From Bacteriovoracaceae bacterium (GTDB lineage: Bacteria; Bdellovibrionota; Bacteriovoracia; Bacteriovoracales; Bacteriovoracaceae): a DNA stretch of 54,388 nucleotides. Where the stretch lies: contig JAHDBN010000009.1 in assembly GCA_020630335.1 (NCBI GenBank), positions 28,836 to 83,223 on the forward strand. Reading direction: 5' to 3'. A program made the position numbers and the translations under genes. A model generated the notes under the pieces. That model did no database searches, had not been told where the DNA came from, and worked only from the letters and a program-made list of their open reading frames with translations. How positions within the stretch are numbered: position 1 is the stretch's first letter; each line of letters opens with the position of its first letter. Below, piece by piece: positions 1 to 54,388 of this stretch.

Positions 1-390
1 TCTAAAAAAGTTTATGATGTATTAATAGAAGATATTAAAGATCAAAAGATTTATCTTCTCAATAAAGATCTTGATATTAAGCAAAGACTTAACGTTGTTG
101 AAGAATTCAGAAAACACGGTGGCGTTTTAGTCGCCACTGATATTTTTGCAAGAGGAATAGATATCCCTCACCTTCAATGGGTTCTAAATTTTGATATCCC
201 ATCTGATGCTGATTATTACCTTCACAGATGTGGAAGAGTTGGAAGAGCAGGAAGATCAGGAAGTGTCTATAATTTCATTACCTCTAAAGACTCCAAGAGA
301 CAAAAAAGAATCAATGAAGTTTTAATTACTCAAACCAGATCAGACTTAAAAATATCAGAAAGAAAGTTTGAAAGAAAATACAGCTACTAA
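1..390 (+). CDS. DEAD-box RNA helicase, C-terminal part (5' truncated by window edge)
   Basis: The frame is open from base 1 to a TAA at 388-390, giving the last 129 residues of a superfamily 2 RNA helicase. The RecA-like domain 2 is visible. Motif V reads VATDIFARGIDIP near residue 44 of the fragment and motif VI reads HRCGRVGRAGR near residue 75. A short basic tail follows. Such enzymes unwind RNA with ATP during ribosome assembly, mRNA decay or cold adaptation. The N-terminal domain with the DEAD motif lies outside the window, so the subfamily (for example RhlE, CsdA or SrmB) cannot be decided. Confidence 0.93.
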   Translation, partial: SKKVYDVLIEDIKDQKIYLLNKDLDIKQRLNVVEEFRKHGGVLVATDIFARGIDIPHLQWVLNFDIPSDADYYLHRCGRVGRAGRSGSVYNFITSKDSKRQKRINEVLITQTRSDLKISERKFERKYSY

Positions 391-410
391 GTAGCGAATC
401 TCAGTATTTT

Positions 411-436
411 ATTCTTTTAAAGAATAGTATCTATTC
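411..436. other. Overlapping short inverted repeats after the helicase gene
   Basis: Two small inverted repeats share bases. ATTCTTT (411-417) pairs with AAAGAAT (419-425), and GAATAG (422-427) pairs with CTATTC (431-436) around a 3-base loop. There is no following T-run on the plus strand, so this is at best a weak transcript end for the helicase. The rest of 391-500 shows only the ribosome binding site of the next gene (AAGGA, about 6 bases before ATG 501). Confidence 0.25.
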
Positions 437-500
437 CTTAAAGGCCATACATGAATACCTATAAATCCTTTATCTTTAGAATAAGAAAGAAAGGATTTTC

Positions 501-1082
501 ATGGAATCATGGTTAGTACAAAGTATATTCTTAGGAGCACTGGCTGGATTAATACCTTCTCCACACACATATTTCTGTCATGAAGCAGCAAGATTGAATG
601 ATAAAAAAATATTATTTCTTGCAATTATAATAGGAGTGATGATTGATCTAGGAATCATCTCATTGGTAAAGTTTTTAAAACCTTCGAGTTACTCTCTTGT
701 TTTTATTTTATTGTTTGGAATGATTTATTTTTTCATACTGGCCAGGAAACTTTACTTTACCTCCAGCTCTACAAGAAAATGCAACTTTAGTATTTATGAT
801 TGCCTGAAATCTCATCTTTTTAATCCTAACCCCTATCTTTTTTGGCTTAGTATCGGCTCATTATATCTAAATGGAGATTCTCAGTTCTACTTCATCCTTT
901 CTTTTCTAACAACAATGGTGCTCATGAAGCTTTTACATATTAACATTTTACTAATCTTGGAAAAAAAGATACTTACAAATAGATTTCTCATCATAAGAAA
1001 TAAGACTTTAAGCATTGCTTTTGTTGCTCTTAGTTCTAAGTTTATGATTGAAGGAATCAGGGTTATAAAACACGTTTTATAG
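501..1082 (+). CDS. LysE/RhtB-type amino-acid exporter-like membrane protein
   Basis: A 193-residue integral membrane protein with about six hydrophobic segments, the length and layout of LysE-superfamily exporters. Residues near 10-20 (GALAGLIPSPH) resemble the first-helix G..PGP region. The segment NPNPYLFWLSIGS near residue 108 resembles the conserved NP-containing central motif of the family. The likely role is export of an amino acid or a similar small solute across the inner membrane; the substrate cannot be read from sequence. The ATG has a good AAGGA site. The next gene starts 8 bases after its stop, so the two are probably co-transcribed. Confidence 0.6.
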   Translation: MESWLVQSIFLGALAGLIPSPHTYFCHEAARLNDKKILFLAIIIGVMIDLGIISLVKFLKPSSYSLVFILLFGMIYFFILARKLYFTSSSTRKCNFSIYDCLKSHLFNPNPYLFWLSIGSLYLNGDSQFYFILSFLTTMVLMKLLHINILLILEKKILTNRFLIIRNKTLSIAFVALSSKFMIEGIRVIKHVL

Positions 1083-1090
1083 GAGATATT

Positions 1091-1471
1091 ATGAAAACAA
1101 TTACACTTTTAGCATTATTCTCATTTTCAATTTTTTCCAATGAAGTTAAAACGATTTCTGCTTGTGGCTGGTTAAATATTGAAAAAATAGGGCCATCTAA
1201 TAAAAATGAATTTGTCCTGCATAACTTTGATCTTTCTCAAAGATTCATCTTAAAAAAAGAAGATCTGAGAAGAAAGCAAAGAAAGACATTCTCAAACTTG
1301 ATTTCAGTGTCCAATAAATTAGAAGTTTATCCAAATGCCTGCATCCAAGGTGAATTTTTATTTAAAAACAAAAAAAATATTCTCTCTAGAAAAAGAATCA
1401 AAACTCTCAAAGCTCAACCTGTTGATTTTGATAAGATCGAATATGATTTTCAAGAGATTACATCGAATTAG
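1091..1471 (+). CDS. Small secreted protein of unknown function
   Basis: A 126-residue protein with a short signal peptide (MKTITLLALFSFSIFS) and a basic, lysine-rich mature part. Two cysteines, at about residues 25 and 84, could form a disulfide in the periplasm. No family is recognised. It follows the exporter-like gene by 8 bases with an AGGAG-type site (TAGGAGATATT before ATG), so they are likely one operon. Its stop codon overlaps that of the convergent LysR gene by 4 bases. Confidence 0.65.
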   Translation: MKTITLLALFSFSIFSNEVKTISACGWLNIEKIGPSNKNEFVLHNFDLSQRFILKKEDLRRKQRKTFSNLISVSNKLEVYPNACIQGEFLFKNKKNILSRKRIKTLKAQPVDFDKIEYDFQEITSN

Positions 1472-2301
1472 AATTTCAACATTTTTTTCATTTCTTGAAT
1501 CAATGTTTTGGCGTTTAAATTTGAACTCAGCTCATACCTATAAACTAAGCAAATATCAACATTCAAAAAAGATTTAGCATAATGCTTTTTTAACTTAAAA
1601 GTATTCGCTAGATTTTCAGGAAGTAACCCAGCTCCACCTTTTTCAAGAATTAATTTCCCTATCAACTCATAACTATCAATCGATTCAATTCTTTTAAACT
1701 TTTGAAGAGATTTAATTTCAGCGACACTACTTAAAACCTGAATCATCTCTGAATTATAATATAAAACAGGAGGATTTTTAATTTGAGAGTAAATATAACT
1801 TTTCTCAGACACTATCTTATGAATAATGAGGTCTGGTAAAGGTTTAGGATTCACAACAAAAGCAAAGTCTAGCTCTCCTTTACACACGAGATCAAGAGCT
1901 TTTCTTGACTCCATCAAATGTGTAAAAATTTTCAACTTAGGATATTCAACTAAAAGCTTAGGTAAATACTTAGGAGTAAGAAAATGAGCAACAACTGGGT
2001 GAACGCCAATGTTATAACTTCCTCGTACATTTTCTGTCTCATTTTTTGAATGATGTAACCTACTAGTCAAAGATTCTAACTGGACTCTAAGTACTTCTCC
2101 TGAAGGAGTTAATTTCAGGCCACTTCTTGATCTAAAGAACAATTTTTCTCCAATTTTCTTTTCAAGTTTCGCCAGCGCCTTACTTAGAGATGGTTGCCCA
2201 ATTTCAAGTTTCTCAGATGCTCTCGATAAGCTTCCTTCTTCAACAATTTGCAAGAAGTATATATATTCATCTCTAAGTATTTGTTCTAAACCTAAGTTCA
2301 T
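1468..2301 (-). CDS. LysR-family transcriptional regulator
   Basis: 277 residues. The N-terminal winged helix-turn-helix spans about residues 12-65 and has the typical LysR pattern: FLQIVEEGSLSRASEKL, then GQPSLSKALAKLEKKIG, then LFFRSRSGLKLTPSGE. An effector-binding domain of the periplasmic-binding-protein fold follows but is somewhat short (the usual LTTR is about 300 residues). It probably represses or activates a neighbouring or distant operon in response to a small ligand. The adjacent exporter at 501 is a possible target, as LysR regulators often control LysE-type exporters, but the two are convergent rather than the classic divergent pair. Confidence 0.88.
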   Translation of the reverse strand: MNLGLEQILRDEYIYFLQIVEEGSLSRASEKLEIGQPSLSKALAKLEKKIGEKLFFRSRSGLKLTPSGEVLRVQLESLTSRLHHSKNETENVRGSYNIGVHPVVAHFLTPKYLPKLLVEYPKLKIFTHLMESRKALDLVCKGELDFAFVVNPKPLPDLIIHKIVSEKSYIYSQIKNPPVLYYNSEMIQVLSSVAEIKSLQKFKRIESIDSYELIGKLILEKGGAGLLPENLANTFKLKKHYAKSFLNVDICLVYRYELSSNLNAKTLIQEMKKMLKF

Positions 2302-2307
2302 GATCTC

Positions 2308-2856
2308 TTAATTCATTTCCTGTGAAGATTTTCCCTCGTCAATTAAAACCTCTTCAACTGGATACTCTACCTTGCCTTCAGATCTCGCCAAGTTGGAAAC
2401 TTTACTATCTTTAGACTTGCTTTCATTTTCAGGTACAACATGAGTCTTCTGTTCGCTATCGTGCTTTAAGATCTTTGCAATTAACTCGTTTACGCATTCA
2501 TCACTCTCTTTTTTCAACTTAAAAACCTTTGAGAGAGATTTTTTAGATTTATTCTTAGCCATATTTAGATAATAATCCATAATCCCGGCATTTAGCTTTC
2601 CCATCTCATTATAAATTGTTTTTCCATCTTTTGGATCTACTCCAACAACAGTTATAATACTCTCGGGAAACTTTTCATCAGGATCCAGAATGGTACATCT
2701 TTTAACAAAACTTGTTTTTTCTTTTTCAAAATATTTCACAAGTAAATTGCTCAATTTAATCCTCGAAGCTTCCTCCATAGGCAAACGATCTTGAGGAAAA
2801 GAGAACTCTTGCGCATTAGCAAATACGCAAAATACTACGATTACAAGATACTTCAC
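2308..2856 (-). CDS. Secreted protein of unknown function
   Basis: 182 residues beginning at a GTG that overlaps the stop of the upstream gene by one base. An AAGGAG site lies 5 bases before it, so translation is probably coupled. A signal peptide (MKYLVIVVFCVFANA) is followed by a charged, mostly helical mature protein with two cysteines and a hydrophilic, low-complexity tail rich in Ser, Lys and Glu. No family is recognised. The tail shares the short string RSEGK with the preceding gene product, hinting that the two are distant relatives or work together. Third gene of a minus-strand operon headed by a lytic transglycosylase. Confidence 0.6.
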   Translation of the reverse strand: MKYLVIVVFCVFANAQEFSFPQDRLPMEEASRIKLSNLLVKYFEKEKTSFVKRCTILDPDEKFPESIITVVGVDPKDGKTIYNEMGKLNAGIMDYYLNMAKNKSKKSLSKVFKLKKESDECVNELIAKILKHDSEQKTHVVPENESKSKDSKVSNLARSEGKVEYPVEEVLIDEGKSSQEMN

Positions 2857-3377
2857 TACATCTCCTTAGATACTTTTTTAATAACCTCATTACTCCTTAA
2901 CTCTAACGTATGTGCTTTTCCTTCTGAGCGAGACTGATTATGAACACTTTCACCAATTTTTCCGTAATTAGCATAAACGTCCTTACAATATTTAAGTTCT
3001 TCTGTCTTATTCTCAAGGGCCATGGATTTTTCTATATAACCTTCATTTTTTTCTTTGATTGCTAACTTTAAGTCTCCAATACAAGTTTTATTCTTAACTC
3101 CTAACATTACCTGAAAAAAACCATCTGATTTCTCTGAATCTGTATTCATTGCAACCATCAAAAAATGTATGTCTTTTCTATAAGGGCTCTCTTGATAAGC
3201 TCGTAATTTCTTAGCCTTATCACTTTTACTTAAATCTTTACTAACACATGCCTTGAATCGAGAAGAATCATAATAATCTAATAAAATCCCCTCTCTATGC
3301 TCTTTTAAAGCACCTATCTTACTCGATTGAGTAAACCCAGCAAAACTCATCATCATCATTAAAACAATCAACTTCAT
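2856..3377 (-). CDS. Secreted protein of unknown function
   Basis: 173 residues. Signal peptide MKLIVLMMMMSFAGFTQ, then a charged mature protein with three cysteines. No recognised domain. The ATG is preceded by AAGGAG, which lies inside the last codons of the upstream transglycosylase gene (3 bases between stop and start), so the genes are translationally linked. A short RSEGKA string near residue 151 is echoed in the next gene product. A role near the envelope with the transglycosylase is inferred only from the operon. Confidence 0.6.
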   Translation of the reverse strand: MKLIVLMMMMSFAGFTQSSKIGALKEHREGILLDYYDSSRFKACVSKDLSKSDKAKKLRAYQESPYRKDIHFLMVAMNTDSEKSDGFFQVMLGVKNKTCIGDLKLAIKEKNEGYIEKSMALENKTEELKYCKDVYANYGKIGESVHNQSRSEGKAHTLELRSNEVIKKVSKEM

Positions 3378-3380
3378 TCT

Positions 3381-4535
3381 CTATCTCCTTTGTATACTCG
3401 CTATCTTAAACGAATCCTTAGTTTTTTCTTTAGCATGCTTAAAAAATGGAGCTCTCTCATCGTCTCGATGAAGACACCTAGCAATCTTTAACATATGCGC
3501 TCTATTCTCCACTCCACCTTTTATTTTCTTTGTCTCTTCCAGGTACTCTTTATACATAGAAGAAAAGCTTTCTAATTTTGGATTTTTTAACACTTTAGCT
3601 ATTTTCCCAACTCCACCATTATAAGAGGCAGCAAGTAATTGTATCGCTCTAAATTTATCTTCATCATTTCTAAAAAAACTTAAAACTTTTCTTCTGATTT
3701 CATTATAACTTGCCTCATCACCTAAAATCTTCTTTGCTTTAAAAACAAGATAAGAATCAATTTTAGAAGCTAGCTCAAAGAACATGTACGATGAAAAAAA
3801 CATATTATGCTTATAGTAGATAGGATAAATCTCTTCATCAGATCGCATACTAACATCTCTATTCCAATTAGCTTTTTTAGGAACTTTCCCTTCGAAAAAA
3901 GATTTCGCGAAAAACTGATATTTATCAGCACGGTAAATATTTTTATAAACATTTGAGCAATACTCCGCATCTCTGGAGCATCTTTTATTTTTTTTATCTT
4001 CACAAGTAAACTTAGATAAATACTTCTCATAAGAGAAGTTCTTATTAAACCCAGAGAAATCTTTCCTGCACTTCTTGAAATTATCATTCTCAATTCTATT
4101 TGAGGCAATTTTTCTTAAAACCTCGTCAACTGTTCTTTTCTCTAATTGTGCAATACCATAAGCAGGAGCAGAACTTTCAACTTCGTTAAATCTAGATTCA
4201 ACGAACATATTACAGGTATTAATTTTCCAATCTAGCCCCGTTACCTTTTCAAGCTTTTTTGTATTTTTCACAATTGACTTTTTAAAGCTCTCATAACTCG
4301 TATGACTAATTGATTTTGTTTGCTCACTTTTATACTTATCAAAGTAAATACTTAATTGCTTTTCAGACTTAAAATGAACATTTCCTGAAGAAACCTGAGA
4401 TAAAAACAACGAAGATTCTTTCTTTTTCACTTCAACTACTTCTTTTTTGTTTTTTATCTCAATTGGTTCAACCCTTGAACATGAAAAACAAAGAATAATC
4501 AAAAATATAAATGTCTCTTTAAACCTTCCCTTCAT
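3381..4535 (-). CDS. Lytic transglycosylase-like lipoprotein (SLT fold)
   Basis: 384 residues. An N-terminal lipoprotein signal ends FLIILCFSCS, giving a lipidated Cys around residue 19. The SLT-type catalytic region starts near residue 100: the predicted catalytic Glu is E113 in FVESRFN, followed by the SAPAYGIAQL segment that matches the family's S..GA.GLMQ pattern. A later AASYNGGVGK (302-311) matches the A.YN.G motif. Between them is an insertion of roughly 150 residues with several cysteines, longer than in standard SLT domains. It would cleave peptidoglycan glycan strands from the envelope. First gene of a three-gene operon with two secreted proteins. Confidence 0.78.
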   Translation of the reverse strand: MKGRFKETFIFLIILCFSCSRVEPIEIKNKKEVVEVKKKESSLFLSQVSSGNVHFKSEKQLSIYFDKYKSEQTKSISHTSYESFKKSIVKNTKKLEKVTGLDWKINTCNMFVESRFNEVESSAPAYGIAQLEKRTVDEVLRKIASNRIENDNFKKCRKDFSGFNKNFSYEKYLSKFTCEDKKNKRCSRDAEYCSNVYKNIYRADKYQFFAKSFFEGKVPKKANWNRDVSMRSDEEIYPIYYKHNMFFSSYMFFELASKIDSYLVFKAKKILGDEASYNEIRRKVLSFFRNDEDKFRAIQLLAASYNGGVGKIAKVLKNPKLESFSSMYKEYLEETKKIKGGVENRAHMLKIARCLHRDDERAPFFKHAKEKTKDSFKIASIQRR

Positions 4536-4545
4536 AAATTACCCC

Positions 4546-4565
4546 AGACTTTATTTTAAAAGTCT
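4546..4565. other. Short hairpin in the leader of the transglycosylase gene
   Basis: AGACTTT (4546-4552) and AAAGTCT (4559-4565) form a 7-bp inverted repeat with a 6-base loop, just upstream of the minus-strand start at 4535. There is no T-run in the direction of transcription, so it is not a convincing terminator. It could be a 5' leader hairpin or an operator. The remainder of 4566-4687 shows nothing recognisable. Confidence 0.25.
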
Positions 4566-4687
4566 TTAGCTAAAAATAAGGGGAGAAAGTCTTAATCTTT
4601 AGTAATTTCAGAAACTTAAGCTGAAAGAATTAGAAAGTAAGGAAAAATACTGCCAAAAATCCAAGGCAATTAACAATTTCTAAGAAG

Positions 4688-5077
4688 TTATTCATTAGTG
4701 CTTTGGTAATAGTGATAAGTGTACTTCAACATCAAGAAGAACGGAACCCACCAGATCAAGTCATTAAATAGAATTAACCAAGCAAAATTAATCGGAAGAG
4801 CTTCAGTTATCAAAGCTTGTAGAAAACCTATTGGCCCAAAAACCTTCCCAAGAAATCCTACCAACACTATTGCCCAATGTTTCCGATAATCTCTAGAAGC
4901 AATTAAATAACCTACTCCATAGACACCAACAATCATTCCAATACATTGCCAAAACTCAATATACCGAGGATAAGGAATACTTAGCAAATCAAACATAAAA
5001 TGGGGAAAAAGAATATTCACGGCTCCCCAGACTAAATTATAAATACCTGCAAAGAATAAAATCGTACTTAAAGACAT
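4688..5077 (-). CDS. Small integral membrane protein of unknown function
   Basis: About 129 residues with four predicted membrane helices. A longer frame reaches 5140, but the ATG at 5077 (MSLSTILFFAG) is preferred. It has a GGAG site 8 bases upstream and begins directly with the first hydrophobic segment, whereas the extension would be a polar tail overlapping the upstream gene heavily. From 5077 it overlaps the upstream gene by 10 bases. No family is recognised with confidence. Last gene of the ABC1/SDR operon. Confidence 0.65.
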   Translation of the reverse strand: MSLSTILFFAGIYNLVWGAVNILFPHFMFDLLSIPYPRYIEFWQCIGMIVGVYGVGYLIASRDYRKHWAIVLVGFLGKVFGPIGFLQALITEALPINFAWLILFNDLIWWVPFFLMLKYTYHYYQSTNE

Positions 5078-5493
5078 CCGTTTCTCCAATGAAGTATGAT
5101 AAACAAAGTTTTCACAGACCAAAGAAAAGTTCGTATCCAATTTGTCTTCACTAAACTTTTAATATTTTTCTCTCTCAGTTTTTCTGTACCATTAGTTAAA
5201 TTATTATGAATAGGAACACTAATACATAAAGTACTAAGCCATAGTAAGACAACGATTGCGAACTGAGCAAGCCAGAAGAATGAATAAAGAATAAAAGAAA
5301 AGTATCCACTTATAAAAAGCTCTAAGCACATAAAAGGGAATACAATATATGTAATACTTCGTGAATGAAATTCATGAAATTTACTAAATTTTTTCTCATC
5401 TACAAAAGAAAAACTGGGATAATGCACAATTTGTATTAACCATATAATTCCAGTCATCATAAATGATGCGAGAATGTATATATTTTCTACCAT
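5068..5493 (-). CDS. Four-helix membrane protein of unknown function
   Basis: 141 residues with about four hydrophobic segments. A conserved-looking early motif, IVHYPSFSFVDEKKF near residue 23, is followed by FHEFHSR, and the C-terminal helix ends with a histidine. Histidines at helix ends suggest a haem- or metal-related membrane protein, similar in style to DUF1772-like small membrane proteins, but I cannot assign the family. It overlaps the upstream SDR gene by 7 bases and the downstream gene by 10, so translation is coupled. Confidence 0.6.
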   Translation of the reverse strand: MVENIYILASFMMTGIIWLIQIVHYPSFSFVDEKKFSKFHEFHSRSITYIVFPFMCLELFISGYFSFILYSFFWLAQFAIVVLLWLSTLCISVPIHNNLTNGTEKLREKNIKSLVKTNWIRTFLWSVKTLFIILHWRNGCL

Positions 5494-6176
5494 GGTATAA
5501 CTTCTCCATCCCAGTTAAAGAACTTCCCAGAATCTTCTTGATTTAAGTTATTCCATAAATCAATGAGAATTTGAGAAGTTTCATTAGTAGACTTAACTGA
5601 ATATGAAATATTTTTTAAAAAATTCTTCGTTAAATTTGTCTTGGTGGTTCCTGGGTGTTGAGCAATACAAATAAGTTTTGGCTTACTTGTTCTCACTTCT
5701 AAAGAAAATGTTTTTAAGGCCATATTCAATGCTGCTTTTGACATCCTATATGAGTACCAACCACCAAGACGATTATCTTCGATACTTCCTATTTTAGCAG
5801 ACAATACACAAAACAAGCCCATGCGATCTCGAGAGAACTTGTCCTTAAGATATTTCATTGCTAATAAATTAATATTACAATTCACATCCATTACGTACTG
5901 TGAATTATCTAACGATAAGTTTTTCACACTCTTCTCAGGCATAGCATCTTTAGATAAAACTCCTATAAAATTAATAAAGAAATCAATATTTCCTAAATCG
6001 TTAGAATAATCTGACCACCAAGACTCTTCTAGCAATTCTGAGTCTAATCTGGAGGGAGAAAAAATCTTAAGATCTGGAAAGTTGTTTTTTAGATTATCAA
6101 GAAAAGCACTAGCTATACCAGATGATCCTCCAAGAACAAGGCCACTTGAACAATTTTTAAAATTAAATTTTTCCAT
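5487..6176 (-). CDS. Short-chain dehydrogenase/reductase (C-factor-like)
   Basis: 229 residues, typical of compact SDR enzymes. The Rossmann glycine motif is GGSSGIA at 16-22. The catalytic set is Ser126 in VLSAKIG and Tyr143/Lys147 in YSYRMSK. The sequence NPG-like block is replaced by QHPGTTKTNLT after the active site, as in C-factor/CsgA-type SDRs. It should oxidise or reduce an alcohol/ketone with NAD(P)H; the substrate is unknown. It begins one base inside the upstream ABC1 gene stop and is clearly part of the same operon. Confidence 0.85.
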   Translation of the reverse strand: MEKFNFKNCSSGLVLGGSSGIASAFLDNLKNNFPDLKIFSPSRLDSELLEESWWSDYSNDLGNIDFFINFIGVLSKDAMPEKSVKNLSLDNSQYVMDVNCNINLLAMKYLKDKFSRDRMGLFCVLSAKIGSIEDNRLGGWYSYRMSKAALNMALKTFSLEVRTSKPKLICIAQHPGTTKTNLTKNFLKNISYSVKSTNETSQILIDLWNNLNQEDSGKFFNWDGEVIPW

Positions 6177-7459
6177 TAATCTAAACCATATAACTCAAAA
6201 AATTCTTTAAAAATCTTATTGTTTTTTGTTTTTGCTTTTATTTTTCTAAGCAAATAAAAAGTTCCAGAGATTTTTCTATCCACAAAAACCGTCTGAAATG
6301 GAGGGTTTGATCGAGGGAAATTAAATAATAACTTTCTTCCAAGCTTGATTAATTTAGATTCTAAATCATTTTCGGCCCAATTGAATTCTTTGACTTTAAA
6401 TACTTCTGCAACAACAGATGTATATTCTAATAATATATTAAGATATTTATCAGGATCATCTTTTCTTGCAATTCCTAGTTCAATAAATATATCTAAGATT
6501 TTTTTCTCATCATAATCAATTAATGCCTTGATCATATCAAGATAATTCTTTTTAATTTCTGGTCTAATTTCTAAACAAGCCCCAAAATCATAAAGTATCC
6601 ATTTTTCTTCTTTTAAGTTTAATTTAAAATTAGCTGGATTGGGATCAGATTGCATAATATCAATGACAAAAAGTTCAGTTAATAAAACCCAAATTAAATC
6701 TTCTCCTAATTTATTTCTTAAATCCTGAATAAGTAAATCCTTGGAGTTTGCTTCATCAATGCTTACTCCAGGATGATACTCGGAAACTAAAATTGTTTTA
6801 CCAGAATACTTGGCAAAAGATTTTGGAATAATATAATCTTCTTTAAGATTTCTTTCATATATCTGCTGATACTTTCTTTCTGAAATATAATCCACTTCTT
6901 TTTTTAAAACTTTTTTAATTTCTTCAAAAAGATCTTTTAGTTTTAATTTTTTAGGTAACATTTTAAAGGTAGATAAAAATGCTTTTAGAACAAAAAGATC
7001 CATATCTATAGATTTCTCAATCTTAGGATATTGAATTTTAATAGCATATTCCTTTTGAGTCTCTACATGAGTTCCCAAGTGAACTTGGCCAATGGATGCA
7101 CTAGCAAAAGGCTTATCTTTTATTTTAAATTGCTTTAAGATCTCTTTTTCCCTTGGCCCTTGAGATTTTTTAAGTGTTCTAAAAGAAACGTAAGAACTTT
7201 GATCTTGAAGTTGATTTAACATCTTAATTGCTTCTTCTGGCAAGAAAGCTTCACCGTAAAGACTTAATAATTGGCCTGCCTTCATCAAGCTCCCCTTTAG
7301 TTCAGAGAATTCTTGAGTTATTTTCAAGAAATGCTCGGGGCTTGAACTCTTAAGAAAGATTTTTTTTAAGGCAACTTGTAAAAACTTAGAAGAAACATTC
7401 AAAAGAGCAAAATTTCTTTCAAATAATCCAAACTTTATCTTTTGTACTTCTTTTCTCAT
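6176..7459 (-). CDS. ABC1/UbiB/AarF-family atypical kinase
   Basis: 427 residues. The hallmark KxGQ motif is KAGQ at 60-63, the Ala-rich nucleotide loop is ASASIGQVH at 118-126, and the beta-3 lysine is K140 (AIKIQYP). The catalytic loop QSDPNPANF is at 269-277 and DFG at 290-292. These proteins are ATP-dependent small kinases/ATPases linked to quinone and isoprenoid lipid metabolism. There is no obvious C-terminal membrane anchor as in UbiB. First gene of the 4688-7459 operon. The SDR and membrane proteins alongside suggest a lipid or isoprenoid modification role, which is inference. Confidence 0.88.
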   Translation of the reverse strand: MRKEVQKIKFGLFERNFALLNVSSKFLQVALKKIFLKSSSPEHFLKITQEFSELKGSLMKAGQLLSLYGEAFLPEEAIKMLNQLQDQSSYVSFRTLKKSQGPREKEILKQFKIKDKPFASASIGQVHLGTHVETQKEYAIKIQYPKIEKSIDMDLFVLKAFLSTFKMLPKKLKLKDLFEEIKKVLKKEVDYISERKYQQIYERNLKEDYIIPKSFAKYSGKTILVSEYHPGVSIDEANSKDLLIQDLRNKLGEDLIWVLLTELFVIDIMQSDPNPANFKLNLKEEKWILYDFGACLEIRPEIKKNYLDMIKALIDYDEKKILDIFIELGIARKDDPDKYLNILLEYTSVVAEVFKVKEFNWAENDLESKLIKLGRKLLFNFPRSNPPFQTVFVDRKISGTFYLLRKIKAKTKNNKIFKEFFELYGLD

Positions 7460-7559
7460 GTCTTCTATTCTCCAAGAAATCTTGGCATTTTGATAGACTT
7501 TTTATTTAAAAATCTTTATGCACATCTAAGACAGACTCGTTTTTTATTTTAATCTCGTT

Positions 7560-7565
7560 TATAAT
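7560..7565 (+). promoter_or_regulatory. Consensus -10 box directly before the gene at 7571
   Basis: TATAAT occupies 7560-7565, leaving only 5 bases before the ATG at 7571, and no ribosome binding site is present. Transcription would start at or next to the A of the ATG, giving a leaderless mRNA. No good -35 hexamer lies 16-18 bases upstream, so an activator may be needed. The 7460-7570 gap also must hold the promoter of the divergent ABC1 operon. Confidence 0.5.
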
Positions 7566-7570
7566 AATTT

Positions 7571-8950
7571 ATGAGAATAGTTATCGCTGGAGCCTCTGGC
7601 TTTATTGGAAAACATCTATTAGAGAGCTTAAGACATTCCGAACATGAAGTAATAGCTCTTAGTCGACAAAATAAATCGAAAGACTCTAAAGATAATATTA
7701 TCTGGAAAGAGTGTGATTTGTTTTCAAGAAAAAACACTCAAAACATTTTAAAAAATTGCGATATTGCATTTTATCTCGTTCACTCGATGCTTCCTTCCGC
7801 CAGACTTTCTCAAGGAAATTTCTCTGACCATGATCTCGTTCTTGCTGACAATTTTGCGAGATCAGCTAAAATAAACAAAATAAAACAAATTATCTATTTA
7901 GGAGGTATCATCCCCGAAGATGCAAACTTAAGCCCTCACCTTCTAAGTAGGCTAGAAACAGAGAGAACGCTTAAAACTAGTGGCGTACCTCTAACATCAT
8001 TAAGAGCAGGTATCATTTTAGGGCCTAATGGCTCCTCATTTCAAATGATGTATAGACTTGTAAAAAATCTCCCCATCATGCTCTGTCCTAACTGGACTAA
8101 AACCTTATCTAATCCAATCTTCGTAGATGATATGATTAAGGCCATGAGGATCAGTATTGCGAATAAAAAAACTTATGATAAATATTTTGATTTAGGAGGT
8201 AGTACTACAATTTCTTATCTACAAATGATGAGAAAACTTGCATCTAAAATGAATAAAAAAAGACTACTAATCTCTCTACCATTTATTCATCCCCTAATTT
8301 CTAGGCTATGGGTTTCTAAGATTACGGGGGCTCCAAAATCTTTAGTTTATCCTCTAATTGCTAGCCTGAAAACACATATGGTTCCAAATGCTTTTAAGGC
8401 CTTTCCCTCTGAGATAAAATGGAAAAGCTTTTCTACTGCCTTAGATCAAACACTTAAAGAGACGAGTAAACTGAAAATAACACCTAGAGCATTTAAAAAA
8501 AATAAAGATAAATCAATTAATAAAGTACGATCAATTCAAAGATTACAAACCTTATATCGCTTTAGTGCAAAAGAAACAGCTGATTTATACTTCAAATGGT
8601 TACCTAAGTTCTATCGACCATTTATTAAAGTAAAAAGAGATAACGACTTTATTTACTTTTTCTCTACTTTCTTTAAAAAACCTCTCTTAGTATTAGAACA
8701 CGATAAATCAGTTAGTTCTGAGAGCTATCAAATTTTTTTTATAAGAGAATGCCTACTGTCCAAAGGAATCGGTGGTGGCAGACTATGCTTTCGAAACTTG
8801 TTAAACACTAGATATACCATGGCCGAGATTCATGATTTCATACCAAGTCTTCCTTGGTATATTTACAAAGTAACTCAAGCTCTTATGCATTTATTTACGA
8901 TGAAAAAATTTAATTCTTATCTCTTGAAAATTGAAGAACCTGTTAATTAA
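7571..8950 (+). CDS. NAD(P)-binding epimerase/dehydratase-like protein with extra C-terminal domain
   Basis: 459 residues. Residues 1-290 form an atypical extended SDR of the nucleoside-diphosphate-sugar-epimerase type (COG0702-like). The Rossmann motif is GASGFIG at 7-13, VHSM is at about 74, and a substrate-region motif LRAGIILGPNGSSF lies near 144. About 150 C-terminal residues are separate and carry YRPFIKV and SYQIFFIRE. Similar long forms carry a DUF2867-type domain there, but I cannot confirm it. The probable role is NADP-dependent redox sensing or lipid/isoprenoid modification. Divergent from the ABC1 operon; the start lacks a ribosome binding site (see the -10 box). Confidence 0.72.
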   Translation: MRIVIAGASGFIGKHLLESLRHSEHEVIALSRQNKSKDSKDNIIWKECDLFSRKNTQNILKNCDIAFYLVHSMLPSARLSQGNFSDHDLVLADNFARSAKINKIKQIIYLGGIIPEDANLSPHLLSRLETERTLKTSGVPLTSLRAGIILGPNGSSFQMMYRLVKNLPIMLCPNWTKTLSNPIFVDDMIKAMRISIANKKTYDKYFDLGGSTTISYLQMMRKLASKMNKKRLLISLPFIHPLISRLWVSKITGAPKSLVYPLIASLKTHMVPNAFKAFPSEIKWKSFSTALDQTLKETSKLKITPRAFKKNKDKSINKVRSIQRLQTLYRFSAKETADLYFKWLPKFYRPFIKVKRDNDFIYFFSTFFKKPLLVLEHDKSVSSESYQIFFIRECLLSKGIGGGRLCFRNLLNTRYTMAEIHDFIPSLPWYIYKVTQALMHLFTMKKFNSYLLKIEEPVN

Positions 8951-8957
8951 AAATAAA

Positions 8958-8981
8958 AAGGCCTAAGATAACTTAGGCCTT
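8958..8981. terminator. Bidirectional intrinsic terminator
   Basis: A perfect 10-bp inverted repeat, AAGGCCTAAG at 8958-8967 and CTTAGGCCTT at 8972-8981, with a 4-base loop. On the plus strand it is followed by a short TTCTTT. On the minus strand it is followed by a better run (TTTTTATTTTT). It lies between the convergent genes ending at 8950 and 9005, so it can stop both. Confidence 0.9.
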
Positions 8982-9004
8982 CTTTAGAAAAATGTAATAT
9001 TAGT

Positions 9005-9994
9005 TTACATATTATTTAATAACATATCTGTAATATACTCAACTAATGCCATATCCATTTCTGTATCAAAAGTTTCAGAAACAGTTGAACCATTTAATAC
9101 TCCTGCAACATGAACAGTATTAAAACTTCCAGTCTCATTAGTCATCACATCAAAGCTTGTATTTGTGAAATCAACATTTAAGTCTCTCGCAAGGACATCT
9201 AAGCTTGTTTCGAAAGCTCTTTCAGCTGTTTCACAATCCTGAGTTTTTTCAATTTTAGCATATCTTGAATATGAAAAAGTTTTAGCTACATGATTTGCAA
9301 TCGTTGCTTTCTTATAACCCATTCTTCTGTTTTTTCTTTTAGCAACTTCAGCATTAGCTTTAGCTGCATTTTTTTCAGATACTTCTAAAAATTCAGGCTT
9401 AATATCACAATTGATATAATCAATCATCTGCTCAAGAGTACAATCTTTCTTTATACCAAAAAGACCTCTTTTTCCTTTAAGTGTCTTACAATCTTTTTTC
9501 ATTTCACTAGTAACAAAAATATAATCTTCGCTACCATTTACTTTAAAATAAGTTACTTCATTGTCTCCAGAAATCCTGATATCAGAAATATTAGATCCAC
9601 CTTCAACAAGTGCTTTGTTTACTGAAGTATTAACACTTTCATTTATAAGAAATTTTCTAAATGAAGTACTATAAGTACTAACCTTGTATAACTTCTTATT
9701 TAAAGCTGAAATTGCTTTATCTGAAACAACATCACTTAAATCCACATAACCATCTTTCTTAGGTGCTGGTTCATCAGTTGATCCATCATCAGTTGATCCA
9801 TCATCAGTTGATCCATCATCAGTTGACCCATCGTCAGTTGATCCATCGTCAGTTGATCCATCGTCAGTTGATCCATCATTTGCCGATACTGGGCTAGTAA
9901 TTTTTTTTCCGTTTGCATCTGAAAGTCTTGCGTTGCTATTACATGCAACAAGAAGAACAGATAAAACTAGAGTTGAAATTAATTTCAAATTCAT
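9005..9994 (-). CDS. Lipoprotein with GSTDD tandem-repeat linker
   Basis: 329 residues from the ATG at 9994, which has a strong AAAGGAG site. A longer frame to 10048 would add 18 polar residues before the signal peptide and is rejected. The lipoprotein signal ends LSVLLVACN, with lipidated Cys near residue 18. Residues about 40-75 are an acidic spacer of GSTDD repeated seven times. The rest is a soluble domain of about 250 residues with four cysteines and no recognised family. The spacer probably holds the domain away from the membrane. Monocistronic, with a terminator at 8958-8981. Confidence 0.75.
   Translation of the reverse strand: MNLKLISTLVLSVLLVACNSNARLSDANGKKITSPVSANDGSTDDGSTDDGSTDDGSTDDGSTDDGSTDDGSTDEPAPKKDGYVDLSDVVSDKAISALNKKLYKVSTYSTSFRKFLINESVNTSVNKALVEGGSNISDIRISGDNEVTYFKVNGSEDYIFVTSEMKKDCKTLKGKRGLFGIKKDCTLEQMIDYINCDIKPEFLEVSEKNAAKANAEVAKRKNRRMGYKKATIANHVAKTFSYSRYAKIEKTQDCETAERAFETSLDVLARDLNVDFTNTSFDVMTNETGSFNTVHVAGVLNGSTVSETFDTEMDMALVEYITDMLLNNM
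9771..9875 (-). repeat. Seven 15-base in-frame tandem repeats
   Basis: Seven contiguous copies of a 15-base unit (plus-strand TCATCAGTTGATCCA, with A/G and T/C variants at two positions) encode the GSTDD spacer of the lipoprotein. Copies 1-3 are identical, copy 4 has one change, and copies 5-7 share a different single change (TCG). This pattern suggests expansion by slippage in two blocks. Confidence 0.97.
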
Positions 9995-10057
9995 GTTCGT
10001 CTCCTTTTCATGAGTAAAGTTTGGAGAACTTATAACACACATTGTCATGCATTTGAC

Positions 10058-10080
10058 ACCTTGCGTATTATTTACAAGGT
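10058..10080. other. Inverted repeat in the 9995-10116 gap
   Basis: ACCTTG (10058-10063) and CAAGGT (10075-10080) form a 6-bp inverted repeat with an 11-base loop upstream of the repeat lipoprotein. No T-run follows. It may be an operator in that gene's promoter region or a weak transcript end for the gene upstream. Confidence 0.25.
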
Positions 10081-10116
10081 ATAACTTTAAGCTATTGAAA
10101 TTACTATACTAAACTA

Positions 10117-10785
10117 TTAAAAAAGGGGGATTATCGCTTGTAAGTTCACATATGGAGACAAAGATTGTCTTGTTTTCGAAAAAATTTGTCTACCAATTTC
10201 GATACCAAATTCTAACTCGAATATCCCAACTCCCAAAGCTGCACTTAAATCTATCCCTAGGCGATCTTCTAGCTGGCTCAGATCCGAAAGGTTGATTGTA
10301 TTATATTGCTTGAAATACCCTCCAGCTCTATATCTCCACCATACAGGAAAAAATAATAACGACCCACCACGAATATGGGTATAACTCATCGAATATTTCT
10401 GTCTGAGTTTGTTAAAGTTGACCCTAAGATCAATCCCTGAGAAAGAAAAATTCGTCACTCCTAGAATGGCAGCGACTATCTCGCTCCCTCTATGATCATC
10501 AGTTGAGAACTCAATATCACCTTTGGCTAGGACAATACCTAGAACGCCATGGATATTATTCAAACGTGACTTTGATAAAACAAAGTTCACTCCTCCATAG
10601 GGAGCAATTAAATACTCTGAATCATCATAATTTAACCTAATATCAGCTTCTCGCATTTCAATTAAATCAATGTCTACAAGACTAGGATTCATAATTGTTC
10701 TTTGCCTAGTCACTGCTAAGAAAGGTTTGGTAGACTCTGCTAACAAAGGAAGAGAACATAAAAAAGTCAGAATAAATAAACGCAT
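10117..10785 (-). CDS. Putative outer-membrane beta-barrel protein
   Basis: 222 residues from the ATG at 10785, chosen because AGGAG lies 7 bases upstream and the signal peptide (MRLFILTFLCSLPLLAES) starts there; an earlier start at 10809 adds 8 residues. The mature part has alternating hydrophobic/polar strands, many Gly and aromatic residues and no cysteines. It ends in a hydrophobic strand with terminal Phe (IIPLF), as in outer-membrane barrels. No specific family recognised. It lies 80 bases downstream of the TlpA-like gene on the same strand and might be the last gene of the ole operon, but the gap leaves room for its own promoter. Confidence 0.6.
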   Translation of the reverse strand: MRLFILTFLCSLPLLAESTKPFLAVTRQRTIMNPSLVDIDLIEMREADIRLNYDDSEYLIAPYGGVNFVLSKSRLNNIHGVLGIVLAKGDIEFSTDDHRGSEIVAAILGVTNFSFSGIDLRVNFNKLRQKYSMSYTHIRGGSLLFFPVWWRYRAGGYFKQYNTINLSDLSQLEDRLGIDLSAALGVGIFELEFGIEIGRQIFSKTRQSLSPYVNLQAIIPLF

Positions 10786-10865
10786 AAAAACTCCTGCTAA
10801 TAGCCACAACCTAGAACGAATCTATAGATACGTCATTATTAGCTGTGTTAATTTTAAGTCAAAGT

Positions 10866-11459
10866 TTATAGAAGATTTTTTACATACTTATCAGCATCTT
10901 TTTCACTGATAAAAAAGTAGTTATGCTCAATTGTCCCCTTAGGCCCAATAACAATATTCCAAGGAGTTCCACCTGCTCCATACTGGGCAATAACGACTGC
11001 TTGATTATCTTGGGCCATAGGGAAATCAAAACCGTATTCTTTGCGAATTTGATGAAGTGCATCCAAATTATTTTTCTTATGCCCATAGGAAACTGACTGA
11101 ATAGCTAGAAATTGAATATCTTTTCTATTCTTATACTTAGAATAAATCTTCTTAAAAATTTTATGACTCTTAGGACAGCCTGGACAGGTCTTAATAAATA
11201 CATCTATAAAAGTTAGTTTTCCTTTTAAGTCTTTTAACCTCAAATTTGGAATTCTCTCTTTTTTTGAGTTATACCATTCAAGTCCAAAAAAATCTGGAGC
11301 AGGAGAAGTCTTTTTATCTGTATCAGACATGTTTTGAGAAACAGCTGTATTTTGAGAAGGTACAGCAGCTGATGCAATTCGTAGATTTTCTGAGAGTTGT
11401 TCTTTACCTCTAGATTGAGAACAAGAAAAAAATAATACAACAATCGCTAAATACTTCAT
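10866..11459 (-). CDS. TlpA-like thioredoxin-fold lipoprotein
   Basis: 197 residues. The lipoprotein signal is MKYLAIVVLFFSCSQ (Cys at 13). A thioredoxin/AhpC-TSA-type domain fills residues 65-197: LKDLKGKLTFIDVF, the redox motif CPGC near residue 99 and the cis-Pro loop GGTPWNIVIG near residue 168. It would act as a membrane-anchored periplasmic thiol oxidoreductase. The start lies 9 bases after oleD and its AGGAG sits at the oleD stop, so it is probably transcribed with the ole operon. Why a thiol-redox lipoprotein should follow hydrocarbon genes is not evident. Confidence 0.8.
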   Translation of the reverse strand: MKYLAIVVLFFSCSQSRGKEQLSENLRIASAAVPSQNTAVSQNMSDTDKKTSPAPDFFGLEWYNSKKERIPNLRLKDLKGKLTFIDVFIKTCPGCPKSHKIFKKIYSKYKNRKDIQFLAIQSVSYGHKKNNLDALHQIRKEYGFDFPMAQDNQAVVIAQYGAGGTPWNIVIGPKGTIEHNYFFISEKDADKYVKNLL

Positions 11460-11468
11460 AAAGATCTC

Positions 11469-12470
11469 CTAAAGTTCTTGTACATAAGATTTTAGCTCTT
11501 CCAAGCCTTCTTGAGTAGAAATAATTTCTTGGTATCCAAAGTCTTTAATTGCTTTCTCATGAGAAAAATAATGATCTTTAGTTAGCTGTAAGGCAACAAA
11601 TCTAGTCATTAGAGGTTCTGATTGAACACCAAATAAAGAATAAAACTTTTCACTTAGATAACCTAGAACATAAGCTAAGCCAGATGGAACTTTTTTCAAC
11701 TTCACATCTTTAAATTTCAATTTTAAAATTTCTTTTAGAAAATCCCATAAGACAACAGGAGACTTCTGTCCTATAAAATAAGCTTCTCCTCCAAAGGAAG
11801 GAGCTTCCAACATTTTTTTTAAAACTTGTAAATGTGCATGAGCTGCATTTTTCACATGAATAACATCTACTAGGTTTTCTCCATTGCCAATTTGCTTTAA
11901 TTTCGATTTCTTGTATCTTTCAATTAATCTAGGAACTAAATGATTATCTCCATTCCCCCAAATCAAATGTGGTCTAAGAGAAACTGTTTGAAAATCTAAT
12001 CGATGGCTACTTAGTACTAATTTTTCTGCTTTGGCCTTCGACCTAGCATAAGCGGTCAAGTAATTTTCAGGATAAGAAAGGCCCTCATTACCATTAACAA
12101 TAGCATCTTTTCCAAAAACCACGCTTGGAGTAGATGTATAAATAAATTGTTTCACATCATACTTTTGAGAAACCTCTAAAAGATTCTTCGTTCCCTTAAA
12201 GTTTATTTCGTCATAACTCTTCTCACTGCCCCATACTCCAGCTTTTGCTGCTGTATGAATCACAATATCGAATTGATATTTCTCAAACACTTTTTCTATT
12301 TGAGAAGAATTACTAAGATCACAAACAATTTGAGGGAGAATAACATCTTTTTTAATAGATCTAGAAAGTAAAAACACTCGTTCCCACTGGTCTGATTTTA
12401 ATGAAGATGCAATATAAGAACCAAGAAAACCAGTTCCTCCCGTGATGAGGATAGACTTATTTTTCTTCAA
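11469..12470 (-). CDS. oleD: OleD: 2-alkyl-3-ketoalkanoate reductase
   Basis: 333 residues, extended SDR of the 3-beta-hydroxysteroid-dehydrogenase type. The NADPH motif is GGTGFLG at 11-17, the active site is Tyr141/Lys145 in YARSK, and the Ser/Thr partner lies in TSTPSVVFG near 112-120. OleD reduces the beta-keto acid made by OleA to a beta-hydroxy acid. The assignment rests on the fold plus its place directly after oleC. The start is TTG and overlaps the oleC end by 14 bases, so translation is coupled. An isolated copy could only be called an epimerase; the gene context makes the call firm. Confidence 0.88.
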   Translation of the reverse strand: MKKNKSILITGGTGFLGSYIASSLKSDQWERVFLLSRSIKKDVILPQIVCDLSNSSQIEKVFEKYQFDIVIHTAAKAGVWGSEKSYDEINFKGTKNLLEVSQKYDVKQFIYTSTPSVVFGKDAIVNGNEGLSYPENYLTAYARSKAKAEKLVLSSHRLDFQTVSLRPHLIWGNGDNHLVPRLIERYKKSKLKQIGNGENLVDVIHVKNAAHAHLQVLKKMLEAPSFGGEAYFIGQKSPVVLWDFLKEILKLKFKDVKLKKVPSGLAYVLGYLSEKFYSLFGVQSEPLMTRFVALQLTKDHYFSHEKAIKDFGYQEIISTQEGLEELKSYVQEL

Positions 12471-14064
12471 GTGACTTACCTAACAATATTCTATCTATTT
12501 TTATATTATGTCTTGTATCTACAGGAAATGTATCAACAACATAAAAGTTTTTAATTAATTGAACCTTAGGATAGTTTTTGCCAAATACTCGTAATTCTTC
12601 AAAGAGTTCTTCTTTCTCTAAATCGCCCATTGTTTTCTTTTCTTTTACTATAATGGCTACACTCACTTCATCACGAACTTTAACTAAGGCAGATTTTTCA
12701 ATTTTTGGATGAGAATTCAATAACCCTTCTATTTCAATGCTATAAATAGACTCACTTCCTACTTTTAAAACATGGCTAGATCTTCCTAGATACCAAAGAC
12801 GTCCCCATCTATCCTGATAACCAAGATCTCCAATGAAATGATAGAGCTTTCCAGATTTATCTAGCTTCGATTTCTTATTAGCATCTTCATTTTCAAAGTA
12901 TTGTTTAGAAGTCATTTTAGAATTTATATAAATTTCACCAACTTTATACTCTCCGATTTCTGAGTAATCATTCGTATTTCGAATATCTAGATCAACAGAA
13001 GAGTGAAGATAACCTACACACACTCCCTTAGCACTTTGAGTATCTCTAAACGTATCACCAAGAATCATTTCATCTGTAATAACACTTACTGGCAATGACT
13101 CAGTCGCTCCGTAAGGAGTATATACAGTACAATTAGGCAGAGTATCCCTTAAATCTTTAATTAGCTCGTGAGAAATTGGAGCACCAAACATTGCTAATTT
13201 TTTTAAGTTAGGAATTGTTTTCTTTTTCGCTTTTAAATATTTAGCAAGAGATATCCAAATGCTAGGAGATCCATTCGCAAAGCTCACGTTATGTTTTACT
13301 AATTCTGCTGCTAATTTTTTTCCGTTTGTCTCAGCTGGCCTTCTAGCATCAATTGATTCACTTAAATATGTAGTCAAACCAATAGACAAGGAATAAAGAG
13401 CAAATAAAGGAAAACCTGACATATCTCTTTGCTCTGCTGATAAAGAAAAAAGTTCTTTTAATGCTTTCGTTTGTTCTACAAACATCTCCATCGAGTACTC
13501 AACTCCTTTACTAGGACCCGTCGCTCCAGAAGTAAAAAGTATAGCCGCTATATCATTTTTAGAATAAGTATAACTCTCAAACATATTTGACTTATTTTTT
13601 ACGATTTTCTTTAGAGATTTACCTATTAGACCACCATCAACATTGATAATTGTTTTGATGCTAGTAAAAAACTTTCCTTTCATTTTTTGTAAAAGAATTG
13701 CCTTAGAGATTGCAATTAGAGCAGTTGCTTTAGTTTTTTGTATATTTTCTAAAAGTTTATCAATCCCCATTCCGGGATCAATGAATACAGGAGTAGCTCC
13801 AATTTTAAAAAGAGCAAAAACTGTTGCTATTAATTCAATACAAGGAGGTATAAAGACAAGCACTCTATCTTGAGCGTTAATTCCTTCTTCACTAAAAGCA
13901 TTTGCAAAAATATTTATTTTCTTTTCAAGCTCATCAAAAGAGCAAATTTCTTCTTTCGTTTTCCCTAAACCAAGAAAAGCCGTCTGAGATTGGATTATCG
14001 CCGGATGTCCAGCGGAATGTTTAGCATTAAGAGTAATAAAGTCTGCTACATTAGAAATATTCAT
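12457..14064 (-). CDS. oleC: OleC: beta-lactone synthetase
   Basis: 535 residues, ANL (AMP-forming acyl ligase) superfamily. The phosphate loop is ILFTSGATGPSKGV at 175-188, the OleC-typical MFGAP is at 292-296, the adenylate motif is YGATESLPV at 318-326 and GDLGY is at 412-416. OleC activates the beta-hydroxy acid with ATP and closes it to a beta-lactone rather than making a CoA ester. The YGATE(S/A)LPV form and the neighbouring oleB and oleD distinguish it from an ordinary acyl-CoA ligase. The ATG overlaps the oleB stop by 4 bases. Confidence 0.93.
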   Translation of the reverse strand: MNISNVADFITLNAKHSAGHPAIIQSQTAFLGLGKTKEEICSFDELEKKINIFANAFSEEGINAQDRVLVFIPPCIELIATVFALFKIGATPVFIDPGMGIDKLLENIQKTKATALIAISKAILLQKMKGKFFTSIKTIINVDGGLIGKSLKKIVKNKSNMFESYTYSKNDIAAILFTSGATGPSKGVEYSMEMFVEQTKALKELFSLSAEQRDMSGFPLFALYSLSIGLTTYLSESIDARRPAETNGKKLAAELVKHNVSFANGSPSIWISLAKYLKAKKKTIPNLKKLAMFGAPISHELIKDLRDTLPNCTVYTPYGATESLPVSVITDEMILGDTFRDTQSAKGVCVGYLHSSVDLDIRNTNDYSEIGEYKVGEIYINSKMTSKQYFENEDANKKSKLDKSGKLYHFIGDLGYQDRWGRLWYLGRSSHVLKVGSESIYSIEIEGLLNSHPKIEKSALVKVRDEVSVAIIVKEKKTMGDLEKEELFEELRVFGKNYPKVQLIKNFYVVDTFPVDTRHNIKIDRILLGKSLEEK

Positions 14065-14939
14065 TTTAAAAACTCTCTAATTTCTTTGATACAATTTTCA
14101 GTCTCATCTTCTAAGACATAATGATTAGCATTTTCAAAAACTCTACTTTTCGCATGTGGGAAAATATTTTTAATTCTCTCAAAGAACCCTAAGTTAAAAC
14201 AAAAGTCTTTGGCTCCCCATAATAAGAGAACAGGAATCTTCAATTTCCTTGCTTCTTCTTCAACTAGATCTAATGTTTTTCGGCTTGGATGTTTCTCACT
14301 CATTGGAATATCTTTCACGAAATCATCTATTCCTTTTCTTAAACTCGCCTCTCGATATGGGAAAAGATAAGCCTTTTTTTCTTCAGAACTAAATCGTCTT
14401 TGAATTCCCATCACAAAAGATGCTTTCAAAAAACCATTAATTGTTTTATTTAAAAATTTTCCAAGAATAGGTAAGCGACAAAGAGCAATTCTTTTTGGTA
14501 TATCTTCGCTAAAAAAGCATGCTGTATTCATAAGGATTAAATTTTTTAATTTATCTTTAATTCGAATAGCTGTTCCTGTAGCTATCGCTCCGCCCCAATC
14601 ATGTCCAACAAGAGTAACGTTCTCTAGTTTCTTTTCTCGAATAAATTTTTCAACATGTCGAATACGATCTTCTAAACGCCAAAACTTTTCAGATCTAGAC
14701 GAAAGTCCACAGTTTAAATGATCAAGCGAGTAGACTTTAAAATCAGTTGAGAGATCCTTGATTAAATTTCTATAATAATAAGACCACGTTGGGTTCCCAT
14801 GTAATAAAAGAACAACCTTCTCTCCCTCACCCTGCTCTACATAATGCATTTTTTCATTATCAATCTTAAAAAAGTTTTGATTAAATCCTAATGATTCCTC
14901 AAGATCTGCTGACAAAGAATCTAACGTATTTACTGGCAT
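14061..14939 (-). CDS. oleB: OleB: beta-lactone decarboxylase (alpha/beta hydrolase)
   Basis: 292 residues of the haloalkane-dehalogenase-like alpha/beta hydrolase family. The oxyanion region is HGNPTW at 47-52, the nucleophile Asp114 lies in GHDWGG, the probable acid is D245 in WGAKD and the catalytic His273 is in NANHYV. The string SLDHLNCGLSSR near 71 is close to OleB rather than to dehalogenases. OleB opens and decarboxylates the beta-lactone, releasing CO2 and a cis-olefin. It overlaps the end of oleA by 10 bases. Separate oleB and oleC genes are the arrangement found in many Gram-negatives, unlike the fused BC proteins of actinobacteria. Confidence 0.92.
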   Translation of the reverse strand: MPVNTLDSLSADLEESLGFNQNFFKIDNEKMHYVEQGEGEKVVLLLHGNPTWSYYYRNLIKDLSTDFKVYSLDHLNCGLSSRSEKFWRLEDRIRHVEKFIREKKLENVTLVGHDWGGAIATGTAIRIKDKLKNLILMNTACFFSEDIPKRIALCRLPILGKFLNKTINGFLKASFVMGIQRRFSSEEKKAYLFPYREASLRKGIDDFVKDIPMSEKHPSRKTLDLVEEEARKLKIPVLLLWGAKDFCFNLGFFERIKNIFPHAKSRVFENANHYVLEDETENCIKEIREFLK

Positions 14940-15931
14940 GGCACTAACTCCATCATTAAAGTATGTAAGCCACTTCCTATTCCTAAAAGGCCTATACGAT
15001 TATCTTTCGTCACAAACTCAGACTCTAAAGCTTTTGATAAGGCAGTTATAACTGCTGATGATCCAGAATTTCCAAACTCTTCAAAAATAGAATAATCAAG
15101 CCCATCTTTAATCCCTAAAGCATCTAAAAGATGTTTACGATGAGCACTTCCTACTTGATGTAAAATATAATTATCAAATTTTTTATCACTAAATCTTTCA
15201 AAGTTCCTTTTCGCAAGTTCAATACCACTTTTCAATAACTCTTCAGAATTAGTCTCCATCAATAAAGCTCCATCTACCACTCTACCTTCACACAACTTAT
15301 GAGCGGAAGAATCTGATTTAGAATGAATCTCTCCAACTTCCCAAAGTGCACCTTCTGAAGTATCTCCTAGCAACACTGCAGTGCCAGAAGAACCTATCGT
15401 TAAAGAAGCTAGATACTTCTTAAGATCCTTTCTAGATATATCTGTTTCCTCTATGACTCTTATAGTATCTTTTAATAAATCTCTACTATTCTCACCTGAA
15501 GTAATAAGAACGTTTGTCGCATCCCCAGCTTTGATACAACTTTTGGCAACTTTTATAGCATTCATCACTCCTAAGCATGCATTGGATAAATCAAAACTCT
15601 CACAACTATCAGTTAGCTCTAACCCGTCATGAACAAAAGAAGCTGTCGAAGGCTCATCACAGTTTCTACAAACAGATGCGTTGATCAGTAGATCAATTCT
15701 ATGATTATTTTTCTTAAGTATTTTCTTACCAGCTAAAATAGAAATATCACTAGGCCTTATAGGAGAGGACCAAAAACCTCTTCTTTTCACACCTGTAATG
15801 AACTCTAATCTTCCTTGAGTAAGATTTAATTTTTCATAAGTTTTAGAAATCATGGATTCAATAACTTCAGAGGTAAAGTATTCAGGAGGATCAATATGAG
15901 TTATGGCCTTAATATAAACTTTTTTCATCAT
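14930..15931 (-). CDS. oleA: OleA: head-to-head acyl condensing thiolase
   Basis: 333 residues, FabH/thiolase fold. The nucleophile is Cys119 in SNACLGVMNA, the OleA-specific base Glu93 is in CDEPSTAS, His258 is in LHQVGSAH and Asn288 in EFGNSGSSA. These match the Cys/Glu/His/Asn set known for OleA, and the EP.TA motif separates it from FabH. It joins two activated fatty acyl chains by a non-decarboxylative Claisen condensation to a 2-alkyl-3-keto acid. The start overlaps the stop of the FAD oxidoreductase gene. Whether the acyl donors here are CoA or ACP thioesters is open, because an ACP gene lies in the same operon. Confidence 0.93.
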   Translation of the reverse strand: MMKKVYIKAITHIDPPEYFTSEVIESMISKTYEKLNLTQGRLEFITGVKRRGFWSSPIRPSDISILAGKKILKKNNHRIDLLINASVCRNCDEPSTASFVHDGLELTDSCESFDLSNACLGVMNAIKVAKSCIKAGDATNVLITSGENSRDLLKDTIRVIEETDISRKDLKKYLASLTIGSSGTAVLLGDTSEGALWEVGEIHSKSDSSAHKLCEGRVVDGALLMETNSEELLKSGIELAKRNFERFSDKKFDNYILHQVGSAHRKHLLDALGIKDGLDYSIFEEFGNSGSSAVITALSKALESEFVTKDNRIGLLGIGSGLHTLMMELVPCQ

Positions 15932-17328
15932 CGGCCTTTGGGAAATCCATAAAGATTTGCAATCGAAATCCCGCTAAGAATACTTCCCGTTATTCCTAAG
16001 TAACCTTGATCAGTACCGATCAAATGTAAGTTTTTAATTCCTATATTCCCATCTTGAAATTTTTTAGTGGCGCCATAAATAGCTCCACCTATATGAGAAG
16101 TAAACTTCTCAACAGTTAAGGGAGTAAATGTATCAGTAAAAACTAATTCTCTTTTATGATTGGGGTAAAGTTTTTGAACTAAGTTTCTAGCTTTTATTTC
16201 AATTTCTTTTTTAGCTTTCTCATATTCATCTGATTCAAGAGATTTCCAGGAATGATAATTAGCAAGATAAGTAATTCTAATAACACCTTCTTCTCCTTCA
16301 AAGCTCTCATACCCTTCTGGAGAACAAATAATTGCACTTCTTTCATCTATTAAAGTTTCAGGTACTTTGTAGCGAAACTGGTCATCTTCATTATAAAAAC
16401 AAATAGTCGGAAGTTTTTCAGTTAATCTCTCTTTATAAATTAATTGAACCTCTACAAACCCCAGCTTACCTACAGCTTTTTGATCAATGACCTCTCCTAA
16501 AATTTTTTGAGTCTCAGGATAGCCAATAGAAGAAAAAACTTGTTTAGCCTTGATAGACTCTCCATTTGATAACTCTATTAAGTGTTCTTCTTCAATTTTT
16601 CTTATGCGATTAACGGCCACGCCCATTAATTTTACGACTTCTAAAGATTTCAATTTTTCTTGTAAAATTTTAAATAAAGTCCTGATTCCTCCATAAGGCC
16701 TAGAGAAACCTTCCAAGTAAAGTGCTTGAAACATAATACAAAATTGAGAAAAATCAATATCATCTTCCCACGAACTCCCATAATAAAAAACGGGTAAGAA
16801 AATCATTTCTTGTAATTCTTTAGAGCTAATAAATTCTTTTATTTTTTCTCTGCTAGAAACATATTCAGAAGGTTCAGTGGAAACCTTAAAGCTTGCAACA
16901 AGTTCTACTAATCTAAGAAACCCTTCATGATCAGCAGGAAAATATGTTTGTATTTCTGAGCTAAGTAAATCAATTGAATTATTAAATTTTAAAGCTTTAT
17001 TATTAAGGTGAATTGTAGAAAAATTTTGCTCTTGAAGTTTTAACTCATCATAGGGAATTCTTAATTGTCTTAAAATTTTAAGAAGTGGTTTATTTTTAGA
17101 TCCTTTCTTAGCAAAGTTAGTAAGAGCGTGAAGGCCAACATCGAAATATCTGATTCCACCTCTTGAGCCATCAGAGTTTTTTTTCACTCTTTGATAAAAA
17201 GAATTTAATCCACCAATAACCCGGTGTTTCTCAATTATTGCAACCTTAAGTCCAAAGTTTTTTAATCTTAAAGCGCAAGCGATACCACTCATCCCAGCAC
17301 CTATGACGACAGCATCAAAGCTTTTCAT
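15928..17328 (-). CDS. CrtI/carotene-isomerase-like FAD oxidoreductase in the ole operon
   Basis: 466 residues. The N-terminal FAD-binding motif is VVIGAGMSGIACALRL, with GAGMSG at 10-15. A second FAD contact, GIKNLHLIGTDQGYLGITGS, lies near the C-terminus, as in phytoene desaturases and carotenoid cis-trans isomerases. Such enzymes desaturate or isomerise hydrophobic polyene chains at a membrane. No phytoene synthase or other carotenoid gene is nearby, so the substrate is more likely the fatty chain handled by the adjacent ACP, ketosynthase and Ole enzymes (inference). It starts 9 bases after the ACP gene and overlaps oleA. The alternative call is a general amine-oxidase-type flavoprotein. 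Confidence 0.8.
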   Translation of the reverse strand: MKSFDAVVIGAGMSGIACALRLKNFGLKVAIIEKHRVIGGLNSFYQRVKKNSDGSRGGIRYFDVGLHALTNFAKKGSKNKPLLKILRQLRIPYDELKLQEQNFSTIHLNNKALKFNNSIDLLSSEIQTYFPADHEGFLRLVELVASFKVSTEPSEYVSSREKIKEFISSKELQEMIFLPVFYYGSSWEDDIDFSQFCIMFQALYLEGFSRPYGGIRTLFKILQEKLKSLEVVKLMGVAVNRIRKIEEEHLIELSNGESIKAKQVFSSIGYPETQKILGEVIDQKAVGKLGFVEVQLIYKERLTEKLPTICFYNEDDQFRYKVPETLIDERSAIICSPEGYESFEGEEGVIRITYLANYHSWKSLESDEYEKAKKEIEIKARNLVQKLYPNHKRELVFTDTFTPLTVEKFTSHIGGAIYGATKKFQDGNIGIKNLHLIGTDQGYLGITGSILSGISIANLYGFPKGR

Positions 17329-17337
17329 GAATAACTT

Positions 17338-17589
17338 TTAAGCAGATTGAAATTTAGGAGTAAGATAATCCATACAACTTTTTAAGGTTGCTAAGTGAGG
17401 ATAATCTTCTTGAGGAACTTCTATTTTGTATCTCTTTCTAAGCTCCATAACTATATCCAAAAAATCCATAGAATCTAGATCGATTTGTTCTCTTAATGTA
17501 AGGTTATCATCAATCCCACTTACATCCTCATCAGGAGCAATGTCTGTGATAATTTTTAAAACAATGTTTTTTACATCTTGAGCATTCAT
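17338..17589 (-). CDS. Acyl carrier protein dedicated to the ole operon
   Basis: 83 residues, acidic and helical. Ser40 in the LDSMDFLDIV motif is the predicted 4'-phosphopantetheine attachment site. It resembles AcpP in length and charge but has the less common DSMDFLD core rather than the housekeeping DSLDTVE. It therefore looks like a specialised carrier that hands acyl chains to the FabF-type synthase encoded just upstream. It sits between the ketosynthase and FAD-oxidoreductase genes with gaps of 25 and 9 bases. Confidence 0.9.
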   Translation of the reverse strand: MNAQDVKNIVLKIITDIAPDEDVSGIDDNLTLREQIDLDSMDFLDIVMELRKRYKIEVPQEDYPHLATLKSCMDYLTPKFQSA

Positions 17590-17614
17590 ATCTTACCTCT
17601 ATATTTATAAATTC

Positions 17615-18862
17615 TTAGTCTAACTTTTGGACAATTACTACAGAATTAATCCCTAACATCCCAAAAGAATTATTCAAGATTACATCAACTTTCTCAACTT
17701 GTTTAGCTTTGTTTAAGACAAGATTGGAAATTTCACACTCTGGATCCAGATTTTCACAATTTATCCCAGGATGAATCAAAGAATCATCAAAACTAGGGAT
17801 ATTCCCCGCTAATTCTAAAGCTCCAGCAGCTCCCATCGAATGCCCAATATGTCCCTTAGTAAAATTCACATGTGTATTTTTTGAATCTCTAAAAACTTTA
17901 TTTATAGCACTCGCTTCAGAGATATCTCCTGCTCCAGTTCCTGTAGCATGCATATTTACAATATTTACATCTTCTACCTTTAGACCTGCACTTTTTATGG
18001 CTTTTTCAACACACTCAATCTGTCTTTGAGTGTTTGGATTCACATAAGAGCTTGCATCTGAGTTCGTATGATAACCTATAACTTCAGCATAGATCTTCGC
18101 ACCTCTTGCCTTAGCATTTTCTAGGGTTTCTAGTACATAGACGGCCCCACCTTCAGAGATAACTATTCCATCCCTATTTTTATCTAGAGGCTTAATTGAT
18201 TTAGTAGGATCTTGAGGGTTATGAGCAAGTGCGCCTTGAGCAGCAAACCCAGCAAATATACCAAAAGTTTGAGGACTCTCACTTACTCCTCCAGCTAGAG
18301 CATAATCAACTTCTCCAAGTCTTAGCATTTGAAGGCCTTGGATAATGCCCATATTTCCACCAGCACAAGCTGCTCCTATAGTATAGTGAGGCCCTGTAAT
18401 TTTTAAATTAAGAGTTACTTCTCCAGCTGGAGAATTGGCAACTGTTCTAGGGTTATGATGAGGTGTCCAAAGCTTATAATCTAAATCGTTTTGGTGCATC
18501 TGATAAACTTCTTCTTCCGTTTCAACATTACCATGCTCAGTAATTCCTAGGTAAACACCCACTCTATCTTTATCAACATTTTCAAGATCTAGATCAGCAT
18601 CAATTAAAGCTTCATTCGAACAATAAATTGCTATCGCCCCAGCTCTAGTTCCTCTTCTTCTTGATTTTTTAGTTTGATATTTTGTTTCATCAAAATCACA
18701 AAAACCTGCGCTCTGCTCTCCCATATACCTAATATTATTTTGAGTAATTCCTGATTTACCTTCTAAAAGAGCATTTCTAAACTCCATTAAATTATTTCCA
18801 TTAGGAGCAGTTAAGCCTATACCAGTAATTACGATTCTATTGTTTTTGTTTAAACCAGACAT
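17615..18862 (-). CDS. Beta-ketoacyl-ACP synthase II (FabF-type), first gene of the ole operon
   Basis: 415 residues from the ATG at 18862, preferred over a GTG at 18883 because AAAGGGA lies 5 bases upstream and the family start (VITGIGL) follows. The thiolase-fold active site has nucleophile Cys166 (GAACAGGN), His305 (NMHATGTG) and His341 (GHSMGAAG). It elongates acyl-ACP by decarboxylative condensation with malonyl-ACP. Being fixed at the head of an ole operon with its own ACP, it probably makes or extends the chain that OleA condenses; this role is inferred. It is not in a general fab cluster: no fabD, fabG or fabH is in the window. Confidence 0.9.
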   Translation of the reverse strand: MSGLNKNNRIVITGIGLTAPNGNNLMEFRNALLEGKSGITQNNIRYMGEQSAGFCDFDETKYQTKKSRRRGTRAGAIAIYCSNEALIDADLDLENVDKDRVGVYLGITEHGNVETEEEVYQMHQNDLDYKLWTPHHNPRTVANSPAGEVTLNLKITGPHYTIGAACAGGNMGIIQGLQMLRLGEVDYALAGGVSESPQTFGIFAGFAAQGALAHNPQDPTKSIKPLDKNRDGIVISEGGAVYVLETLENAKARGAKIYAEVIGYHTNSDASSYVNPNTQRQIECVEKAIKSAGLKVEDVNIVNMHATGTGAGDISEASAINKVFRDSKNTHVNFTKGHIGHSMGAAGALELAGNIPSFDDSLIHPGINCENLDPECEISNLVLNKAKQVEKVDVILNNSFGMLGINSVVIVQKLD

Positions 18863-18941
18863 TAAATCCCTTTTAAAATCCACATTATTTTAAATTTATA
18901 GATCCAAAAGGCAATGAAATTTAAAGAAAAAGCAATAAATC

Positions 18942-18961
18942 TGGCCCTGATGGCCATTTTT
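18942..18961. other. Small GC hairpin between the ole operon and the histone gene
   Basis: TGGCC (18942-18946) and GGCCA (18952-18956) form a 5-bp inverted repeat followed by TTTTT on the plus strand. It is terminator-like, but no plus-strand gene ends here. It lies in the 18863-19024 divergent promoter region and may insulate the histone gene or act as an operator. Confidence 0.3.
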
Positions 18962-19024
18962 AGAAGATTCTTTGGATAATTTTTATTAGTATTTTGAAAC
19001 AGATAACTAAACAAGGAAGAATAT

Positions 19025-19432
19025 ATGGAAAGTTTAATCGTTGTTTCGAAAGTAAAGAAGCTCATCAAGGAAAGACAAGGGTTTAACACATCGGCATCTT
19101 TTTTTGGTCCATTGAATGAAGATCTAGTGGCATCAATTAATCAAGCGATTGAGCACGCTAAAAAAATGAATAGAAAAACTGTCATGGGAAGAGATTTTAA
19201 TTTTTACAGAGAAGTAGAAAAAGTTGATACAATTTTAGTGGTTTCTTCAAAAATCAAAAAGTTTATCAAATCTACAAGCGGGCTGAATACTTCCGCTCAA
19301 GTTATGGAACAACTCTCTATCAAGGTAGAAGAACTTTGTTTAAATGCCATCAAGAGTGCTGTTGAAAGTAAAAGAAAAACAGTAATGGATAAAGATTTCA
19401 AACCTTTGATTGCAAATAACTCAGTTTACTAA
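19025..19432 (+). CDS. Bacterial histone-fold doublet protein
   Basis: 135 residues made of two similar histone-fold halves. Repeat 1 (about 6-58) begins VVSKVKKLIK, continues GFNTSA and ends RKTVMGRDF. Repeat 2 (about 72-125) begins VVSSKIKKFIK, continues GLNTSA and ends RKTVMDKDF. The RKTV..DF end matches the loop-2/helix-3 region of archaeal and bacterial histones (GRKTV..DI). A fused pair would fold as an intramolecular pseudodimer. Histones are known to be major chromatin proteins in Bdellovibrio; doublet forms are also known in bacteria. It should bind or wrap DNA. SD AGGAAG precedes the ATG. Divergent from the ole operon, with its own terminator. Confidence 0.85.
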   Translation: MESLIVVSKVKKLIKERQGFNTSASFFGPLNEDLVASINQAIEHAKKMNRKTVMGRDFNFYREVEKVDTILVVSSKIKKFIKSTSGLNTSAQVMEQLSIKVEELCLNAIKSAVESKRKTVMDKDFKPLIANNSVY

Positions 19433-19440
19433 AATCCCCT

Positions 19441-19480
19441 ATACCTGAGAATATCAGTAAGTTTTCTTGAGGTATTTTAT
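19441..19480 (+). terminator. Intrinsic terminator of the histone gene
   Basis: ATACCT (19441-19446), followed by GAGAA, pairs with TTCTTGAGGTAT ending at 19475 with one bulge. The loop is about 12 bases and is followed by TTTTATT. It lies 9 bases after the histone stop, so the histone is probably a single-gene transcript. Confidence 0.6.
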
Positions 19481-19531
19481 TAGCTATCATCCTAGTTAGG
19501 TATTAATTTTGTATTTAGCTAGGAGCTAGGC

Positions 19532-21220
19532 TTGAAAAACATTCTTTTAATTTCTTTTTTATATTTTACTTCTTGTACACATATCAAACCTATTTACACT
19601 ACAGATGGTGAGAAGGTTCAAGAACAAGTATTCCAACAGCAAGCTCAAAAAACTAGAATTACTAGTCATGCAAAGCATGTGCAAAGTCATGTAAATATCG
19701 AACAAACAAATGCTGAAGCTAATATTTATCAAGAAGAAGATATTAATTATCAACCAGTTACTCCACCAAACTATACTCCTGGAAATCCTGAAACCTTAAC
19801 GGTTGAAATGGAGAACATAGAGACAGTTGAAAATAAGCAACCTGAAATGACTCAAACACAAGATCATGAAGTTTTAAGTTCTGAAGCTGCAAGTATTTAT
19901 GAAAACTTGGAGATAGCAAATCAACACCTTGATGAAGAAACACCTCAGAGAAATACTAATGCCAAAGTATTAGAAGATGATGAGGACTTTAATGCTTCAG
20001 CAAAACCTCAAGAAATCTTAGAAGTCACTCAACCTTCACCTCAAGTAATCGTCACTCAAGATCAAGCATCTACTACTTCATATGTCGAATCAGAATTCTT
20101 AAGTTATGTTAACGAAGAAAGAAAAAATAAATGGAGAGACTACTTTACAGGTAGTTCTAAAGAAAGATTTGAAAGATTTCTAGCCAATGGATCGAAGTAT
20201 CAAGACTTTGTCATGAGAACATTTATTGAAGAAGGATTGCCAAAAGAATTGTATTATGTGGGAATTGCTGAAAGTGGATACCAAATGAAAGCAAGAAGTT
20301 CAGCCAGTGCAGTCGGGCCGTGGCAATTTATTAAGGGAGCTGGAAAAGAGTATGGTTTGCGCATCAATTCTTATGTTGATGAAAGAAGAAATATTTACAA
20401 AGCAACTAAAGCTGCAGCTTTATACTTTAAAGATCTTTATAACATTTTTGGCTCTTGGGAGTTAGCGCTAAGTGCTTATAATGCAGGACCTTATAGAATT
20501 ATTGCTCTTATTAGAAAATATAATACAAGAGATTATTGGGAATTAATTAAAACTAAAACATTCCCACGAGAAACAGCAGAGTATGTTCCTAAAATTGCAG
20601 CGATTATGGAGCTAGCGAGCAATCCCGAAGCAAATGGTTTTCAAGTTAATTATTTTAGTGATCAAACGAATAAATCATCTCTTATTCCTGTAAGATATTC
20701 TCTATCTCTTGATACTATCGCAAAGAAACTCTCTCTTAGTACAAAAGAGCTAAAAGATCTAAATCCAGAACTTCTAAAAAGTTACACTCCTTTTAGAAAG
20801 AAAACTGCTTATATGATAAGAGTTCCTAATAGAACACTTGAAATGCAATCATCTATTTCTTCTCTTGAACACTACAAAGGAAGTAATCCTTATAGAAGAA
20901 GCTACCAAGTTGCTAAAAAAACAAAATCAGGTATTCATAAAGTAAGAAAAGGAGAGACCTTATCCTCGATTGCCATGAGATATAAGACTTCTTCTATGAA
21001 ACTTATGAAAATTAATAAGTTTAAAAACCCTGTGATTTTTATTGGGCAAAAATTAAAAGTACCAAGTTCCTCTTCTAAGTCTAAAACTCACTTAGTAAAA
21101 AATGGTGAAAATCTAACTTTGATAGCCAAAAAATTTAAAACCACTCCTAAAGCAATTATGAAGAAAAACTCTCTTGAAAATGGAAAGATTTTTCCAGGGC
21201 AAAAGCTTATAGTTAGATAA
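19532..21220 (+). CDS. mltD: MltD-like lytic transglycosylase lipoprotein with two LysM domains
   Basis: 562 residues from a TTG start with AGGAG about 6 bases upstream. Lipoprotein signal with Cys15 (YFTSC). Residues 20-190 are a long acidic, Gln/Glu/Pro-rich unstructured region. The SLT domain spans about 215-360, with catalytic Glu247 in GIAESGYQMK, then AVGPWQF and LSAYNAGPY. Two LysM peptidoglycan-binding domains follow near 463-508 (HKVRKGETLSSIAMRYK) and 518-561 (HLVKNGENLTLIAKKFK). It cleaves glycan strands to 1,6-anhydro products at the cell wall. The N-terminal linker is unusually long compared with E. coli MltD. Confidence 0.92.
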   Translation: MKNILLISFLYFTSCTHIKPIYTTDGEKVQEQVFQQQAQKTRITSHAKHVQSHVNIEQTNAEANIYQEEDINYQPVTPPNYTPGNPETLTVEMENIETVENKQPEMTQTQDHEVLSSEAASIYENLEIANQHLDEETPQRNTNAKVLEDDEDFNASAKPQEILEVTQPSPQVIVTQDQASTTSYVESEFLSYVNEERKNKWRDYFTGSSKERFERFLANGSKYQDFVMRTFIEEGLPKELYYVGIAESGYQMKARSSASAVGPWQFIKGAGKEYGLRINSYVDERRNIYKATKAAALYFKDLYNIFGSWELALSAYNAGPYRIIALIRKYNTRDYWELIKTKTFPRETAEYVPKIAAIMELASNPEANGFQVNYFSDQTNKSSLIPVRYSLSLDTIAKKLSLSTKELKDLNPELLKSYTPFRKKTAYMIRVPNRTLEMQSSISSLEHYKGSNPYRRSYQVAKKTKSGIHKVRKGETLSSIAMRYKTSSMKLMKINKFKNPVIFIGQKLKVPSSSSKSKTHLVKNGENLTLIAKKFKTTPKAIMKKNSLENGKIFPGQKLIVR

Positions 21221-21226
21221 AAATCC

Positions 21227-22021
21227 ATGAAAATAAAACAAGCATGCAAGGCCATACTCGCTGTCAGCATAGTCATAATTTATATGCTCCATGCTTTTTG
21301 CTTCTACCCTGTAAGGTTCATTAATAAATTTTTTTATAAACGAATCTCTTCTTTACTCGCAAGCTTTTATTTAAAAATTTTACTAAATGTTCTAGGAATT
21401 CATGTCGTTATTAAAAATGATCACCTTATCCCTTCTCACCAAGCAGTTTTATCAATTTCAAATCATTTAGGTTACGTCGAAATTTTTTCAATTGCTTCTA
21501 TTTTACCTTTAAGCTTTATTACATCTTTTGAAATGCGCGAGCGAAAAGGTGTAGGCCTTTTGTGTGATATAAATGGAGCTTCATATGTAGAAAGAAGGCG
21601 AGAAAAAAGATCATCAGAGAATCGGAAAGAAGAATTAAATGATATATACCAGACATTAAATCAAGGAGTTAATATCGCTCTTTATCCTGAAGCTACCAGT
21701 ACTAATGCAGAACAAGTTCTGCCTTTTAAAAAACCTATGTTTATCCCTGCATTTGATCTCAATATACCAGTTCTTGCTTCTGTGGTTAATGTTATCAGTA
21801 TTAATAATGAAAAGTTTTCGATAAAGAATCGAGATTTTGTCTGCTGGTATGGAGATTTTAATCTCATTGAACACATATGGCGATTTCTTTCAATCAAAGA
21901 AGTCACTGTAGAAATTGAGTTTTTAGAGCTCATTTATCCTGAAAGATTCCAAGAACTTCCTGCTTTAGTTAAGTACTCTGAAGATTTGATTCGCCAAAAC
22001 TTCAAGCATATTTCAAAATAA
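21227..22021 (+). CDS. 1-acyl-sn-glycerol-3-phosphate acyltransferase family (PlsC-like)
   Basis: 264 residues with N-terminal hydrophobic helices. Acyltransferase motif I is NHLGYVE at 79-85 (H80 with Glu at the usual Asp position of HX4D) and motif III is YPEATST near 153. It transfers an acyl chain to a lysophospholipid or similar acceptor at the inner membrane. The Asp-to-Glu change and PEAT instead of PEGT suggest a divergent subfamily such as ornithine-lipid or lyso-lipid acyltransferases rather than the housekeeping PlsC. It begins 7 bases after the MltD stop, so it is probably co-transcribed. Confidence 0.82.
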   Translation: MKIKQACKAILAVSIVIIYMLHAFCFYPVRFINKFFYKRISSLLASFYLKILLNVLGIHVVIKNDHLIPSHQAVLSISNHLGYVEIFSIASILPLSFITSFEMRERKGVGLLCDINGASYVERRREKRSSENRKEELNDIYQTLNQGVNIALYPEATSTNAEQVLPFKKPMFIPAFDLNIPVLASVVNVISINNEKFSIKNRDFVCWYGDFNLIEHIWRFLSIKEVTVEIEFLELIYPERFQELPALVKYSEDLIRQNFKHISK

Positions 22022-22137
22022 TCTTTTTTAAAACATGAATTTTTTTCACACATTTTTATGATCTTAATGTCTCTTTTTTAATTTTATGTTATGAATTCAA
22101 CGAAGTTATAAGTTTTAAATAAGACACAGGTTTATTC

Positions 22138-23205
22138 ATGAAGTTTTTCTTTTTATTTTTCACATTAACCTGTTTTTCTCAATTTAACTCTAAAAAATCT
22201 ATAAAGTATCTAGAATCTGAAAATAATAAATGGAACCAAGACCATCTCAATGCTAAAGCAGATTCAGGAGACGCTTGTATTAGTTGTCATACATCGTTAC
22301 CGACTGCTTTGATTCATCCAACACCTAAAAAATCTAAAAGCTTAGCAAAAACTAAAAAGTACATTTCTACTAGAATACATAACTTTAAAAGATATGGCTT
22401 TTTAGATAATCCAGAAACGAAGGAGCATAAGAACAGCAACCAACCTTGGTATGAAGCAACGCCTTCTTTTTCTAATGAACTAATAATTTCAAGTGTTATT
22501 CTTTTACATCTCTCTAAGAAGGATCAAAATTTTAGTGATAAACAATTGGTCTATGATGGTCTAAAACTTCTATTTTCGAGGCAGTTAGATTCGGGCTCTT
22601 TTAATTGGCTTGATTATTTTGATTTAGAGCCATTTGAATCTAAGCATGGAGTCTATTGGGGACTTACCCATTTAATCCATGCCATTGAATCTCATCCTAA
22701 GGCGAGTTCAATAAAAAGAATAAAAACAAAACATGTAAAAGGTCACTCTTTAAGCATTAATACTGGAATAAAAAAAATTAAAACCTATCTTAGTAAAAAA
22801 TTTAAATCTCAACCCTTGCATAATAAATTGATGGCGATTTGGGCTGAAAATGTAGCCTCACAAAAATTTTTAAAAGACAATGAAATATTAAAAACAATTA
22901 AAGAAGTAAAAAAACTTTACCGTGAAAAGAACTCGAATCAAGGTGGATGGAACATTTTTGATTTTTTTAAAAGAACATCCCCTGATAAGATAAACATTGA
23001 TACTTATGCGACTTGTTTAACAATTATTTCCTTAGGTCAACTCGCTAGTGAAGTCATGAGTTCAGAGCTTAAAAATGCAAAAAAATGGGCCTTGAAACAA
23101 ATGAAAAAAAATGGAGCTTTTGAAACTTATTCTTTGAACACGGAGGAAAAATCGGTCTATATGTCTCATGTCGCAACTTCATTGTGTATTGAAGCTCTAC
23201 AATAG
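22138..23205 (+). CDS. Secreted protein with one haem-binding motif and toroid-like repeats
   Basis: 355 residues. Signal peptide MKFFFLFFTLTCFSQ. One c-type haem motif, CISCH, at 47-51. The rest is helical, with repeated patterns such as YDGLKLLFSRQLDSGSFNW, NSNQGGWNIF and MKKNGAFETYSL. These resemble the QxxxGSW/GGW-type repeats of alpha/alpha toroid folds (squalene cyclase, prenyltransferase). This could be a periplasmic haem protein with a toroid scaffold; no enzyme activity can be assigned. The 22022-22137 gap before it is T-rich without a clear terminator. Its stop lies 8 bases from that of the convergent gene. Confidence 0.6.
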   Translation: MKFFFLFFTLTCFSQFNSKKSIKYLESENNKWNQDHLNAKADSGDACISCHTSLPTALIHPTPKKSKSLAKTKKYISTRIHNFKRYGFLDNPETKEHKNSNQPWYEATPSFSNELIISSVILLHLSKKDQNFSDKQLVYDGLKLLFSRQLDSGSFNWLDYFDLEPFESKHGVYWGLTHLIHAIESHPKASSIKRIKTKHVKGHSLSINTGIKKIKTYLSKKFKSQPLHNKLMAIWAENVASQKFLKDNEILKTIKEVKKLYREKNSNQGGWNIFDFFKRTSPDKINIDTYATCLTIISLGQLASEVMSSELKNAKKWALKQMKKNGAFETYSLNTEEKSVYMSHVATSLCIEALQ

Positions 23206-23213
23206 AATTAATA

Positions 23214-24599
23214 TTATAAATCTCCAATACCAAGCTTTACACGAGCATCCTCGGATTGATTAAAGTGGGCCCTACCATCATTCTTATAAACAATCCCATC
23301 AATCACAACTTCTTGCTCCTCTGGACGCAATTGAAAATTGCGCATGAATAGCTTAATTCGTTGATCTTTAGATAAATTAAAATCTTCAACACCATAAATT
23401 TTCTCACGCATTGCCTGAGCTCTTTTTTGTACTTTTAAATATTTATTGATTGTTTCTTCAATTTCAGCTTCTAAAGATTTCCCAGAAATTCCTTTACCTG
23501 AAAAAACTGAATTTTTTACTAATTTGGGTACCCATTCTTCTTCAATATTACTCAGTGAAACTTTCTTAGCCATTTTTTTCAGAGTTTTATTATCTGATAG
23601 TAATAAAGTCATCATCGCTTCTTCTAGATCCATGTTTCTTTTTATTTTAGGATAAACTGTAGACTTTCCAATCTTCTTTGCAAAAAAACGATTCAGTTGA
23701 GTTTCAAAATCATATTGAACTCGATCAACACCTTCGTATAAACCTCCAACTAATCTAAATCTCAGTGGATTTTTCATCTTAGCAGCATACATCATCGTGC
23801 CAAGACCTAAGGGATGGGTGTATCCCCAGTGGATATGCTTCATATCGTGATCTTTAGCAAACATAGGCCAGAGATTATAAAACTCTATTAGGCGAATATC
23901 AGGTATAGAAATGATTCCGAGATTTCCTTGCTTGATTTTATTATAAAGATTTTTTTTCTCTTTAACTCCCTTCTTCATATTCACATGCACCCAAGATTCT
24001 ACATATTTTTCATATTCTGGAAGCTTCATATATTTAATCTTGCTCATTGTTTGACCACTTTTTAGCATAAAAAAATCTTTCTTGGGGACTACATCAAAAT
24101 CAGATTTTTGAAACTTTTCAAATGTATACAATTCTTGAATTAGTTTATATTTCCCCGACTTCACCCAATCTAGAGCATTTTTTCTCTTGGCCCACTTAAA
24201 TTTAGAGAATTTTTTGGAAGAACCTCTGGGTCCTTTTCTAATAACTGCTTCAAATAAATCATTTAAATCATTAGAAAACTTTAGGAATAGTTCTGATCTT
24301 TCTAACCAATCTGAAGGATTAGGATTTTCAGCTTTTATATGCTTTGATACAATTTTTATAATTTTTTCAAACGAATCAGTTTCATTAAAAATATACTCCT
24401 GACCAGTATGTTTTTTAATCAAAGATTTTAAGTAAGTATCTATTTTTTTACTTCGAATTTTTAAATCTTTAGGAATATATATAGCTGAAGAGGTGTAATT
24501 ATTACCTTTTAAAACACTTAATAAATCTTCACAATTAGATGAAAGTACTAAACAAGGGATTATTAATACACAAAAAAGATATTTAAAGGTTTTATTCAT
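23214..24599 (-). CDS. Secreted protein of unknown function
   Basis: 461 residues with a signal peptide (MNKTFKYLFCVLIIPCLVLSSN). The mature protein is basic, lysine-rich and mostly helical. A His/Asp-rich patch near the middle (FAKDHDMKHIHWGY) could bind a metal. No family recognised. It lies alone on the minus strand with the serine protease gene 76 bases upstream, and no convincing promoter or terminator distinguishes the two transcripts. Confidence 0.62.
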   Translation of the reverse strand: MNKTFKYLFCVLIIPCLVLSSNCEDLLSVLKGNNYTSSAIYIPKDLKIRSKKIDTYLKSLIKKHTGQEYIFNETDSFEKIIKIVSKHIKAENPNPSDWLERSELFLKFSNDLNDLFEAVIRKGPRGSSKKFSKFKWAKRKNALDWVKSGKYKLIQELYTFEKFQKSDFDVVPKKDFFMLKSGQTMSKIKYMKLPEYEKYVESWVHVNMKKGVKEKKNLYNKIKQGNLGIISIPDIRLIEFYNLWPMFAKDHDMKHIHWGYTHPLGLGTMMYAAKMKNPLRFRLVGGLYEGVDRVQYDFETQLNRFFAKKIGKSTVYPKIKRNMDLEEAMMTLLLSDNKTLKKMAKKVSLSNIEEEWVPKLVKNSVFSGKGISGKSLEAEIEETINKYLKVQKRAQAMREKIYGVEDFNLSKDQRIKLFMRNFQLRPEEQEVVIDGIVYKNDGRAHFNQSEDARVKLGIGDL

Positions 24600-24675
24600 A
24601 CTACTAGAATTATAAAGTATTGGTTTTTAAATTCGAGTAGTATGAAAATATTACGATAAATAAAAAGTAATCTTT

Positions 24676-25596
24676 TTATTCGTATGAAAAGCTTGCGTCA
24701 GTGACCTCTAATACTTGACTGAGGAATTCAAGGTTTTGGTCTTGGTAAAGAGGAACATAAAAACTAGTAGATCCAATATATTCAGGAACACCTTCGTCGT
24801 TTACGAAACTTTGAGGTATACCAGAAGACACAACTCCAACAATTTGTTTTTTAGAGTTAAACAGAGGACCTCCTGAATCTCCTGGAGCTGCTTCTGCAAC
24901 AAATCCTTTATCTCTTGATAACTTTTTAGAGAAATCAAGTCCTAGACTAACTAGAGGAGTTTCATTGTTGGTAAAATTATGAAGAGGTAATAATCTTATT
25001 TTACCATATCTTTTTTGATCCGTTTCTCTGACTCTTTGGTCTAAAGAGCTAATCCCGTACCCTACGATAGTAAATTTTTTAAATTTAAGATTTAAGATTT
25101 CGTCTCGCTTCATTTCAAGATCAAAATTTTCTTCATTCTCTATAGTTTTGGGTGAATCAACTAACTTGAGTGCTGGAAATTTAATAGAATTAAGTTTTGC
25201 ATTCTTTTTAAATACAATTATAGCAATATCAGCCATTGGATTGAATTCATAAGTCATAGATTTAGAAAGATAAGTGCTATTAGGATGAGCTTTAATTGAC
25301 TCAATATCACTATAAGGAATAACTAAAGTTTTATCTAAGGCCTGTATATCTAATTTATAAGCATTCACTCTACCAGTTCGAGCATCTCTTTCATAAACAC
25401 AATGAGCAGCGGTCAATACTGTATTGTTTGATAATAAGGTACCCGTACAACTTCCGGCTTCTTGTCCATTCACTTTCATAGAAAGCCTGACTACACTCTT
25501 GAATTTATTTTTAGGTACTTTTCTACCTTTAAAGACTTCGACGCCACTAAATGACACCATTGTGAAAACTAATAGTATTGATGTAAGTAATTTCAT
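24676..25596 (-). CDS. Secreted trypsin-like serine protease (S1 family)
   Basis: 306 residues with signal peptide MKLLTSILLVFTMVSFSG. The full catalytic triad of chymotrypsin-fold proteases is present: His65 in LTAAHCVYE, Asp123 in MADIAIIVF and Ser241 in AAPGDSGGPLF. Cys50 and Cys66 flank the first strand, as in the usual disulfide. The start VFKGRKV may be the pro-peptide/mature boundary. It would cut proteins in the periplasm or outside the cell. Predatory relatives encode many such proteases; the role here is inferred from that. A 9-bp AT-only hairpin overlaps its stop codon. Confidence 0.9.
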   Translation of the reverse strand: MKLLTSILLVFTMVSFSGVEVFKGRKVPKNKFKSVVRLSMKVNGQEAGSCTGTLLSNNTVLTAAHCVYERDARTGRVNAYKLDIQALDKTLVIPYSDIESIKAHPNSTYLSKSMTYEFNPMADIAIIVFKKNAKLNSIKFPALKLVDSPKTIENEENFDLEMKRDEILNLKFKKFTIVGYGISSLDQRVRETDQKRYGKIRLLPLHNFTNNETPLVSLGLDFSKKLSRDKGFVAEAAPGDSGGPLFNSKKQIVGVVSSGIPQSFVNDEGVPEYIGSTSFYVPLYQDQNLEFLSQVLEVTDASFSYE

Positions 25597-25705
25597 TTCT
25601 CTCCCTTTCAGTTCGATATAAATACAATAAAGAGATCTAAAGTTAAATGAAATGTAAGAAACTAACAGATGATATTTATTTACCCTTTGCGTTAATGTTT
25701 TTTGT

Positions 25706-25891
25706 TTACCAAGAGTAACCTAGGTATAGATTAAATCCAAACAGTCTAGTTTTAGTAAAATCATCATCACCAAATGGTAATAAAACATAACGAACTCCAA
25801 GCCAATCACATCCAACTGTGAAATTTTTGAATTGCCATTGGTCTTCTTCCAAACTGAGAACTATTAGAACTAGATAAGGCTTACTAGAAAT
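25706..25891 (-). pseudogene. C-terminal remnant of an outer-membrane-barrel-like gene
   Basis: In the 25597-25883 gap the minus strand keeps an open frame of 61 codons ending at a TAA at 25706-25708, with no plausible start. It reads as two amphipathic strands (for example WQFKNFTVGCDWLGVRYVLL) ending in the aromatic LYLGYSW, typical of the last strands of an outer-membrane barrel. It overlaps the end of the neighbouring barrel-like gene in another frame. It is probably the decayed 3' end of a lost paralogue. A very small gene using a non-ATG start is a weaker alternative. The rest of 25597-25705 shows nothing recognisable. Confidence 0.4.
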
Positions 25892-26522
25892 TTAGCCCAA
25901 AACCTACTTTGGGCAGCCAAACGATGTCATCTACCAATCTTTCTTCATCATTAGGATGGGCTAACCCCATGACTCCTAAAGATAATATGAATTTTTCATT
26001 GATATAAAAATTTGCACCTAATGAGACTTTTAAAGCTAATGCTAGATCTTCATTAACCTTATCAATTGTCTGAGTAATAGTATTAAAAAAATCATCATCA
26101 GAAATTTGAGATGAATTTAAATCAAGATCAGTATAAGACATCCTTGGATTAAGATAAAATTCAAAAAAATTAAATCTTTGACTATAAGTAACACCCAGCG
26201 AGCCTCCAACTCCTTCTCCAAGGTATAATGTTGGATTTAATGAAAAGTAAGCTCCATCGCCACGAAGTCGTGAGTTTAACTGATATTTACCCCTCGCTTC
26301 AAAATAAGCAGAGATATCAGAGTATTCAATACTAGCTCCAAGGTCGAATCTATCATTAATCCCTCTCATGTATGATAGCTGGAAATTTCCCCCATAGTTA
26401 GTCTCTAGCTGAATATTATTATTTTTATACCCTAAAGTTTTTCCTGACTCAAAATCATTTAAAGTACCAATTGCACAAGAAGATAATAAAAAAGTAATTA
26501 CAATAAAATAAACGAAGTTCAC
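25884..26522 (-). CDS. Barrel-like outer-membrane lipoprotein of unknown function
   Basis: 212 residues. The lipoprotein signal ends LLSSCAIG (Cys16). The mature part is built of alternating strands with many Gly, Asn and aromatic residues (for example FDLGASIEYSDISAYFEARG) and ends in Phe (KVGFGLNF), the pattern of small outer-membrane beta-barrels. No family recognised. Divergent from the suf operon across a 165-base gap that also carries the Rrf2 operator, so its promoter could be affected by the same regulator. Confidence 0.6.
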   Translation of the reverse strand: MNFVYFIVITFLLSSCAIGTLNDFESGKTLGYKNNNIQLETNYGGNFQLSYMRGINDRFDLGASIEYSDISAYFEARGKYQLNSRLRGDGAYFSLNPTLYLGEGVGGSLGVTYSQRFNFFEFYLNPRMSYTDLDLNSSQISDDDFFNTITQTIDKVNEDLALALKVSLGANFYINEKFILSLGVMGLAHPNDEERLVDDIVWLPKVGFGLNF

Positions 26523-26605
26523 TGCCTCTCCCTTGATAGTCTTTTTTACATTAAATTAAAAAAGTTCAGAAGTGTCGAGCACTACAATGTTTGTTAGCCA
26601 TGCCA

Positions 26606-26617
26606 AACTTGCAAGTT
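26606..26617. promoter_or_regulatory. 12-base palindrome in the suf divergent region
   Basis: AACTTGCAAGTT at 26606-26617 is a perfect palindrome, overlapped by a second one, AAGTTAACTT (26613-26622). Such paired half sites between divergent genes are often operators. It could be another Rrf2 site or part of the promoter of the barrel-like gene at 26522. Confidence 0.35.
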
Positions 26618-26638
26618 AACTTATAGACATGAGTTCAT

Positions 26639-26665
26639 AAACTAAGTCATTTTTTGACTTAGTTT
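26639..26665. promoter_or_regulatory. Likely Rrf2 operator: perfect 11-bp inverted repeat
   Basis: AAACTAAGTCA (26639-26649) and TGACTTAGTTT (26655-26665) are exact inverted copies with a TTTTT centre. The right arm contains the -35 hexamer of the suf promoter, so a protein bound here would block RNA polymerase. This is a fitting arrangement for autorepression by the Rrf2 regulator encoded just downstream. The T-rich end also allows a hairpin-terminator reading for incoming transcripts. Confidence 0.6.
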
Positions 26666-26682
26666 CTCTTCCTGATTATAAA
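26654..26682 (+). promoter_or_regulatory. Near-consensus sigma-70 promoter of the Rrf2-suf operon
   Basis: The -35 TTGACT (26654-26659), a 17-base spacer and the -10 TATAAA (26677-26682). Only 5 bases separate the -10 from the ATG at 26688 and there is no ribosome binding site. The transcript should therefore begin at or beside the start codon (leaderless). The inverted repeat 26639-26665 covers the -35. Confidence 0.7.
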
Positions 26683-26687
26683 CCCTT

Positions 26688-27092
26688 ATGTTTAAAATCA
26701 ATCGGAAAACAGAATATGCCTTGATGGCAATTGAATCACTTCACAAAAGTGATGATGCAAAGTCTGTAAGAACCATCTCTGATGAGCTTGAAATTCCATT
26801 TGATTCTGTTGCTCATGTCCTTCAAAAACTAGCAAAGGCTCAATTAGTTGAAGCAAAGAAGGGTGTTCAAGGTGGATACCAATTAAACAAAGAAATTAAG
26901 AATCTTTCTTTTTTAAAATTAACTGAACTTATAGAAGGTAAGAAGTTTTTCACGGATTGTATAACTAAGGAGTGCAACTATATTAAAAGTTGTAATATCC
27001 AAGACGCAGTAAACACATTAAATAATAAAACTCAAAAATTTTTTAATAATATTTCGATTAAAGAAATCTTAGAAGGTGTACAAGTTTCATGA
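26688..27092 (+). CDS. Rrf2-family iron-sulfur-type repressor of the suf operon
   Basis: 134 residues. A winged helix-turn-helix fills the first 80 residues ([12 protein letters not shown], then the recognition region [16 protein letters not shown] and wing KGVQGGYQL). Three cysteines, C91, C96 and C102, match the cluster-binding region of IscR/SufR/RsrR-type proteins (CITKEC, then SC). It probably senses Fe-S status with a [2Fe-2S] or [4Fe-4S] cluster and represses its own operon from the adjacent inverted repeat. The stop overlaps the sufB start by 4 bases. No ribosome binding site precedes its ATG. Confidence 0.88.
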
Positions 27093-28534
27093 ATAATAAT
27101 GATTTTGACCTCGATAAAAAACTAGGCGAAGACTATAAATATGGCTTTGAAACAAACTTAGAAACTGAAGAGTTTCCCAAAGGACTTAACGAAGAAATCG
27201 TCAAACTCATATCGCAGAAAAAAAATGAACCTCAATGGCTTTTAGATTATCGCCTTAAAGCATTCAGGCATTGGAAAACACTTACGCCTCCTGACTGGGC
27301 TAAGTTAAATATTCCTGCTATTGATTTTGAAGATCTTTATTATTACTCAAAACCAAAAGCAGTAAAAAAAATCGATAGTCTAGACGAATTAGATCCTGAG
27401 CTTCTAGCGACATTTGAAAAGCTGGGAATACCTTTGAGTGAGCAAAAAAGAATCTCAGGCGTTGCTGTTGATGCTGTATTTGATAGTGTTTCTCTTGGAA
27501 CAACTTATCAAAAAGATCTTGAAGAAGTAGGTGTGATTTTTTGTTCTTTCTCCGAAGCTGTTGAGAATCATCCAGAACTTGTAAAAAAATACTTAGGAAC
27601 AGTGGTTCCCTATACTGATAATTACTATGCTGCTTTAAATGCTGCCGTTTTTAGTGATGGTTCTTTTTGTTACATTCCAAAAGGTGTAACCTGTCCTTTA
27701 GATCTTTCTACTTATTTTAGAATAAATGCAAAAGAAACAGGTCAATTTGAAAGAACACTTCTAATTGCAGATGAAAAAAGTTTTGTAAATTATCTTGAAG
27801 GTTGTACGGCTCCACAAAGAGATGAGAATCAACTCCATGCTGCTGTAGTAGAGCTTATTGCTCTAGATGATGCGACTATTAATTATTCAACTGTTCAAAA
27901 CTGGTATGCTGGTAATAAAGATGGAATTGGAGGAATTTATAATTTCGTAACCAAAAGAGGGAAATGCCAAGGGAGAAATTCTAAAATCTCATGGACTCAA
28001 GTAGAAGCTGGTTCAGCCATAACATGGAAGTACCCTAGCTGTATTCTTCTTGGTGAAAATTCAACAGGGTTGTTTTACTCAGTAGCTCTCACTAATAATA
28101 AAATGCAAGCAGATACAGGAACGAAAATGATTCACATTGGTAAAAATACCAAAAGTACAATCATTTCAAAGGGTATTTCAGCGCATGAATCTTCTAATAT
28201 ATATAGAGGACTTGTAAAAATTATGCCTAGTGCTACGGGGGCAAGAAATTTCTCTCAATGTGATTCGATGTTAGTCGGAGATAAATCCGCTGCTCACACC
28301 TTCCCTACTATAGATGTAAAAAATACTAGTGCGGTGGTTGAGCATGAAGCAAGTACATCAAAAATAAGTGCCGATCAAATTTTCTATCTACAATCAAGAG
28401 GAATGGATACAGAAAAAGCAGTCTCTTTAATTGTAAATGGGTTTTGTCATGATGTTTTCAAGACTCTCCCCTTAGAATTCTCGGTAGAGGCAGTGAAACT
28501 CATAGAAATGAAACTAGAAAACACAGTAGGATAA
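27089..28534 (+). CDS. sufB: SufB Fe-S cluster scaffold subunit
   Basis: 481 residues, the normal SufB length. Family segments are clear: [51 protein letters not shown], then [20 protein letters not shown] and the C-terminal block with [12 protein letters not shown]. The Cys of LEGCTAP corresponds to the persulfide-accepting/scaffold region. With SufC and SufD it forms the BC2D complex, on which Fe-S clusters are assembled. Second gene of the operon, overlapping the regulator gene by 4 bases. Confidence 0.96.
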
Positions 28535-28537
28535 ATT

Positions 28538-29290
28538 ATGTTAGAAATTAAAAATTTAAAAGCATCCATTAATGGAACCGAGATTCTTCAAGGAATTGAT
28601 TTTCAAGTAAAACCTGGCGAAGTTCACGCAATTATGGGACCAAACGGTTCAGGAAAAAGTACTTTAGCAAAAGTCATCGCTGGACATCCCAGCTATGAAG
28701 TAGATTCTGGTGATATAACTTTTAATATCAACATGAAAGACAAAGATCTTCTAGAGCTAGAAGCGGATGAAAGAAGTAAGAATGGTATCTTTTTGGGTTT
28801 TCAGTATCCAATAGAAATACCTGGCGTTACAAATCTTAATTTTCTTCAAGAATCATTTAATGAAATCTGTAAGCACAATGGTACAGATGAAATGAGTGAA
28901 GAAGATTTCTTAGAGTTTTTAAAGCCAATTTTAAATGACCTGGAGATGAATCCGGATTTTTTATACAGACCAGTTAATGAAGGTTTTTCAGGTGGAGAGA
29001 AAAAGAAAAATGAAATTCTTCAACTGAAAGTATTGAATCCAAGGATTGCTATTTTAGATGAAACTGACTCTGGCCTTGATGTTGATGCATTAAAAATTGT
29101 ATCAAAGGGTGTAAATAGTTTTAAGAACAAATTCAATGCAACAATTCTAATTACTCACTATCAAAGATTACTGAATCACGTGGAACCAGACTTTGTTCAC
29201 ATTATTAAAGATGGAAAAATTGTAATGAGTGGAGATAAAACTCTTGCGCTAAAAGTGGAAGAGAAAGGGTATGACTGGCTTAATGAATAA
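28538..29290 (+). CDS. sufC: SufC ATPase
   Basis: 250 residues, ABC-type ATPase. Walker A is GPNGSGKST at 34-42, the signature [13 protein letters not shown] is near 147-160, and Walker B/D-loop [11 protein letters not shown] follows. The ETDSGLD variant and KKKNEI after the signature are SufC-specific. It hydrolyses ATP to drive conformational change in the SufBCD scaffold. Starts 3 bases after sufB and overlaps sufD by 20 bases. Confidence 0.96.
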
Positions 29291-30380
29291 TTTAAATTTC
29301 ATCTCAACACCTTCATCGCCTTGGCAGACAACGCTACTGAATTCCTTTCAAGAAAAAGGCCTTCCAAATAGAAAAGATGAAGCATTCAAATTCACTCCTA
29401 TACATCAATGGTATAATGATGAATGGGTACAAAGTCACACTGAAGCACCTATCCAAGGTGCTAGGATAGTAGATACTGATTTTGCCCAAAAATTTATTAA
29501 TGATTTTAAAAGAGAAGAAGATCCTTTGTTAGATTTGCATCTCTCTCAAATTAAAAATTTTTATCACCTAGAAATCAATGATAATAATGACAAAGAGATT
29601 ATTCTTAAAAGCCTAGCGAATTCAATAAGTAATTGCTGCTTACTTTTAGAAATCAATAGTAAATGCAGTATTGTAGAAAAGCATATAACTGAAGACCAAT
29701 CTTTTGCTCAAACTTCTGTTTTTATAAAATCAAATGCTGAAGACGCTGAATATATCCTTCAACACTCTGTACCTAAAAATTCTTTTCTTCAACATTGGTA
29801 TTATGTAAAAACTTCTAAAGAGGTGAAAGACTTCTCTCTTCTTCAATGTTCCACTAACAAAGGAAAAAGTAGAGTAAGCCCTAACTTTGAAATAACCTCA
29901 GAAACTACTACCGTGAATTCTCATTCATTTTATTATGCAACAGAAGAATCTCATCAAGATATTTATAGCCGAATATTTCACCTCGCTCCCAATACTTATA
30001 GTGATCAAACAGTAAAAGGTATTTTAAAAGACAGTTCTAAAAATATCTTCACTGGAAAGATTTACATTGATCATCAATGCTCTGGAGTAGATGCGAATCA
30101 GTACAATAAAAACCTTGTCTTTGGTGAGAAGGCCCACGCTTTAAGTCAGCCACAACTTGAAATTTATAATCATGACGTTAAATGTGCTCACGGTTCCACT
30201 ACGGGGCAAATAGATCCAAACGAAGTGTTTTATTTTATGGCAAGAGGTATGAGTAAGAAGAAAGCCACTTCTATGTTATTAGAGTCTTATGCAAATGAAT
30301 TTTTTGCGAAAATAAAAAATTCAAAAATAAGATCAACTCTCAAGCAAGACTACTCTAACTTCTCAAAGGATAATGTTTGA
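29271..30380 (+). CDS. sufD: SufD scaffold subunit
   Basis: 369 residues, paralogous to SufB. The C-terminal SufBD block is visible ([42 protein letters not shown]), including the conserved His in CAHGS. The N-terminal half is divergent, as is usual for SufD. The ATG at 29271 has GGAAGAG 7 bases upstream, inside sufC. A second ATG at 29283 is possible and would shorten it by four residues. It completes the SufBCD complex. Confidence 0.93.
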
Positions 30381-31597
30381 GTTTATTTGAAAAAATATAT
30401 CAAGATTTCCCTATGCTTCAAACAAAGATGAATGATAAAAGATTAGTTTATCTTGATTCTGCTGCGACCACTTTAAAGCCAAAATCTGTCTCTGAAGCTA
30501 TTACTAAGTATTATGAGAATACAACTTGTAATGTTCATAGAAGTATTCATTCTTTAAGTGAAAAAACTACTATTGCTTATGAGAAAACAAGAGATACTAT
30601 TCACCATGCTCTTAACTCTAAACATAGAGAAGAAATAATTTTCACTAAAGGAACGACTGAGTCCTTGAACTTACTTGCAAGATCTCTTGGAGATTTTGTT
30701 TTAAAAAAAGATGATGAAATCTTGCTTACAGAACTAGAGCATCATTCCAATATTGTCCCCTGGCAATTATGTGCTGAAAGAACTGGAGCGAAAATTAAAG
30801 TTCTCCCTATTGATGATAATGGAGATCTTGACCTTTCTAAACTAGATGTTCTTTTATCTGAGAAAACAAAAATTTTTAGTTTTTCCGGTGTTTCAAATAC
30901 ATTGGGTACTATTAATCCTGTGAAAGAAATTTTATCTATAATCAAAAACAAAAGCTCTGCTTATACTATCCTTGATGCTGCTCAAATGATTTCTCAAAGA
31001 GATATTGATGTTCAAGATCTTGATGTTGATTTCCTTGTTTTTTCTGGACATAAATATTATGGCCCCACTGGAGTTGGGATACTTTACGGGAAAAAAGATT
31101 TACTAGAAATGATTCCTCCATTTCATGGAGGCGGTGATATGATTGACAAGGTTACGTTTGAGAAAACAACTTATAATGATCTTCCATTTAAGTTTGAAGC
31201 TGGAACTCCATCTATCGCTTCTGTCATTGGTTTAAATCATGCTTTTGAATATGTTAAATCTCTTGGGAAACAGAATATCCAAGAATACACATCTTCATTA
31301 TTCAAAGATTTAAAATCAAAGCTTTCAGAAATTGAAGGTATAAAAATTTTAGGAAATCCAAAAAAACAAGCTCCTATTATTTCCTTTGTTTTTGACAAGG
31401 TCAGTAATCAGGATCTAGCAACACTAATTTCAATGGATGGTGTGGCAATTAGAACTGGACATCATTGTACTCAGCCCTTAATGAACGTTCTAGGCGTGAG
31501 TTCAACAGCTAGAATTGCATTAAGCTTTTACAACAATCAAGAAGATATAAATATATTAGTTAATTCTTTAAAGAAAGCTAAGGAAATGCTCTCATGA
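30377..31597 (+). CDS. sufS: SufS cysteine desulfurase
   Basis: 406 residues, class V aminotransferase fold, group II desulfurase. The PLP lysine is K226 in SGHKYYGPTG, and the persulfide Cys364 lies in RTGHHCTQPLM, both as in SufS. It converts cysteine to alanine and passes sulfur to the scaffold. It starts at a TTG overlapping the sufD stop by 4 bases with AAAGGA upstream. The usual activator SufE or SufU is not encoded in this operon, so it must be elsewhere or be replaced. Confidence 0.95.
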   Translation: MSLFEKIYQDFPMLQTKMNDKRLVYLDSAATTLKPKSVSEAITKYYENTTCNVHRSIHSLSEKTTIAYEKTRDTIHHALNSKHREEIIFTKGTTESLNLLARSLGDFVLKKDDEILLTELEHHSNIVPWQLCAERTGAKIKVLPIDDNGDLDLSKLDVLLSEKTKIFSFSGVSNTLGTINPVKEILSIIKNKSSAYTILDAAQMISQRDIDVQDLDVDFLVFSGHKYYGPTGVGILYGKKDLLEMIPPFHGGGDMIDKVTFEKTTYNDLPFKFEAGTPSIASVIGLNHAFEYVKSLGKQNIQEYTSSLFKDLKSKLSEIEGIKILGNPKKQAPIISFVFDKVSNQDLATLISMDGVAIRTGHHCTQPLMNVLGVSSTARIALSFYNNQEDINILVNSLKKAKEMLS

Positions 31598-32157
31598 GTT
31601 TAGAAATACAAGTCGCCCCAACTCCTAACCCCAATGCACTAAAATTTATGTGCAATACTGACATAAAAAAAGATGGGAAATCGAGTTTTAAAGATCCTTA
31701 TCGAGTTCATGATATTCCATTAGCAAAAGAACTCTTTGATTTAAGAGGTGTTGATCAACTTCATTTTTTTGAAAATGTTGTGACCGTAACCAAGTTTACA
31801 TTTGAGCCTTGGGAGTCTTTAGAGCCTAAAGTGATGGAGGTTATGAAAAAATTAGTTCCTTCTCATGATCCTGATTTTATTGATCCTACTCAAAAAAAGA
31901 AAATAGATAGATCAACTCTATCTCCAGAACTACAACAAATTGAAGAAATTTTAGACCGCAGAATCAGACCTGGCTTACAAGGAGATGGTGGAGATTTAGC
32001 TGTAGAAGGGTATGAGAAAAATATTTTAACAATTAAATATCAAGGAGCTTGTGGGACATGTCCTAGTTCAAGCATGGGAACACTTGAGGCCATTCGAGGA
32101 ATACTAAAGGATGAATATGATCCAGAAATCGAAGTTTACATCGCTCCTGACGCGTAG
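31594..32157 (+). CDS. Nfu-type Fe-S carrier (Nfu-N + NifU C-terminal domain)
   Basis: 187 residues. The N-terminal Nfu domain (about 3-90) opens with VAPTPNPNALKF, a family hallmark. The C-terminal NifU-like domain (about 112-187) has the cluster-binding CGTC at 153-156 with RPGLQGDGGDL before it. It accepts a cluster from SufBCD and delivers it to client proteins. Overlaps the sufS end by 4 bases and is the last gene of the operon. This is the architecture of mitochondrial and alphaproteobacterial Nfu, not of E. coli NfuA. Confidence 0.93.
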   Translation: MSLEIQVAPTPNPNALKFMCNTDIKKDGKSSFKDPYRVHDIPLAKELFDLRGVDQLHFFENVVTVTKFTFEPWESLEPKVMEVMKKLVPSHDPDFIDPTQKKKIDRSTLSPELQQIEEILDRRIRPGLQGDGGDLAVEGYEKNILTIKYQGACGTCPSSSMGTLEAIRGILKDEYDPEIEVYIAPDA

Positions 32158-32253
32158 CGCACACATCTTTCTCAAATAAATTCAATAAGTTAGCAAGATA
32201 GGTAATTAATTCAATTTAATGCCAGTCTCTTACAAAAAAGCTAAACTTTTCTA

Positions 32254-33168
32254 ATGAGATTAGTTTTAATCACATTTATATTCATTTCTTGTGGCAAGAA
32301 TTTTAATTCTGCGATCTATGATGAGAAGACATTAGAGAATAATTTTGCTGAACCTATTTCCTTAGAACCTATTTCTCCATTGCCAACAGATACGAATAGA
32401 GATTTAGATGAGAAACCTAATTTTTTTGACTATAGCTGCGAACAACAAATATCTTTCGCTGAATATCTTTATTACGATCAACTTATCTATAAGCTAGGTG
32501 GAAAAACTATTAATCCTTTAATGCTCAAATACTCTGAGGGTGCCCAAGGATTTGATAGATACTTAAAAGATATAGGAATTAAAAATTTTCGTTCTAGAGA
32601 AATTTCAAGATCTGCGAATCCTAAAGCATTAAAAGAGTGTGGCTTAGTAGATTTAACTCCTCCAAAAAGTTGTTGGATGCGATCTGCAACTTTACTTCTT
32701 CTTGCTGAAAAAATTAGAGAAGGTATTGAATCTCCACTAGTTATCGAAAGTCACTTTAGGCCTACTTGTTATAATGAAAAAATAGGAGGGGCTTCTCAAA
32801 GTGATCATAAAATAGCTAAAGCACTAGATTTAGTTCCTTTAAATAAAAGAAAATTCTCTACAGCTCAAAGAAGAGAATTTGTTAGAAAAGTGCAAAACTT
32901 TATTTGTGATGAATTATGGTTTGATCCGAACCTAAGACTTTCTGCTGGATTTGGCGAAATGAGGATACACATAGGGATAGATTCGCCAAGGCAAAGAGCC
33001 GGACTCGGCCGAGTATGGACTTATCCTGAATATAATCCGAAACAATCCTTAGATGATCCTAATAACCCAATTAATAAATACTTAGCAGATGGGCCTTATA
33101 AGAAATGCTTTTATAATAAATCAGATATTTCTAATTATATAATAGATCGAAACGATCTAGATCTTTGA
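32254..33168 (+). CDS. Lipoprotein, peptidase M15-like (D-Ala-D-Ala carboxypeptidase fold)
   Basis: 304 residues. Lipoprotein signal with Cys13 (TFIFISCGK), then about 100 residues without recognised domain. Around residue 165 the M15_3 pattern appears: a polar RPTCYNEKIGGASQSDHKIA string with the metal ligand His in SDH and the Asp in ALDLVP, and a last ligand His in MRIHIGID. These are the zinc ligands and layout of VanX/VanY-like and M15A enzymes. It probably trims peptidoglycan stem peptides. The 32158-32253 gap carries no clear terminator for the suf operon. Its 3' end overlaps the convergent gene by 12 bases. Confidence 0.72.
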   Translation: MRLVLITFIFISCGKNFNSAIYDEKTLENNFAEPISLEPISPLPTDTNRDLDEKPNFFDYSCEQQISFAEYLYYDQLIYKLGGKTINPLMLKYSEGAQGFDRYLKDIGIKNFRSREISRSANPKALKECGLVDLTPPKSCWMRSATLLLLAEKIREGIESPLVIESHFRPTCYNEKIGGASQSDHKIAKALDLVPLNKRKFSTAQRREFVRKVQNFICDELWFDPNLRLSAGFGEMRIHIGIDSPRQRAGLGRVWTYPEYNPKQSLDDPNNPINKYLADGPYKKCFYNKSDISNYIIDRNDLDL

Positions 33169-33414
33169 CTTAACTCTTTTCATTATTTTCTTTCTTAGTT
33201 TAGCTAGTTCTTCACTAGAAAAAGCAGGATCACTTTCCAAGCTTTTTAAATCTCGAACTAAACTTGTTTCAAACTCATCTTCAAATTTTTTATAACATTC
33301 CCGATTCTTACTTTTTAGCCCTGAACACTTTCTATCCATCTCATCTGCGACAGAACTCAAAGAATTGGCCAATGAATTTAAACTCAAAAATATTAATATA
33401 AGTAATTTACTCAA
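33157..33414 (-). CDS. Small secreted protein of unknown function
   Basis: 85 residues from a TTG at 33414, where GGAGG lies 6 bases upstream and the signal peptide (M)SKLLILIFLSLNSLANS begins immediately. An in-frame ATG at 33438 would put the polar string MELTGGIT before the signal peptide and has no ribosome site, so it is rejected. The mature part is charged and helical with two cysteines. No family recognised. It overlaps the end of maf by 8 bases and the end of the convergent M15-like gene by 12. Confidence 0.6.
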   Translation of the reverse strand: MSKLLILIFLSLNSLANSLSSVADEMDRKCSGLKSKNRECYKKFEDEFETSLVRDLKSLESDPAFSSEELAKLRKKIMKRVKSKI

Positions 33415-33994
33415 AGTGATTCCTCCAGTTAACTCCAAATTCTTTTATAAGATAATCTAAAACTCTACGGACAGGAAGTCCAATAATATTTGTGTAATCT
33501 CCTCGAACCTCACTAACAAAGCTTCTACCGTGTTCTTGGATACCGTAAGCTCCTGCCTTATCCATATAACTTGCAAACTCTAAGTACGCATTAATCTCAT
33601 GCTCTAGATCGTTCTTAAAATCAACCTCTGAAGTCTCGATAAATTCTTCTGCTAAATTTTTATTTTTAAATATACAAATTGCAGTTTTCACTTCTTGTGT
33701 CTTACCAGCTAAGAAGTTTAAAATCTCTTTCGCATTTTCTTTTGAACTAGGCTTACCTAAAACCCTACCTTCGCAAACGACAAGAGTATCAGCTGTAATT
33801 AAAAATTCACATTGATGCCTACTTAAAATATCCAAGCCTTTATTTCTTGCTAACTCCAATATATAAGAATTGATATCTTCATCTATCTTGTAAGCTCTCT
33901 CTTCATACTCACTTTTAATCACATGTGGTGTGATTCCAAGATATTTAATAAGCTCTAATCTTCTAGGGCTTGAGCTTCCTAAAAAAAACTTCAT
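33407..33994 (-). CDS. maf: Maf-like nucleotide pyrophosphatase
   Basis: 195 residues, normal length. N-terminal signature LGSSSPRRLELI, then SEYEERAY, ITADTLVVCEGRVLGKP and GKTQEVKTAICI, and C-terminal DKAGAYGIQEHGRSFVSEVRGDYTNIIGLP. All are Maf hallmarks. It hydrolyses non-canonical or pyrimidine nucleoside triphosphates (dTTP, UTP, m5UTP class) to monophosphates and can halt septation when overproduced. Overlaps the upstream zinc-motif gene by 1 base and the downstream secreted-protein gene by 8. Confidence 0.95.
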   Translation of the reverse strand: MKFFLGSSSPRRLELIKYLGITPHVIKSEYEERAYKIDEDINSYILELARNKGLDILSRHQCEFLITADTLVVCEGRVLGKPSSKENAKEILNFLAGKTQEVKTAICIFKNKNLAEEFIETSEVDFKNDLEHEINAYLEFASYMDKAGAYGIQEHGRSFVSEVRGDYTNIIGLPVRRVLDYLIKEFGVNWRNHFE

Positions 33995-34860
33995 TAATTT
34001 ATGGCCTTTTTAAATATTCTTTTTCCTTGGTTGTAGATAGCAAGTAATTCTTCATCAATTGTAGGAAAAGAAAAAATTGGTAAGAGTACTTCTTCTTTCC
34101 CATTCATCACCTTCATCCCAATAACATAATGGCTAAATGCTTTGTTTTCATAAAAGTTTGTTTTAAACATTGTATGAATGGTGTATCCATCAACTATTTC
34201 TTCATAAATTTCATCAGGGTCATCAAGAGTCTTCTTAATAAACTGCTCATAGAGTGGAAAAGTTTCAAAACTAATATCCGTTTCTTTTCTATGAACTAAC
34301 ATCTGAGCAAAGCATTCATTTTTCCTTACAGCAATTTCATCTAAAATTTCTTGGGGTAAAACAAATTGTTCTTTTTGATAACCTTTCTCTCCTTCTTCTA
34401 AACCTTTAACTTTCTTACCAAGTTTATAAGAATTTATTAGATCAGTTGAACTTGTGAAAAAAGAATGAAAAATAAATGATGGCTTCTCATTAAACATCTT
34501 ACAAATTGTAATATTTGTAAGAATGCTATCTTCATAAGGATAACTTTTTAATAAGTAGTAGTATTTTTCATTTATTGGGTTTGAGTCTTCCCAAATTTCA
34601 TCAGGATCAAGCAAACTCTCTTGCCTATAATTTCTGAGAGTATCTTCATCAACAGAATGAATTTCAAATATTTGAAACTCTCTTCTCAATTCTTTTTCTT
34701 GCTCTTGGAAATCATGTATTTCATTTTGATAAAATTTTTCTACACATTTCTCTGAGCAAAAACTCTGAGGTCTAGAATTATCTATAATAAATGACTTTTG
34801 AATGTCGCTTATAAGCGTTTTGCACTCTAAACAATAAGTTTTATATCTCGATATATTCAT
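33994..34860 (-). CDS. Cytoplasmic protein with N-terminal zinc-binding motif
   Basis: 288 residues, no signal peptide. Residues 10-39 carry CLEC and, 22 residues later, CSEKC: a treble-clef/TRASH-like zinc-binding set. The remainder is acidic, rich in Tyr, Phe and Glu, with no recognised domain. Such motifs occur in metal-sensing or protein-interaction modules. First gene of a three-gene minus operon with maf and the small secreted protein. Confidence 0.62.
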   Translation of the reverse strand: MNISRYKTYCLECKTLISDIQKSFIIDNSRPQSFCSEKCVEKFYQNEIHDFQEQEKELRREFQIFEIHSVDEDTLRNYRQESLLDPDEIWEDSNPINEKYYYLLKSYPYEDSILTNITICKMFNEKPSFIFHSFFTSSTDLINSYKLGKKVKGLEEGEKGYQKEQFVLPQEILDEIAVRKNECFAQMLVHRKETDISFETFPLYEQFIKKTLDDPDEIYEEIVDGYTIHTMFKTNFYENKAFSHYVIGMKVMNGKEEVLLPIFSFPTIDEELLAIYNQGKRIFKKAIN

Positions 34861-34946
34861 TCACTCAGCTTTGAAAATCTTTCCTCAACTTGTTCTCTAA
34901 GTATTAGTCATTAAAATTATAACATAACTCATCAAAGGAAGTCTTT

Positions 34947-35231
34947 TTGAAAGATCTAGATTATTACATAGAACTTGGTACTCAAGGAATTTATCCTTTA
35001 TTCTTTAAGGAGTGGATTGATGAGTTGGATTTGTCAGCATTAAATAAAAAGTCTGATCTTGATAAAGAACTTTTAATTGAACATTTTAAGAAGTTAAGCT
35101 CTCATTCGAATATAGATAAAAAGAAAATTGCTTTAAGTGCTCTTGATAAAGATGAACGCTCAGATCTCATTCTTTCATTTTTCAAAGAAATTGATAGACT
35201 TCTATCTGAAAGTGAATTTAACTCTCATTAA
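34947..35231 (+). CDS. Small acidic cytoplasmic protein of unknown function
   Basis: 94 residues from a TTG start with AAAGGAAG about 6 bases upstream. No signal peptide or membrane segment. Helical, charged (DLDYYIELG, then a Lys/Asp-rich region). The App1-like gene follows with no gap at all (stop ends 35231, start 35232), so they are surely translated together. No family recognised. Confidence 0.6.
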   Translation: MKDLDYYIELGTQGIYPLFFKEWIDELDLSALNKKSDLDKELLIEHFKKLSSHSNIDKKKIALSALDKDERSDLILSFFKEIDRLLSESEFNSH

Positions 35232-36317
35232 GTGAAATTTTTACCAAAACCGAGAGTTAGAAATATTATTGTCATTAAAAACACCGATGAAATAGCTGTA
35301 AAGCTTTCCATAACTATTGATAACTCTCCTTATGTCCAAGATCTCGCAACTAAAGATATTAGAACAGCTACGGCTCCCTATCAAAACTTTCATTTTTTTT
35401 CGAGAACAAGGTTTAAAATTAAAGTCTTATGCCTAGATAACAAATCTGAGGTTCTTTCTCAAAGAGAATTTAATACTGATAAATACTCTAATGTGAGTTT
35501 TAAAATACCTCGTTTTTATAATGATCAAGAAGTGAGTAATATACAAATTTTTGAAATAAAATTTAATAAAGGAGTTGATGTTTTACTCGGAAGTTTCATT
35601 CCAATAAATCTCTTAGACCCCAAAAAAATTATTATTTCTGATTTTGATAAAACTCTAGTTGATACAAAGTATTCAAATCTAAAAGAAGTCTTTCATTCTT
35701 TGAGTAAACCCATTTCTTTTTTCCCAACAGTCAAAGAAGGCCTAGGGATATTAAAGCAAGCAATTAAAAGAGATTATGTTCCATTTATACTCTCAGCTTC
35801 TCCTCACTTTTATGAAAAACCATTTAGAGATTGGCTTTATCAAAATCAAGTATTCACAAGTAGTATTTTCTTAAAAGACTACAGGAAAGTACTTTCCCCT
35901 TTTGATTCAGAGCTCACTCCTAAAGATCTAAAAGTACAAGGTTATTACAAACTTCAAGAATTAATCAGTATTTTACTCATGACCAATATTCCAGATAGTT
36001 GTATCTTAATTGGTGATGGCTTCGAATCAGATCCTATTGTCTATTTGATTATTCGTTCTATATTGATTGAAAAACATGACCCTTGGAGTATTTGGAAGGC
36101 GATAAAAAAATCTCAGAAATTTAAGCTTACTAGAGCGCAGCAATCAAGGCTTTTAACTAGTTTAAATCTTTTATCATCCTTAGCTCAAAAAAAAGAAATC
36201 AAGCTCAAAATCTATATTAGATGCTATGAAAGCAATATTGAAAGTATCCAAAAAAGCCCTACTAATATTGACTTCCTAGACCAACAAAAAGAGAATATTT
36301 TCTACTTTACTGCTTAA
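35232..36317 (+). CDS. App1-like HAD phosphatase (LNS2/DUF2183 type)
   Basis: 361 residues from a GTG. The N-terminal 125 residues look like a beta-sandwich. The phosphatase domain follows: the DxDxT nucleophile motif is SDFDKTLVDT (D137, D139, T141), then ILSASPHFYEKPFRDWL, which matches the App1 SxSPW.L motif, and IGDGFESDPIVY, which matches the IGDSGE.DPEIY motif. App1 of yeast is a phosphatidate phosphatase, so lipid phosphate hydrolysis is a reasonable but unproven role. Translationally coupled to the small gene before it. Confidence 0.78.
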   Translation: MKFLPKPRVRNIIVIKNTDEIAVKLSITIDNSPYVQDLATKDIRTATAPYQNFHFFSRTRFKIKVLCLDNKSEVLSQREFNTDKYSNVSFKIPRFYNDQEVSNIQIFEIKFNKGVDVLLGSFIPINLLDPKKIIISDFDKTLVDTKYSNLKEVFHSLSKPISFFPTVKEGLGILKQAIKRDYVPFILSASPHFYEKPFRDWLYQNQVFTSSIFLKDYRKVLSPFDSELTPKDLKVQGYYKLQELISILLMTNIPDSCILIGDGFESDPIVYLIIRSILIEKHDPWSIWKAIKKSQKFKLTRAQQSRLLTSLNLLSSLAQKKEIKLKIYIRCYESNIESIQKSPTNIDFLDQQKENIFYFTA

Positions 36318-36329
36318 CTAAAACATTGA

Positions 36330-36917
36330 GTGAGAAAACAGATGGGATTAATTTATTTATTTCCAACCAAAGATGATGATCCTGATCACATAGTTGTGAC
36401 TAAAGATTCTCTTCTTTTAAGATCGTATGGACTTCCACCAATTTTTTGGTTTTATCTTATTGCCATACTTACCATATTTTCATTTCTGGTTTTAAATGTA
36501 TGGAATCCTGCTCAAAAAATGCTTAAAATCGGCGCAGGCATTGATATTGTTATAGCTTATTCATTACTAGTGCTCATTTTTATTGCACCTATCATTCTCA
36601 TTGGGTTTTACTTTTATGAGAAAAATCTTAAGATCTCTAAAAACAAACTAAGTATTATTCATAAAGTTTTCTTCCTACCTTGTTTAACGAAAAACTATAT
36701 CTTAAAAAAAGATGATCAGTTTATCGTTGAGCATTTTGTAGATAGCCCTAATATGGCAAGAATCAAAGATGAATCAGCCATGAAGGCTTTTCAAAACCGT
36801 GGCTACTATCAACTTATTTTGAAACAAAATACCAAAAGAGTTTTCATAGATAGACATACAAATCACTCTCAACTCGTAAAAATCAAGAGACTGCTCGACT
36901 CTTTTGCTCAGGTTTAG
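36330..36917 (+). CDS. Membrane protein of unknown function
   Basis: 195 residues from a GTG, or 191 from the ATG at 36342 (MGLIYLFPTKD). Two strong transmembrane segments near residues 38-58 and 75-97 are followed by a cytoplasmic domain of about 95 residues. The layout (two helices plus a small beta-rich tail) resembles PH-like or DUF304-style membrane proteins, but no motif confirms it. It follows the App1-like gene by 12 bases and is likely its operon partner. Confidence 0.6.
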   Translation: MRKQMGLIYLFPTKDDDPDHIVVTKDSLLLRSYGLPPIFWFYLIAILTIFSFLVLNVWNPAQKMLKIGAGIDIVIAYSLLVLIFIAPIILIGFYFYEKNLKISKNKLSIIHKVFFLPCLTKNYILKKDDQFIVEHFVDSPNMARIKDESAMKAFQNRGYYQLILKQNTKRVFIDRHTNHSQLVKIKRLLDSFAQV

Positions 36918-37002
36918 GCAATATAGGCCCTCACTTTATGACATTTCTGCCATCTATTAAAATAGTGAAACGGGATAGATAATCCTAAATGAAGGAATAC
37001 TT

Positions 37003-37386
37003 ATGAGCGATTTTTCAAAAAAATTTATTGAATCACAAAAAATGAGACTTCTTGAAGAGAAACAAAGAATTCAAGAAAACTTTAGAGTCTTCACCAAAGA
37101 ATCGCGAAACAGAAGCAGTGATGAAGCCAAAGAAGATGGTGATATTGCTGAAAGATTTAGAGAAGAAAAAGTTAGTATTAGCTTACGTGAAAAAGATCTC
37201 AGAACCCTTAGAGAGATAGATGTGGCCTTAAGAAAGATGGATGACGGAACTTATGGATATTGTGAAGAGTCAGGAGAACCCATCGAATTAAAACGATTAG
37301 AAAAGAAACCATGGGCGCGATTATCACTTGAACAAGCAGAACTTCTTGAAAAAGAGAGTAACTTTTTTCACAAGAAAGCTATTTAA
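37003..37386 (+). CDS. DksA/TraR-family protein with degenerate zinc site
   Basis: 127 residues. A coiled-coil N-terminal part has an acidic tip (EDGDIAERF near 44-52), followed by the DksA C-terminal globule (DDGTYGYCEESGEPI, then KRLEKKPWARLSLEQAE). Of the four zinc ligand positions only Cys87 remains; the others read Ser90, Ser108 and Gln111. Zinc-independent DksA2-type proteins are known and are active on RNA polymerase. It may modulate transcription with ppGpp through the secondary channel. Good ribosome site (GAAGGA). Confidence 0.87.
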   Translation: MSDFSKKFIESQKMRLLEEKQRIQENFRVFTKESRNRSSDEAKEDGDIAERFREEKVSISLREKDLRTLREIDVALRKMDDGTYGYCEESGEPIELKRLEKKPWARLSLEQAELLEKESNFFHKKAI

Positions 37387-37433
37387 ATAAAAAACTATCA
37401 AACATTCTTTCTTACAAAAACTTTCACATGATG

Positions 37434-37446
37434 TGTCAAAGTGACA
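37434..37446. promoter_or_regulatory. Short inverted repeat upstream of the second DksA-type gene
   Basis: TGTCA (37434-37438) and TGACA (37442-37446) with a 3-base centre, about 43 bases upstream of the predicted -35. It could be an operator half-site pair. No regulator can be named. Confidence 0.3.
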
Positions 37447-37488
37447 AAATTTCTAAATAATTTGAATGAAATCGTTAGAGTAAAAATC

Positions 37489-37517
37489 TTGAAAGAAATT
37501 CATTTAGCTTATCTAAT
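37489..37517 (+). promoter_or_regulatory. Predicted promoter of the second DksA-type gene
   Basis: The -35 TTGAAA (37489-37494), a 17-base spacer and TCTAAT (37512-37517). The predicted start, near 37524, leaves a leader of about 50 bases with AAGGAG before ATG 37574. Each hexamer differs from consensus at one position. Confidence 0.5.
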
Positions 37518-37573
37518 AAGATTACTGAAAATAGATAGCTTGCCTATTGTTTAATTTGAAAGGAGATCGAATT

Positions 37574-38005
37574 ATGGCAAAAAGATTGAATGGACATCTT
37601 AAAAAGACAGATTTAAAAAAATTAAAAAACAGCTTATTAGCGATAGAAGAAAGAATTATAAATAAACAACTCACTAAAAACGTTAACTTTTCTATTATTC
37701 AGAAAAGTGACAATAAAGATGATGTTGATTCAGCTAATAATAATATTCTTATTTCTAATGATTTGAGGTTTTCAAACAGAGAGAGACTTTACTTAAAGAA
37801 GGTTAAGAATGCTCTCAAAATGATTGAAACTGACGAATACGGGATGTGTACTGATTGTGGCTCTCCTATTAATTTTGTAAGACTACAAGCAAGGCCTACG
37901 AGTGAACTCTGCATCTCATGCAAAGAAGAAAATGAAAGAGAAGAAAACCAAAATGCTGGAGGTAGAACTTCCAAGTCATTAGGAAAAACTGTCTCTTTAG
38001 TTTAA
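37574..38005 (+). CDS. DksA/TraR-family zinc-finger protein
   Basis: 143 residues from the ATG at 37574, chosen for its AAGGAG about 8 bases upstream; the frame extends to 37547 without a ribosome site. N-terminal helical region, then a complete C4 zinc finger: C92-x2-C95-x17-C113-x2-C116 (GMCTDCGSPI, then RLQARPTSELCISC). This is the canonical DksA/TraR arrangement. It probably binds RNA polymerase's secondary channel. A Gly/Lys/Ser-rich tail of about 20 residues is unusual. It follows the zinc-less paralogue at 37003 but has its own promoter. It overlaps the convergent U32-like gene by 9 bases. Confidence 0.9.
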   Translation: MAKRLNGHLKKTDLKKLKNSLLAIEERIINKQLTKNVNFSIIQKSDNKDDVDSANNNILISNDLRFSNRERLYLKKVKNALKMIETDEYGMCTDCGSPINFVRLQARPTSELCISCKEENEREENQNAGGRTSKSLGKTVSLV

Positions 38006-39115
38006 ATAGACCTTAGTTTTTGGAGTGATTTTCTTCAAAGACTTAATCAAAAAGATATCTTGATTTTCTGCCGAAGAGATATCATTGAAGGAAAGATCGT
38101 AAAGCTGCTGAATAGTATGATTGATGATTTTTCCTTCAGGATTAATAAAGTATAACTCGTCTTCCTTTTTTACTCTCTTACCCTCAACCCTTACAGCAAT
38201 ATGACTACCTTTTTTATTTTCTAAAACTGTTCCTACAAAATTTTCATCTACCCTATTTAATCTTGTGTTTTTTAATTTTGGAAATAAAACATCCGTTTTA
38301 TTCACAGCTAAATAACCTTGAGTAAACTTTCTGTCCTGTTTCGGGTATCTCTCATTACTATTATCAAGCCAGTCAAAGAATTTCTCAATCCCGTCCTTAG
38401 TAAAAAGAGGATCTATTCGTTTATCAATACTCAAATTTTTAAGTTGTTCATAAATGAACAAATCTTTTAAATGATACATAAAAGTACCATGGAGATTTTC
38501 TAAAATTTCATAACCCTTATGAGGAGACTCTAGAGAGTTAGCTACAACTTGTTTTTCAGTCATTAATGAAGCAGATAACAATTTCCTAGGAGAATAAAAC
38601 AACAAGATTGGTCCATAGCACAATAGTTCTACTCCAATGTTTTCCTTGGTAATTATTTCAATATATTCTTTTATCAAATCTAAAGTTAACTCATAAGAAA
38701 GAATGATTTTTGAAACTACTTCTCCATAATTTTTTAATATTACTTTTATGGCCTCTTTATTATGAAAAGCTGTTTCCAAGATGAGTTGCAATTGATTATG
38801 CCCAAGTTCAATAAGCTGTTCAAAAACGCCAAGGTCTTGGACTCGAATATAATCATAAGAATCTTGATCTATAATTTCAAAAAAACTCATTACTCTGTTG
38901 AAATCTCTTTCACAAATCAAAGCATCATAACAAAGAACTCTTTTGAGATTAAGAGTTTTTGCTAAATGAGAGATCTCATAAAAATCTTCTTTTGAGCAAT
39001 CAAAAGATCGAGACAACTCCCTGCAGCCAATAATAACTTCTTTAATATCTCTTCTATCTGCTAAAAGATTCAAATCTTCTTTGGAGTGAATGCAAATGCT
39101 AAAACTCATGAACAA
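37997..39115 (-). CDS. U32-peptidase-like protein lacking the cluster cysteines
   Basis: 372 residues. The fold family is suggested by TLNLKRVLCYDALICERDF, QDLGVFEQLIELG and VELLCYGPILLFYSPRKLLS. The last is the degenerate counterpart of the HG..CMAYSG.C segment of U32 proteins, without the cluster cysteines. Its start overlaps the stop of the true U32 gene by 10 bases, so the two proteins are probably made in equal amounts and act as a pair. This resembles the TrhP1/TrhP2 (YrrN/YrrO) tandem of Bacillus or UbiU/UbiV. The likely role is in tRNA U34 hydroxylation, as partner subunit (inference). Confidence 0.72.
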   Translation of the reverse strand: MFMSFSICIHSKEDLNLLADRRDIKEVIIGCRELSRSFDCSKEDFYEISHLAKTLNLKRVLCYDALICERDFNRVMSFFEIIDQDSYDYIRVQDLGVFEQLIELGHNQLQLILETAFHNKEAIKVILKNYGEVVSKIILSYELTLDLIKEYIEIITKENIGVELLCYGPILLFYSPRKLLSASLMTEKQVVANSLESPHKGYEILENLHGTFMYHLKDLFIYEQLKNLSIDKRIDPLFTKDGIEKFFDWLDNSNERYPKQDRKFTQGYLAVNKTDVLFPKLKNTRLNRVDENFVGTVLENKKGSHIAVRVEGKRVKKEDELYFINPEGKIINHTIQQLYDLSFNDISSAENQDIFLIKSLKKITPKTKVYLN

Positions 39116-40299
39116 TATCTCACTAGATTATTTTTTTGTACTCCAGGCACATAAGGAATTTTAATAAGTTGATTTGGTCTTGTGTTATCTAGTAAGTCAT
39201 TAGATAGATCTTTGAGTTCATCTAATTGAATTTCTAGGCACCCTTTACTAAAAGTTAAAACTTCAATTTTTGTAGATGATAAAATTTTAGTTTTCGTATC
39301 AACTACAAAGAATTTATCGTGAATCACATCTACAACCGTTCCTAAAATATGATACTTATTATCTTGATGTTCTCTTTCATTAAAAACTGAATGATCTCCA
39401 GCAGGCTTAATAAGACTGCCATCAAAGTAAGATCGATGAGTAAATTTTTCTAACTCTTTATATTGATGATCAAGGAATTCTTTTTCTAACTTACCTGTCT
39501 TTTTAAATTCTTGAACAGACTCACTATATACCTTAGATACTGTTGCCGCATAAAGAGGGCCTTTCATTCGTCCTTCTATTTTCACAGAAGATATACCAGC
39601 TTTAATAAAATCTTCTAAAGCATAAAGTCCATTTAAATCTTTAGAACTCATAAAAAATGACTCTGAATTCTCATCTTCTCCAATCAATTCATATTCAAAT
39701 CTACAGCTATGAGAACAGCCTCCACGATTACTATCTCTGCCTTGAGTAAAATTAGAAATTGTGCAATTTCCAGAATAGGCCATACACATTGATCCATGTA
39801 TAAATAACTCGACTTCAAGTCCTGTGCTCTCTTTAATAAATTTAGCTTCAGCAATAGAAATCTCTCTACCTAAAATAAGTCTAGTCACTCCAAATTTTTT
39901 CCAAAATTTTCCACTACTCGCATTCACACAACTTGCTTGAGTACTAAGGTGGATAGGAATATCCGAATTTGAATTGATAAAGTTCACTACCCCTAGATCT
40001 GATACAATTACAGCATCAACATTTATCTCTTCAAGATAAGAAACAAAGCTCAACAGTCCTTCAAAATCTTTATCGAAGAAAAAAGAATTGATCACAACAT
40101 AAACTCTCTTATTGAGCTTGTGAGCAAAATCTACGCCTTCTCTTAGCTCTTTATTAGTAAAATTATCCGCTGCGGCCCTTAACCCGAATTTTTGTCCTCC
40201 CACATAAACTGCATCAGCTCCATAACTAAGAGCAATCTTTAGTTTATCCAAACTCCCGGCAGGAGCTAAAACTTCTGGAATTTTAAAGGTATTTGCCAT
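39106..40299 (-). CDS. Peptidase U32 family, TrhP/YegQ-type RNA hydroxylation protein
   Basis: 397 residues from the ATG at 40299; a GTG at 40311 adds four residues and neither has a clear ribosome site. N-terminal VLAPAGSLDKLKIALSYG and GADAVYVGG, then HLSTQASCVN, and the cluster region FIHGSMCMAYSGNC with RGGCSHSCRFEYEL. The four cysteines are C172, C179, C195 and C199. Matches E. coli TrhP strongly in this core. Such proteins use an Fe-S centre and prephenate-dependent chemistry to make 5-hydroxyuridine at tRNA position 34; RlhA (23S rRNA) is the alternative. Confidence 0.87.
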   Translation of the reverse strand: MANTFKIPEVLAPAGSLDKLKIALSYGADAVYVGGQKFGLRAAADNFTNKELREGVDFAHKLNKRVYVVINSFFFDKDFEGLLSFVSYLEEINVDAVIVSDLGVVNFINSNSDIPIHLSTQASCVNASSGKFWKKFGVTRLILGREISIAEAKFIKESTGLEVELFIHGSMCMAYSGNCTISNFTQGRDSNRGGCSHSCRFEYELIGEDENSESFFMSSKDLNGLYALEDFIKAGISSVKIEGRMKGPLYAATVSKVYSESVQEFKKTGKLEKEFLDHQYKELEKFTHRSYFDGSLIKPAGDHSVFNEREHQDNKYHILGTVVDVIHDKFFVVDTKTKILSSTKIEVLTFSKGCLEIQLDELKDLSNDLLDNTRPNQLIKIPYVPGVQKNNLVRYCS

Positions 40300-40326
40300 A
40301 TTCGTAAGCACTTTTAATAATTAACT

Positions 40327-41355
40327 ATGAGTAATTTCTCACTTCTTTTTTTTCTCATTCTTTCTAGACTATGCTTCGCGCAATTTCAATCGATTCTTCC
40401 TTATTCACTAGAAAAGATCCCTCAAAGCGAATTTAGCATGGAAAATATCATTATTGGAGATGACTTTGCTCAAGAGCTCTCTAAAGATTGGAGGAAGCTA
40501 GACTTAGAAGTCAGATTTAATAAATATTACTCTTTAACAAGATCCTTAGCACGAACTCAAGAATTAAAAGGTGCAAAAAAGGTGATTTACTTTGGCAACC
40601 ATAATGAACTCACTGAACAGCGTATGGCCCAAGAAGATGTTGATATTTTTCTTGAAAACTATGAGGATTATCATCACTCTTATAAAAAATACGTTTTAAA
40701 ATATCTTCCCTTCCTGAAAACTCTATTTTTTTCAAATTATAAAAATCTAAAAAATATTCCTAGCTCTTTAACTCTGAAAAAAACTCAAATAAAAGAAGTT
40801 TTAAAATATAAAGAAGCTGTTTTAAAGCTTTATAGCTTGGAGTTAAAAAAACTAATAAATATTGCTAAAAAAAAAGAAGTGAAGCTCTTATTTATCACAA
40901 CTCCTATTAACTACAAACAATCTGTTCCTTTAAGCTGCCTTCCTATAAAAGAAGGAAATCTAAATTTTTACAAACGAATGAAAAAATATGAGAATCAAGG
41001 CGCTTTCCCAAAGGCCTATGCCTTATCTAAAGCTCTAAGTCTTAAAGAACATCTTCAAACTGATATTTTGTTTCATCATTCATTAATCGCTGAACATTTA
41101 GGGAAAAAATCAGAAGCCTTGAAACACTTTAGTTTACTTTCAACTAATCACTGCGATCTTCTCGCTCCAGACGAGAATTTTAATAATGTTCTTAGAAAAG
41201 TTGCAAATATCTACGACATTCCACTTTTTGATCTAGCAAAAGAAATTAAAAATCAATACCTCAAAGGAAATATCAAAAGTTTTGATAGAATTCTTTATTC
41301 TAAAAAAATAAGAATTAAACTATTTAAAATTATTAAAAAATTTATAGAAAAGTAG
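40327..41355 (+). CDS. Secreted SGNH-hydrolase-like protein (degenerate)
   Basis: 342 residues with signal peptide MSNFSLLFFLILSRLCFAQ. IIIGDDFAQ near residue 41 resembles the first block (GDS) of SGNH/GDSL hydrolases, with Asp in place of the catalytic Ser. KLLFITTPINYK resembles the third-block strand. A final IPLFDLAKEI region is where the catalytic D-x-x-H would be, but no DxxH is seen. The segment 230-275 (ALSKALSLKEHL..ALKHFSLLS) has TPR-like spacing. It may be an inactive or altered relative; no activity is assigned. Its start is only 27 bases from that of the divergent U32 gene. Confidence 0.5.
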   Translation: MSNFSLLFFLILSRLCFAQFQSILPYSLEKIPQSEFSMENIIIGDDFAQELSKDWRKLDLEVRFNKYYSLTRSLARTQELKGAKKVIYFGNHNELTEQRMAQEDVDIFLENYEDYHHSYKKYVLKYLPFLKTLFFSNYKNLKNIPSSLTLKKTQIKEVLKYKEAVLKLYSLELKKLINIAKKKEVKLLFITTPINYKQSVPLSCLPIKEGNLNFYKRMKKYENQGAFPKAYALSKALSLKEHLQTDILFHHSLIAEHLGKKSEALKHFSLLSTNHCDLLAPDENFNNVLRKVANIYDIPLFDLAKEIKNQYLKGNIKSFDRILYSKKIRIKLFKIIKKFIEK

Positions 41356-41724
41356 TTAATAGATTTTTTTTAGAATTTTCTTGTATCTTTCACCAAGTTC
41401 ATCAAGTTGTTTGATAACTAAACTCATATCTGCATTATCATACTTATCAACCGTCTTTTTGAATCTATCAAAAAGATACAAATCTGTTTTTACCCAGTTG
41501 ACCTCATCTATTCTTCCAAGCCACCAAGGATGCTTGTAAAGTCGTTGCTTAATGACACTCAATTGCCTAGAAATTTCAAAAGGCAATCCATCTTTGCGTT
41601 GATTCATTTCATTAAAAACGACATCTCTAGTATCATATAAAATATTTTTAATATCATACCCACCAAACCACTCTCCTGAAAAAGAAGTCAGTGATATTAA
41701 AGCAATGAAAAGAGCTCGACTCAT
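41356..41724 (-). CDS. Small secreted protein of unknown function
   Basis: 122 residues from the ATG at 41724, where the signal peptide MSRALFIALISLTSFS begins; a TTG at 41751 would add nine residues and has no better ribosome site. The mature protein is Trp-rich (EWFGGYD, HPWWLGRIDEVNW) and helical, without cysteines. No family recognised. Its stop codon directly abuts that of the convergent SGNH-like gene. Confidence 0.58.
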   Translation of the reverse strand: MSRALFIALISLTSFSGEWFGGYDIKNILYDTRDVVFNEMNQRKDGLPFEISRQLSVIKQRLYKHPWWLGRIDEVNWVKTDLYLFDRFKKTVDKYDNADMSLVIKQLDELGERYKKILKKIY

Positions 41725-41778
41725 GCTTAATGATTCGGTAAAAATAGACAAAGACTTAAATTAAACAAAGAGGTACCC

Positions 41779-42576
41779 GTGAATATCACTCAACTACTTG
41801 ATGCAATGTGGAAGGATTATATTGAACTCAATCCTAAGGCTCTTGAGATATACAAACTTTTCAGTGCTGATAATCAAAAAGTGCAAAACGACCATGTAGC
41901 ATTTAGAACATTTAATCATCCAAAGGTTAATATCGATAAATTTGCGAGTGTATTTACAAAACTAGGTTATATAAAAAAAGATAATTACTCTTTTGAGCAA
42001 AAAAAACTTAATGCCTTTCATTACGAACATACCGATCCCACTCTACCTAAAATTTTTGTTAGTGAACTCTTATTAGAAGAATTTTCTAGCTCACTTCAAT
42101 CGACAGTGAATTCGTTATTAGAAAACTTATCAGTTGATGATATTTCAAAAGATAACTTTTGTATTTCTGGAAGACATTGGGATTTAAGTTATAAAACTTA
42201 TAATCAGTTAAAAAAAGAAAGTGAATATGCTGCCTGGCTAAGTGCTTATGGATTTCGAGTGAATCATTTCACTGTTTTCGTAAATGCTTTGACTAAATTC
42301 TCTGATCTCCAAGAACTTAATACATTTATCAAATATCATGGCCATATCCTAAACGACTCAGGCGGAGAGATTAAAGGTTCTGCTCAAGCACTACTGGAAC
42401 AATCTTCGACGGTGGCCTATAACCAGAATGTTCAATTTTCTGACGGTATCTATGAAATACCAGCGTGTTACTATGAATTTGCGAAACGTTATGAATCAGC
42501 CCCTGGAGTATTATTTCAAGGATTCATTGCTAAATCAGCCGATAAAATTTTTGAAAGTACTAACAAAGGTCAATAG
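41779..42576 (+). CDS. DUF1338 / HglS-like 2-oxoacid dioxygenase-decarboxylase
   Basis: 265 residues from a GTG with AAGAGG upstream. The DUF1338 pattern is clear: DHVAFRTF at 38-45 (metal ligand His39 and substrate Arg43), FRVNHFTVFVN near 156 with the second His, and the C-terminal PACYYEFAKRY with a Glu likely to be the third ligand. Family members such as HglS are Fe(II) enzymes that turn 2-oxoadipate into 2-hydroxyglutarate in lysine breakdown. This one is much shorter than HglS (about 460 residues), so its substrate may differ. Confidence 0.82.
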   Translation: MNITQLLDAMWKDYIELNPKALEIYKLFSADNQKVQNDHVAFRTFNHPKVNIDKFASVFTKLGYIKKDNYSFEQKKLNAFHYEHTDPTLPKIFVSELLLEEFSSSLQSTVNSLLENLSVDDISKDNFCISGRHWDLSYKTYNQLKKESEYAAWLSAYGFRVNHFTVFVNALTKFSDLQELNTFIKYHGHILNDSGGEIKGSAQALLEQSSTVAYNQNVQFSDGIYEIPACYYEFAKRYESAPGVLFQGFIAKSADKIFESTNKGQ

Positions 42577-42635
42577 TGGAGTTTTCTTCTTTTCAATCTA
42601 AAAAAAATATTATTTAATAGAGAAAAGGATTTTAC

Positions 42636-43478
42636 GTGAAATTATTATCATTGTTTTGTTTTCTAAGTCTCTTTTCATCTTCTTCATTTACTCAGATTCA
42701 TTATTACTCAAAAGACTTTTATGAACTAGGACTTGATAAAAGCATTGATAATTTTGCCAAGATTGAAATTAGAAGATTATTAAAAAATATTTTAGATTAC
42801 ACTCATGTAAAGACTACGCGCTTTGATATCATTGAAGCTAAATGTCCTCCCAAAAGACAAAATTTTTGTTACAAACATGTTCACCTAGATTACTCAAGAG
42901 AAGTAAGGCCTCTAATTATGGCAATACTTCCAAAAAAGGAATCAGGAACATCTACAGGGAAAGTAAACACACCATACTGTGATGAGTATTATGAAGTTAA
43001 AAAAATTAACAATCGATATATCTTCCCAGAACATACAAAGTTCAATGTTGAGCACACATGGCCTAAGAGTAAATTTAATAAAAGATATGATAGAAGCCTT
43101 CAAAAATCAGATTTATATAATCTTTATCCCGTCTTATCTAAGGCGAACTCTCACAGAGGAAGCTTTCATTTCGGAGAATTTAAAGGGCATGATCACCCTA
43201 TTTCTTTTTGCCAAGCCAGTGAGCTAGGACATATAGATGGAGCGATTCATTTCGAGCCACCAGCAGATCATAAAGGAAATGTTGCGAGATCTGTGTTTTA
43301 CTTTGCACTTAAATACGAAATTAAAATCACTCATGCGCAGTTAAAAATGTTTCAAAAGTGGCACCTCTCTGATCCTGTTGATGAAGAAGAGCGGGAAAGA
43401 GCGAACTTAATCTATAAATTTCAGAAGAATAGAAACCCATTTATTGATTTCCCTCACTTAACTGAAATCTTTATTTAA
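42636..43478 (+). CDS. Secreted endonuclease I (EndA/NucM family)
   Basis: 280 residues from a GTG with AAAAGGA upstream. Signal peptide MKLLSLFCFLSLFSSSSF. The beta-beta-alpha-metal nuclease core is FNVEHTWPKSKF (His140 general base), then SDLYNLYPVLSKANSHRGSFHFG, as in Vibrio Vvn and E. coli EndA. Cysteines at 70, 78 and 115 may form disulfides. It degrades DNA (and RNA) in the periplasm or outside, probably for nutrition. Likely shares a transcript with the Ppx/GppA gene 12 bases downstream. Confidence 0.92.
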   Translation: MKLLSLFCFLSLFSSSSFTQIHYYSKDFYELGLDKSIDNFAKIEIRRLLKNILDYTHVKTTRFDIIEAKCPPKRQNFCYKHVHLDYSREVRPLIMAILPKKESGTSTGKVNTPYCDEYYEVKKINNRYIFPEHTKFNVEHTWPKSKFNKRYDRSLQKSDLYNLYPVLSKANSHRGSFHFGEFKGHDHPISFCQASELGHIDGAIHFEPPADHKGNVARSVFYFALKYEIKITHAQLKMFQKWHLSDPVDEEERERANLIYKFQKNRNPFIDFPHLTEIFI

Positions 43479-43490
43479 AAATTTTTCTTT

Positions 43491-44411
43491 ATGCGTATAT
43501 CGCTAGTAGAAATTGGATCTAATGCTGTAAGACATTATATTGCAACAACAAAGTCCAAACACTTCGTTATCGAAGCTAAGACCAGATATCCCATTAGATT
43601 AGGATCTGAGGTTTTTAATAGTTCTAAAATTTCTTCATCTTCAATTTTTGAACTTGAGTGTATTTTTTCAAAAATATTTCATATTAATAAATCAAAAAAA
43701 ATTAAAAAAAATATTTGTATTGCAACTAGTGCCTTAAGAGAAGCTAGGAATACAAAGTTGATCGTTGATAAAATCAAAAAAAATACTGGTATCCATATTC
43801 AAGTCATCAATGGAGATACCGAAGCAGAACTAGTCCAAATAAGTGCTATGGCCAATGGACTGAACATACAACAAACCTCTTTGTTAATTGATATGGGTGG
43901 AGGAAGTACTGAGTTTATAATTTGTAAGAAAGAAAATATGTTATCGACTAAAAGCTTTCCTATAGGGACTTTAAAATACCTAAATTTAAAACAAAAAGAT
44001 TTAGAACTTAAAATCTCTCAAGATATTCATTTAATTAAAGATTTTCTTATTAAATCTTTATCTGGGAATACTCTCAAGCATATCTATGCCTTGGGAGGAA
44101 ATGCTAGAAGGATAGGAAAATTAAATAAGTATTTAGCTTATACTCCTAGCCAAGAAGTCGTAACTTCAAAAAACTTAAAGAAAATTATTCAAAAAGTATC
44201 TAAATACTCTTTTTTAGATAGGATCAAATTTTTGGGGCTTAGAAAAGATAGAGCTGATGTTATTATCCCTGCTTCTTTATTTTTCCTAGAAGTCCTTAAA
44301 GTCTTAGATATAAAAAAAATAAAGTGCCCAGATATAAGTATTGCTGATAGCATTTTTTACTTATCTCTTCCTTCCACTAAAAGAAAAATAAAAGGCCTTA
44401 GATTAAAGTGA
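43491..44411 (+). CDS. Ppx/GppA-family exopolyphosphatase
   Basis: 306 residues. Actin-like ATPase fold of the Ppx/GppA type: VEIGSNAVRHYIA (phosphate 1 motif, with Glu where Asp is usual), ATSALREARN, INGDTEAELVQISA, IDMGGGSTEFIICK (phosphate 2) and ALGGNARRIG (adenosine motif). It is the short form, without the C-terminal HD domain. It hydrolyses polyphosphate or pppGpp. The start has no obvious ribosome site. Overlaps the convergent gene by 9 bases. Confidence 0.9.
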   Translation: MRISLVEIGSNAVRHYIATTKSKHFVIEAKTRYPIRLGSEVFNSSKISSSSIFELECIFSKIFHINKSKKIKKNICIATSALREARNTKLIVDKIKKNTGIHIQVINGDTEAELVQISAMANGLNIQQTSLLIDMGGGSTEFIICKKENMLSTKSFPIGTLKYLNLKQKDLELKISQDIHLIKDFLIKSLSGNTLKHIYALGGNARRIGKLNKYLAYTPSQEVVTSKNLKKIIQKVSKYSFLDRIKFLGLRKDRADVIIPASLFFLEVLKVLDIKKIKCPDISIADSIFYLSLPSTKRKIKGLRLK

Positions 44412-45602
44412 CGGTTTTGATATATAGAGAACTCCATTAATTCCAGATAAAGTCACTATTCCTGATTTATAATAAGGAAAAACAGACCAAATACCTTTGA
44501 ATACCGCCTTATCAGTATTTGGCATTGTATCTAAAAAAGCGACTTCTTTGAGTTTTCCTTTATTAGCTTTTTTTATACTTAAAATTCTTAAGCCTGCTGT
44601 ATAATTAGCTTGATAAAGATAATCTCCCTTCACATACATATTGTGATCAATTGCTGCTGTATCATGATGATGAACGGAAAATTGCTTAATATTTTCTAAA
44701 TCAGAAAAATCCCATAAAAATGTTTTTGTCTTCACACCTAGTTTCTTTTCATCCAGCTCATCGCCAAGAAAAAATATATTATGATCTTCAGATAACCAAC
44801 CTTGATGAGTGTATTTAACTGCCTTATAAGATGAAACAGAAATCTGCTTAGGATTTGCTTTGTCAGTAACATCTACCACATTCACAGTATCTTCATTAGA
44901 AGCGACACAGATTTCTCTTCCAACATAACGAGAATCTGCTCCATTATAAATGACACATTGAACATCATGAGTGTAAGCATCTCCATGCATAAATTCTTGA
45001 TTACTAAAGAAATTATTCTTAGGCACCTCATAAACACCTCTACCCACACAAGTTGAAAACTTAGGAAGTAGTGGATTTTTGATATCCATAATGTGCAAGC
45101 CGCCATCGCATGTTGATGACCCTACAGCATAAGCAAAACCAGTCTCTTCATGGATAAAAATATTATGAGCATTCCCAAACTTTTTATATCTATAATCACT
45201 TTTTAGTATTTCTACTTTATCTCCATTTAACTTTCTTAGTTTATGAAGATCTACTACTTGCATCCCATGCCCCCAGGCCTCAGACACAATATAAGCATAG
45301 TGCTTATAAATCTTAACATCTCTCCAATCGCTAGAAATAGTCGCAGTTTTTAAATCTGCTAAATGTTTAGGAGATCTAGGATCACTTATATCAATAAATG
45401 AAGTCTTAGAGTTAAGCCCCATAATGGCATATTCTTTTCCTGTCTTTTCATCCGTCCAGCCCCAAATATCATTACCTGCTGAGGCTTTTAAACCAGATTT
45501 TTTTAAATCCAAAGAGCTTTCTAAGCTAACCTTTTTAGACTTAATATCTTGGGAATAAAGTGATAAAGAAAATAAAAAACAAGATAACATTAATAATTTC
45601 AT
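44403..45602 (-). CDS. Secreted choice-of-anchor B / LVIVD-repeat beta-propeller protein
   Basis: 399 residues with signal peptide MKLLMLSCFLFSLSLYSQ. The whole protein follows the choice-of-anchor-B family pattern: GNDIWGWTDEKTGKEYAIMG, FIDISDP, WRDVKIYKHYAYIVSEA, AHNIFIHEETGFAYAVG, YTHDVQCVIYNG, YVGREICVASNE and a final IDHNMYVKGDYLYQANY. It is a predicted six- or seven-bladed propeller displayed outside the cell. The family is common in marine bacteria and its function is unknown. The C-terminus here lacks an added sorting domain, so anchoring is not evident. Confidence 0.85.
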   Translation of the reverse strand: MKLLMLSCFLFSLSLYSQDIKSKKVSLESSLDLKKSGLKASAGNDIWGWTDEKTGKEYAIMGLNSKTSFIDISDPRSPKHLADLKTATISSDWRDVKIYKHYAYIVSEAWGHGMQVVDLHKLRKLNGDKVEILKSDYRYKKFGNAHNIFIHEETGFAYAVGSSTCDGGLHIMDIKNPLLPKFSTCVGRGVYEVPKNNFFSNQEFMHGDAYTHDVQCVIYNGADSRYVGREICVASNEDTVNVVDVTDKANPKQISVSSYKAVKYTHQGWLSEDHNIFFLGDELDEKKLGVKTKTFLWDFSDLENIKQFSVHHHDTAAIDHNMYVKGDYLYQANYTAGLRILSIKKANKGKLKEVAFLDTMPNTDKAVFKGIWSVFPYYKSGIVTLSGINGVLYISKPSL

Positions 45603-45714
45603 TCAAGTCCTTTTGAATTGATAAGATTCATCTATTATTTCTAATTTCAATTAATATGACAAAAAATAAGATAAAGCCTAGTAAAACACTACTCTTTTAT
45701 GATTCAATTAAAAT

Positions 45715-46590
45715 ATGAAATATTTATTATTACTATTATGTTCTTTGTCTATTTTTGCTTCTGATGTCTCTTCTCATTTTTTTCTTAATGGAAAAAAGGT
45801 CCGGGCGATGAAACATGGAATGCTTATGAATTCTGGGCCTGCAATATTAGAATTTTATTTTACAGAAAATAAAACAGGCGAAGTGATAAAAGATTACAAA
45901 GTTATGCATGGAAAGCTTATGCATATGGTTATTGTAAAAAAAGACCTTTCTTTTTTTAAGCACATACATCCTTATTTTGATCCTATTACTGGTAGGTTTC
46001 AAATTACTCTCAACATGAAACATCAAGACCCTGATAATTTTGGTGCTGAAAATGTCTTTGATGGCCCAGGAATGTATATGGTCATGGTCGATATAGAGCC
46101 CAAGGGTATTGGGATGAGAATGTTTCACCATCATCTTCATCTTCACGGGAAAGCTATTTATAAAGATTTAGAACTCATCGACAATAAGGGTAATGAAATT
46201 ACAAAAACTTTTTACAAAGAAAAATTCAAAGCTCATTTTGATTATAACGTAACTCCTGGATGTCATTCAAATCTTATAGAGGTGAATTTAAATATAAAAG
46301 TTCTCAATGAACTAACTAATACTTATGAATCAAAGACTGCTTTATTTGAGGATTGGTTAATGACTGGAGCTCATGCTTTATGGATTAGTCAAAAATCTTC
46401 AATGTCTATGGCACATATGCATGCTGCCAGACCTCCAAAAGAAAACACACCTTTTGTTTTTTCTTACTTTGATAATAATCATCTAGCTCATGGTATTCAA
46501 AAAATATGGTTTCAAATGAAATTTCAAGGAAAAGTTTATACTTTTCCTTTTGTATTTGAATATGCACCACTAAAAGTTAGCTGTGATTAA
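45715..46590 (+). CDS. Secreted His/Met-rich protein, possible metal binder
   Basis: 291 residues with signal peptide MKYLLLLLCSLSIFA. Dense His/Met clusters stand out: AMKHGMLMN, MHGKLMHMVIV, FKHIHPYFDP, MRMFHHHLHLHGK and SMSMAHMHAARPP. The arrangement suggests copper or another soft metal bound in the periplasm by a beta-sandwich protein. The LMHMVIV..DLSFFKHIHP pattern recurs in uncharacterised bacterial proteins linked to metal handling. No ribosome site precedes the ATG; TATGAT at 45698-45703 could be its -10, giving a very short leader. Overlaps the convergent gene by 4 bases. Confidence 0.65.
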   Translation: MKYLLLLLCSLSIFASDVSSHFFLNGKKVRAMKHGMLMNSGPAILEFYFTENKTGEVIKDYKVMHGKLMHMVIVKKDLSFFKHIHPYFDPITGRFQITLNMKHQDPDNFGAENVFDGPGMYMVMVDIEPKGIGMRMFHHHLHLHGKAIYKDLELIDNKGNEITKTFYKEKFKAHFDYNVTPGCHSNLIEVNLNIKVLNELTNTYESKTALFEDWLMTGAHALWISQKSSMSMAHMHAARPPKENTPFVFSYFDNNHLAHGIQKIWFQMKFQGKVYTFPFVFEYAPLKVSCD

Positions 46591-46904
46591 TGCGTTCTAG
46601 ATTTAGGAAAAGCACTCAAATTTCTATCATTTAAATGATTAGAAATATTCTCTGATTGAATCCTTCCATTGGATGAACACTTAGCATCTGTTAATACAGC
46701 AACTGCTTTGGATTTTTGACATCTCAAAGAAGGTTTGTGCTTTACTCTAAAAATCTCTGCTCTCTTTCCCTTTAACACGACGACCTTACAACCTCTTTTC
46801 ACTAAAGACTTAACAGAATTCTTGCAAATATACTGGACTGCATCCAGTGAAAATGTCATTTGCGAAAAAAAGCTCAATACTAAAACTATTTTTATATTTT
46901 TCAT
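46587..46904 (-). CDS. Small secreted protein of unknown function
   Basis: 105 residues with signal peptide MKNIKIVLVLSFFSQMTFS. Basic mature protein with four cysteines, possibly two disulfides. No family recognised. AAGGA ribosome site. It begins 11 bases after the 915-residue lipoprotein gene and is probably in the same transcript. Its stop codon overlaps that of the convergent metal-binding-like gene. Confidence 0.6.
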   Translation of the reverse strand: MKNIKIVLVLSFFSQMTFSLDAVQYICKNSVKSLVKRGCKVVVLKGKRAEIFRVKHKPSLRCQKSKAVAVLTDAKCSSNGRIQSENISNHLNDRNLSAFPKSRTH

Positions 46905-46915
46905 CTCTATCCTTT

Positions 46916-49663
46916 TTAATTACACGGTGGAGCAGGTTCTATTGTTTCACAGTTTGGATTTGTAAACGCCTGCTCTTTAGTTAGTACTCCAAGAATACAT
47001 TTTCTAAATTGAATTAAATCTAAAGCACTATGCTTGCCATCACCATTAACATCATATTCTTTCCCTTCAATCTTAGGATTTATTTGAAGCAAAGTTTTTT
47101 GTGATAAAACAAGATCAATTGTAGAAAGAGTATCTGAATCATTATAATCGTAGTCACAGTTTACTAAGTCTTGCTTTTTAGTAACCTTTACTGAAACAAT
47201 AGCGCTATTATTAGAGCTGGCTTCAGCAGTGTCTGGTTCAATTAATGTTTTTAAATAATCAGTTTCTGAAACTTCATAAAAAATCATCTCATCAATATTA
47301 GGATTTTTATTTTTACATACAATTTCAAGTCGGGCCTCTTCATTTACTCCTAAACTAAAAGACCAAATATCATGGTCAGCCCAAGCTCCATTACCTGCAA
47401 CGACTGATCCTTTTGAAACAGAGTGACTTATGTATTCTGTTTCTGCTGGACATCTTTCTTGTAGCAATTTATAACTTGCAAAGTTTCCTGAATCAGGTCC
47501 CAAATTCTTAAATTTTACAGTGAATTTTATATCCTCATCTAATTCTACTTCCTCTAAGTCAGACTCTACTAATACTGCCAAATCTGATTTTTTAACTAAA
47601 ACTACAGAGTTTCCAATTATCGTGGTAAAAGATCCGGAATTATTAGACAAGACAGGATCAACTAGTTCCGTTTCTATATCTTCTTTGAACACATCGAACA
47701 CAAGCTTATCTCCAATATCTCCTGAAATAATTTTACAAGAAACTCTAAACTTTGCTCTTACTCCTGGTAATAATGAATCAAGTCCTGTTCGAAAAGTTGA
47801 ACTACCAAAAGCTCCTCCTTGAGTAATAGCTACCTTCTCTATTGGTTCTACTATAGAGAAAGCTGTTTTTTCAGGACAGTTGGCATTTACAAAAGTATTC
47901 GTTGAAATTGCAGGCCCTTTATTCAGAACCTCTACAAAGAAACTAATATGCTCTCCAACAGGTGCTTGAACTTTATCTCCATAAACTTTAATCTCAAGAT
48001 CATGTGTCGTAGGAGGTAGTTCATTGCAAGTTAGAGTTGAAAGTTGAAACTCTAATTCTTGCTCTCTAAATATTTGATCTTGCTCTAAAAATTTACTCAT
48101 CGAAATATCAGAGCTTCCTTTATCTACATGTATAAAGGATGTCTCTTGTCCTAATCCTTGGAATTTAAACTCTGGGATTCCAAGAATTGCAGCTGCCGAA
48201 GGTAAAGTTTCAAAAACAGGCGGAGAAATTGAATGTTGATCTGAAAAATGTGCTTTATGACAAGAAACACATGTATTGATTGAGAAGTTTCGTATCATGG
48301 CCGTATGATGGGCTTTTCTCGCACCTGAAGGCTGAATATCAGGTCGAATAATCCCGAGAGGTATTAACTCATCTACCCAACTAGCTCCAAAACCAAAATC
48401 ATTTTGCCAAGCTCTTAATTCACTTGGTAATTCATAATCCTCGCCAACAAGTGAGGCTATCGTTTCAAAATTTCCTTGGATATAGTTTTTTATAAGATTT
48501 TTATCACCAGGCACAATACCATTTTTTATAATTCCATTTGATACATTACTAAAATTATCTTTAGGTGTTTTTTCTAAACGATGTCTTTTCAAAAAACCAT
48601 CATTAGTGACAACATAAGAAAAAAGACTCCATGGGGGCGCTAAGAAATCATTAACTCTAACATTTTTTAGAGCAGCTCCTCCCTTCCATTGTTCACTTTC
48701 TTCATACTTAGCTCTAGTTGACCTACGTAAAAGCCCTAGGAGCGTTGACCTATAACTATGTTTAGATAGGGATGTATCCTGTTTATAACAACTCAACTTT
48801 CCTACTGTTTTAACCCATTGCTCTCTACTCCACGAACCCAAGCTGCTAATACTACTCGCATTACCCGCAACATGAAAGGCCTCTGTATCTACAGGCATTC
48901 CATATTCTAAAATTGTATAAGATCTTCTAGTTTGAGTGTCTAAATTTTTATCTTTATCTACAAATTTATATAGCAATCGAATCTGTCCAGCACTAATGAC
49001 TTTACCCGTAGCATCTGTTTCAAATAACTCGGGCCTAATCATAATTGCCATTAATCTGTACGGAGCTCCTCTTTGAGTTAGATTACCACTTGAATCTTTT
49101 TCCCATTCATTTCTGATTGCATCTGAAATCTTAGTTGGAGGAGTTCCTGGTGCTGATCCAAATGGAGGCGTTATTGTTTTGGGCCTAATATCATCCAATT
49201 CATTACTCAAAAGAGTTTGTCCATGAACACCTTCGAATCCTTTTAAATAAGTTTCAAATAAGTTTTGCACGTTAGGATCATCATCTGGAAGATTTACCTT
49301 TAAGTGCAAACTTGCCAACACCCGTCCAAAACGTAAATGTCCTCCAACCCAAATTTTATTTGGACTAGTTTCATCTAATCTTTTCTTAGGATCAAACTCT
49401 TCAATTAAAGCTGGATCAGAAATGATTAATGATTTATCAATAGCAATATCTGCGACAATTCCCTCTAACTCAACTGGCACATTACCTGAATATCCACCAC
49501 CAGAACCTCCTCCATCTGTTCCTATACCATTGCAATAACAATTCTCTTCAACAAATACTTCATTGTGCTTAGTATCTGATGATTTCTTCAAATCAGTTTT
49601 AGATGAATTGCTTTCAGAACAGCTAAAAAATACAAAAATTGATAAGACTAAAATCTTAATCAT
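46916..49663 (-). CDS. Large lipoprotein: haem motif, DUF11-type repeats, dockerin-like end
   Basis: 915 residues. Lipoprotein signal with Cys15 (VFFSC), then a Gly-rich linker (GGGSGGGYSG). The first half (about 65-560) has no named domain but carries a c-type haem motif CVSCH at 465-469. Two DUF11-like beta repeats follow (about 570-690 and 710-830). The C-terminal segment has two EF-hand/dockerin-like loops (DYDYNDSDTLSTIDLVLSQ and YDVNGDGKHSALDLIQFRK), which would bind calcium. It may be a surface redox or adhesion protein. This domain mix is unusual. TAGGAG site before the ATG. Confidence 0.7.
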   Translation of the reverse strand: MIKILVLSIFVFFSCSESNSSKTDLKKSSDTKHNEVFVEENCYCNGIGTDGGGSGGGYSGNVPVELEGIVADIAIDKSLIISDPALIEEFDPKKRLDETSPNKIWVGGHLRFGRVLASLHLKVNLPDDDPNVQNLFETYLKGFEGVHGQTLLSNELDDIRPKTITPPFGSAPGTPPTKISDAIRNEWEKDSSGNLTQRGAPYRLMAIMIRPELFETDATGKVISAGQIRLLYKFVDKDKNLDTQTRRSYTILEYGMPVDTEAFHVAGNASSISSLGSWSREQWVKTVGKLSCYKQDTSLSKHSYRSTLLGLLRRSTRAKYEESEQWKGGAALKNVRVNDFLAPPWSLFSYVVTNDGFLKRHRLEKTPKDNFSNVSNGIIKNGIVPGDKNLIKNYIQGNFETIASLVGEDYELPSELRAWQNDFGFGASWVDELIPLGIIRPDIQPSGARKAHHTAMIRNFSINTCVSCHKAHFSDQHSISPPVFETLPSAAAILGIPEFKFQGLGQETSFIHVDKGSSDISMSKFLEQDQIFREQELEFQLSTLTCNELPPTTHDLEIKVYGDKVQAPVGEHISFFVEVLNKGPAISTNTFVNANCPEKTAFSIVEPIEKVAITQGGAFGSSTFRTGLDSLLPGVRAKFRVSCKIISGDIGDKLVFDVFKEDIETELVDPVLSNNSGSFTTIIGNSVVLVKKSDLAVLVESDLEEVELDEDIKFTVKFKNLGPDSGNFASYKLLQERCPAETEYISHSVSKGSVVAGNGAWADHDIWSFSLGVNEEARLEIVCKNKNPNIDEMIFYEVSETDYLKTLIEPDTAEASSNNSAIVSVKVTKKQDLVNCDYDYNDSDTLSTIDLVLSQKTLLQINPKIEGKEYDVNGDGKHSALDLIQFRKCILGVLTKEQAFTNPNCETIEPAPPCN

Positions 49664-49772
49664 ATTTCTCTCCTAAGATGATGAACTTAGTTTTCATCGG
49701 ATTTCCGAGCTAAAAACTTTAGTATTTTTTTGTATTCTTACTGATAAATTAGCCTTATGATTGCTATTATTC

Positions 49773-50705
49773 ATGTTTAAAAATGTATTTTTTCTTTTTT
49801 GCTTTTTCTCTTCATTGTTAATTAAGGCTTCATGCTTGGAAAGTGTTTATGAGAGTTTTGCTAAAATAAGTAAAAGTTCATCACCTCAAAAAATTTCAAC
49901 TAAAGGCCATCTTAGTTCAATCGAATATTCTAGATCAATATTTAACTTGATCGGAATTCATAATCACATCCAAGGCATGATTTATATTCCTCAGAAAGAT
50001 CTTTTTTTTGTAAGTGGAGGAGATTGGAAATCTGAAGGTATGTTACTCATCGCTAATAATAAAGATAAGAAATCTTTCAAACGCCTTCCCATGATGAGTC
50101 AAAAAATAATTTGGCACGTTGGAAGTATGAATCTTTATAAAGACTTTTTATTAACAACCTTGGAGAATATGAATGATCCTAATAATAAAATCTTCGAAAC
50201 AGATATAAAGATTTTAAATATAGAAAATATTCATAATATTTCCGAAGATCCCCTATCCTTCAAAACTAATAATGGACGCTATGGATCTATTGATATTTTA
50301 GAGATTGAAAATCAGACATACTTATTTGGAGCTGATGTGAGGCATATTGATATTTATAAAAAAACAGGCAAAGGTTTTCAATTTCACAAAAAAATCCAAG
50401 AAGAAATCTTCACAGGATCTTATATTAAAGCTTTTAAACAGTGTAATGGAGAAATTTTTATAGCTGACTTTAGAACACAATTTCACTTACTAAAATATAA
50501 CGATAACTATGTTCAACTTTACAAAATCAATCTCTTAGATGGATCATTTCAAAAAAAAGAGAGAATTGACTTTTATTGCCGAAATATCTGCGAATTTAGA
50601 GGCTCTGTTAGTGTTACTCAGAAAGGCCAAAACCTCTCTATCTTAAGTTCTAATAAATTTCAAGAAATGAGCATCAATACGCTACTTTACAAGTGGTTTG
50701 AGTAG
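49773..50705 (+). CDS. Secreted protein, paralogue A of a tandem pair
   Basis: 310 residues from the ATG at 49773; a TTG at 49761 is possible but adds only MLLF before the signal peptide (MFKNVFFLFCFFSSLLIKAS). It shares blocks with the next gene product: CLESVYESF, STKGHLSSIEYSRSIFNL, NHIQGMIYIPQKDLFFVSGG, DWK, KQCNG and a CRNICEFRG cysteine pair. The repeated beta-strand look suggests a propeller-like fold. Function unknown. Confidence 0.65.
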   Translation: MFKNVFFLFCFFSSLLIKASCLESVYESFAKISKSSSPQKISTKGHLSSIEYSRSIFNLIGIHNHIQGMIYIPQKDLFFVSGGDWKSEGMLLIANNKDKKSFKRLPMMSQKIIWHVGSMNLYKDFLLTTLENMNDPNNKIFETDIKILNIENIHNISEDPLSFKTNNGRYGSIDILEIENQTYLFGADVRHIDIYKKTGKGFQFHKKIQEEIFTGSYIKAFKQCNGEIFIADFRTQFHLLKYNDNYVQLYKINLLDGSFQKKERIDFYCRNICEFRGSVSVTQKGQNLSILSSNKFQEMSINTLLYKWFE

Positions 50706-50783
50706 AAAATCATTTAAGAATTATTGGGAAGAAAAAAAGTTTCTGCAAATAATTTATTTTTTAAACCAGTAAAATACAGAGAT

Positions 50784-51737
50784 ATGAAAAAATCAAAAAA
50801 GCTTATTGCCTTCATCTTTTGTTACTCATTTCAATTATTCTCCTCTACTTGTCTTGAAAATGTTCAAGAAAGTTTTAAAGAAATCGCAAAAGATGCTCCC
50901 ACTGAAATAATACATACTAAAGGATATTTTGGTCCAACTGAATACACTCAGTCTTTATTTAACCTTTTTGGATATAATAATCACCTTCAAGGAGTTGCCT
51001 ACTATCCTGAAAAAGATATTTATATTTTAAGTGGTGGAGATTGGAAAACGAAGAAAGGTTTACTGATATTTGCAAGAGAATTCCAGGGGAAAATGAGAGT
51101 TTTTAAAAGAATACACTTAACAAGCCAAAAAGAACTCTGGCATATCGGTGGGATTAATATAATAGGCAATAAGTTGTTTCTATCAATTGAAAACATGGGA
51201 GCTGATAAGTTTTGGATCAAGGAATCTGATGTATATGTTTTTGATATTAGTGATATTGAAAATATAAAAAAACTGCCAGAATCTTTCATGGCCAATAACG
51301 GAAAATATGGGGCCATCGATTATACTTATTACAAACATGAGGATTATCTGTTCGCAGGAAACATGGGGTATGTTGATATATACAAGAAGCCCACTTATGA
51401 GAACCAATACGATTTATTAACTAGGATACGAAAACTTATCTTCAAAGGCTCTCATCTAAAAGTATTAAAGCAATGTGATGGAACACTTTTTTTAGCTGGG
51501 TTTAAAAGCTCTTTTAGATTAATAAAACCAAGTAAGAATTTTGTCTACCTATACAAGCTTGACATTAATCAAGGTAAAGCAAAAAAAATAGCAAAATACC
51601 AGTTTAATTGTAATAGAAATTGTTCATTTCGAGGTGCTGTCAATATATTACAAGAGAATCAAAAACTCTCAATTATCTCTTCTAAGATGTTCAAGGAATC
51701 GTTAGCTCCATTTATTAAATTTAAAATTTTTAAATGA
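50784..51737 (+). CDS. Secreted protein, paralogue B of a tandem pair
   Basis: 317 residues from the ATG at 50784, where the signal peptide MKKSKKLIAFIFCYSFQLFSS begins; the frame is open from a TTG at 50724 but that would bury the signal peptide. Clearly homologous along its length to the preceding gene: CLENVQESF, HTKGYFGPTEYTQSLFNL, NHLQGVAYYPEKDIYILSGG, DWK, LKQCDG and CNRNCSFRG. A gene duplication is the simplest origin. The two differ enough to have separate ligands or partners. Overlaps the convergent gene by 8 bases. Confidence 0.65.
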   Translation: MKKSKKLIAFIFCYSFQLFSSTCLENVQESFKEIAKDAPTEIIHTKGYFGPTEYTQSLFNLFGYNNHLQGVAYYPEKDIYILSGGDWKTKKGLLIFAREFQGKMRVFKRIHLTSQKELWHIGGINIIGNKLFLSIENMGADKFWIKESDVYVFDISDIENIKKLPESFMANNGKYGAIDYTYYKHEDYLFAGNMGYVDIYKKPTYENQYDLLTRIRKLIFKGSHLKVLKQCDGTLFLAGFKSSFRLIKPSKNFVYLYKLDINQGKAKKIAKYQFNCNRNCSFRGAVNILQENQKLSIISSKMFKESLAPFIKFKIFK

Positions 51738-52329
51738 TCTTATTTCTTTTAAAATACTGAAGTTTATTATCAATTATAAGATCATAAGTCCCCCATTCTT
51801 TCTGAAACAATATAGTTGACTCATCTGGATCAAAAACAACGCATGAATTTTCTTTAAATCTAATCATTAATATTTTATTACCACTCTCTATTGATTGATT
51901 AAACACTCCTTCTACGCGTACTCCACTCTTGTAAAGAATCTTTACCAAATCTCCAGTTTTTGCATGCTCTAAACTTGATTTCTGGCCATTAATCAAGATA
52001 TTAGATATTTCACCTACAGGGTTTCCAAATCCACGAGGATGCTCGTTAACAGATTGATAAGGAAGTTCAACTCCTTTATAACTAATAGAGGTGGGCCCAT
52101 CCATTCCATAATAATATGGTGAATCGATGTTCCCTAACAAAGTATTTAGATTTCCTTTTACTTCAATATTATTTTTCATATATAGCTTTCCAGATAACTT
52201 TATCTCTCCTAGATCAAGACTTAATAATTCTTTAAGGGAAACAATGTTATTTGAAAGATATTCTTCACCACAAAAATCAGCTAACAAAATCATTGGAATT
52301 AGTTGTAAGATAATTAATATTCTTTTCAC
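51730..52329 (-). CDS. Secreted protein of unknown function
   Basis: 199 residues with signal peptide MKRILIILQLIPMILLADF. The mature protein appears beta-rich with two cysteines. No recognised family. It lies 46 bases after the gene at 52376-52786 on the same strand and could be co-transcribed with it. Confidence 0.58.
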   Translation of the reverse strand: MKRILIILQLIPMILLADFCGEEYLSNNIVSLKELLSLDLGEIKLSGKLYMKNNIEVKGNLNTLLGNIDSPYYYGMDGPTSISYKGVELPYQSVNEHPRGFGNPVGEISNILINGQKSSLEHAKTGDLVKILYKSGVRVEGVFNQSIESGNKILMIRFKENSCVVFDPDESTILFQKEWGTYDLIIDNKLQYFKRNKII

Positions 52330-52375
52330 TTTATAGTTATCGGCATTAAAAATGACTACTTGAATGAAGATAAAT

Positions 52376-52786
52376 TTAATATTTCAACTTCAAAACCAAT
52401 TTTCTACTTTCCTCTATTAGCTGAACACAGTTAATCTTGTGAGAGACATTAGGCAAATACCCTGACATTTGTCCTCTATTTGTTCTGAGATTAAGAGTCA
52501 GCAAAGAAGCACTGTATCTACCATGGCCTGTATTTATTATATTTTCACATCTAAGTGAAATGGAATTATTAATGATGCAATTAACGGATGGGAAACGGAA
52601 CAAAGATACTTTATTGTTAGATATTGAAATATGCTTTCCTGTTACACTATGATCTTTCTTGATTTTCAAGATTAAGTGACCAAGGTTTACAGCTCTAGGG
52701 TCACCTTCCCTAGGGCTACAAAAAATTTCAGTCGCAAAGCTGTTCGTTACAAAAATCATACTTAAAATTATTAGAAATAGTTTCAT
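52376..52786 (-). CDS. Small secreted protein of unknown function
   Basis: 136 residues with signal peptide MKLFLIILSMIFVTNSFA and a strong AAAGGAGG ribosome site. Four cysteines (for example IFCSPREG and NCIINN) suggest disulfides. The pattern of short beta strands resembles a small lipocalin- or YceI-like sandwich, but no motif supports either. Divergent from the 53056 gene. Confidence 0.6.
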   Translation of the reverse strand: MKLFLIILSMIFVTNSFATEIFCSPREGDPRAVNLGHLILKIKKDHSVTGKHISISNNKVSLFRFPSVNCIINNSISLRCENIINTGHGRYSASLLTLNLRTNRGQMSGYLPNVSHKINCVQLIEESRKLVLKLKY

Positions 52787-52837
52787 TTATCCTCCTTTGA
52801 ATCAGATTTCTTCTAATTCGTTTCTTGTCTTTAACTT

Positions 52838-52852
52838 AGTAAAAGTTTTACT
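52838..52852. promoter_or_regulatory. Perfect inverted repeat in the 52787-53055 gap
   Basis: AGTAAAA (52838-52844) and TTTTACT (52846-52852) around a single base, between divergent genes. An operator is possible. No T-run follows, so it is not a terminator. Confidence 0.3.
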
Positions 52853-52870
52853 TATGTAAAATGACGATAA

Positions 52871-52963
52871 ATGAATACTTGGGATTCCCTTAGAGAATAT
52901 ATTGACGGTCACTCTTCTCGCTTAATAGTGGGAATTTATCTCAAAAATTTACGAAGTTTATAA
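52871..52963 (+). CDS. Possible 30-residue small ORF containing the direct repeat
   Basis: An ATG at 52871 opens 30 codons to a TAA at 52961-52963, starting MNTWDSLREYIDGHSSRLIV. No ribosome site precedes it. The second half lies in the direct repeat whose other copy (54336-54370) keeps the same reading frame (SSRL, hydrophobic, V, then LK). That frame conservation hints at former coding. It may be a decayed gene fragment rather than a working small protein. Confidence 0.25.
   Translation: MNTWDSLREYIDGHSSRLIVGIYLKNLRSL
52911..52946 (+). repeat. Direct repeat, copy 1
   Basis: CTCTTCTCGCTTAAT at 52912-52926 is identical to 54336-54350, and the similarity continues with a one-base gap to about 52946 (GTGG.AA, then CTCAAAA versus CTTAAAA). 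The copies flank the two secreted-protein genes at 53056-54325. Confidence 0.75.
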
Positions 52964-53000
52964 GAACTCTGTAATTATTCCTGAGTAATGCTAAAATACT

Positions 53001-53028
53001 TTGACTCTATGCAGGAACATGCTAAAAG
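53001..53028 (+). promoter_or_regulatory. Predicted promoter of the 53056 gene
   Basis: The -35 TTGACT (53001-53006), a 16-base spacer and TAAAAG (53023-53028) would start RNA near 53035, with AGGAG in the short leader before ATG 53056. An alternative -10, TAAAAT, lies at 52992-52997. Confidence 0.4.
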
Positions 53029-53055
53029 CTGTCTATTACTTATTTAGGAGAAAAA

Positions 53056-53478
53056 ATGAAAAATCTTATTTTGATTATGACTATGCTTGCTGGTTCATCT
53101 GTTTTTGCAGAACCAATTTATAATAAATGTGGGTTTGTTGATAAAATCTCAGATAAACATTTCATCCTATATTATGGCACGATAGTAATGCGAGACATAG
53201 AGTCAGGAGATCCCGCTAGTATTATAGATTGGGATGCAGTAAAAAATGGATTACCCAGTGTAGATGAAAACCATAGACCTGCAACTCAAGCTGACATGGA
53301 ATTACATAACTTAATATTGAGCCAGCCTATGGCTAACAATTATGAAGACAGAGGGATCTTACCTTCTGAAAAAATCTCTCTAGATTCTCAAAACAGGGAT
53401 TTAGTTCACGTTGCTTTTATTGATGAAGCAATTCTTTGTATTGACTCTAATGAGCAATTTATTGTAATTAAAGATTAA
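53056..53478 (+). CDS. Small secreted protein of unknown function
   Basis: 140 residues with signal peptide MKNLILIMTMLAGSSVFA and AGGAG before the ATG. Acidic mature protein with two cysteines (NKCGFVDKI near residue 25 and AILCIDS near 128), likely a disulfide. No family recognised. The following lipoprotein gene starts 31 bases later, so the two are probably an operon. Confidence 0.62.
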   Translation: MKNLILIMTMLAGSSVFAEPIYNKCGFVDKISDKHFILYYGTIVMRDIESGDPASIIDWDAVKNGLPSVDENHRPATQADMELHNLILSQPMANNYEDRGILPSEKISLDSQNRDLVHVAFIDEAILCIDSNEQFIVIKD

Positions 53479-53509
53479 TTAAAGAAATAAATTTTCAAGG
53501 ATATGTAAT

Positions 53510-54325
53510 ATGAAACTTTCTAGAATATTCATTTTTCTCTTCTTAGCATCATGCGGTAATGACAAATCTTCTAACTTCTCGAAACAAGAAAATATAAAGA
53601 GCAAGGGAGCTGCTTCTTCTCATGAGAGTAATAAAATTATTCCAATACTAGGGACCCCGCTCAACTCTAAAAACAATGATTCTTCATGGGTTATCCTGAA
53701 AGATTCAAAGGATGATTCAAAAATTTATGCCATTAACCTAGGTTTTCATGACGACTCCTCTGTAATAAAAGATAAGTCATTTCCTAATTCATTGATTATT
53801 GACGAAGATCATAAACCTGATCCTGATTACTGCACTGGCAGTATTTACGGTACATTACGTAACTTCCCATGGTCTGCGAAAGCAAATGAGGAACTAAAAG
53901 AGCTAGAAAAAGATTACAAAGTAGAGGTCGTTCAACTTTGGGGACTTAACAATTACCTTTCAGATAATAATGATACTCCTCACTTTTTTCACGAAACAGC
54001 TGATCAATTTGAAACAAAAATAGAAGGGAACTCTTCTTACTTTAGATGGGTTGGTGTCCCAATGAGAAAAACTTTCTCTCAAGGTTTTGGAAAAAATAAA
54101 GATTATGTTTCTTATTATAGATCAATGCATTTAACTTGCGACGAATCTTTAAGAATAGCTCAGGAAATAAAAAATTACCCTTCACGAGATACTATTTCTT
54201 TTCCTTGGGTGAAATCTTGTGTAAAAGTGAAAGGACTTAATCCTAAAACTAACAAAATAGTTACTCAAGAATATTGCAAGGAAAACACGTTAACATTTAG
54301 AACTGAAGATATAGAGAAAGATTAA
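53510..54325 (+). CDS. Lipoprotein of unknown function
   Basis: 271 residues. The lipoprotein signal ends FLFLASCGN (Cys15). A Ser/Asn/Lys-rich linker to about residue 40 leads to a soluble domain of about 220 residues with four cysteines (PDYCTGSIYG, HLTCDES, KSCVKVKG, EYCKEN), probably two disulfides. No recognised family. Second gene of the segment bounded by the direct repeats. Confidence 0.62.
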   Translation: MKLSRIFIFLFLASCGNDKSSNFSKQENIKSKGAASSHESNKIIPILGTPLNSKNNDSSWVILKDSKDDSKIYAINLGFHDDSSVIKDKSFPNSLIIDEDHKPDPDYCTGSIYGTLRNFPWSAKANEELKELEKDYKVEVVQLWGLNNYLSDNNDTPHFFHETADQFETKIEGNSSYFRWVGVPMRKTFSQGFGKNKDYVSYYRSMHLTCDESLRIAQEIKNYPSRDTISFPWVKSCVKVKGLNPKTNKIVTQEYCKENTLTFRTEDIEKD

Positions 54326-54335
54326 TTAAAAGGCG

Positions 54336-54370
54336 CTCTTCTCGCTTAATGGTGGAAACTTCTCTTAAAA
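54336..54370 (+). repeat. Direct repeat, copy 2
   Basis: Begins with CTCTTCTCGCTTAAT (54336-54350), identical to copy 1, then diverges gradually. It lies 10 bases after the stop of the lipoprotein gene and close to the window end, so its full extent may not be visible. Confidence 0.75.
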
Positions 54371-54388
54371 GCCCTCTGACACATATTG

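What the first reader, a model, noticed from the sequence alone, without database searches (positions are those of the whole stretch)
10866..18862. Complete oleABCD pathway embedded in an eight-gene operon
OleA, OleB, OleC and OleD are all present with their catalytic residues and in order, each overlapping the next. The same strand continues upstream with a FabF-type ketosynthase, an ACP and a CrtI-like flavoprotein, and downstream with a TlpA-like lipoprotein. The family set predicts long-chain cis-olefins via a beta-lactone. The fixed extra genes suggest a specialised product (possibly polyunsaturated or beta-lactone) rather than the usual olefin from housekeeping acyl-CoA. I am not aware of this exact eight-gene arrangement being described, but I could not search.
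Basis: partly seen in the sequence, partly recalled or inferred. Interest (0 to 1): 0.82.

Follow-up and report, generated by a model that had tools for sequence, protein, structure and literature searches.

The report
Dedicated polyunsaturated-chain supply for OleABCD
A predatory-type bacterium carries its olefin-making genes together with a private set of fatty-acid-building genes, which across several phyla replaces the giant enzyme known to make polyunsaturated chains, so it probably marks an unrecognised, oxygen-independent way of making polyunsaturated hydrocarbons.

Summary
Confirmed: OleA, OleB, OleC and OleD lie in order behind FabF, ACP and a CrtI-like flavoprotein (Crt1). Crt1 directly precedes OleA in all 40 family loci examined, and FabF and ACP precede Crt1 wherever the contig reaches. 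The TlpA-like gene is shared only with the same-genus genome. A second operon, outside the window but adjacent in most relatives examined, encodes Crt2, a FabG-type ketoreductase, a FabZ-type dehydratase and a FabI-type enoyl reductase. Together these genes make a discrete fatty-acid synthase beside the housekeeping one, plus two CrtI-like flavoproteins and OleABCD. The FabF-ACP-Crt1 module recurs in Planctomycetota, Verrucomicrobiota, Nitrospina and Desulfobacterota. Among 112 OleA-positive genomes from two phyla, 65 have Crt1, 44 have the Pfa synthase marker PfaD, none has both and 3 have neither. This is best explained by the module replacing Pfa as supplier of polyunsaturated acyl-ACP to OleA, giving C31:9-type hydrocarbons. 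It would answer the 2009 puzzle of how Desulfotalea psychrophila makes C31:9 without a PUFA synthase. Caveats: no lipid data exist for this family, the exclusivity rests on few switches on the OleA tree, and the flavoprotein chemistry is inferred.

The parts
17615..18862 (-). FabF-type ketosynthase dedicated to this pathway; catalytic Cys166/His305/Lys336/His341; gatekeeper loop SFGMLGIN instead of SFGFGGTN
   Evidence: Pfam/NCBIfam; invariant residues in A3 and A6; PDB alignment; about 33% identical to own housekeeping FabF but 58-71% to module FabFs of other taxa
17338..17589 (-). Dedicated acyl carrier protein with DSMD phosphopantetheine site
   Evidence: PF00550, NCBIfam ACP models; about 25% identical to housekeeping ACP, 60-76% to module ACPs in relatives
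15928..17328 (-). Crt1: CrtI-like FAD flavoprotein, proposed acyl-ACP double-bond isomerase or oxygen-independent desaturase
   Evidence: PF01593 and weak CrtI/carotenoid-isomerase models; AlphaFold pLDDT 91.5, nearest fold gamma-carotenoid desaturase 4rep; co-occurs with OleA
14930..15931 (-). OleA, head-to-head Claisen condensing thiolase
   Evidence: PRK09258 over cut-off, X. campestris OleA structures; invariant catalytic residues
14061..14939 (-). OleB, beta-lactone decarboxylase (haloalkane-dehalogenase-like)
   Evidence: PF00561 and haloalkane dehalogenase models; position between OleA and OleC in relatives
12457..14064 (-). OleC, olefin beta-lactone synthetase (AMP-binding)
   Evidence: NF045785 OlefBLtnSynShew 329 bits, below its curated cut-off of 850; PRK09274 443 bits; motif FTSGATGPSKG
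11469..12470 (-). OleD, 2-alkyl-3-oxoalkanoate reductase (SDR)
   Evidence: NF042423 299 bits, below its curated cut-off of 580; GGTGFLG and YxxxK motifs
10866..11459 (-). TlpA-like thioredoxin-fold lipoprotein; probably co-transcribed but genus-specific, not part of the conserved module
   Evidence: AhpC-TSA/Redoxin; found only in same-genus L023 among 40 loci

Best explanation
The window holds one half of a two-operon pathway. FabF, ACP and Crt1 here, with Crt2, a FabG-type ketoreductase, a FabZ-type dehydratase and a FabI-type enoyl reductase encoded on another contig of the same genome (G000:C17, about 17338-20760, minus strand), form a discrete type II synthase that builds a polyunsaturated acyl chain on its own ACP. 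OleA takes two such chains directly from the ACP and joins them head to head; OleD reduces the product, OleC closes the beta-lactone and OleB removes CO2, giving a long polyunsaturated olefin of the C31:9 kind. Crt1 and Crt2 most likely provide what the two FabA-like dehydratase/isomerase domains provide in the Pfa synthase: moving or making cis double bonds on the growing acyl-ACP by flavin chemistry without oxygen. Shown here: gene content, conserved linkage, co-occurrence with OleA, mutual exclusion with PfaD, a housekeeping synthase kept apart. Inferred: polyunsaturation of the product, ACP-to-OleA transfer, and the flavoprotein reaction.
For: (1) Crt1 directly before OleA in 40/40 family loci, with ACP and FabF before it wherever the contig extends; Crt1 and OleA present or absent together in 58 of 59 family genomes. 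(2) Second operon Crt2-KR-DH-ER in this genome and in every relative region inspected, convergent or collinear with ole; all 11 genes in one line in L056. One Desulfobacterota cluster, L156, reads FabF-ACP-Crt1-Crt2-KR-DH-ER-OleA-x-OleB-OleC-OleD. (3) 37 of 40 genomes from other taxa picked by Crt1 alone also have a true OleA; in Planctomycetota 51/51 Crt1 genomes have OleA against 27/144 others. (4) Among OleA genomes PfaD is in 0/51 with Crt1 and 25/27 without (Planctomycetota), and 0/14 and 19/20 (Desulfobacterota); PfaD over cut-off in 0/59 family genomes; combined Fisher p 5e-28. (5) Complete housekeeping FabH-FabD-ACP-FabF cluster elsewhere, only about 33% (FabF) and 25% (ACP) identical. 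(6) Literature: OleA draws 16:4 acyl-ACP from Pfa to give 31:9 (PMC6463001); G. bemidjiensis, with Pfa and ole, makes C31:9 (PMC3098273); D. psychrophila makes C31:8/C31:9 without a PUFA synthase and carries phytoene-dehydrogenase-like genes DP2405/DP2406 with FabF paralogues (PMC2649909).
Against: No lipid analysis of any member of this family was found. On the OleA gene tree the Crt1/Pfa label needs only 2 changes and gives only 1-3 independent contrasts, so the Fisher values overstate independence. Two Desulfobacterota genomes have Crt1 without OleA and three OleA genomes have neither Crt1 nor PfaD. Crt1 and Crt2 are far below the curated cut-offs of all carotenoid models, and two anammox CrtI homologues failed to show CrtI activity (PMC4790861), so the chemistry is unproven. 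Whether D. psychrophila DP2405/DP2406 are Crt1/Crt2 orthologues could not be checked by sequence.
Confidence: 0.66

Rival explanations
1. The extra synthase genes supply a specialised but not polyunsaturated acyl-ACP (for example a fixed chain length or a monounsaturated chain), and the olefin is an ordinary long-chain one; the flavoproteins set one double bond or act as reductases.
For: A full KS/KR/DH/ER set is also what ordinary chain extension needs; no lipid data exist for the family.
Against: Replacement of PfaD by the module among OleA genomes in two phyla; two conserved CrtI-like flavoproteins have no role in ordinary chain extension; FabF carries an invariant altered gatekeeper loop.
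Confidence: 0.17
2. The product is a conjugated polyene hydrocarbon: FabF/KR/DH cycles without enoyl reduction, with Crt1/Crt2 acting as carotenoid-like desaturases or cis-trans isomerases on a conjugated chain.
For: The flavoproteins belong to a family that acts on conjugated polyenes (4rep, CrtI); KR resembles a flexirubin reductase model.
Against: A FabI-type enoyl reductase travels with the module, which is not needed for a fully conjugated chain; no chain-length-factor partner or aryl starter gene in the conserved cluster; exclusion with Pfa points to the Pfa product type.
Confidence: 0.13
3. The pathway makes a cyclised, ladderane-like or otherwise rearranged lipid, with the Ole genes acting afterwards.
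For: Kuenenia candidate ladderane clusters combine ACP, FabZ, FabF and phytoene-desaturase-like proteins (PMC2649909, PMC4790861).
Against: No radical SAM, methyltransferase or catalytically dead FabF is in the conserved set here; D. psychrophila, with similar genes, makes acyclic C31:8/C31:9 and no ladderanes (PMC2649909).
Confidence: 0.05
4. The end product is a beta-lactone or long-chain ketone rather than an olefin.
For: OleACD alone gives beta-lactones in some actinobacteria (PMC7064751); OleA alone gives ketones (PMC6463001).
Against: OleB is intact and conserved in all 40 family loci.
Confidence: 0.05

Closest known systems
Shewanella / Photobacterium pfaA-E plus oleABCD pathway to hentriacontanonaene (C31:9)
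   Same: OleABCD of the same type (OleC and OleD score best with the Shewanella models); a dedicated polyunsaturated acyl-ACP source feeding OleA; KS, ACP, KR, DH and ER functions all present
   Different: Here the functions are single small proteins, with two CrtI-like flavoproteins and FabZ-type instead of FabA-like dehydratase; no PfaD homologue over cut-off in 59 family genomes
Anammox candidate ladderane gene clusters (Kuenenia kuste3603-3608 and kuste3335-3352) and syntenic clusters of Desulfotalea psychrophila
   Same: FabF, ACP, FabZ, FabG and phytoene-desaturase-like flavoproteins combined; hypothesis of oxygen-independent polyunsaturation
   Different: No radical SAM enzymes, methyltransferase, glycosyltransferase or inactive FabF in the conserved set; here the flavoproteins are tied to OleABCD. 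Orthology to the Kuenenia or D. psychrophila proteins was not tested by sequence
Canonical oleABCD of Xanthomonas and Stenotrophomonas
   Same: Four Ole enzymes, same reaction order, conserved OleA catalytic residues
   Different: There OleA draws on housekeeping acyl chains; no linked FabF-ACP-Crt. In the tree rooted on the X. campestris OleA, the Crt-type and Pfa-type OleAs lie together on the other side
CrtI / carotenoid desaturase family (4rep gamma-carotene desaturase, 4dgk CrtI)
   Same: Fold and FAD-binding motifs of Crt1 and Crt2
   Different: About 16-18% identity, far below the curated cut-offs of every carotenoid model; no carotenoid genes in the conserved cluster

Membership tests
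OleABCD head-to-head olefin pathway | OleA with Cys/His/Asn and the partner-subunit Glu | tested here: met
   Glu93, Cys119, His258, Asn288 invariant in 26 sequences; PRK09258 over cut-off
OleABCD head-to-head olefin pathway | OleB, OleC and OleD present and linked | tested here: met
   the best NCBIfam ole models match over full length but below the curated equivalog cut-offs, as expected for a divergent lineage
OleABCD head-to-head olefin pathway | Olefin product in the organism | not testable with these tools
   no lipid data; an H. marinus OleA was active in an in vivo screen (PMC7064751) and an H. marinus genome (L075) carries this cluster
Pfa polyunsaturated fatty acid synthase (pfaA-E) | PfaD-type enoyl reductase over curated cut-off | tested here: not met
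   0 of 59 family genomes
Pfa polyunsaturated fatty acid synthase (pfaA-E) | Multidomain ketosynthase protein PfaA/PfaC | tested here: not met
   own genome has only two FabF-type ketosynthases, both single-domain; the other two PF00109 hits are weak partial matches (about 45 residues), probably thiolases
Type II (discrete) fatty acid synthase | Separate KS, ACP, KR, DH and ER proteins | tested here: met
   window FabF and ACP plus KR, DH and ER on G000:C17; assignments on homologues
Anammox ladderane candidate cluster | Radical SAM enzymes and inactive FabF paralogues in the cluster | tested here: not met
   neighbourhood clusters shared by many loci are FabF, ACP, Crt1, Crt2, KR, DH, ER and Ole; FabF Cys166 invariant
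Carotenoid biosynthesis (CrtI/CrtISO) | Match over curated cut-off to a carotenoid desaturase or isomerase model | tested here: not met
   Crt1 55 bits and Crt2 (L156 homologue) 114 bits against a cut-off of 587
oleACD beta-lactone pathway | oleB absent | tested here: not met
   oleB at 14061-14939 and in 40/40 family loci

The most novel reading that the evidence does not exclude
A third natural route to polyunsaturated acyl chains, besides oxygen-dependent desaturases and the Pfa megasynthase: a discrete type II synthase in which two CrtI-like flavoproteins place cis double bonds on acyl-ACP without oxygen. It is spread over at least five phyla and predates or parallels the ladderane toolkit of anammox bacteria.
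Probability: 0.5. Interest if true: 0.9.

Novelty: new variant of a known kind. Interest (0 to 1): 0.78.

Why it matters
C31:9 hydrocarbons are known from bacteria with the Pfa synthase, yet Desulfotalea psychrophila makes them without one, which has stood as an unexplained anaerobic polyunsaturation since 2009 (PMC2649909). The module found here gives a concrete, short gene list for that route, cultivable organisms in which to test it (Halobacteriovorax, Bacteriovorax stolpii, Bythopirellula), and a compact alternative to a very large megasynthase for engineering. It also gives functional company to the CrtI-like and FabF genes proposed, but never shown, to act in ladderane synthesis. The same lineages (Planctomycetes, Verrucomicrobia, Nitrospina, Deltaproteobacteria) were reported as the main ole carriers in a stratified, partly anoxic lake (PMC10176705), so the products may matter to aquatic hydrocarbon budgets.

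Tried and rejected
Considered and rejected: beta-lactone product (OleB intact); TlpA as part of the unit (one genus only); carotenoid pathway (models far below cut-off, no carotenoid genes in the cluster); Pfa-dependent supply in the same genome (no PfaD, no PfaA). The key 2010 paper on the spread of ole genes (AEM.00436-10) is not held, and searches for prior description of FabF-ACP-Crt with ole found none in the open-licence library. The sign test on independent pairs had too few contrasts to be informative, and the AU test does not reject a single clade for Crt-type OleA (p 0.29). The promoter scan found no more sites than shuffles (29 against 33.1), so it says nothing on transcript boundaries. 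D. psychrophila and Kuenenia sequences could not be named among the anonymous genomes. One apparent exception to the exclusion, G065 (Candidatus Synoicihabitans palmerolidicus, L085), has PfaD-like genes in many copies; from general knowledge these belong to its repeated palmerolide trans-AT polyketide clusters.
Full report
The observation. Pfam and NCBIfam identify FabF, ACP, a flavin amine-oxidase/CrtI-like protein, OleA, an alpha/beta hydrolase (OleB), an AMP-binding olefin beta-lactone synthetase (OleC), a 2-alkyl-3-oxoalkanoate reductase (OleD) and a TlpA/ResA-like protein. The OleA matches the X. campestris OleA crystal structures end to end at E 2e-45, and its catalytic residues are invariant in the family. 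Crt1 to OleD overlap one another; the other spacings are 9-25 bases. The FabF start is the ATG at 18862.

Conservation in the family. The host genome (2.36 Mb, 39 contigs) belongs to a family whose named members in the public genome collection are mostly labelled Bacteriovoracaceae/Halobacteriovoraceae. In 40 OleA loci of family members, Crt1 is directly before OleA in every one, and ACP and FabF precede it wherever the contig extends; OleB follows in all. TlpA is found only in the one same-genus locus. Across 59 family genomes Crt1 and OleA occur together in 45, both are missing in 13, and Crt1 occurs without OleA once (G033); OleA never occurs alone.

A second operon. Clustering of neighbouring genes showed further partners: a second CrtI-like protein (Crt2) followed by a FabG-type ketoreductase, a FabZ-type dehydratase and a FabI-type enoyl reductase. 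In the window's own genome this set lies on another contig (G000:C17, about 17338-20760, minus strand; L210). In the same-genus genome and in every other family region inspected it lies near OleD, usually convergent, and in L056 all eleven genes form one line. In L156 (Desulfobacterota) the order is FabF-ACP-Crt1-Crt2-KR-DH-ER-OleA-x-OleB-OleC-OleD. The genome keeps an ordinary FabH-FabD-ACP-FabF cluster on C24 whose FabF and ACP are only about 33% and 25% identical to the window copies, while module FabFs of other taxa are 58-71% identical to it. The module is thus an extra, dedicated synthase.

Spread. A scan of named genomes with the Crt1 profile found the module in Planctomycetota, Verrucomicrobiota (Opitutales and relatives), Lentisphaera, Nitrospina and Deltaproteobacteria including Smithella, often with ole genes in other arrangements. 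Of 40 such genomes outside the family, chosen by Crt1 alone, 37 hold a true OleA. The Smithella-type clusters nest inside the Bacteriovoracia in the OleA tree, with the seven genes in the same order, which indicates transfer of the whole block.

Mutual exclusion with the Pfa synthase. In 195 Planctomycetota genomes 78 have OleA and 51 have Crt1, and all 51 are among the 78. PfaD, the marker enoyl reductase of Pfa synthases, is over its cut-off in 0 of those 51 and in 25 of the other 27. In 297 Desulfobacterota genomes 34 have OleA, 14 of them with Crt1; PfaD is in 0 of 14 and 19 of 20. Together: 65 Crt1, 44 PfaD, none with both, 3 with neither (Fisher p 5e-28). These counts are not independent: on the OleA tree the Crt1/Pfa label needs only two changes and few independent contrasts exist. 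The sound reading is that there are OleA lineages partnered with Pfa and OleA lineages partnered with this module, each crossing phylum borders with its partner. No genome of the host family has PfaD (0/59), and the host has no multidomain ketosynthase.

Mechanism. In Shewanella OleA takes a 16:4 acyl group from the ACP of Pfa and the product is C31:9 (PMC6463001). G. bemidjiensis, with Pfa and ole, also makes C31:9 (PMC3098273). D. psychrophila makes C31:8 and C31:9 without any PUFA synthase but has FabF paralogues and phytoene-dehydrogenase-like genes, two of which (DP2405, DP2406) bear neighbouring numbers (PMC2649909). The simplest explanation is that the KS, ACP, KR, DH and ER of this module, with Crt1 and Crt2, do as separate proteins what Pfa does, and hand the chain on the dedicated ACP to OleA. 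Pfa uses two FabA-like domains to place cis double bonds (general knowledge of that system); here the only dehydratase is FabZ-type, so Crt1 and Crt2 are the natural candidates for isomerisation or oxygen-independent desaturation. Their predicted structures are confident (pLDDT 91.5 for the window's Crt1 and 86.4 for a relative's Crt2) and nearest to a carotenoid desaturase. FabF keeps its catalytic residues but has an invariant SFGM(L)GIN loop in place of the usual SFGFGGTN gatekeeper loop, compatible with an unusual acyl substrate. The polyunsaturation and the flavoprotein reaction are inference.

Novelty. Rattray and colleagues proposed in 2009 that FabF- and phytoene-dehydrogenase-containing clusters might encode anaerobic polyunsaturation (PMC2649909), and Javidpour and colleagues tested anammox genes without success (PMC4790861). 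I found no description, in the papers held, of the link of such a module to oleABCD, of its spread over several phyla, or of its exclusion with Pfa; the main 2010 survey of ole genes was not available. I therefore rate it a new variant of a known kind (ole pathway with a different precursor supply), with a fair chance that the supply route itself is new.

Noticed in passing
window 19025-19432 (+): A 135-aa protein with two histone-fold-like halves (archaeal histone model, E 5e-7) is divergently transcribed next to FabF; a homologue sits in the same place in about ten family loci (for example L023, L024, L025, L036, L045).
   Followed up: partly
L072, L075, L077, L079, L083, L087, L089: A 212-253-aa protein that looks like a GbsR/MarR-type regulator (by eye, not scanned) lies directly upstream of FabF, same strand, in Halobacteriovorax-type loci (cluster c16); a candidate regulator of the operon, absent in the window's lineage.
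   Followed up: no
G085 (L116) and G299: Two Desulfobacterota genomes with Crt1 but no OleA; in L116 FabF-Crt1-Crt2-KR-ER are still together, so the module may have a use without Ole.
   Followed up: no
L064, L065, L067, L148: Smithella-type and other deltaproteobacterial genomes carry the seven-gene block in the same order, nested inside Bacteriovoracia in the OleA tree: probable transfer of the whole block between phyla.
   Followed up: partly
L085 (Candidatus Synoicihabitans palmerolidicus): The only Crt1 genome with PfaD-type genes; they occur in about nine places, probably the repeated palmerolide polyketide clusters rather than a PUFA synthase.
   Followed up: partly
window 9005-10048 (-): Predicted lipoprotein with a run of TDDGS repeats; a relative (32-33% identity) lies downstream of TlpA in the same-genus locus L023.
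   Followed up: no
window 46916-49663 (-): A 915-aa protein with DUF11 and a dockerin type I match, unusual outside cellulosome-bearing bacteria.
   Followed up: no
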